Of a stretch of DNA of 30,655 nucleotides, positions 1-30,655 are shown piece after piece. The notes under the pieces are model-generated. The model was not told the DNA's origin. It worked only from the letters and a program-made list of their open reading frames with translations, and searched no databases. The stretch's first letter is position 1, and every line of letters begins with the position of its first letter. The stretch comes from a virus, in IMG/VR virus record IMGVR_UViG_3300028372_000031, positions 1 to 30,655 of that record; one strand, written 5' to 3'. The translations under genes and the position numbers were made by a program.

Positions 1-1
1 C

Positions 2-124
2 AATGTGACCATTCACAGTGCTGATGGAAACCTGACTATTGGTGCTCAGTATGGTTCAGCCACATTGATCCCTGATGGAGACACAGCCGACGTTTACTAT
101 TTGGTAGGACACCTAACCACATGA
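2..124 (+). CDS. C-terminal end of a structural (tail/fibre-type) protein, partial
   Basis: An open frame enters from the left edge and stops at TGA 122-124, giving 40 residues that end YYLVGHLTT. The alternating short hydrophobic and Gly/Asp/Thr-rich pattern suits a beta-rich virion protein, and the next two genes are of the same kind. Its stop overlaps the start of the next gene (ATGA), which suggests translational coupling. The N-terminus lies outside the window, so the family cannot be named. Confidence 0.6.
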   Translation, partial: NVTIHSADGNLTIGAQYGSATLIPDGDTADVYYLVGHLTT

Positions 125-915
125 TGAATCTTCTTCTCAGTTCAGTATCAGCTTCTGCCCTTATTGGGGTTGTTCCTCCTGTGATACTTGACCGCGTAAA
201 GTGGACCACAGGTGTTTCCAATTATGTTATTGATGCTTCAGGTACAGAATTTACTTCAACCACAACTACTGGTCAGTATTTTACGTTCTCTGAGAAAGTG
301 ATGGGACTAAATGAACCTTTCCATGGATTCAAAGGCTTCTATTGGGAGGTTGAGTTCACTGGTACAGCTACTGGAAATCACAATTCCTATACTGGAGTTA
401 TGAAATCCTCAAACACTGGTTTTGGGTATCCTCAAGATCTAACTTGGCGTGGAAATGGATCTCTCTATAAAAATGGATCCTCTTCTGGATCTGCTGGAAC
501 CTATACAAATAATGACCGTCTTATGTTCTGTTTTAACCCCTACACTGGTGAAATGTGGGTAGGTAAAAATGGAGTCTGGGTAAATGATCCCGCAGTTGAT
601 CCTGCAAATATCACAGGTGATATTGGTACATATGTTGCAAATGGACAAAACCGTTTTGGTAGTGGAAATGGTGGTATCCTTCATTCAACCATAGAGACAA
701 ATGCTTATGCAGTTCCAACTAATGCAGTTGCTTTGGCTGATTCTGATAAGATGGTCTTTGATGATCTCACATTGTTTGGATCAGTAAATTATCTCATCTT
801 TGGTAATCGAACTGATGGGATTACTCTTTCAAAAACAAACACATATGCTGTACTTGGACAAACTCAAAATTCACTGTATGTACTCAAAACAGCAACTTTT
901 GTCATCTTGGAGTAA
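121..915 (+). CDS. SPRY-like virion/tail protein
   Basis: This encodes 264 residues and starts at the first of two adjacent ATGs (121 or 124), overlapping the stop of the upstream gene. From about residue 70 the pattern is FYWEVEFTG, then a short loop, a YKNGSSSGS segment, and GEMWVGKNGVWVN near residues 143-156. That combination (a strand with YWEV, then a strand ending WFGKNGVW-like) is typical of the SPRY/concanavalin-like modules of phage tail and capsid-decorating proteins. The composition is rich in Asn, Gly and Thr with no charged clusters, as in adhesive beta proteins. It lies between other structural-looking genes. A role in receptor contact is inferred; the exact virion position is unknown. 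Confidence 0.65.
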   Translation: MMNLLLSSVSASALIGVVPPVILDRVKWTTGVSNYVIDASGTEFTSTTTTGQYFTFSEKVMGLNEPFHGFKGFYWEVEFTGTATGNHNSYTGVMKSSNTGFGYPQDLTWRGNGSLYKNGSSSGSAGTYTNNDRLMFCFNPYTGEMWVGKNGVWVNDPAVDPANITGDIGTYVANGQNRFGSGNGGILHSTIETNAYAVPTNAVALADSDKMVFDDLTLFGSVNYLIFGNRTDGITLSKTNTYAVLGQTQNSLYVLKTATFVILE

Positions 916-920
916 AAAAC

Positions 921-1898
921 ATGTCTATTCTTTTCGTCGGAAGTCGAGCAGTTGATCTTGGTGGTGCTTGTATCCAAGAGTTTAGCGCGTCATATTATGA
1001 TGCAAATTTCTCATCTGAATGTGCCGAATGCCTTGCTCCCAACTACGGGGGATCCAATGGCTTTAATCTTGCTCATGGTGCAGCAGCGTCTGACACAGTT
1101 TGGTATCACTTCTATGTTCGAACCGGTGGTTCAATGATCGACACAGGATATGATGGTCACTGGTTCACAATCTACAATGCTGCTGGAGATGAAATCTGTC
1201 GTTGGGACATCCTGTATGGTACATCCTTTGCTCAGGTTTTTGGTGACACAACTGTGTCTGGTATCGAGTTCACAATAGCTGAAGAGGCTCATATGATAAT
1301 CGACATCAAGGTTGTTGTTGGTGCAAACATCACTATGGAATGCTACATCAATGGTGCTCTACAATCGACTGCAACTGCTGCAAATACTGGAGGAAAGTTG
1401 GGTCCAACTGTCTTCATGATGCAGCATGAAGGTATGGTCAACACCTATGGTGGAGATTCTTTCTACTATTCTGAGTTTATCATCACAGACAACGAGTCCA
1501 CGCTCAATTGGCGTATCGCCACTTTGGTTCCTGCTGCACAAGGAACCTATGACCAGTGGAACGGTACGTTTGCTGATGTCGTCTCGCTGAATGATGGTCT
1601 TTCGATCAACACAGCAGTTGCAAACCAAAAAGAAAGCTGGACTCTTACAGCTTACAATGGTCCTGCGACGACCTCTGGTGTTCGCTCCATCTTGAATGCT
1701 TACAACGCAAATATTGGTATTGCTGGTCCGACCCAGTTGACCCCATTCATTCGACATGCTGCCACAGATGTGGACGGCATAACTATCGCACCAGATGGTA
1801 TGACTTTTGAAGACCTTACGGTCAATCCTCAGACCGGTCTTGGATGGGACACAGCCGATCTTGCAACTCTGGAAATTGGTGTGAAATCTACTGCTTAA
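921..1898 (+). CDS. Beta-rich tail/receptor-binding candidate
   Basis: This encodes 325 residues. The start at 921 is preceded by GGAG at 909-912 with 8-nt spacing, five bases after the previous stop. Residues about 1-190 resemble a lectin/concanavalin-type jelly roll, with YHFYVRTGG, WFTIYNAAGDEICRWD and MECYINGALQST strands. The rest (about 200-325) looks like a separate beta domain resembling the C-termini of phage tail proteins. There is no signal peptide or membrane segment. It is the last gene of the structural trio and is followed by a long inverted repeat. A host-recognition or decorative role is inferred; no catalytic residues are evident. Confidence 0.6.
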   Translation: MSILFVGSRAVDLGGACIQEFSASYYDANFSSECAECLAPNYGGSNGFNLAHGAAASDTVWYHFYVRTGGSMIDTGYDGHWFTIYNAAGDEICRWDILYGTSFAQVFGDTTVSGIEFTIAEEAHMIIDIKVVVGANITMECYINGALQSTATAANTGGKLGPTVFMMQHEGMVNTYGGDSFYYSEFIITDNESTLNWRIATLVPAAQGTYDQWNGTFADVVSLNDGLSINTAVANQKESWTLTAYNGPATTSGVRSILNAYNANIGIAGPTQLTPFIRHAATDVDGITIAPDGMTFEDLTVNPQTGLGWDTADLATLEIGVKSTA

Positions 1899-1904
1899 CA
1901 TCTC

Positions 1905-1950
1905 AAATCGACCATGCTAACAATTCACCAACAGCGTGCATGGTCGATTT
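1905..1950. other. 13-bp perfect inverted repeat after the tail genes
   Basis: The arm AAATCGACCATGC (1905-1917) is perfectly complementary to GCATGGTCGATTT (1938-1950), with a 20-nt loop. It starts 7 nt after the stop of the tail gene and ends 45 nt before the preferred start of the next gene. No uridine run follows, so a classical terminator is unlikely. An mRNA-stabilising or processing hairpin, or a protein operator, is possible. Confidence 0.6.
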
Positions 1951-1994
1951 AGATCCCAATGGCCTGTGACACCCCAAACACAGGAAACATATCC

Positions 1995-3149
1995 ATGACT
2001 CCAATCCAGGCGGATCGCCTTCGAGTATGGCGTGACCATGATAAAAATTTCACAGAGACTGCAAAAACTCTCGGTATTGCACGTTCCACACTCCATGAAT
2101 CCATCAAAGCTGCTCTAAAATACGAGTCTGCTGATCCAGGTCTTCAATCCGCAATGAATGCCACCGGCCTTGGTGGTGGTGTCGTCACAGGCGGATGGCG
2201 TATTGTCCAGGAAACGATGCCAGATGGCACGATTGTTCGAAACTCAGTACGTTATGCTTTGAAACCAGACGAGATCGAACCGATCGACGTCGCTCAGGCT
2301 CTCATTAATAGCCTCACACAAGCTCCACGAGCCGTTGTCAGCGTACCTCCTACCGTTGACCTACCCTCGGACCTCTGTAACTTCATTCCCCTCTGTGACC
2401 TCCACGTAGGGGGCGAGTATGGGGATCCCAAATACCTCGACGAAGTCTTCTCTGCGATTACTCGCTTGGTTCATGGGCTGCCCAAGGCTCACAAAGCCGT
2501 TCTACTCGACATGGGCGACCTCCTGGACGCCAATGACCACAAGGGTCTCACCCCAGCTTCAGGTAATGAATGTGACGTCATTCGTGAGAACCATCTGGAA
2601 AACACCATCAATGCTCTCAACATTATGCGCTACGCCGTCGGTCTACTTCTCCAGCAGCACAATGAAGTCGAAGTCCACCTCCTACGGGGGAACCATGACG
2701 AAACAGCTTACATCGGCGTTATGGTGGCTCTCAGCGTCCATTTCAAAGATGACCCTCGTGTGAATGTTGTCGTCTCAGATGACAACTTTCGCGTCATTCC
2801 ATGGGGCAAGTGTGCTGTGTTCCCTCACCATGGGGATAAATCCAAGTGGGAAGATCTCAAAGACGTCTTCTCCGATCAGTTCCCTGACGCATGGGCCAAG
2901 GCCAAATATTGGCGGTTCATCTGGACAGCTCACGTTCACCACGACAAGCAAAAACAGCTCGTAGGGACTGATTGTGAGCATTTCCGGACACTGGCCAAGC
3001 CTAATAACTGGGCGCAAATGAAGGGCTTCTTCACTCGTGGTGGTATCTGCTCGGTCACTCTCCATAAAATTGATGGTGAAGTGGACCGAAAGAAGGTAAA
3101 CCTGAAGCCTCTACTTCTTCAGGACAAACCACGAAAGGTATTCACATGA
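1995..3149 (+). CDS. HTH-calcineurin-like metallophosphoesterase
   Basis: I chose ATG 1995 (384 aa) because AGGAAA at 1982-1987 is well spaced from it; an in-frame ATG at 1959 has no ribosome-binding site. Residues about 1-45 form a Fis/homeodomain-type helix-turn-helix (FTETAKTLGIARSTLHESI). The rest is a metallophosphoesterase with its metal-binding motifs in order: CDLHVG (DxH), DMGDLLDAND (GD), RGNHDET (GNHD), FPHHGDK and WTAHVHHDK (GHxH-like). Such enzymes hydrolyse phosphomono- or diester bonds using two metal ions. The substrate cannot be told. The HTH suggests that it acts on or at DNA, but this is inference. The gene overlaps the next by 4 bases. Confidence 0.85.
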   Translation: MTPIQADRLRVWRDHDKNFTETAKTLGIARSTLHESIKAALKYESADPGLQSAMNATGLGGGVVTGGWRIVQETMPDGTIVRNSVRYALKPDEIEPIDVAQALINSLTQAPRAVVSVPPTVDLPSDLCNFIPLCDLHVGGEYGDPKYLDEVFSAITRLVHGLPKAHKAVLLDMGDLLDANDHKGLTPASGNECDVIRENHLENTINALNIMRYAVGLLLQQHNEVEVHLLRGNHDETAYIGVMVALSVHFKDDPRVNVVVSDDNFRVIPWGKCAVFPHHGDKSKWEDLKDVFSDQFPDAWAKAKYWRFIWTAHVHHDKQKQLVGTDCEHFRTLAKPNNWAQMKGFFTRGGICSVTLHKIDGEVDRKKVNLKPLLLQDKPRKVFT

Positions 3150-3256
3150 TTGAAGCAATCCTGTTTTTTGCAGCGGGTCTCGTTGTTGGATGGAATCTCG
3201 TCCCACAACCAGCCTGGGTCAAAAACCTCTACGAGCGCTGGTTTACCAGCAAATGA
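3146..3256 (+). CDS. Small single-span membrane protein (36 aa)
   Basis: The ATG overlaps the upstream stop (ATGA, 3146-3149). The product begins MIEAILFFAAGLVVGW, one hydrophobic segment (residues about 3-20), followed by a basic and aromatic tail ending in Lys. The charge pattern suggests N-out/C-in or a small anchored peptide. Termination at 3254-3256 is followed within 14 nt by a terminator, so this is the last gene of its transcript. It is too short to assign. Holin-like or membrane-stress roles are only guesses. Confidence 0.55.
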   Translation: MIEAILFFAAGLVVGWNLVPQPAWVKNLYERWFTSK

Positions 3257-3269
3257 CCAAAGAGAAGTA

Positions 3270-3296
3270 GCCGGGGCTTTCCCCGGCTTCTTTTTG
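3270..3296 (+). terminator. Rho-independent-type terminator
   Basis: The stem GCCGGGG/CCCCGGC (3270-3276 with 3281-3287) has a CTTT loop and is followed by TTCTTTTTGG. It ends the unit of tail genes and metallophosphoesterase. Confidence 0.9.
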
Positions 3297-3302
3297 GTTT
3301 TC

Positions 3303-3316
3303 ATGCAATACTGCAT
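3303..3316 (+). promoter_or_regulatory. Small post-terminator hairpin, candidate phage promoter element
   Basis: The stem ATGCA/TGCAT (3303-3307 with 3312-3316) has an ATAC loop, directly after a terminator and about 10 nt before an AAGGAG ribosome-binding site. A similar hairpin with an ATACC loop lies after another terminator at 10812-10830. N4 virion RNA polymerase promoters are hairpins, which makes a promoter plausible, but their loops are normally 3 nt, so this is only a suggestion. Confidence 0.3.
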
Positions 3317-3337
3317 CACTCATACAAGGAGAACCAA

Positions 3338-3367
3338 ATGAAACGCTTTATTCAGAAGACGCCCTAG
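3338..3367 (+). CDS. Nine-codon ORF with good ribosome-binding site (possible leader peptide)
   Basis: AAGGAGAACCAA precedes ATG 3338. The reading frame encodes MKRFIQKTP and stops at TAG 3365-3367, inside the 5' arm of a 7-bp hairpin. The ribosome-binding site is as good as those of the real genes nearby. A ribosome here would disrupt the hairpin and the closing stem of the RNA at 3351-3467, as a leader peptide would. It may equally be the stub of a deleted gene. Confidence 0.35.
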   Translation: MKRFIQKTP

Positions 3368-3467
3368 CGTGGAGCTAGGGTCTGATTATTAGCACTGAGA
3401 GTACCTTATTCCTCCTACGGAATGACCAATCGTGTTTAAGGGGCGGGTCCTAATCCGCAATTCTGAA
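3351..3467 (+). ncRNA. Candidate structured noncoding RNA, four-way-junction shape
   Basis: A 7-bp closing stem TTCAGAA/TTCTGAA (3351-3357 with 3461-3467) encloses three local hairpins: CCCTAGC/GCTAGGG (3362-3368 with 3374-3380, 5-nt loop), ATTCC/GGAAT (3408-3412 with 3419-3423) and GCGG/CCGC (3443-3446 with 3455-3458). A strong terminator follows at 3482-3512 and another precedes it at 3270-3296, so the segment could be transcribed as a discrete RNA of roughly 150-200 nt. No credible long reading frame covers it, and no tRNA T-loop is present. The pairings were found by eye; neither transcription nor function is shown. Confidence 0.45.
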
Positions 3468-3481
3468 CATTGTTGGCATAG

Positions 3482-3512
3482 CCCCCGCTGAAAAGCGGGG
3501 GTTTTCTTTTTT
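3482..3512 (+). terminator. Rho-independent-type terminator
   Basis: The perfect 8-bp stem CCCCCGCT/AGCGGGGG (3482-3489 with 3494-3501) has a GAAA tetraloop and is followed by TTTTCTTTTTT. No protein gene longer than nine codons ends here, which is the main argument for an upstream noncoding RNA. Confidence 0.92.
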
Positions 3513-3586
3513 GATGATCTGTCACGAATTGACGGAGGCCGATAGTCCAGAGGGACAAGACTCCCCTGACATTCGGGGCAGACATC
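3513..3586 (+). promoter_or_regulatory. Structured 5' leader of the rIIA-like gene
   Basis: Between the terminator and the rIIA start lie 117 nt without a gene. Local hairpins are GTCA/TGAC (loop CGAAT, 3521-3533), GTCC/GGAC (loop AGAG, 3545-3556) and CCCC/GGGG (around 3563-3578). They are loosely closed by GATG-AT-CTG (3513-3521) with CAG-A-CATC (3579-3586). The segment must hold the promoter or leader for the rIIAB unit. No convincing sigma-70 pair is seen. The overall fold is weak evidence because most stems are only 4 bp. Confidence 0.3.
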
Positions 3587-3629
3587 ACATGAAATTTGAT
3601 TACTTACCGTGAAAAGAAGGAACAAAACC

Positions 3630-6230
3630 ATGAGGGTAATGAATAATGATCAGTTCAGTCAGAATGAAGTATTCATTGGCGGAGCTGGAAAAACCAAAGG
3701 CTTCAAAGTCTCTGATGACCCCATGCTGATGTCGATGCTTTCGACTGGCTTCTATGCCAACCCACACAGGGCCATGATCCAAGAGGTCATGTTCAATGCT
3801 TGGGATGCTCATCGTATGGGCAAATGCCAAGACAAACCCATCGACATCTTTGTTGATGAGCACTCTGGTTTCACTGTCCGTGATTATGGTCCGGGCATTG
3901 CTGATCACATGATGGAAGATGTTTACTGCACCTACGCAGCATCCACCAAACGTGATGATGCAGACATGACTGGAGGCTTTGGCCTTGGTTCAAAGGCACC
4001 GTGGTCCTACACAGAGAGCTTCACAGTCACTTCCCACCATGATGGTGTGAAGACCATGTATCTCATGAGCCGTGTCTCTGACGAGGCTGATGGTAAGCCG
4101 GGGATGACTCCACTTATGAGCTTCCAGACAGATGAGTCTGGTCTGAGTGTCAGTGTTCCTCTCGAAGAGGGATCCTTGCACAACACCAAAAATACCATCT
4201 ACGACGTGCTGTATCTCTCTGGGATTAAAGCACAACTTCACTTCAAAGATTGTGAACCAACTTTGGTCGAATCCATGGATGTGAAACCAAAGCAGTATGT
4301 GATGGATACCCGTGAGGGAGACTTCACCAAAAAGCTTTATGCTGTCTATGGTGGTGTGCGTTATCTCATCCCTCAAAAAGATGAATATAAAGAAGAGTTC
4401 CAGTTCATGAACATGATCTCGGAAATCTCATCTATCTACATCGGCTTTGCACCTCACACTCTCAGTCCTCTTCCCAATCGAGAAGGTCTGAACATGTCTA
4501 CCAACACGAAAGAAAACATTCGTGTAGGTCTGGAGCTGTGCATGGAACGCTTCCAAGAAGTGTTTGACCCTGTCATCCATGCGTACTTTCGTGACCGGAT
4601 GGACAACTACAAAGCAGGTGAGGTTCAGCCTCAGTTTGCTCTGTTTCATGCGATTGCACACAACAGTATGGGTACATCATTCATGCAGAAGTTCTACGAC
4701 AAAATGAAGCCACTGCTTCCACCGAACACAGACAAGACTGTGTGGGAGATTGCTCTTCGTCTGATGACAAAGTCGATAAACTCTATCGTCAAAGTCATTG
4801 GTGAAAAACGTTGGATGTCTATCTTGGTTCAACACTTTATTCGTGTGTATCCAGATGCAAAGCATCTTGGATTCAAAATGATGAAGGAAGATCCTGAAAA
4901 GATGATCGGGAATGAATTCCGACATATCAGTTATCTGAATGATCTCATTGCTTCATGGACCATGCCTCAGCAGTTGTCTCGACTGTATGAGTTTGAAAAC
5001 CAGCTTCTGAAGGACTTTCCTGAAGATGCTGGGTTCGTTCGTCCAAAGATTCGTTTGCAATCTGACTCGGACTGGCCAACCATGGAGCGTCACCGTAATG
5101 CCCCTAAAGGCATTGGTCATCGGTATGCTTACCGTTCCACCCGGAACATTGGAAGCAAAGTCATTGCTCCTGTGGTGAATTTCATTGATCCTAATTCTAT
5201 TTGGGACTCCAAAGAAGCCAAACCACAAGAACAGCTTCTCATGGGGGATACTGTGATTCTGGCCAAAACTGTGAACGCTCTGCGTGAAACTGATATTTCT
5301 CAGAATGCACATTTCTCAAATGATTTTCGTTACATCTTTGACTACTATCGGAGGAGTAACTTCGGAATCATTCCAGCTTACGTCGTACACTCTCGCAAGG
5401 GATGGTATGACAAAGCTCTGGAGATTCTCACCAACCTTGGTTTCAAAGTTATTGAGGCTAATGAACCAGAAGTGAAGGTTTACAACAAAGGTGCTGTAAA
5501 GAAAGCAACTGTTAGCCAGTTCCGGAGAATCAACACTTCGACTAACAATTGGCAAATGAACGAGATCGACCCTGACGATAAGGATTATGACGTCCTATCT
5601 CAGGGTACTCCTTTGACTGATCCCAAATACTTCCTCTACGTAAAGCAGTCCTATCTTGAGGACGACTACTACCGTCGTTATTCATCCAACAAACCCTGTA
5701 AAACTCTGGTGAAACTGATGCTTGCAATCGAACCAGACATCGCAATGGTGAACAACACCACTCAAGCAGAAAAACTGCAAAAAGATGGTGTGAAACCGTT
5801 CAGTGATCTGGTGATCAAATGGTCCAACGACATGAGCAAAAAGGTCTATCGTTTGCGTAATATAGTCCGTGTTATTAAAGTGTTGAATGAATCCAACATC
5901 TCCAACGTTCTCATTGGGAATGCTCAAATTCAGTCTGCTATGGGTATCGCACGGATCAAAGAAGATGATGCTGCTTTCTGGAACGAAATGGACATCATCA
6001 ATGTGATCAAATCCGAGTATTACTACCCTCTCTTGGATACCACCAAGCAGATGATTAAGCTCATCGACCAAATCTGGGTGGATGATCCTCAAAAGAAGAA
6101 GGTCGAAAAAGCTATCAAGGCCACTGATCTTCTTTCAGAGACCAAGCTGGACCATCATTGGCGTGGACTCGACAAGACGGGGCAAGAAGACTTTGCCTCT
6201 AAACTAGCCCGGTTTATCCGGACCCTGTAA
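3630..6230 (+). CDS. rIIA: rIIA-like GHKL ATPase
   Basis: I chose ATG 3630 (866 aa), 8 nt after AGAAGGAA; an in-frame GTG at 3609 has no ribosome-binding site. The GHKL (gyrase/Hsp90/MutL) ATP-binding motifs are clear: the N box EVMFNAWDAHR (about residues 52-62), the G1 box VRDYGPGI (about 84-91) and the G2 box GGFGLGSKAPW (about 115-125). The following 700 residues lack recognisable motifs, as in T4 rIIA. T4 rIIA and rIIB act together in lysis timing and let T4 grow on lambda lysogens that carry rexAB; rII-like pairs also occur in N4-like phages. The rIIB-like gene follows after 21 nt, supporting a joint function. Whether this pair blocks host exclusion here is inference. Confidence 0.88.
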   Translation: MRVMNNDQFSQNEVFIGGAGKTKGFKVSDDPMLMSMLSTGFYANPHRAMIQEVMFNAWDAHRMGKCQDKPIDIFVDEHSGFTVRDYGPGIADHMMEDVYCTYAASTKRDDADMTGGFGLGSKAPWSYTESFTVTSHHDGVKTMYLMSRVSDEADGKPGMTPLMSFQTDESGLSVSVPLEEGSLHNTKNTIYDVLYLSGIKAQLHFKDCEPTLVESMDVKPKQYVMDTREGDFTKKLYAVYGGVRYLIPQKDEYKEEFQFMNMISEISSIYIGFAPHTLSPLPNREGLNMSTNTKENIRVGLELCMERFQEVFDPVIHAYFRDRMDNYKAGEVQPQFALFHAIAHNSMGTSFMQKFYDKMKPLLPPNTDKTVWEIALRLMTKSINSIVKVIGEKRWMSILVQHFIRVYPDAKHLGFKMMKEDPEKMIGNEFRHISYLNDLIASWTMPQQLSRLYEFENQLLKDFPEDAGFVRPKIRLQSDSDWPTMERHRNAPKGIGHRYAYRSTRNIGSKVIAPVVNFIDPNSIWDSKEAKPQEQLLMGDTVILAKTVNALRETDISQNAHFSNDFRYIFDYYRRSNFGIIPAYVVHSRKGWYDKALEILTNLGFKVIEANEPEVKVYNKGAVKKATVSQFRRINTSTNNWQMNEIDPDDKDYDVLSQGTPLTDPKYFLYVKQSYLEDDYYRRYSSNKPCKTLVKLMLAIEPDIAMVNNTTQAEKLQKDGVKPFSDLVIKWSNDMSKKVYRLRNIVRVIKVLNESNISNVLIGNAQIQSAMGIARIKEDDAAFWNEMDIINVIKSEYYYPLLDTTKQMIKLIDQIWVDDPQKKKVEKAIKATDLLSETKLDHHWRGLDKTGQEDFASKLARFIRTL

Positions 6231-6251
6231 CCAATCCAAAGGAAAACCCCC

Positions 6252-7715
6252 ATGGATAAGAATATCAAATCTGTGGTGTCTATGTTGGCCAGTGACAAGA
6301 AAACTACCTTGTTCACTGCAACAGGTGAGGTCATCGACATGGTTGTCGATGGCCCATATGACACCGCTTTAATTGCTGACTTTCTGACACCCCAGCTTAC
6401 TGGGACTCGGTCTGTTGACATCGACCTGTCGGAATTCCTTGCAGTGAAATCTGCACTGAATCTGAAAGAACTGGAAGAAGCCGGTATCGAGATGACTCAA
6501 ACCATTGACGGCCAAACAGTCCAAGGGATCTTCTATCCTACGGTTTCATCTGTTGTGATCACTGTCAATTTTGACAAGGTCGTCATCCCTCATGTGGACA
6601 ATCTCCAGGCCCACATGGCTCGTGCAGCTCAGGATGGCAGCCCATCGGTCACGAACTTCTTCAAACGTCTGGCTCCTATCATCCAGGCCCGGAAACACTC
6701 CGGTGAAGATCTGATGAAGTTCATCAAGAAGTCGGAGATGCCTCTGACCAATACCGGTCGGATCATCGCCTACAAGCGTGTGACATCTGTTCGTGAAGAA
6801 CCAGGATACGTCGTGGATACCCATTCCAAGAAAATCAAACAGCGTGTTGGCTCTCGTGTCACCATGCCGGTTGATATGGTGGATCCAAGCCGTCACAAAT
6901 CCTGCTCGACCGGTCTTCATGTGGCCAATCTAGGTTATCTGGGCGGCTTCTCAGGCGACAAGACACTTATCGTGTTGGTTGACCCCGAAAACTTCATCGC
7001 TGTTCCCAGTGGGGAGGATATGAAGGCTCGTGTGTGTTCCTATGACATCATCGGGATGATGAGTGCAAACTCACACTCAACTGCGAACAAAGGCAACCAT
7101 GTTTCTGGTGATCAGACATTCGAACAGCTCATTGTTGATGCTGTTGAAGGTCGTTCGATCATTCCCTTCGAAGAAGTCTTCGTGGGAGAGAAAGAGATCA
7201 CACATGTGAATCTCCTTAAGCGTACTGTACCAACAGCACAGCCTGAGTCGAAAAATCCGACATCAGGCAAGTCTCTGGCTGAGGATCCTACTCCTGAGCA
7301 ACGTTCTCGTGGTACTCAGACTTTGACGAAAGCACGGGATGCCAAAGCCAAAACGCTGAATCCTGAAACCAATGGTCTACCCAAAAATGTCTATGACGCA
7401 TTCCTTATGCTGAAAGACAACAAAACCAAAGCTGCTGTTGCAGAGTTTTTTAATACTTCGACTCGTTCGATCGGTCGTTGGATGGAAAAGCATGGCTTCG
7501 ATAGCTTTGAAGAAACCCAGAAGAATGCGACTGTCTCTGAAGTCGCAGAAGACACCGGTGGTAAAGCAACCATTCGTGATCAAGCTCGGATGTTTTTCGA
7601 TGCTGGCTCGTATGCAAAACTCTGGGAGTTCAAGACCAAGAAGAAGAAGTCTTGGCTTGCCCTTGGCTTCACTGGTCACGAAGAAAATGTGATCGTCGCC
7701 AACAAACCCACGTAA
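6252..7715 (+). CDS. rIIB: rIIB-like protein with C-terminal helix-turn-helix
   Basis: The start at 6252 is preceded by AAAGGAAAA; the product is 487 aa. The rIIB core is recognisable as a block with IIAYKRVTS near residue 172, KSCSTGLHVANLGYLGGF near 216-233 and FIAVPSGEDMKARVCSYDIIG near 249-270, in the same order as in T4 rIIB. T4 rIIB is only about 310 residues. The extra C-terminal part holds a low-complexity linker and a probable HTH at about 377-416 (AAVAEFFNTSTRSIGRWMEK), then a basic KTKKKK patch. The gene pairs with rIIA directly upstream and ends with a terminator 30 nt later. The HTH suggests DNA contact; this is inference. Confidence 0.85.
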   Translation: MDKNIKSVVSMLASDKKTTLFTATGEVIDMVVDGPYDTALIADFLTPQLTGTRSVDIDLSEFLAVKSALNLKELEEAGIEMTQTIDGQTVQGIFYPTVSSVVITVNFDKVVIPHVDNLQAHMARAAQDGSPSVTNFFKRLAPIIQARKHSGEDLMKFIKKSEMPLTNTGRIIAYKRVTSVREEPGYVVDTHSKKIKQRVGSRVTMPVDMVDPSRHKSCSTGLHVANLGYLGGFSGDKTLIVLVDPENFIAVPSGEDMKARVCSYDIIGMMSANSHSTANKGNHVSGDQTFEQLIVDAVEGRSIIPFEEVFVGEKEITHVNLLKRTVPTAQPESKNPTSGKSLAEDPTPEQRSRGTQTLTKARDAKAKTLNPETNGLPKNVYDAFLMLKDNKTKAAVAEFFNTSTRSIGRWMEKHGFDSFEETQKNATVSEVAEDTGGKATIRDQARMFFDAGSYAKLWEFKTKKKKSWLALGFTGHEENVIVANKPT

Positions 7716-7747
7716 TTGGGAGTCCGGATTCTACGAGCCGGACACAA

Positions 7748-7786
7748 AACCCCCTGGATCTATATGATCTGGGGGGTTTTCTTTTT
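7748..7786 (+). terminator. Strong terminator after rIIB
   Basis: About 13 bp pair between 7748-7760 and 7766-7778 (AACCCCC with GGGGGTT, plus GATC with GATC), with a TATAT loop and a TTTTCTTTTT tail. A separate 6-bp hairpin, GTCCGG/CCGGAC (7722-7727 with 7738-7743), lies just upstream, between the rIIB stop and the terminator. Confidence 0.9.
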
Positions 7787-7864
7787 GGTTTCCCGTTCAC
7801 CTTTTGTTTTATTATGTGCGAGCAAAATCTGGGGAGAATTCCGTGAAAATTTAGGAGAGAACCG

Positions 7865-8431
7865 ATGTTTAAGATCGGAGACGTAGTACGTCTCAACCGT
7901 GGTTGGTGCCCCATGATCGTCCTCAACGTGGACGAAATGGGTGTATGGGCAGTCTATGCTCGTCGAACCAATGAATACCACATTACTCGCTGGCATTACG
8001 CTAATTGGCGTGAGGCTCATTCTTACAACCGTCCATCTTCAGGCTTCACTGCTTGGGATGGAGTACCCATCAACCCAGATTGGAATTTCATCATGCCACG
8101 TCGTTATCGCGCTATCAAAGGCCCAGCATTCGCAGGGATCTACATGAACACCACTTCAGCAGGGGACATGGTCCTTGAACTGGACAACGGTGAAGTAAAG
8201 GTCTTCAAACCTCATCATCTCGAAGAAGACATCCCCGACACATTCCGTGTCAAAGCCACGGCGAACAATTACTCGTGCCACTACGAAGTTCCCCCTGGTG
8301 TTGACATTAAAGTCAACGATGTCCTGATCTCTGATTCGTCCAACGTCTACGTTGTGATGGAAACCGAGACCAAAAACCGTAACCCCAAAGGCGTCTTCAA
8401 AGGTCGTCGTGTGGTAACGGAGGTCTTGTAA
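7865..8431 (+). CDS. Unrecognised protein with N-terminal SH3/KOW-like segment
   Basis: This encodes 188 residues, starting at ATG 7865 after AGGAGAG. The first 25 residues (FKIGDVVRLNRG, then MIVLNVDEMG) resemble small beta-barrel modules that begin FKxGDVVxL. A similar GVDIKVNDVLISDSSNVYVVME segment near residues 145-170 suggests a second such barrel. The middle is rich in aromatic and basic residues. It is the first gene after the rIIB terminator, so a promoter should lie in 7787-7850, which is AT-rich but shows no clear consensus. Function unknown. Confidence 0.7.
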   Translation: MFKIGDVVRLNRGWCPMIVLNVDEMGVWAVYARRTNEYHITRWHYANWREAHSYNRPSSGFTAWDGVPINPDWNFIMPRRYRAIKGPAFAGIYMNTTSAGDMVLELDNGEVKVFKPHHLEEDIPDTFRVKATANNYSCHYEVPPGVDIKVNDVLISDSSNVYVVMETETKNRNPKGVFKGRRVVTEVL

Positions 8432-8432
8432 C

Positions 8433-8792
8433 ATGTGCCGGAGAACCGACATCCACAACAAAATCATGTCCAATGTGGTTGAGGTTTTCACCGGCTTCCT
8501 GCTGAATGGGAGGCCAAGTCCTTGTCTTTTGTGGACTGGTTCCCATTCAGGTACAGGCAGAGGGGGTAGATACCCCCGCATGTCTCTTGACGGACAGACT
8601 GTCGCTGTTCACATTGTATCATTCGTGAACAAGAATGGTTTTGTACCTAGGAAAAAACAGATAGACCATCTGTGCAACAACCGGATGTGTGTCAACGAAG
8701 ATCATCTTGAGATGGTGACACACTTAACCAATCAAAAAAGGAGAGTTAAACGTGTTAGAGCATCAAAAGTTGCTTCAACAACTAAGCTATGA
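8433..8792 (+). CDS. HNH homing endonuclease (small)
   Basis: This encodes 119 residues; the ATG comes one base after the preceding stop, with GGAGG upstream inside that gene. The pattern PCLLWTG, YPRMSLDG, VAVHIVSFV, then IDHLCNNRMCVNEDHLEMVT (residues about 77-96) is the classical phage HNH fold: the DH pair, two cysteines of the zinc knuckle and the NxxHL catalytic end. Such enzymes cut DNA near their insertion site and spread by homing. It overlaps the next endonuclease gene by 41 bases. No interrupted host gene or intron core is seen around it, so it appears free-standing. Confidence 0.85.
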   Translation: MCRRTDIHNKIMSNVVEVFTGFLLNGRPSPCLLWTGSHSGTGRGGRYPRMSLDGQTVAVHIVSFVNKNGFVPRKKQIDHLCNNRMCVNEDHLEMVTHLTNQKRRVKRVRASKVASTTKL

Positions 8793-9234
8793 CTCTCAGA
8801 CAGGAATCTTTTTATGGAGAGTAACTCGACATAGAATAACTATCGGAACTCAAGCAGGATCTATTTCTGATAAAGGTTATCGAATCATTCGTCTTTACCA
8901 GAAAACATATAAAGCTCATAGACTTGCTTGGTTTTATGTTCATGGTGTTTGGCCCACTGGAATCATTGACCACAGAGATGGTATTGGTGATCACAACTGG
9001 ATTAAAAACCTTAGAGACACAACTCAACAAGTGAATTGTGAAAATAAAAAAGTTACTCGTAAAAAATCCACATCAACCTTGATGGGTGTATCTTATGTTC
9101 CTAAACTGAACAAATTCAAAGCTCAGATAGTGGTCAAAGGTGTTTATAAATACCTTGGTGTATTTCACACTGAACAAGCAGCTCATGATGCCTATATGGA
9201 AGAGAAAAAACTTTCACATCAAGGTTTTGTGTAA
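8752..9234 (+). CDS. HNH endonuclease with AP2 DNA-binding domain
   Basis: I chose GTG 8752 because AAAAAGGAGAG lies 6-8 nt upstream; the product is 160 aa. Residues about 45-95 show the HNH pattern YKAHRLAWFYVHG, then IIDHRDGIGDHNWIKNLR. Residues about 109-150 are an AP2-type DNA-binding domain (LMGVSYVPKLNKFKAQI, then KYLGVFHTEQAAHDAY). This two-domain layout is typical of free-standing phage homing endonucleases. The gene is clearly more AT-rich than its neighbours, consistent with recent transfer. Its 5' end overlaps another HNH gene, making a tandem pair. Confidence 0.88.
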   Translation: MLEHQKLLQQLSYDSQTGIFLWRVTRHRITIGTQAGSISDKGYRIIRLYQKTYKAHRLAWFYVHGVWPTGIIDHRDGIGDHNWIKNLRDTTQQVNCENKKVTRKKSTSTLMGVSYVPKLNKFKAQIVVKGVYKYLGVFHTEQAAHDAYMEEKKLSHQGFV

Positions 9235-9278
9235 GGAGAACCAGCGTCGCCGTGACGCTCGCAAACAGGAGCAACTCA

Positions 9279-9455
9279 ATGCGAAGAATTCTATATTCCA
9301 CCGTATCTTATCCGGTGATGAACCTCGTTCTGGCACTGGCTAGACAGGCAGCAGCCAAAAACACGGACGAGTATCGGAAGTTCGCCACGCAGCAGAGTGA
9401 GTTCCGATTTAAGAAGATCTTCCGTGAACGTCCTTTTCAACCAGTGTTCGGTTGA
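9279..9455 (+). CDS. Small basic protein of unknown function
   Basis: ATG 9279 follows AGGAG at 9268-9272 and gives 58 residues. The N-terminal half (SYPVMNLVLALARQAA) is mildly hydrophobic and could be an amphipathic helix; the rest is basic and aromatic (FRFKKIFRERPF). The stop overlaps the next start (TGATG, 9453-9457). The frame immediately upstream reads as a hydrophilic peptide for a further 60 bases, so the HNH genes may have inserted next to, or into, an older gene. Function unknown. Confidence 0.5.
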   Translation: MRRILYSTVSYPVMNLVLALARQAAAKNTDEYRKFATQQSEFRFKKIFRERPFQPVFG

Positions 9456-9676
9456 TGAGTCGGGTTGCACAACCCAACGCCATCTGGCCGAATGAGAATT
9501 ATCTCGTCTGTTTTGAAAACCAAATAGGTGATGAGGTAATTCTCCAGTCAGAGAAATCTGATGATCGAGCAGATTATAGCGTTGAGGTGTTGAACGAACA
9601 CGAACGCAACAACGCACGCCGTGAGTCATATTACTGGCGTGACCGTAAGCCTGGTGAAGTCCCCAACGGGAGATAG
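9455..9676 (+). CDS. Small acidic hypothetical protein
   Basis: This encodes 73 residues from ATG 9455, coupled to the previous stop. The sequence is hydrophilic, with strongly charged segments (SEKSDDRADYSVEVLNEHER) and no membrane span or known motif. It overlaps no other credible gene; the cupin-like gene starts 38 nt later. Small charged phage proteins of this kind are often inhibitors of host factors, but nothing here supports a specific role. Confidence 0.5.
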   Translation: MSRVAQPNAIWPNENYLVCFENQIGDEVILQSEKSDDRADYSVEVLNEHERNNARRESYYWRDRKPGEVPNGR

Positions 9677-9713
9677 GCTGACGCATTTCATCTCCCCTGA
9701 AAAGGTAAAAAAC

Positions 9714-10334
9714 ATGCTTAGTTTTCTGACAAATATTATTGGTCAGAAGGCCCGAAAGATCATGGCCAGTCGTGATCCTGACTTTGTCATCGGACCTTCT
9801 GAAGATCCCTACATGCTTCGCTGGTGGTGGATCCCTCGTAACCGTATCTTCAACATCTATATCCACAAGATTCGTCATGATGATGATGATCGTGCTCTCC
9901 ATGACCATCCCTGGCTCAGCCTCAGTCTGTGTGTCAGCGGTGCCATGATCGAGCACTACACCTCTCCCAACGGAGCCTATCCACGAAAGCGTGAGATCTC
10001 TGCTGGTGAGTGGATCTATCGTGGCCAAAACTTTGCTCACCGTCTGTGTGTGAAGCAGCCTGTGCAGGATGACATCATCACCATCTTCATGACCGGTCCC
10101 CGTGTCCGTGAATGGGGATTCCATTGTCCCAATGGATGGCGTCACTGGAAAGACTTTGTAAGACAAGAGAACAAAGGCGAACAAGGTGTGGGTTGTGGTG
10201 AAGTCGGCATCACAAACGATGAAGGAGTCTTCAATGACTTTCACTGTCGTAAGTGTGGTTATGGAGAAATTCAACTGCACAATTACGATGGATTCTGTCG
10301 TAAGTGTGTGGAGTTTTCCTCCTACAAAGGATAA
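9714..10334 (+). CDS. Cupin-like protein with C-terminal zinc ribbon
   Basis: I chose ATG 9714 (206 aa) because AAAAGG at 9700-9705 sits at normal spacing; an in-frame GTG at 9621 has none. The centre shows a cupin-type metal site: ALHDHPWLSLSLCVSG (HxH near residues 63-65) and, later, GEWIYRGQNFAHRL with a further His near 109, followed by strands ending VREWGF. The C-terminus has two CxxC pairs, CRKCGYG and CRKC (about residues 177-200), which look like a zinc ribbon. Cupins range from dioxygenases to sugar epimerases and binding proteins, so the reaction cannot be named. Confidence 0.7.
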   Translation: MLSFLTNIIGQKARKIMASRDPDFVIGPSEDPYMLRWWWIPRNRIFNIYIHKIRHDDDDRALHDHPWLSLSLCVSGAMIEHYTSPNGAYPRKREISAGEWIYRGQNFAHRLCVKQPVQDDIITIFMTGPRVREWGFHCPNGWRHWKDFVRQENKGEQGVGCGEVGITNDEGVFNDFHCRKCGYGEIQLHNYDGFCRKCVEFSSYKG

Positions 10335-10337
10335 TTC

Positions 10338-10748
10338 ATGAAACTTTATAAACCATATAATATGGTGTTTGTGTTCGGAAGTAATTTAAGCGGGATCCAC
10401 GGAGCAGGAGCTGCAAAGACAGCTCGTCTGCTCTACGGTGCTGAACTGGGCGTAGGAGAGGGTCTCACTGGCACTTCCTATGCTCTCCCCACCAAGGGGA
10501 TCAACATCAGCTTCATGGACCTGGATACAGTCCACACTCACGTCCAGAAATTCATGAAGTATTCCTACGACAAAATGGGAACCTATGACTTCCAAGTCAC
10601 ACGAGTTGGAACAGGTCTCTCTGGGTTTTGTGATAAAGACATCGCGAAAATCTTTCATTACGTTGCCTACCCTGAGTCGAATTGTTATTTCGACACAGCT
10701 TGGAAACCTTTCCTCCCGAAGGGTGCCAAGTTCTGGGGAACGTTCTGA
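10338..10748 (+). CDS. Macro-domain-like phage protein (A1S_2505 type)
   Basis: This encodes 136 residues with AAGGATAATTC before the ATG. The hallmark segments are VFVFGSNLSGIHGAGAAKTA (residues about 11-30), GEGLTGTSYALPTKG (about 41-55) and VTRVGTGLSGFCDKDIA (about 83-99). These Gly-rich loops match a family common in phages and usually annotated only as a phage-associated protein; they resemble the nucleotide-binding loops of macro (ADP-ribose-binding) domains. An ADP-ribose or NAD-derivative ligand is therefore plausible but unproven. It is the last gene before a terminator and precedes the ribonucleotide reductase. Confidence 0.72.
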   Translation: MKLYKPYNMVFVFGSNLSGIHGAGAAKTARLLYGAELGVGEGLTGTSYALPTKGINISFMDLDTVHTHVQKFMKYSYDKMGTYDFQVTRVGTGLSGFCDKDIAKIFHYVAYPESNCYFDTAWKPFLPKGAKFWGTF

Positions 10749-10749
10749 C

Positions 10750-10805
10750 GAAAAGCCTCTACCGATTTATCCTCCTCCCTGGATCGGTGGGGGCTTTTCT
10801 TTTTC
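10750..10805 (+). terminator. Long-stem terminator
   Basis: A 17-bp stem with two G-T pairs joins 10750-10766 and 10783-10799 (GAAAAGCC with GGGCTTTTC at the base), with a 16-nt loop and a TTTTCTTTTT tail. It begins one base after the upstream stop codon. Confidence 0.9.
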
Positions 10806-10811
10806 GAGCAC

Positions 10812-10830
10812 ACTGACTATACCAGTCAGT
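10812..10830 (+). promoter_or_regulatory. Post-terminator hairpin, candidate promoter for nrdJ
   Basis: The perfect 7-bp stem ACTGACT/AGTCAGT (10812-10818 with 10824-10830) has an ATACC loop, 7 nt after a terminator and about 18 nt before the AAGGAAG ribosome-binding site of nrdJ. It matches in place and loop sequence the hairpin at 3303-3316. It could be a phage polymerase promoter or an operator. Confidence 0.35.
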
Positions 10831-10858
10831 TCCGCATCAACACATCAAGGAAGAACCA

Positions 10859-11716
10859 ATGCAGAACAACCCCTTTCCCCAACCAATCTGTGACCAAATC
10901 TGGAACGACAAGTACCGTTTGATTACACCGAACCTGGACATCCGCAACGATAACAGCGTGCAAGACACCTGGGATCGTATCGCTCGTGCTTGTGCAGGAG
11001 ATGACCAAGAGCTGTACAACTTTTTGTACAGTGCTCTGGAAGACTTCAAATTCCTTCCAGCCGGTCGGATCACAGCAGGTGCTGGCTCCGGACGAAACGT
11101 TACCCTCTTCAACTGCTACGTGATGGGTACAATCCCTGACTCAATGGGTGGTATCTTTGACATGCTCAAAGAAGCAGCACTCACCATGCAGCAAGGTGGT
11201 GGTATCGGTTACGACTTCACCACACTGCGTCCTAAAGATAGCCCAGTCAAAGGCGTCGATGCTGATGCCAGTGGTCCTCTGACCTTCATGAATGTTTGGG
11301 ACGCCATGTGCCGCACTGTCATGAGCGCAGGCAGCCGTCGTGGTGCCATGATGGCCACCATGCGATGTGATCACCCTGACATCGAAGATTTCATCACAGC
11401 CAAGAGCGATACCAACCGTCTCCGGATGTTCAACGTGTCTGTTCTTGCAACTGATGAGTTCATGTCTTGTGTTGAAAACGATGCAGACTGGCCTCTAATG
11501 CACGAAGTCCCACCTGCTGAACCAGTGACGTGGAACAATGTGACTCAGATCAATGGCAAGCACATCTACAAAGTGATTCGTGCCAAGGATCTGTGGGAAA
11601 CCATGATGAAATCCACCTACGATTATGCAGAGCCAGGTGTCCTGTTCATCGACCGTATCAACAACATGAATAACCTCCACTATTGTGAGGACATTTCGGC
11701 GACAAACCCATGTGGT
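10859..11716 (+). CDS. nrdJ: Class II (B12-dependent) ribonucleotide reductase, exon 1
   Basis: This encodes residues 1-286 of a protein that would be 792 residues after splicing. ATG 10859 follows AAGGAAG. The family core is evident: FLPAGRITAGAG, then VTLFNCYVMG with the first active-site cysteine, QGGGIGYDFTTLRP and GSRRGAMMATM. The exon ends exactly in the active-site motif NPCG, whose Cys is the thiyl-radical residue. Unspliced, translation would add only Met-His and stop at 11723-11725, giving an inactive fragment. The enzyme reduces ribonucleotides to deoxyribonucleotides with adenosylcobalamin and needs no oxygen or second subunit. It feeds the replication genes downstream. Confidence 0.93.
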
Positions 11717-12558
11717 ATGCACTAGTTTGCCTCATGTAAAACATCCTGTGAATTGCTGGAAATCTGAAAAGACAATCAGCAGCCAAGCCCCTTCATAGGG
11801 GAAGGTTCAGAGACTACAGGTAAACCAAGAAACCTCTTCCAAAGGAAAAGTGTTATGACAATTACAGCGAAAGACATCAAGAAAATCATGCTTGGTATCG
11901 TCTTATCAGATGGTTCTATCGACCGCAAAAACCAAAGATTTGAGTTCTATTCCAAGAGCAAAAACTTTACGGATTTTGTGTCCGATGTTCTGTCTGAAAT
12001 TTCAGGCGTTATCGTTAGCTACAGATACGATGCCAAAAACGATGGTCATCGTATCTGGACACGCAAGCATCCCTACTTCAAAAATCTTGGAGAAGTTTGT
12101 TATTCCTCTTCCAGAAAAGAGCTTAACAAATACAACGTATCAAGACTTGATCTTATGAGTATTGGTATGATGTGGATGTGTGATGGTTATCTTGAACATG
12201 CTTTGAATCGCAAAACCAATAAAGTCCAAAATATCGGATGGTTTTGTCTTGAAGCATTCCCCAAAAAAGAACTTGAGTTGTTTCAAAAACAACTTTTGTC
12301 TTTTAATATTGGTTCTTCTCTTGTGAAGAAGCCTTGGGGATTTGGGTATCGTATTCGTATCGGCGGTGAGAATCTTCAAAAATTCATCTCTGCTGTGTAT
12401 GATTATGTTCATCCAGATTTTCGCTATAAAACAATTCTCTTCTATAAGACAGAAAAGAATTTTGACATGGGTTTACCGAGTGCAGGACACATCTTTCAAC
12501 AATATGAAAGCTGTGAAGATATAGTCCGACACCCTTTGAGAAAAGGGAAAACATAATG
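11717..12558 (+). ncRNA. Group I intron in nrdJ (842 nt)
   Basis: Both splice sites can be placed. The exon end CATGTGGT pairs with the internal guide GCCTCATG (11729-11736) with one mismatch, putting a U-G pair at 11716. The intron ends in G12558, the usual terminal guanosine. The conserved core is visible: P (AATTGCTGGAAA near 11751), Q (AATCAGCAGCC near 11774), a P5/P6-like hairpin CCCCT/AGGGG, R (GTTCAGAGACTA, ending 11816) and S (AAGATATAGTCC, 12516-12527). P7 pairs GACTA (11812-11816) with TAGTC (12522-12526), and a P9-like hairpin CCCTTT/AAAGGG follows. Removal restores an uninterrupted NPCGEQPLPPYG frame. Confidence 0.93.
11855..12556 (+). CDS. Intron-encoded LAGLIDADG homing endonuclease
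   Basis: This encodes 233 residues starting at ATG 11855 after AAAGGAAAA. Two LAGLIDADG motifs are present: MLGIVLSDGSI (about residues 12-22) and IGMMWMCDGYL (about 103-113), each ending in the catalytic Asp, so a single chain can form the whole active site. The gene lies between the R and S halves of P7. Its last 14 codons run through S and P9, and its stop ends 2 nt before the 3' splice site, so coding and ribozyme sequence overlap. It is AT-rich relative to nrdJ. It probably cuts intron-less nrdJ at the NPCG-EQ site. It may also aid splicing, as some LAGLIDADG proteins do; that is inference. Confidence 0.93.
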   Translation: MTITAKDIKKIMLGIVLSDGSIDRKNQRFEFYSKSKNFTDFVSDVLSEISGVIVSYRYDAKNDGHRIWTRKHPYFKNLGEVCYSSSRKELNKYNVSRLDLMSIGMMWMCDGYLEHALNRKTNKVQNIGWFCLEAFPKKELELFQKQLLSFNIGSSLVKKPWGFGYRIRIGGENLQKFISAVYDYVHPDFRYKTILFYKTEKNFDMGLPSAGHIFQQYESCEDIVRHPLRKGKT

Positions 12559-14079
12559 GAACAGCCGTTGCCTCCATATGGTGCATGTCTCCTTGGTTCA
12601 GTGAACCTTGTGAAGATGGTTGATGGTCCCTTTGAAAAAAGCCCAATGGTAAATCAAAGTCGTTTGGAAGAAACTGTTCGTGCTGCTGTTCGTTTGCTCG
12701 ACAAAGTCATCGACATCAGCAACTTCCCTATCCCTGAGCAGAAAGCTGAAGCCCTGTACAAACGTCGTATGGGTCTGGGTATCACTGGCCTCGCTGACAT
12801 GTTGTTCATGATGAACCTCAACTACAATTCCCAAGACGGGATCAACCTTGCTGAACTTGTGATGAAGATCATCGCCATCACTGCTTACGAAGAGTCGATC
12901 GAATTGGCCAAAGAGTTTGGTCCATGCCCAGCGACTGAAACCAAAGAGCAGCGTGAAGCATTCTGTAAGTCCGGCTTCATGAAGCAGATGCCAGAGCACA
13001 TCCACCTTGGTGTGATGGAGCATGGTATTCGTAACGCTTTGCTAACTTCGATCGCACCTACTGGAACAATCTCTCTCTATGCTGGTAACGTCAGCTCAGG
13101 GATCGAACCTGTTTTTGCACCCAGTTACACCCGTAAAGTCCTTGAGAAAGATGGATCCAAGCGAGAAGAACTGGTCGAAGATTACGCCGTCAAACTCTAC
13201 CACGAGTGGCGTGAAAACATTGGCATGGATAAAGAGTCTAACCCACCTCACTTGGTGACAGCTCAGACTCTTGATCCTTTGGATCACATCCTGATGCAAT
13301 CGGCTGTTCAAAAGTGGGTGGACTCTTCAATCTCGAAGACCATCAACGTCCCTGAAGACATCTCGTTCGAAGACTTCGAGCGCGTGTACACCGACGCCTA
13401 TGGTATGGGCTGCAAGGGATGCACAACCTACCGGCCAAACGAAGTGACAGGTTCAGTTATTTCCATCGAGAAAGATGAACCAGAGAAGACAGACGAAGCA
13501 CCTGAGCGGGTCGGGTTCATCAGAAATAAAGTTAATGGGGAATATAAATACATCCCCGTTCGTGAAGATGATGATCCAACACCTCGCCCAGACACTCTGG
13601 ACGGCTCCACCTACAAGATCAAATATGGGCCTGATGCTGTCTACATTACCATCACCGATATTGAAGAAAATGGTGTCACACGACCGTTCGAAATCTTCAT
13701 CAACTCGAAGAATATCGAGCACTATGCTTGGACTATCGGCATGGCCCGGATGATCTCATCCATCTTCCACCGTCCTCACAACAGTCACTTCGTTGTGCAG
13801 GAACTGAAGGAAGTCTTTGACCCCAAAGGTGGGGCATGGATGAAGCAGAAATATGTTCCATCTCTGCTGGCTGCCATCGGTGGCGTCATCGAAGAACACA
13901 TGATCCGCATCAACTATGTGGAAGGGTATCCTGCAATCCTTCCTGAAGCGGATGAAGAAACCCCAGTGATCGGTATGAAGGCAGTGCCCAGCGCCTGCCC
14001 TCAGTGCAAAGGTTTTAACGTTCATCTCTCAGGTGGCTGCCCAGTCTGTGCTGACTGTGGTCACAGCAAATGCGGATAA
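12559..14079 (+). CDS. nrdJ: Class II ribonucleotide reductase, exon 2
   Basis: This encodes residues 287-792, continuing NPCG with EQPLPPYGACLLGSVNL. Family landmarks include RRMGLGITGLADMLF, LLTSIAPTGTISLYAGNVSSG with the substrate phosphate-binding PTGTIS, KTINVPEDISFEDFERVY and AYGMGCKGCTTYRP. The tail from about residue 765 holds cysteine pairs (CPQCKGF, CPVCADCGHSKCG), matching the C-terminal redox/zinc tail that re-reduces the active site in class II enzymes. An ATG at 12556 looks like a start but belongs to the intron's last codon position; exon 2 proper begins at 12559. The stop is followed by a structured segment and a terminator. Confidence 0.93.
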   Translation, partial: EQPLPPYGACLLGSVNLVKMVDGPFEKSPMVNQSRLEETVRAAVRLLDKVIDISNFPIPEQKAEALYKRRMGLGITGLADMLFMMNLNYNSQDGINLAELVMKIIAITAYEESIELAKEFGPCPATETKEQREAFCKSGFMKQMPEHIHLGVMEHGIRNALLTSIAPTGTISLYAGNVSSGIEPVFAPSYTRKVLEKDGSKREELVEDYAVKLYHEWRENIGMDKESNPPHLVTAQTLDPLDHILMQSAVQKWVDSSISKTINVPEDISFEDFERVYTDAYGMGCKGCTTYRPNEVTGSVISIEKDEPEKTDEAPERVGFIRNKVNGEYKYIPVREDDDPTPRPDTLDGSTYKIKYGPDAVYITITDIEENGVTRPFEIFINSKNIEHYAWTIGMARMISSIFHRPHNSHFVVQELKEVFDPKGGAWMKQKYVPSLLAAIGGVIEEHMIRINYVEGYPAILPEADEETPVIGMKAVPSACPQCKGFNVHLSGGCPVCADCGHSKCG

Positions 14080-14157
14080 GCATTGCCGATGCTTAGTGTT
14101 TGTTGGGACTGTAGCTAGAACCTACGCCTGATAACCTAAAGGGTTCGCCCAAGGCTT
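14074..14157 (+). promoter_or_regulatory. Structured 3' untranslated region of nrdJ
   Basis: A perfect 7-bp hairpin TAAGCAT/ATGCTTA (14077-14083 with 14089-14095) begins at the nrdJ stop codon. GTAG/CTAC (14111-14114 with 14122-14125, 7-nt loop) and GGG-TTCG-CCC (14141-14150) follow. GGATAAGC (14074-14081) can alternatively pair, with one bulged A, to GCTTACC (14154-14160), which runs into the terminator. This gives two mutually exclusive pairings. No tRNA is recognisable. Confidence 0.4.
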
Positions 14158-14191
14158 ACCCCCCTGATTCATAATCAGGGGGGTTATTTTT
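14158..14191 (+). terminator. Terminator after nrdJ
   Basis: The perfect 11-bp stem CCCCCCTGATT/AATCAGGGGGG (14159-14169 with 14173-14183) has a CAT loop, followed by TTATTTTT. It separates nrdJ from the replication operon. Confidence 0.93.
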
Positions 14192-14214
14192 AACCCCAAA
14201 CATGGATAGCAAAC

Positions 14215-15483
14215 ATGCCCCTAAACAAAGACCAACAAGCCGTGTTCATGAAAATCATCAAGTTCATCAACGGACCAGATCAATTCATGGACGTATCCGG
14301 TGGTGCAGGTACGGGCAAAACTCACCTGATCAAAGAGATCGCCGATGGAATCCTCAATCATCAAACCAACAAGACGATGCACACTGTGGAAATCACAGCG
14401 ACCACAAACAAAGCAGCAGCCGTCATCTCAGACGCAATGCCTCACCGTGCTGGCCAGATCGGCACGATCTATTCTCTGATGAATCTCCGAGTCAGTGAGA
14501 ACTTCAACACTGGAGCAGTCAAGATTGTTCCTACCCCCAACTGGTTCGTTCATTCTAGAACCCTCTTCATTGTCGATGAATGTTCCATGGTGAACACTGA
14601 CCTGTTCAAGTACATCCAGAAGGGTATCGACTCCTCTTGTAAGGTGTTGTTTGTAGGGGACAAAAACCAATTGGCCCCTGTCAAAGAGAAAATCTCTCCG
14701 ATCTATGCTCGTGGTATGGATACAGGTCTCCTGCAAACCAGTGTGCGTAATGCTGGACAACAGGCTCTGATGGATCTGTGTGAGCAGGTCAAGCAAACAG
14801 TCCTCACCGGTGTCTTCACACGAATCAAAGAAGTCCCTGGTGTCATAGACTTTGTCGATGGTACAACACTCAAGGGAATCCTTGAGCGTGAGTTCCTCAA
14901 CGAGGATCCATGCAAGCGTGTGCTCTCCTACACAAACAAGCGTGTGATCCAGTACAACACGTTCATCCGTCAGCTTCGGAATTATACTCACCCCTATGAG
15001 GTTGGTGAGATTCTTTCGAACAACTCGTCGGCTGAACTGATTGGCAAGACCCGTCTCTACACTGACCAAGTGGTTCGTGTGGTTCGAATCACTGATGACT
15101 ATATGGACAAATCCATTGTCTCTGGTGAAGAGATTCGCATGATCATCATGGATGTAGAGGATGTGAATTCAGGTGTTACCTATTCGGTAACAGCCTTCGC
15201 AGACCACAATGATCGTGCCTTGGTTCTGAAATTTTACTCTGGAACAAAGAGCTGGGAACGATTCTTCAAAGTCAAAAATGGTTATCCTGATTTACGTTCA
15301 GTCAGTGCATCCACCACGCACAAGGCTCAGGGATCAACCTATGACTCCGTCATCGTGGATCTTGCCGACATTGGTAAGTCCACCAACAAGGAGCAGACAG
15401 CACGTCTCCAGTACGTTGCACTGTCCCGTCCACGCTCTCGTCTCTACATCAGAGGTGAGCTTTCAGAAAGATACTTCAAATGA
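14215..15483 (+). CDS. SF1 DNA helicase, RecD/Dda-like
   Basis: This encodes 422 residues starting MPLNKDQQAVF. The superfamily 1 motifs appear in order: motif I GGAGTGKTHLI (about 29-39), motif II LFIVDECSMV (about 116-125), motif III FVGDKNQLAPVKE (about 147-159), motif V TTHKAQGSTYDSVIVDL (about 366-382) and motif VI YVALSRPRSRLYI (about 400-412). Length and layout match T4 Dda-type 5'-3' helicases, which act at replication forks. The ribosome-binding site is weak (GGAT at 14204). It is the first gene after the nrdJ terminator, so the promoter of the replication operon should lie close upstream. The stop overlaps the next start (ATGA). Confidence 0.9.
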   Translation: MPLNKDQQAVFMKIIKFINGPDQFMDVSGGAGTGKTHLIKEIADGILNHQTNKTMHTVEITATTNKAAAVISDAMPHRAGQIGTIYSLMNLRVSENFNTGAVKIVPTPNWFVHSRTLFIVDECSMVNTDLFKYIQKGIDSSCKVLFVGDKNQLAPVKEKISPIYARGMDTGLLQTSVRNAGQQALMDLCEQVKQTVLTGVFTRIKEVPGVIDFVDGTTLKGILEREFLNEDPCKRVLSYTNKRVIQYNTFIRQLRNYTHPYEVGEILSNNSSAELIGKTRLYTDQVVRVVRITDDYMDKSIVSGEEIRMIIMDVEDVNSGVTYSVTAFADHNDRALVLKFYSGTKSWERFFKVKNGYPDLRSVSASTTHKAQGSTYDSVIVDLADIGKSTNKEQTARLQYVALSRPRSRLYIRGELSERYFK

Positions 15484-15653
15484 AAACTAAAATCACAATC
15501 AGCAAAGACACTGCAAATACACTCTATGCTGTTATCTCACAAGTCATTGATGAAGAACTCAATTTTCCATCTCACAGTGATAAATGGATGACCCAAATGT
15601 TGGAAGCTCAAACAGCTATTGGTGAAGCTGATCTTATCGTTATTGGAGATTGA
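15480..15653 (+). CDS. Small hypothetical protein between helicase and polymerase
   Basis: This encodes 57 residues: ATG 15480 overlaps the helicase stop, and its TGA (15651-15653) is two bases before the polymerase ATG. The sequence is acidic and probably helical (ISQVIDEELNF, WMTQMLEAQTAIGEADLIVI), with no known motif. Tight coupling on both sides argues that it is real. A fork-associated accessory role would fit the location but is not shown. Confidence 0.65.
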   Translation: MKTKITISKDTANTLYAVISQVIDEELNFPSHSDKWMTQMLEAQTAIGEADLIVIGD

Positions 15654-15655
15654 AA

Positions 15656-17731
15656 ATGAGATATGAAGTCATCGGCAACTCTGCAAAAGATCCTCGAATC
15701 TGTATCTTGGTTCCACGCATCCAGACAGCAGAGGTGCAGAAGCATTACTACCAACCTCACCTGCTTGCTTTGGGTGAGAGCATCATGGTTGCCGATCTCT
15801 TCATGGATGAAACCAAGAAGAAAAACTCTGCTGCTGACATGAAAGAATATCTCGATGATCTTCTGCCAAATCTCAAGGCAGAAGGCATTGAAATGTTGGT
15901 TGTCACTCAACCAGATTACTTCAAAATCCTGTCGAAGAAAGCCAAGACAGATGCCACCATTGGTGATTACTTTGTCTCTGAATATGACAAGGACTTCACC
16001 ATCACCTACTGTCCAAATTATGGACGGATCTTCTATGATCCTGACAAGATGAAGGCAAAGATTGGTATGGCACTGGAGTCCACCAAACGGTGGGCAGCAG
16101 GCAATTCCACAGTGGTTGGATCGAACATCATTAAGTTCGCAGACTACCCTACCAAAGAGAATGACATCCTAGACTGGCTCGACAAGCTCTTGGCTATGGA
16201 CTGTGATCTCACCTGTGACATCGAAGGCTTCTCTCTGAAGCATTATGATGCAGGAGTTGGGACCATCACCTTCTGTTGGAATGAACATGAAGGGATAGCC
16301 TTCCCTGTAGACTCAGACAACAATCCTATGGATGGTCAGAAGTCTGGTCGAAAAGAAAACCAGAGAATCAAAGCAGCTCTCCGAGATTTCTTCTATGCTT
16401 TCAAACGAAAGATGATCTACCACAACATCTGCTACGACGTTTATGTCATGATTTATCAACTGTTTATGGATCACATCCTTGACCAAGAGGGTCTCCTCGA
16501 AGGTCTCGACGTGATGCTGAAAGACTGGGACTGCACCCAGATTATCACCTATCTGGCAACCAATTCCTGTGCTGGTAATGAGCTGGGTCTCAAGATCCAA
16601 GCACAAGCATTTGCTGGAAACTATGCTCAGGAAGACATCCATGACATCCACCTGATCTCTCTACCAGATCTCCTACAGTATAACCTGATTGATGGACTCT
16701 CCACATGGTATGTCCACAACAAAAATCTGCCAATTATGTTGGCTGACAATCAGGACATTCCTTACCAGACGTTGTTCAGACCAGCAGTGATCGACATCAT
16801 TCAGATGCAGCTCACAGGTATGCCTCTCAACATGTCCAAAGTGAAAGCCTTGGACAAACTTCTTCAGAAAGAATCCACAGATAATCTGAATAAGATGAAC
16901 AACCTTCAAATCGTATGGTCCTTTATGGACACACTGCGAGATGAAAAAGTCATCGAGAAGAATGCCAAGCTCAAAACCAAAGTGATAACCAAGGCTGATC
17001 TTGGTCTCACCAAAGATACAATCGTAGAGTTCAACCCCGGTAGCCCTAAGCAGCTACAGCGGTTCCTTTATAATGAAGACTTCCTTGGTTTGCCTGTGTT
17101 GGATTACACAGACACCAAGCAGCCTGCCACAGGTGCTGAGACATTGGAGAAGCTGATCAATCACACCAAGGATCCCGAAGTGATTCGGTTCTTGGAGATC
17201 CTGATCGAGTACAAAGCCAGTGCAATTATCCTCTCAACCTTCCTTCCAGCTTTTCTCAAAGCTCAGAAAGGCAACGATGGGTGGCATTATTTGTTTGGAA
17301 ACTTCCGACTCGGAGGGACAGCATCTGGTAGATTGTCCAGCAACAATCCCAACCTACAGAATATCCCTTCTGCTGGGTCTACAAAGATCAAACAAAGACT
17401 TGCCAAGCTCATCAAGGAGTGCTTTGAAGCACCTCCCGGATGGCTGTTTGTTGGTTTGGACTTCGACTCTCTGGAGGACAAAATCTCAGCAGTCACGACC
17501 AAAGATCCAGAGAAGATCAAGGTCTATACTGATGGGTTCGACGGCCACTGTCTTCGTGCATTGGCTTATTTCAAGGAGCACATGCCTGACATCGAACTCC
17601 TTCCCGAAGGAGCCACAGCTTACAAAGCTGTGGTCGATGGCAAACAGATCTATTTCCACAGTGATGAGGAGATAGAATATCAGGGTCAAACGATGCTCGG
17701 TTCAGAGCTAGTAGCCCAACTAAACAAGTGA
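15656..17731 (+). CDS. DNA polymerase A family, N-terminal part (exonuclease and motif A)
   Basis: I chose ATG 15656 with GGAG at 15645-15648 (691 aa). The proofreading 3'-5' exonuclease has exo I LTCDIEGFS (about residue 187), exo II HNICYDVYV (about 257) and exo III YNLIDGLSTWY (about 342). The polymerase part has RLSSNNPNLQNIPS (about 558-571) and motif A GLDFDSLEDKISAV (about 599-612). The frame then stops at 17729-17731, about 75 residues after motif A and before motif B, so it lacks the fingers helix and the second catalytic Asp. These are in the gene at 18199-18945. The polymerase is thus encoded in two pieces with a Tad2-like gene between. N4 gp39 is the single-chain counterpart. Confidence 0.92.
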   Translation: MRYEVIGNSAKDPRICILVPRIQTAEVQKHYYQPHLLALGESIMVADLFMDETKKKNSAADMKEYLDDLLPNLKAEGIEMLVVTQPDYFKILSKKAKTDATIGDYFVSEYDKDFTITYCPNYGRIFYDPDKMKAKIGMALESTKRWAAGNSTVVGSNIIKFADYPTKENDILDWLDKLLAMDCDLTCDIEGFSLKHYDAGVGTITFCWNEHEGIAFPVDSDNNPMDGQKSGRKENQRIKAALRDFFYAFKRKMIYHNICYDVYVMIYQLFMDHILDQEGLLEGLDVMLKDWDCTQIITYLATNSCAGNELGLKIQAQAFAGNYAQEDIHDIHLISLPDLLQYNLIDGLSTWYVHNKNLPIMLADNQDIPYQTLFRPAVIDIIQMQLTGMPLNMSKVKALDKLLQKESTDNLNKMNNLQIVWSFMDTLRDEKVIEKNAKLKTKVITKADLGLTKDTIVEFNPGSPKQLQRFLYNEDFLGLPVLDYTDTKQPATGAETLEKLINHTKDPEVIRFLEILIEYKASAIILSTFLPAFLKAQKGNDGWHYLFGNFRLGGTASGRLSSNNPNLQNIPSAGSTKIKQRLAKLIKECFEAPPGWLFVGLDFDSLEDKISAVTTKDPEKIKVYTDGFDGHCLRALAYFKEHMPDIELLPEGATAYKAVVDGKQIYFHSDEEIEYQGQTMLGSELVAQLNK

Positions 17732-17738
17732 GAAACCA

Positions 17739-18206
17739 ATGGATACCTATCTAGGATCTCTGGCAGTCAATGCCAAACCAATGACACGACAGGAGTACAA
17801 CAACCTTCGTGGTTGGACACTCCCCGATGATGAAGACGGCAATGATGCTGGATACCTTGTCGAAGATCTGGTCACTGATCACATCAACTGGCAGCCCAAA
17901 GCTGTCTTCGATGAACTCTTCCACAACAGTGGTAACATGACTTTCAGTGATGCACTAGAGATCGTGAAGCGTGGTGGTCGTGTCTCTCGTTCCGGCTGGA
18001 ATGGGAAGAACATGTTCATCTTCCTGGTTCAAGGTTCCACATTCACAGTCAACCGTGAGCCTCTCATCTCGATTCTCGGTGAGGGTACAGAGGTGAACTA
18101 CCACGGCCATGTGGATATGCGTACAGCAGACGGGACGATTGTTCCTTGGCTTTGTTCGCAGACAGACATGCTGGCCAATGACTGGGGCGTCGTACCTGAT
18201 GCTTAA
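17739..18206 (+). CDS. Tad2-like (DUF2829) anti-Thoeris candidate
   Basis: This encodes 155 residues starting 7 nt after the polymerase stop, with a weak GAGAAA upstream. From residue 67 to the end it reads as a full DUF2829 domain: MTFSDALEIVKRGGRVSRSG, WNGKNMFIFLVQGSTFTVN, then EGTEVNYHGHVDMRTADG and IVPWLCSQTDMLANDW. DUF2829 includes Tad2, a phage protein known to sequester a cyclic-ADP-ribose signal of Thoeris defence. Residues 1-66 form an acidic extension (TRQEYNNLRGWTLPDDEDG) seen in longer members of the family. Anti-defence function in this phage is inference from the family. Its last 8 bases overlap the start of the polymerase C-part. Confidence 0.88.
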   Translation: MDTYLGSLAVNAKPMTRQEYNNLRGWTLPDDEDGNDAGYLVEDLVTDHINWQPKAVFDELFHNSGNMTFSDALEIVKRGGRVSRSGWNGKNMFIFLVQGSTFTVNREPLISILGEGTEVNYHGHVDMRTADGTIVPWLCSQTDMLANDWGVVPDA

Positions 18207-18945
18207 AATCACTGGGGAAGTCGATGAGATTTCCTCAGTAGGCACGAGCGAACACAATGTCGCTCGTGTCAATTCCATCAAGAAGTTGTATCCAGTTTGG
18301 AGACAGGAGTCGAAAGCTCCCACGTTCGCCCTGACCTATCAGGGTACATACGTGACTCTGATGGCAAACTGTGGCTTCACATCGCAGTTGGCTAAGTCAA
18401 TCGAGGCCAGCTATCACAATCTGTACCACGTCTCTGACAAGTGGGTTGCAGATAAACTGGAACAAGCCTGTAAGGATGGCTACGTCACTCTCGCTTTTGG
18501 TTTACGTCTCCGGACTCCCCTGCTGAAGCAGGTGGTGCTTGGAACCAGTAAGACACCCTATGAAGCAGCAGCCGAAGGACGCACAGCAGGCAACGCCCTG
18601 GGTCAATCCTACTGCATGTTGAACAGTCGTGCTGGTACTGAATTTATGAAGACTGTTCGTTCCGGTCCCTATCGGTTGGACATCAAACCATGTGCTCAGA
18701 TCCATGATGCAGGATATTTCCTCATCAAAGATGATATGGAAGTGCTGTTGTATGCCAACAAGCATTTGGTGAAAGCTGTGAGCTGGCAGGAACTTCCTGA
18801 AATTCAAAGCGAAGACATCAAAATGAGCGGGGAACTGTCGATCTTCTTTCCAAACTGGAAGAATGAAATGACCATCCCCAACAACGCAACCATCGCTGAT
18901 GTCCAAACCTGCATCACGAAACATCTGGAGACACTCAATGGTTAA
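18199..18945 (+). CDS. DNA polymerase A family, C-terminal part (motifs B and C)
   Basis: I chose ATG 18199 (248 aa), which overlaps the end of the Tad2-like gene by 8 bases; earlier in-frame starts would lie inside that gene. Motif B is RQESKAPTFALTYQG (about residues 35-49), with the dNTP-binding Arg and Lys and the terminal YQG in place of YG. Motif C is AQIHDAGYFLI (about 166-176), with the catalytic HD. Together with motif A in the upstream gene, all parts of a family A palm and fingers are present once, and no region seems missing. The two products must associate to make an active enzyme, or the split allele is non-functional. It overlaps the next gene by 8 bases. Confidence 0.88.
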   Translation: MLKITGEVDEISSVGTSEHNVARVNSIKKLYPVWRQESKAPTFALTYQGTYVTLMANCGFTSQLAKSIEASYHNLYHVSDKWVADKLEQACKDGYVTLAFGLRLRTPLLKQVVLGTSKTPYEAAAEGRTAGNALGQSYCMLNSRAGTEFMKTVRSGPYRLDIKPCAQIHDAGYFLIKDDMEVLLYANKHLVKAVSWQELPEIQSEDIKMSGELSIFFPNWKNEMTIPNNATIADVQTCITKHLETLNG

Positions 18946-19936
18946 GATTACCAATCACCACAAGATCGACTTGCCCTTGGCAGTCTGGCTTTTGCAGGAT
19001 GGATACAAATCCGGTGCTGCTGAAGCTCCCCCAGGTGAGTTGATCTCTGTCACCACTCTGATGAAACCAACTCGACAGCTCATCCTCAAACGTCAGGTTG
19101 ATCAGAAGCTCGAAGAGTATGACCTCTCTGACATGATTGCCTCTCGTATGGGTCATGGTCTTCATGACTCTATCGAACGTGCGTGGACCCAGGGTGACTG
19201 GCGCAGTGCAATGCGTAAGCTGCACTATCCCCAGAAGATCATCGACAAAGTCCGGATCAATCCAGATCCCAAGACTGTGAAAGATGACGAGATCCCCATC
19301 TATCTGGAAATCCGTGGTTACAAGCAGTTCCGTGATCTTGTCATCACCGGTCAGCTCGACTTCCTGATCGGTCAAGCCTATCGGGATTTCAAATCCACAT
19401 CCACATTTGCTTGGACTTCTGGGAACAAGGATGAAGACTACATCCTTCAGGGTTCCTTGTATCGTTGGATCCTTCCGGACTTGATCCGTGATGACGTGAT
19501 GCGTATCCAGTTCATCTTCACTGATTGGGTCAAGTATCGCACAGCCGATCCAAAATATCCTCAGATCCGAACACCCCACAAGGAGTTTACTCTGCTGTCT
19601 CTCGATGAGACTGAGGATTGGGTCAACGGTAAGGTTGATCACATCATTGAAAATGCTGGGAAAGACCAAGACAAGATGGTGGAGTGTACGCCAAAAGAAC
19701 TTTGGCGTTCTGAACCACAATACAAATACTACTCCAATCCAGCGACAGCCAAAGCAGGTGGTCGTTGCCAGAAGAACTTTGAGAAAGAAGCTGATGCACA
19801 GCTTTGGCTCAAAGAAAAAGGCAAAGGTGTAGTCATCACTGTCCCCGGTGAAGTCAAGGCATGTCCATATTGCCCTGCTTTTTCGGTTTGTGAACAACGC
19901 AAAAATTACTTCCATGATGATGGAAGCCGAACATAA
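18938..19936 (+). CDS. PD-(D/E)XK exonuclease (N4 gp42-like)
   Basis: I chose ATG 18938 (332 aa), overlapping the polymerase stop. The nuclease core is ordered as in the Cas4/RecB group: GHGLHDSIE (about 71-79), ITGQLDFLIG with the metal-binding Asp (about 135-144), YRDFKSTS with D-x-K (about 147-154) and YILQGSLYRW with the QxxxY motif (about 168-177). A C-terminal CPYCPAFSVC (309-318) resembles the cysteine tail that holds an iron-sulphur cluster in Cas4-like nucleases, though a partner cysteine upstream is not certain. It lies between polymerase and primase, as in N4. A role in DNA end processing or recombination is inferred. Confidence 0.85.
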   Translation: MVKITNHHKIDLPLAVWLLQDGYKSGAAEAPPGELISVTTLMKPTRQLILKRQVDQKLEEYDLSDMIASRMGHGLHDSIERAWTQGDWRSAMRKLHYPQKIIDKVRINPDPKTVKDDEIPIYLEIRGYKQFRDLVITGQLDFLIGQAYRDFKSTSTFAWTSGNKDEDYILQGSLYRWILPDLIRDDVMRIQFIFTDWVKYRTADPKYPQIRTPHKEFTLLSLDETEDWVNGKVDHIIENAGKDQDKMVECTPKELWRSEPQYKYYSNPATAKAGGRCQKNFEKEADAQLWLKEKGKGVVITVPGEVKACPYCPAFSVCEQRKNYFHDDGSRT

Positions 19937-19947
19937 GGAGACACCCC

Positions 19948-22149
19948 GTGTCAAAACCACTCTATGACCTAAGCGTGCTTGAGAAAGAACCCCATCACCC
20001 GGCCATGTCGGAGCTGGTTGATCTGCTGTGCCACCGTACAGGAAACGTCAACCGTGACTTCTTCCAGGCTGAAGTTGCCTACTTCCTGAGCTTGATCCCA
20101 AGCTCAATGAGGGCAACAATCATCAGTCCTGAACGGGGTCAAATCCCGATCAATGTCTATTCCATTGCTCTGGCTACATCAGGCTTTGGTAAGGGTCACT
20201 CTGTGTCCATGATGGAAGATGTCATTGCTGACTTTCGACAGCTCTTCATGGGGACCACCTTCCCTTCTATCGCTGAGAGTTCAATCTATGATCTCGCAGT
20301 GGACATTGCTGCAAAGAAATCCGGTAGTGAAGATGAAGAGAAGAGACTCCTTGAGGCTGATTTTAAGCGTCAGGGACACGCTCCTTTCATCTTTGACTCC
20401 GGTACTGGCCCAGCAGTTAAACAGCTACGCTACAAGCTGCTGCTGGCTCGTGCAGGTGCAATCAACTTCCAGATGGATGAGATCGGATCCAATATCGTAG
20501 GCAATACAGAGGTGGTGAACATCCTCCTGGAGCTTTACGACTTGGGTCGGATCAAAACCAAGCTGGTAAAAAACACAGCCGAGAACGAACGTGGCATAGA
20601 CTTGGTCGGGACCACCCCTGCCAACATGCTCATGTTCGGTACTACCTCCAAGCTGTTCGACGGATCCAAGACTGAGGAGGAGTTCTACTCCTTCTTGGAA
20701 ACTGGGTATGCTCGTCGTTGCTTCTTTGGCATGGGCCGTCCTGAGATCCTCTCAGCGACAGTCAATCCAGAGGATGTCTACGATGGGTTGGTGTCCAAGA
20801 ACCGGTCCCAGGCACTTCTGAAATGGAAGGCCAAGTTCGCCAAGTTCGCTGACACCCGGTACTACAATAAGAAGATTGATGTACCAAAAGAAGTGGGGGT
20901 CGAGTTGATCTCATACCGTCTCTTCTGTGAGTCCAAGGCAAACTCTTTGCCAGAACATGAAGTGATCCGGAAGGCAGAGCTGTCTCACCGGTACTTCAAG
21001 GCTCTCAAACTTGCTGGGATCTATGCTTTCCTGGACGACTCCAATTCGATCTCGAAGCAAAACCTCCGGCAAGCTCTCAAGGTTGCAGAACAATCAGGTG
21101 CCAGCTTTCAACAGCTCCTGAAGCGTGAACGCAACTTTGTACGTCTGGCGAAGTATATCGCTGAGTCAGGCGTCACCTTGACCCATGCTGATCTGGTTGA
21201 AGATCTGCCATATTATCCATCCTCTACCGTTCCACGTAGAGAGATTATGGATCTCGCAATGGCATGGGGCGTGGGCAACCACGTTGTTATCAAGAAGAAC
21301 GTGATCAGTGGAGTTGATTTCTTCACTGGTTCAACGCTGGAGGAGACCGATCTGAATAAGATCAGCTTCAGCTTCTCTGATCAATTCGCTTCTGACTATT
21401 CTCCAATGACCCAACCATTTGACAAGATCTCAAAGATGCTTGCAGCTCCGGGTCTACACTGGTGTAACCATCACTTCGTTGATGAGCACCGGAAAGAAGA
21501 CAACGTTCTTGAAGGCTTCAACTGTTTGGTTGCCGACATCGACGGTCATGAGCGTGACAAAGATGGCAAAGTCACCAACAAGGGTATTCGTTTGGAAGCT
21601 CTCCATGAGCTGATGAAAGAGTACACTTTCATGACAGCCACGACCAAGCGTCACACCGATGAAGAGCATCGGTTCCGTTTGATCATGCCTTGCAACTACA
21701 ACCTGAAGCTGGACAAGGCTGACTATCGAGACTTCATGAACAGCTTTCTTCTTTGGCTCCCATTCAAATCTGATGAGTCCGCAAACCAGCGGTCAAAGAA
21801 ATGGATGACCTATGAAGACAGTGATGTCTTTGTCCACAAGGGAACCAAGCTGTTGAACGTCCTACCGTTCATCCCCAAGACCAAGCAGCACAGTGAGTAC
21901 ACCGCACAGGTGGCCGATCTGGGACGTTTGGATCACCTTGAGCGTTGGTTCCTGAACAACATGGAAGTGGGACACCGGAATGACAACCTGCTGAAATTCG
22001 CTATGATGTTGGTCGATGCCGGAGCGTCCTATGACGTGATCAAGAAGAAGGTCAACACGCTCAATGAGCAGTCTATCAGTCCCCTGAAAAAGGATGAAGT
22101 GGAGCTGACCATTCTGAAATCGGTAGCCAGTAAAATGACTGCCCCATGA
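19948..22149 (+). CDS. Primase-helicase (DUF3987/AEP type, N4 gp43-like)
   Basis: I chose GTG 19948 with AAGGAG 7 nt upstream (733 aa). The N-terminal half is a P-loop domain with ATSGFGKGHSV (Walker A, about 75-85) and FQMDEIGSNI (Walker B, about 172-181), of the kind found in DUF3987 helicase-like proteins. The C-terminal half has LVADIDGHE (about 528-536), TATTKRHTDEEHRFRLIMP (about 563-581) and NQRSKKW, which match the catalytic region of N4-type primases related to archaeo-eukaryotic primases. One chain would thus combine primer synthesis and DNA unwinding. Its stop lies 6 nt before a tRNA. Confidence 0.87.
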   Translation: MSKPLYDLSVLEKEPHHPAMSELVDLLCHRTGNVNRDFFQAEVAYFLSLIPSSMRATIISPERGQIPINVYSIALATSGFGKGHSVSMMEDVIADFRQLFMGTTFPSIAESSIYDLAVDIAAKKSGSEDEEKRLLEADFKRQGHAPFIFDSGTGPAVKQLRYKLLLARAGAINFQMDEIGSNIVGNTEVVNILLELYDLGRIKTKLVKNTAENERGIDLVGTTPANMLMFGTTSKLFDGSKTEEEFYSFLETGYARRCFFGMGRPEILSATVNPEDVYDGLVSKNRSQALLKWKAKFAKFADTRYYNKKIDVPKEVGVELISYRLFCESKANSLPEHEVIRKAELSHRYFKALKLAGIYAFLDDSNSISKQNLRQALKVAEQSGASFQQLLKRERNFVRLAKYIAESGVTLTHADLVEDLPYYPSSTVPRREIMDLAMAWGVGNHVVIKKNVISGVDFFTGSTLEETDLNKISFSFSDQFASDYSPMTQPFDKISKMLAAPGLHWCNHHFVDEHRKEDNVLEGFNCLVADIDGHERDKDGKVTNKGIRLEALHELMKEYTFMTATTKRHTDEEHRFRLIMPCNYNLKLDKADYRDFMNSFLLWLPFKSDESANQRSKKWMTYEDSDVFVHKGTKLLNVLPFIPKTKQHSEYTAQVADLGRLDHLERWFLNNMEVGHRNDNLLKFAMMLVDAGASYDVIKKKVNTLNEQSISPLKKDEVELTILKSVASKMTAP

Positions 22150-22155
22150 ACCCAC

Positions 22156-22230
22156 ACCTCCATAATTCAACGGGATAGAAACTCGTTTCCTAAACGAGGA
22201 ATGAGGGTTCGAGTCCCTCTGGGGGAACCA
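22156..22230 (+). tRNA. tRNA-Arg (anticodon CCU)
   Basis: A cloverleaf with encoded CCA: acceptor ACCTCCA (22156-22162) with TGGGGGA (22220-22226), a short D arm TTC/GAA, anticodon arm CTCGT/ACGAG (22182-22186 with 22194-22198) with loop TTCCTAA, a 4-nt variable loop, T arm GAGGG-TTCGAGT-CCCTC (22203-22219), then A and CCA (22228-22230). The anticodon at 22189-22191 is CCT, reading AGG. Oddities: the first acceptor pair is A-A, and the D stem has only 3 good pairs. It lies in the replication transcript between the primase gene and a small ORF, so it must be cut out of mRNA. Confidence 0.88.
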
Positions 22231-22245
22231 ACAAAGGAGATTACT

Positions 22246-22398
22246 ATAGGTGATCCATCCACACATATCATTTTCTATTCAGCCTACTGGTATCTCGTCT
22301 TCGAAGAAGATGGGAAATGGGTGAACACAGACACATACGATCCTGTATGTCCTGTTGGTGCTGAACAGGAATTGCTTGAACTCAAGGAAATCAAATAA
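22246..22398 (+). CDS. Small protein with possible non-canonical AUA start
   Basis: An open frame follows the tRNA and ends in TAATG (22396-22400), coupled to the next gene. A strong AAAGGAG (22233-22239) lies just upstream, but the only in-frame codon at proper spacing is ATA 22246 (6 nt); the nearest ATG in this frame, at 22201, is inside the tRNA. The 50-residue product has an aromatic segment (HIIFYSAYWYLVFEEDGKW) and a Cys-Pro turn before an acidic end. A GTG at 22250 opens another frame of only 24 codons. Either an AUA start, or a sequence change in this copy, or a decayed gene would fit. Confidence 0.5.
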   Translation: MGDPSTHIIFYSAYWYLVFEEDGKWVNTDTYDPVCPVGAEQELLELKEIK

Positions 22399-23132
22399 TG
22401 TCTGAAAGTCCAAAGTCTATCCTCATTGCAGGAGAGTCTGGAGCAGGTAAAAGTGCCTGTCTTCGGAACCTCCGTGGTGGAGAAGGTGTGCTCTACATCA
22501 ACTGCGAAGGTGGTAAACCACTACCTTTCAAAAACAAATTCAAACGGGTGACTATCGACGACCCTGAAGAGATCTTTGATCTGTATCAGCAAGTCATCGA
22601 CAACCCCGGACGGTTTCACACCATCATCATTGACACCATCAGCTTTATGATGGATCGCTTTGAATCTGTTCACGTCATTGGTTCACCCAATACGATGCAG
22701 CAGTGGGGTGCTTACGGTCAGTTTTTCAAAACACTGATGTATAATTATGTGGCCAAATTTCCCGGCTACTCAGTCATGCTGGGTCACATTGACTCTGTGC
22801 TTGATGAGAACTCTGGCAAGTATTCCCACACCGTACCTGTCAAAGGTGCGCTGAAGAAAAACGGTCTTGAAGCCTACTTCACGACCGTGATTGGAGCCAA
22901 GAAGGCTACGATCAAGGAGATCGAGAAGGATGCCAACGAAGGCAAACTGCTCACCATCTCTGAACGGGATCGGGACATGGGCTACAAGCACGTCTTCCAA
23001 ACCCGAACCACGAGAGCAACAGTTGGGGATCGTTTACGTTCTCCCTTCGGTCTGTTCTCAGACGACGAGACGTTCATCGAGAATGATGCACAGCTCGTCA
23101 TCGACCAACTCGTTGGTTACTACGCGGAATAA
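22398..23132 (+). CDS. RecA-fold P-loop ATPase, Sak4/N4 gp44-like
   Basis: This encodes 244 residues, coupled to the previous stop (TAATG). Walker A is AGESGAGKSACLR (about 10-22) and Walker B is TIIIDTISFMMD (about 75-86), with the short loops of a RecA-type core and LGHIDS near 130 in sensor position. Small ATPases of this layout, such as Sak4, promote single-strand annealing with a phage SSB. The SSB gene follows after 44 nt, as in N4 where gp44 precedes the SSB gp45. An annealing or loading role is inferred from these neighbours. Confidence 0.8.
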   Translation: MSESPKSILIAGESGAGKSACLRNLRGGEGVLYINCEGGKPLPFKNKFKRVTIDDPEEIFDLYQQVIDNPGRFHTIIIDTISFMMDRFESVHVIGSPNTMQQWGAYGQFFKTLMYNYVAKFPGYSVMLGHIDSVLDENSGKYSHTVPVKGALKKNGLEAYFTTVIGAKKATIKEIEKDANEGKLLTISERDRDMGYKHVFQTRTTRATVGDRLRSPFGLFSDDETFIENDAQLVIDQLVGYYAE

Positions 23133-23176
23133 CTCCGAACAAATAACCAAAACCCAACCCCTGAAAAGAAAGAACA

Positions 23177-23995
23177 ATGCTAATGAGCAACATTTTCGCA
23201 GGAAAAAAAGCCGCTGATGATAAAGTCGAAGACGACTTCCTCGGAGGCGGTGGTGTACTGGATACGGACATCTATCCGGCCACCATCAAGACAGCATACA
23301 TCGGCGAAGCCCAGGCTTCTGATGCACGTAACGTGACCCTTTTGCTGGACATCAATGGTCGTCAGACCACACAGCAAATCTGGGTCTCCAACCGCAACGG
23401 CGATGTGACCTACAAGGATAAGAAGACAGGTGAAGCGAAGAACCTTCCTGGCTTCAACCAGATCAACTCGCTGTGTATGCTCGTCTGCTCGAAAGAGATG
23501 GGCGAGATGGATGTCGAAGAGCTGACGGTCAATATCTATAACTTCGATGCGAAGAAAGAGCTGCCCCAGGCAGTTGACTGCTTCTCGGAGCTGCATGGTG
23601 AAAAAATCCAGATCGCTCTCCAACGTCAGACTGTGGACAAGAACGTCAAGAATGAATCCACAGGCAACTACGAGCCTTCCGGCGAAGTCCGCGATAAGAA
23701 CGAGATCGTGAAATTCTTCCCTGAAGATAAGCTGGTCACAATCAGTGACGTCGCCGAGTTCGTTCGCGGACTGGGTGGCAACTTCGATGACGTGCTGAAC
23801 GATCGTGAGCTGGGTAAGGCCATCGCCAAGATGGATGAGTCCCAGTCGAACTACGCCGAGAAGTGGCTGAAACGGAACAAAGGTCAGACTTACGACAAGT
23901 CGTCTGGCAAGAAGTCCGGCGAAGGGAAATCTTTCTCTAAGCCTGGTGCAGGTGGATCCAAGGCGAAAGCCTCCACCTCACTGTTTGACGACTAA
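23177..23995 (+). CDS. ssb: Single-stranded DNA-binding protein (N4 gp45-like)
   Basis: This encodes 272 residues from ATG 23177, or 270 from ATG 23183 (MSNIF); the upstream AAAGAAAG is weak and fits either. The central part (NVTLLLDINGRQTTQQIWVS to ELTVNIYNFD) has the strand pattern of an OB-fold-like domain. A Gly/Lys/Ser-rich linker follows (SSGKKSGEGKSFSKPGAGG), and the protein ends in STSLFDD, an acidic-hydrophobic tail like those SSBs use to recruit partners. Position after the P-loop ATPase and length close to N4 gp45 support the call. N4 SSB is also needed for late transcription with host RNA polymerase; a similar role here is inference. Confidence 0.78.
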   Translation: MLMSNIFAGKKAADDKVEDDFLGGGGVLDTDIYPATIKTAYIGEAQASDARNVTLLLDINGRQTTQQIWVSNRNGDVTYKDKKTGEAKNLPGFNQINSLCMLVCSKEMGEMDVEELTVNIYNFDAKKELPQAVDCFSELHGEKIQIALQRQTVDKNVKNESTGNYEPSGEVRDKNEIVKFFPEDKLVTISDVAEFVRGLGGNFDDVLNDRELGKAIAKMDESQSNYAEKWLKRNKGQTYDKSSGKKSGEGKSFSKPGAGGSKAKASTSLFDD

Positions 23996-24021
23996 TCACC
24001 GTCAAGCAACAGGAGGTTGCG

Positions 24022-24918
24022 ATGAACACACCGACCCAACGAGTGTATCAGATCAAACTGCCAATGAGGTTTCGTACCTCACGCAAAAAGGTCACGGCAC
24101 TCAACCTCAACGTTTATCGCAACCTCCACTTCCGTAGTCTCACAGCACTGAAGCACAAGTTTCAAGACCACGGTAAGAAGCTGTTACGGGATGCGAAGGT
24201 TCCCCCACTGGGGAGAATTCAACTTCGGTATCAAGTCTTTACCAAGACCAAAAGAGAATTCGACATAGCAAACATCTGTTCCATAGTGGACAAGTTCTTC
24301 TCAGATACCCTGCAACATGCTGGGATCATTGAAGATGACAATTGGAAGTTTCTTGACGATGTCTCGTTTGGTTTTGGGGGCTTTGCCCCCGAAGAATACG
24401 TCCTTGTGACGATCATTGAAATTGAACCAAGAAAGGGAAACGTAATGCGTATCCTTCTGGAAGAACAAGAAATCCAGGAAGTATTGGATCAGTATGTTTT
24501 GAACACACTGAAAATGCCCAATGCAACTGGTGTCGAACTCCGTATGGAAAACGACGAATTCGTTGCCGAGGTCATGATTGATGGGTCTCTCACCGCCAAG
24601 CCTCGTAAGACACCTGCCAAAAATAAGGGTGGTCGCCCCGCTGGTTCCAAAAACAAGCCCAAAGAGGAGCCAGATGAAGATGTGGAAACACCTGGTGATG
24701 ACAGCGATGCTGGCGATGGGGCAGGAGATCCTGAACCAACAGAAGACAAAGCATCGGCGAAAGCCGATACCAAGGTCGAAACCGGGAACTCCTCGTCAAA
24801 AAACCTTTTCGGGGACGAGGAAACAGAATCCTCCAAGAGTGATTTCCCCGAAAAAACCGAAGACGATTCGGAAGTGAAAACAACCACTTCCAAGAAGTCG
24901 TCTATCTTCGACCAATGA
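24022..24918 (+). CDS. RusA-like Holliday junction resolvase fused to an acidic tail domain
   Basis: This encodes 298 residues with a perfect AGGAGG before ATG 24022. Residues about 1-135 are RusA-like: RTSRKKVTALNLNVY, then REFDIANICSIVDKFFSD with spaced aspartates, and AGIIEDDNWKFLDDV with the DD pair that binds metal in RusA. From Met142 a second segment starts (MRILLEEQEIQEVLDQYV) with its own upstream AAGGG. It is followed by a KGGRPAGSKNK AT-hook-like patch and a long Asp/Glu/Ser/Thr-rich tail ending SSIFDQ. RusA enzymes are usually about 120-140 residues, so the tail is an addition. It probably resolves branched DNA made during replication. Confidence 0.75.
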   Translation: MNTPTQRVYQIKLPMRFRTSRKKVTALNLNVYRNLHFRSLTALKHKFQDHGKKLLRDAKVPPLGRIQLRYQVFTKTKREFDIANICSIVDKFFSDTLQHAGIIEDDNWKFLDDVSFGFGGFAPEEYVLVTIIEIEPRKGNVMRILLEEQEIQEVLDQYVLNTLKMPNATGVELRMENDEFVAEVMIDGSLTAKPRKTPAKNKGGRPAGSKNKPKEEPDEDVETPGDDSDAGDGAGDPEPTEDKASAKADTKVETGNSSSKNLFGDEETESSKSDFPEKTEDDSEVKTTTSKKSSIFDQ

Positions 24919-25100
24919 GTCGGGTAAAGGTCTTTGGCCTAGCCCTTCTTCTCGGTTTGTTGTCAGTCGCTATCACGGTAGCTGCTTTTGTCGTAGCGGC
25001 ATTCGTTGCGTTTATCACACCATTCGCCATAGTTTTCACGGGACTGTGTTTTGGATGGTGGGTCGCCAAAGAACACCGCGACGAGCAGAAGAACGACTGA
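24915..25100 (+). CDS. Small two-span membrane protein
   Basis: This encodes 61 residues; ATG 24915 overlaps the upstream stop (ATGA). Two hydrophobic helices are visible, about residues 7-27 (FGLALLLGLLSVAITVAAF) and 29-50 (AFVAFITPFAIVFTGLCFGW), between a short basic N-terminus and a charged tail, KEHRDEQKND. The size and topology resemble small holins or membrane effectors, but the gene sits at the end of the replication operon rather than in a lysis cassette, and no endolysin is in the window. Function unknown. Confidence 0.65.
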   Translation: MSRVKVFGLALLLGLLSVAITVAAFVVAAFVAFITPFAIVFTGLCFGWWVAKEHRDEQKND

Positions 25101-25107
25101 CAGCGAG

Positions 25108-25206
25108 GCAGGATAAGCACCAGGTTCACCTGAAGACTTACCTGCTACCAGTGGCCGAAAGCCGCAGAGATGATGTTGTGCTCATCACACAGGGTGAAAA
25201 TCCCTG
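25108..25206 (+). ncRNA. String of four hairpins upstream of the tRNA-like element
   Basis: No gene fits in 25101-25403. The first hairpin (25108-25145) pairs GCAGG-A-TAAG with CTTACCTGC and has an inner CAGG-TTCA-CCTG. The second is GTGGC/GCCGC (25151-25165), the third GATGA/TCATC (25169-25186), and the fourth CAGGG/CCCTG with a 7-nt loop (25190-25206), shaped like a T arm but without T-loop sequence. They start 8 nt after a stop codon and lead straight into the tRNA-like element. This may be a processed leader, a decayed tRNA array, or a noncoding RNA. Drawn by eye. Confidence 0.4.
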
Positions 25207-25215
25207 ACCTAATTT

Positions 25216-25314
25216 GGGGACATAGTTCAGCGGTAGAACAAGTGATCGAAGAGACCTTCTGCTCAAACCAGATAAGTGATCGCCAAGGCATGGGTTCAAA
25301 TCCCATTGTCTCCA
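25216..25314 (+). tRNA. Oversized tRNA-like element, possible tRNA-Leu (CAA)
   Basis: The ends are those of a good tRNA: acceptor GGGGACA (25216-25222) with TGTCTCC (25307-25313), TA, D arm GTTC-AGCGGTA-GAAC (25225-25239), and T arm ATGGG-TTCAAAT-CCCAT (25290-25306), then A; no CCA. Between the D and T arms are 50 nt, against about 23 in a class I tRNA and roughly 30-40 in a long-variable-arm tRNA. A hairpin TCTG-CTCAAAC-CAGA (25258-25272) gives anticodon CAA with U33 and A37. The 9-nt AAGTGATCG occurs on both sides of it (25240-25248 and 25274-25282). Either an inserted or rearranged tRNA or a tRNA mimic; the anticodon is uncertain. Confidence 0.65.
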
Positions 25315-25362
25315 TCAAATAAAGCCACCGTACAGCTCTATGAGCAAGTGCCTCTGGCTTAT

Positions 25363-25405
25363 GATCCCCCTCCCAAGGCTCACCCTGGGAGGGGGATCTT
25401 TTTTT
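25363..25405 (+). terminator. Terminator of the replication operon, convergent with the RNA polymerase gene
   Basis: The perfect 13-bp stem GATCCCCCTCCCA/TGGGAGGGGGATC (25363-25375 with 25386-25398) has a 10-nt loop, and seven T residues follow. The T run overlaps the stop codon of the minus-strand gene, so the two converging genes are separated by this one hairpin. It lacks a T run in the minus direction. Confidence 0.93.
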
Positions 25406-28400
25406 AATCGTACAGATTGAGCCATGGGTTCAGTCCTGCGGATCCGAACATCATCTCCCAGCCCAAGGCATACCCGATCCGATCGTCAGCAATGACCGAG
25501 GCAAGGTTGTCTGCCTGTGGGGAACCAAAGTCTGCAATCGTGGCAGCCAGGATCAACGAGCGAGCAGGGTTCTCACGGATCTGATTCATGGCAATCTTCA
25601 TGATCCGGATCTTAAATGAGAGGAACCAAGTCGCACCCATACCTTCCAAATACTGACGTGTTCGTCCTGGGAGCACGGAAAAGTTCACGAACTCTTCGTT
25701 CACCAATTTCATTGCGTCGTCGTGGCTCAAGCCCTTTTCCATCAAGTGATCGTAATAGATGGATTTGGCAATGAAATCACCGTACTGCACCGCCTTATTG
25801 GCACCCTTGTAGAGGGTTGTGTCCTTGGACAGCAGACCATACTTGGCAACGGTTTGAGCCCCAGCAGGCAGTTTGTTGGTCTGGTTCTCGATCCATTCCC
25901 CAATACGACCCGATGTGAACTCTTTGTCCATCTCGGTGATACCTTCAGCGATGTTCTTGTAAGCACCAGCCTCGATCAATGGGGCCACACTCATGCGAGC
26001 ATTCTCATCCAGCACAACCTGCTTCTGGCTCTCCAGAATACGGACTTTGTTCAAATCCATACCAGCCAATTGGATCCGAGTTTCAAACTCGATGATCTTC
26101 TTCCGGTTCTCGTTGAACTTCTCGATCTCAGCCAGCTTGTTCTTGTAACCTTGCCATTGCTGTTTGATCGGGATCCCACGAGTGGAGAGCTGAACCACGT
26201 TAGCCTGTGTGTTCATGTATGGAATCACCAGAGAGCGAACCACGATGAGATCCTTGGCCACTGATACAGCGCCCTGGGTTGTCCCCTCGATACCGGCCAT
26301 CACCTGCATGGCGTACTTACCCATGATTGTTCCTGTGATCGCCTGTACGCCTTCACGCAGGCTGTCAGGCACACGAGTGTTCCCAGTCCACATGTCAATG
26401 ACAGATGGATCACGGTAGCCCAGTGCCAAGTTCATCTGATCTTTGCGAACAAAGAACTGATCTTTGCCAAACACCTCTTCGATGTATTGCTTGGTTTGTG
26501 GTGAAATCACATTCCAGCTTTCAACGAAGACCCGATCAGGTTTTTTGAGACGACGACGTTGAGCCGGTGTAGCTTTTTCCCACTCTGCCCAAGCCTTTGC
26601 TTCCTCTGGGAGGTTCACAAACAGACCATCATCACTTGGATCACGCTGATCATGGACACGCTTTAGCTCATCAACCAGCTCTGCGTTGTAGACCTGTGCG
26701 AATTTCTCTTCCACCTGACGACCAGCCCAAGACCCCAATGCAATCGCAAGGTTGCTCTTGGGAGCTGTGTGCTTCTCCAAGATGTCAGGGTTTATCATCC
26801 GCTCATAATAGACCACCACCCCGTCTTCGTCATAGACAGGAACCAAGGCTTCCTTGTTGTTTACCAGACCATTGCTCATGTTGTTCATAGCATTGGTTAC
26901 GCTTGTGACCACTGAACCAACTATCAAACCAGATGTCATACCATTGACGCTCAAACCAGTTGTGGCATCAACACCACGATACGTGTCCTGAATAAGCTGC
27001 ATGACACCCTGGGAATACGTCCCAGTTTGTTTGGTCGAGGTCACGTAGTATCCACGGTTGATCGAAGAAAAACCACTGTCAGCAGGAGCGTCACCGATAC
27101 GCTTGTACCCTTTCTTCTCCAGATCTTGACGGTTCTCGTCTTTCGCAATGATGACGTTGGTACCTGGTTTGCCTGCATCTGGGATGTAACCTTTGTACCC
27201 GTTCATGTAGGCCATCTTAGAAGCAACCTTTTGGTTCTCTTCTTCGTTCAGACCTTTCATGTACACGGCCAGGTTCTGCATTGCCTCTGGATCACTTGCA
27301 TACATAAGAGTGATCTCTTGACGCATCAGAGGATCTGATCCCTTCAAAGCATAGAGAGAAATTAAGCTGTCGATCTCACCGATCATCTCTGCTTTGTAAG
27401 CACCGGCCTTCTTGTTGATAGCATATGCGTTCCGCCATAGTAGAAACCCAGCACCTTTACCGTTCATGAAGTTAGCCAGTTGCTGACTCTTCTTCAGAAT
27501 AGTCTTGGCCACAGCAGGTGAGAAGTTCGAACGAATGTCCGCCTCAGCATTCACGATGTTTGTGTCGAGGACGTTCTCATCTTTAATCATCTCGAACGAA
27601 CGGTTCGGACGGTTCTGATCGAACAGCACAGCAAAGTCTGTACGGCCCAGCACTTTGTGAGCAGCACGCCACTGTTCCCGATCCGGAGCAGTATCGAATG
27701 CTTTCTGCAAGATCACAGGAAGATCTTCACGATAGTTCTGACGAACTGACGATGCAGCGTATGTGGTACGGTCCAACATAGCCACCACGTTACGGTTTGT
27801 CTCGTCTGTGCCAATCATCTCGTTCACAAACTCACGCACTGGGATAGCCCAATCGAGGTTAGTTCCCATATGGGTAACTCGTTTGAACCCTTGAGCCTGG
27901 ATCTCTGCACGATCTTGATCCAGGAAAGCAGTGGCAGCAGTCACAGCACCAAACGAAATTTTCGCTAGTTTAGAACGGTTTGAAGCACGAAGCTCACTGT
28001 TCACTGACTCGGTGTAACCGGCCAAAGTTTTCAGAGCACCGTTTGTGTATGCGTCAGCTTTGTTCAGGTTGTTCATCAAACCTGCAAGGATCCGGAACTC
28101 TTTCGCTGAGTCTTCTCGCAGGATCGACTCTGACAATTGATCCAAGGTTTCGGAAATCGACTGACTATTTGTGTCGATCGTCCCAACAGCCTTGTTCATC
28201 AGCATCCCTGTCAGGGAACCGAGGAAATCATTGAGTGAGTTAGTGCTAAGGTTTTGGATGGATTCCGGCATAGGAAGTTGATCCAGAGCTTTACGGAAAC
28301 CTTTGCTTGTCTGACTGAGAGCCAGAAGAACAGCAATTGCATCTGATACACCTTCATCATTTTCAGTCCCCCCAAATGCTTCCATCACAGCCGAGTAACG

Positions 28401-30655
28401 GTCCTGTGCGTTAATGGGACCGAACATAGCAGGTGTCAGCCCATCTATCACACTTTGGAATGTCTCGTTGAGAGCAGCAGCACTCTGAGGGTTCAAACGC
28501 ATCTCCATGGCCAAGACCATGTGGATCGCTTTGAATGTCTCTTGCTGGTACGCACTCAGTGTGAAACCACCAAACGTAATGGTGTCCACAGCATCCTGTG
28601 CATTCTTACGGTACTGTCCGATCTGTTGGATCCGAGCACCGCTATCACCCAACGCATTCTGAGCTTCTTGCAGACGCTGTTTTGCAAGATCAATCCAGAA
28701 GTTGGTGAACTTGTGAGCAGTCTTCGACAGCTCATCATCCACGTTCTCATCTTGCTGAGTAAACTCAGGTGTGGCTTGCTCATCAGTGATCAGGATCTCT
28801 GTGTTGAACAGAATACCTGACAGGATGTCAGACTTGATCCCACCCAGCAGACGCTGCATCAGAGTCTTCACTGTTTGGCTCAGACGTTGCATCGCAGTTG
28901 ATGGACGCTGTTTCAGCTCCTTCATCAGAGCATCATTGCTCAGGCTCCAAGCCATGAACTCATTCAGAGCAGCAGCTTTGGAGAATGGATCCGACTTCAC
29001 CTGAAGTGACAGGATCTGAGCCTTCGCACTGTTCGCAGCATTCTGAACTTGCTCAGAGTTATTGGAGAAATCCATCTCCATGAACTCTTCAGCCAGTGTC
29101 TCCAGACGTGTGACCGTTGCACTCTGCGAGGTATCCGAACCATCGTAGAAACCTTGGAGTTTCTGGAACGTCGCAGCATGGATCAACTCATGGACCATCG
29201 TCTCATGGTTGTTGTCTGTGATCAGGATCACATCGTTGATTGGGTCATAGATACCTTTCTTGTCCTGCTTCAGACCAGAACGCATCACACCGATGTTGTC
29301 TTTGTACCACTTGGACACTTCTTCAGGTGAACCAACGATGATACGTGTTTTCAGTCCAGCCTTGGCCAGGAGACGCACAGCGGCTGCTACAGACTTGTTA
29401 CGTGTCTCTCGGAGGAGACCATCCATAACCGTTGAAGCATCCGTCACAACGAGCTTAGAGAACTCTCCTGCGACTGGTTCACGCTGGTCTTCGATCATGC
29501 GTTGTTGCTCGATCTGAGCCACATCAACATTCTCTGTGACTGTGCCTTCGATTGTATCATCGACTGGTACACCATCCAGCTCCGCTTGGATCAGGTCATT
29601 GATCTCACCCAGTGTCCACTCACGGCCCAGCTCTCCCTGCACAAAGGCAGAGTTTGAACCACCCATGTGATCGACAGAGATACCGATCTTCTTGAACACA
29701 ACCTTACGGGCTTGGTTCCGACGACGCATCTCAACGATCTGGTTCATCAGAGCGTCAGGAGTAGAGTGAACAGCAGCAGAACTCTTCTTCTCAACAGCAT
29801 TGGACAGAGTCTCAGACCAGGCTTCTGCGTACATCGCACCATCCAGGGTCTGTGCTTTGTCCAGGAAACCAGTGATGTCAGTGACGATGTCACCCATGAC
29901 ATCTGACTCCCAGTTCTTGAGCACAGCGTTGTTGATCTGGTCAGCATATTCAAAGATCTTGTCGATTGGCATGTCGATACCATCGAACACCTGAAGGGTA
30001 TTCTCTGGAGCAGTTTCACCACCATAGATCCAGTTCATCATCATTGCATCACCACGACCCTGTGTGATGTATGGGATGACTTTCACACCAGCAGTCTCAG
30101 GGCTGATCATTGACGACGGCTGTTGGAAACGACCATCCATTGTCTCAGAGAGACGGATGCCACTGTCTGTTGGAGAGAATGAACCAATGTCCAAAGTCTG
30201 CATACCATTGGCGTAGACCGGTGAATACTCACGGATCTTCTCGACCACAGTATCGTAGTCACGCTGTGTCAGACGAGAGCGGTCAGGCTTTCCGTTGACC
30301 ATTGGGATAGAACCCTCAGCAGCACGGAACTGGATCATTTCATCCAACAGTGCTTGGAACTTCCGTGTGAGGAATTCAGTCTGGAAACTAGTCATCATCA
30401 CCAGAGCATCGTTCACTTTTGTGATTTCGTTGCCGATGACCTCTTTCGCAGTATCACTCAGAACCTTGCCCAGAGTTTGGGTCACAGTTGCAGTGAAGAA
30501 CTCCACATCAGTTTTGCTCAGGTGGTTCTTGTTCCAGTCCACACCCTCATCAAACTTCGTGTTGAAGATCAGCTCGAAGTCATCTTTGAACGTGGTGTAA
30601 TCAGCAAACCCATCAGGAGATTTGATGAGTTTCTTGTACATCTCGATCATCATGT
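25404..30655 (-). CDS. Giant virion RNA polymerase (N4 gp50-like), C-terminal half, partial
   Basis: The minus-strand frame is open from the right edge to TAA (25404-25406), giving 1749 residues; the Met codons near 30651 are probably internal. The N-terminal 350 or so residues look like the end of the single-subunit polymerase: TQGRGDAMMMNW (about 198-208) leads to QVFDGIDMPI (221-230), which I take as motif C, with Asp224 as the metal ligand. It lies about 1525 residues from the end, close to the distance in the roughly 3500-residue N4 protein. HELIH follows at 488-492, then long helical regions and a conserved-looking end (KAVQYGDFIAKSIYYDHLM, LPGRTRQYLEGMG, LNPWLNLYD). In N4 the protein is packaged and injected with the DNA and transcribes early genes. 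Opposite orientation next to the SSB block also matches N4. Confidence 0.85.
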   Translation of the reverse strand, partial: MMIEMYKKLIKSPDGFADYTTFKDDFELIFNTKFDEGVDWNKNHLSKTDVEFFTATVTQTLGKVLSDTAKEVIGNEITKVNDALVMMTSFQTEFLTRKFQALLDEMIQFRAAEGSIPMVNGKPDRSRLTQRDYDTVVEKIREYSPVYANGMQTLDIGSFSPTDSGIRLSETMDGRFQQPSSMISPETAGVKVIPYITQGRGDAMMMNWIYGGETAPENTLQVFDGIDMPIDKIFEYADQINNAVLKNWESDVMGDIVTDITGFLDKAQTLDGAMYAEAWSETLSNAVEKKSSAAVHSTPDALMNQIVEMRRRNQARKVVFKKIGISVDHMGGSNSAFVQGELGREWTLGEINDLIQAELDGVPVDDTIEGTVTENVDVAQIEQQRMIEDQREPVAGEFSKLVVTDASTVMDGLLRETRNKSVAAAVRLLAKAGLKTRIIVGSPEEVSKWYKDNIGVMRSGLKQDKKGIYDPINDVILITDNNHETMVHELIHAATFQKLQGFYDGSDTSQSATVTRLETLAEEFMEMDFSNNSEQVQNAANSAKAQILSLQVKSDPFSKAAALNEFMAWSLSNDALMKELKQRPSTAMQRLSQTVKTLMQRLLGGIKSDILSGILFNTEILITDEQATPEFTQQDENVDDELSKTAHKFTNFWIDLAKQRLQEAQNALGDSGARIQQIGQYRKNAQDAVDTITFGGFTLSAYQQETFKAIHMVLAMEMRLNPQSAAALNETFQSVIDGLTPAMFGPINAQDRYSAVMEAFGGTENDEGVSDAIAVLLALSQTSKGFRKALDQLPMPESIQNLSTNSLNDFLGSLTGMLMNKAVGTIDTNSQSISETLDQLSESILREDSAKEFRILAGLMNNLNKADAYTNGALKTLAGYTESVNSELRASNRSKLAKISFGAVTAATAFLDQDRAEIQAQGFKRVTHMGTNLDWAIPVREFVNEMIGTDETNRNVVAMLDRTTYAASSVRQNYREDLPVILQKAFDTAPDREQWRAAHKVLGRTDFAVLFDQNRPNRSFEMIKDENVLDTNIVNAEADIRSNFSPAVAKTILKKSQQLANFMNGKGAGFLLWRNAYAINKKAGAYKAEMIGEIDSLISLYALKGSDPLMRQEITLMYASDPEAMQNLAVYMKGLNEEENQKVASKMAYMNGYKGYIPDAGKPGTNVIIAKDENRQDLEKKGYKRIGDAPADSGFSSINRGYYVTSTKQTGTYSQGVMQLIQDTYRGVDATTGLSVNGMTSGLIVGSVVTSVTNAMNNMSNGLVNNKEALVPVYDEDGVVVYYERMINPDILEKHTAPKSNLAIALGSWAGRQVEEKFAQVYNAELVDELKRVHDQRDPSDDGLFVNLPEEAKAWAEWEKATPAQRRRLKKPDRVFVESWNVISPQTKQYIEEVFGKDQFFVRKDQMNLALGYRDPSVIDMWTGNTRVPDSLREGVQAITGTIMGKYAMQVMAGIEGTTQGAVSVAKDLIVVRSLVIPYMNTQANVVQLSTRGIPIKQQWQGYKNKLAEIEKFNENRKKIIEFETRIQLAGMDLNKVRILESQKQVVLDENARMSVAPLIEAGAYKNIAEGITEMDKEFTSGRIGEWIENQTNKLPAGAQTVAKYGLLSKDTTLYKGANKAVQYGDFIAKSIYYDHLMEKGLSHDDAMKLVNEEFVNFSVLPGRTRQYLEGMGATWFLSFKIRIMKIAMNQIRENPARSLILAATIADFGSPQADNLASVIADDRIGYALGWEMMFGSAGLNPWLNLYD

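Follow-up and report, generated by a model that had tools for sequence, protein, structure and literature searches.

Titrating RNAs of the CsrB, RsmY, and RsmZ kind are short and terminator ended and carry several copies of a hairpin-borne recognition element, a GGA in a hairpin loop that is the element of CsrA or RsmA. In the coat protein/operator hairpins of MS2 and Q-beta, the protein site lies on a stem with one unpaired A on its 5' side and is completed by the apical loop. Structured phage RNAs have also been described near terminators (put of HK022) and, through comparative analysis, as large noncoding RNAs (GOLLD, in Rfam). To our knowledge, few noncoding RNAs are known from strictly lytic phages. 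Our search of the open-access literature on noncoding RNA in N4-like phages (Schitoviridae) returned nothing relevant and no record for N4-like roseophages.

Here, we describe a locus in a 30.7-kb fragment of a marine N4-like (Schitoviridae) phage (the window, that is, the whole stretch of DNA analyzed). PHROGs recognized rIIA (3609-6230), rIIB (6252-7715), an HNH endonuclease, ribonucleotide reductase, DNA polymerase, and primase in the window. Its closest cultured relatives are roseobacter Schitoviridae, with up to 71% identity in the primase and about 32% in rIIA, and a DNA similarity search against cultured phages returned only terminator hairpins and weak matches. Agrobacterium phage JP1 was checked and gave no match better than these.

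Two genes of the window are interrupted. The ribonucleotide reductase gene lies in two parts (10859-11725 and 12556-14079), split by a 233-amino-acid (aa) open reading frame (ORF; 11855-12556) without a match in the compared phages, and this insertion (11725-12556) resembles that of an intein or an intron-borne homing endonuclease. The DNA polymerase frame is split as well (15650-17731 and 18109-18945), around a 155-aa ORF (17739-18206) that is possibly another inserted element (17731-18206).

Results

A gene-poor unit between two terminators

Upstream of rIIA, the original prediction had placed a gene-poor unit between two strong intrinsic terminators (3297-3512), and terminator and ORF scans confirmed this arrangement. 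The upstream terminator (3269-3288, + strand, with its tail to about 3296) ends the phosphoesterase/small-ORF unit and sets the 5' boundary of the putative RNA; related phage contigs L045, L046, L048, and L057 have a terminator at the equivalent position relative to the conserved module described below. The downstream terminator, claimed at 3482-3512, was found at 3480-3503 on the + strand with its tail to 3512. It would form the 3' end of the RNA and adjoins the intact module, which is directly next to a terminator in L045, L046, and L057 also. Together with a site at 7746-7780, these two are the top three + strand terminator candidates in the first 12 kb, and the longest + strand ORF between them has 19 aa, whichever start codon is allowed.

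The strong terminators of these phages have a common junction, CTTTTT(T)G[AG]T, directly 3' of the hairpin (window positions 3290, 3506, and 7781; L121 positions 12491, 11996, and 7671; L127 positions 3679 and 3466), which might be a combined terminator and phage polymerase start signal. Immediately 3' of the upstream terminator lies a 14-nucleotide (nt) inverted repeat, ATGCAATACTGCAT (3303-3316, + strand), which may be either a 5' hairpin or part of a promoter. The same motif, ATGCAATNNTGCAT, holds the same position in L046 (4700) and L047 (6609) and was not found in L045, L048, or L057. The L047 version reads ATGCAATCACGCAT, and a protein gene follows there instead of the RNA.

Folded as a whole, the 216 nt of the unit reach -74.6 kcal/mol against -54.5 +/- 4.6 kcal/mol for shuffled sequences (z = -4.41; 0 of 200 shuffles as good). 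The hairpins that had been spotted by eye are real, at 3361-3381, at about 3405-3424, and, as an inner hairpin, near 3442-3457. The four-way junction proposed from them is unsupported, since its closing stem is about 50% probable and its layout is not kept in relatives. This stem pairs 3326-3333 with 3504-3511 in the minimum free energy structure (mean pair probability, 0.48), joining purines of a ribosome-binding site to the U-tract of the terminator, and is itself not conserved.

A search of 3297-3512 against Rfam 15 gave no family at the gathering threshold, in keeping with the statement that the RNA was of no recognized family; the matches were sub-threshold only, at E <= 5, and fell mostly onto the terminator hairpin. 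In the window, only tRNA genes elsewhere reached the threshold, and neither an ARAGORN cloverleaf nor the Rfam tRNA model identified the unit as a tRNA or transfer-messenger RNA. The Rfam tRNA at 25216-25314 (+ strand, 99 nt, 50.1 bits) was not reported by ARAGORN.

A leader-peptide attenuator had also been considered, on account of a 9-codon ORF (MKRFIQKTP*, 3338-3367, + strand) behind a ribosome-binding site, AAGGAG (3326-3331, + strand). The peptide is not conserved: the homologous slots hold M* in L046, MIR* in L048, and no such ORF in L045 and L057, and thus no conserved leader ORF with regulatory codons. Nor did we find a conserved antiterminator pairing. GGGGC of the window (3437-3441) could pair with the terminator arm, where the L045 counterpart is GGAGCGG against CCCUAUC, and the terminator stem (3480-3512) has a mean pair probability of about 0.94. 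With a gene downstream that varies among carriers in addition, attenuation by a leader peptide is unsupported.

A bulged-stem module with compensatory changes

What the relatives conserve is a bulged-stem module that the earlier reader had missed. Its layout is a lower stem, a bulged A, 4 bp, UCG opposite UUG or UUA, an upper stem, and a variable cap. The core consists of a U-G or U-A pair, a C x U mismatch, and a G-U pair, the 4 bp becoming 5 if U-G is counted. The element was first read in the slots of L045, L046, and L048 as GUG-A-CCAR-UCG ... UUG-YUGG-CAC, with R and Y covarying.

The window has a single intact copy (3422-3479, + strand), recognized by covariation, a covariance model match, and its fold. 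Its lower stem, AUG/CAU, is followed by the bulged A at 3425, by CCAAU (3426-3430) paired with GUUGG (3472-3476), by the C3431 x U3471 mismatch and the G3432-U3470 pair, and by an upper stem (3433-3436/3466-3469) that leads to an inner hairpin, CGGGU-CCUA-AUCCG. With the last module of L045 and L046, this copy shares a further conserved inner loop and hairpin, UAAGG..CGGRU-NNUA-AUCCG..AUUCUG, and the three form a subtype. Seven copies each fold alone to one shape, and their caps are wholly different from one another, with the exception of the inner hairpin common to the last copy in three phages. The inner core of the C-type module, considered as a wider family, proved to be confined to three phages. 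Folded alone, the intact window module is modestly better than its shuffles (z -1.54), and the case for it therefore rests on comparison.

Two other hairpins of the window resemble the module in part. The stretch at 3345-3393 (+ strand), a putative second module, contains the hairpin with a GUGGA loop at 3361-3381 and folds with a z of -4.12. Comparison with L046 4912-4986 aligned its 3' arm, UUAUUAGCACUG, to UUGUUGGCACUG in module B of that contig. It lacks the bulged A and the UCG core and is probably a decayed module copy. The rIIA leader (3513-3608, + strand) holds a hairpin (region 3513-3583) with a bulged A, GAUG-A-UCUGUC, that has a module-like outline but no UCG/UUG core; we treated it as separate and did not count it as a module. 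Its counterpart in L046 (5173-5252), GGUG-A-UCUGUC, has one changed lower-stem pair.

Together with the window, relatives collected via the upstream phosphoesterase and via rIIA yielded nine intact modules from five related phage contigs, with one to three in each. The folding and covariance check that the original prediction had proposed found compensatory changes, and these are in the module pairs. Among the nine copies, 94.8% of cells pair, both-sided changes are present in 13 of 15 pairs, and the covariation score is 0.726 against 0.274 when shuffled (0 of 500 match) and at most 0.209 when slid, all figures that are biased upwards by two L057 copies selected partly for pairing. For the seven copies first recognized by sequence, the score is 0.498 against 0.187 when shuffled. 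Only six bases of the module are invariant, namely, A12, UCG (17-19), and UU (32-33).

L057 is a 76-kb contig with a 47% identical rIIA, directly before which two modules lie in 190 nt between terminators. These diverged copies were noticed by eye and then recovered by a descriptor in which A....UCG and UU[GA] are the only fixed bases and everything else is a requirement for pairing. Applied to both strands of 23 phage loci (508 kb), this descriptor gave six matches, every one of them in the slot and on the + strand, compared with 0 or 1 on shuffled sequence. When 1.87 Mb of phage contigs was searched, the matches with a lower stem of at least 5 pairs were the same six, all in the slot; two further matches with the minimum of four pairs look like chance. 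When the trinucleotide or the bulge of the descriptor was changed, each variant gave between 0 and 7 matches over the same 1.87 Mb.

Outside the module core, G-U combinations outnumber A-C combinations by 8 to 1, and in the window module the minus strand does not fold (z +0.65). Taken together, these observations indicate that the functional form is + strand RNA, in the same sense as the surrounding genes.

Distribution of the module

Every contig of the nearest clade, the window and four others whose primase is at least 78% identical, carries modules, a sample that amounts to five contigs from one clade. In each carrier the modules reside in the corresponding intergenic slot and nowhere else on the contig, and the more distant relatives tested, Rhodovirinae included, gave no modules. 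Since L045 and L048 have the module and no rIIA or rIIB on their (incomplete) contigs, while L049, L050, and other phages outside the clade have rIIA and no module, the module is not a leader dedicated to rIIA. Carriers differ in the gene that follows the slot, and comparison of the contigs, which are incomplete, found no protein exclusive to carriers. L048 has one module, about 20 nt 5' of a small ORF's ribosome site, and the next strong terminator comes only at 8102; an mRNA leader would thus include the module in this phage. L048 is the main awkward case for a stand-alone RNA.

Those exact-pattern matches to several module versions in IMG/VR and GTDB that were examined outside the carriers fell in ORFs, mostly long ones, and were treated as chance. 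The same applies to a covariance model match in Ruegeria phages V12 and V21 (L007 and L068; 16.9 bits), which lies inside a coding gene.

A tRNA-like element lies 5' of rIIA in L004 (5963-6124) and L005 (5606-5730), the same records as L049 and L050. Its acceptor has 7 bp, its T arm reads ACAGG-TTCGAAT-CCTGT in L004, and it has a discriminator and an encoded CCA; an AAGUC/GACUU stem resembling that of an anticodon arm encloses about 60 additional bases. The element escaped ARAGORN, and the Rfam tRNA model scored part of it at 16.3 bits.

Comparison with described RNA classes

Like the CsrB, RsmY, and RsmZ RNAs, the unit would be a short, terminator-ended RNA with a repeated hairpin-borne element. 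The fixed bases of the module, however, are in a stem bulge and an internal loop, and the repeated GGA in hairpin loops of a CsrB/RsmY-type sponge was not found: RUGGA loops occur in only two of the nine intact modules (L046-B and L045-A; GUGGA/AUGGA) and in the decayed window copy. With the MS2 and Q-beta operators the module shares the single 5'-side unpaired A of a protein site, putative in this case, whereas its apical part is free and the UCG/UUG internal loop 4 bp away is fixed. The unit resembles HK022 put as a structured phage RNA near terminators, but the L048 and L045 locations do not fit, and we know of no sequence common to the two. It resembles GOLLD as a structured phage noncoding RNA found by comparative analysis, yet is far smaller, modular, and without an Rfam match at the gathering threshold. 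A search for near-identical tandem repeats beside a toxin gene, as in type III toxin-antitoxin RNAs (ToxI-like), found caps that differ completely among copies and neighbors that are phosphoesterase, rIIA, or other genes.

Discussion

The original prediction is borne out in part, and the structured phage small RNA is its better-supported half: strong covariation, noncoding content, the adjacent terminator, and the lack of an Rfam match favor it. The relatives give no support to the four-way-junction fold, the conserved unit being instead a tandem bulged-stem module. A fixed two-sided core, a free helix, varying caps, one to three copies, and the usual terminator end are most simply explained by a protein-docking RNA. 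Variable caps around such a core would be expected of a protein-binding site rather than of an antisense RNA.

The reading that we favor, with about even confidence, is a stand-alone, terminator-ended phage RNA of conserved modules that presents sites for an RNA-binding protein, which the RNA sequesters or scaffolds. Positions 3297-3512 would encode this noncoding RNA, presumably transcribed separately, and one to three module copies would each offer the same recognition surface. That surface would comprise the 5'-side unpaired A, four base pairs of any sequence, and UCG opposite UUG or UUA, with the hairpins beyond it free to vary. One host or phage RNA-binding protein may dock there and be held, possibly by a decoy action, in the middle phase of infection. 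Titration or scaffolding is our best guess for the activity, and the single intact copy weakens a titration role in the window phage.

It is unlikely, in our estimation, that the module is instead a cis-acting mRNA element for processing, stability, or translation control in the 3' untranslated region or leader of the flanking transcripts, such as a T7-like hairpin of the RNase III type. Phage RNase III sites are irregular duplexes with internal loops between genes, which the modules look like, and the L048 copy does sit in a small-ORF leader. Processing sites, however, are spread over gene junctions, whereas up to three modules stand in tandem in one slot and none elsewhere. RNase III needs no fixed bases, yet the A, UCG, and UU are invariant, and a cis role also fits poorly with the changing downstream gene.

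We give little weight to an RNA antiterminator of the HK022 put kind, in which the nascent module would make polymerase read through the adjacent terminator into rIIA. The module does lie within a few bases of a terminator in four phages, and between two terminators, but in L048 no strong terminator is nearby and in L045 there is no rIIA to serve. The polymerase for the middle genes of N4-like phages is presumably a single-subunit enzyme of the phage, a setting unlike that of put, which makes host RNA polymerase read through terminators.

Equally improbable is a DNA-level element, a single-strand hairpin extruded to serve in promoter recognition, replication, or attC-like recombination. The promoters of the N4 virion polymerase, which are DNA hairpins, provide a precedent, and in its imperfect inverted repeat, extrahelical base, and variable end the module recalls integron attC sites. 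The AAC/GTT core boxes of attC are absent from the stem, though, and every lower-stem position varies; the 8:1 wobble tolerance is one-stranded, and we saw no integrase or cassette array.

The least credible alternative is that a protein gene (MKRKP... as in L047) once stood here and left a remnant, the hairpins being chance or terminator debris. It draws on a mini-ORF that starts ATGAAACG behind a ribosome site, like the 65-codon ORF of L047 and a 25-codon ORF over L046 module B. For the module, covariation strongly disfavors this alternative, as compensatory changes keep the pairing across five phages, and L057 has the module as well. Such an origin may still apply to the mini-ORF.

Returning to the protein-docking RNA, we suggest, tentatively, that the bulged-A and UCG/UUG stem could be a new protein-recognition motif, through which a dedicated decoy or scaffold RNA captures a host or phage RNA-binding protein for host takeover or counter-defense. 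The module falls in no Rfam family and none of the known classes tested here; if our inference is right, it would define a CsrB-type or operator-type binding RNA with a new motif. The strong comparative support, the compact six-base core, and an obvious mutant design (bulge, UCG, and UUG) make the partner directly searchable. Should that partner come from the host, its identity would reveal a target of takeover or defense in marine bacteria.
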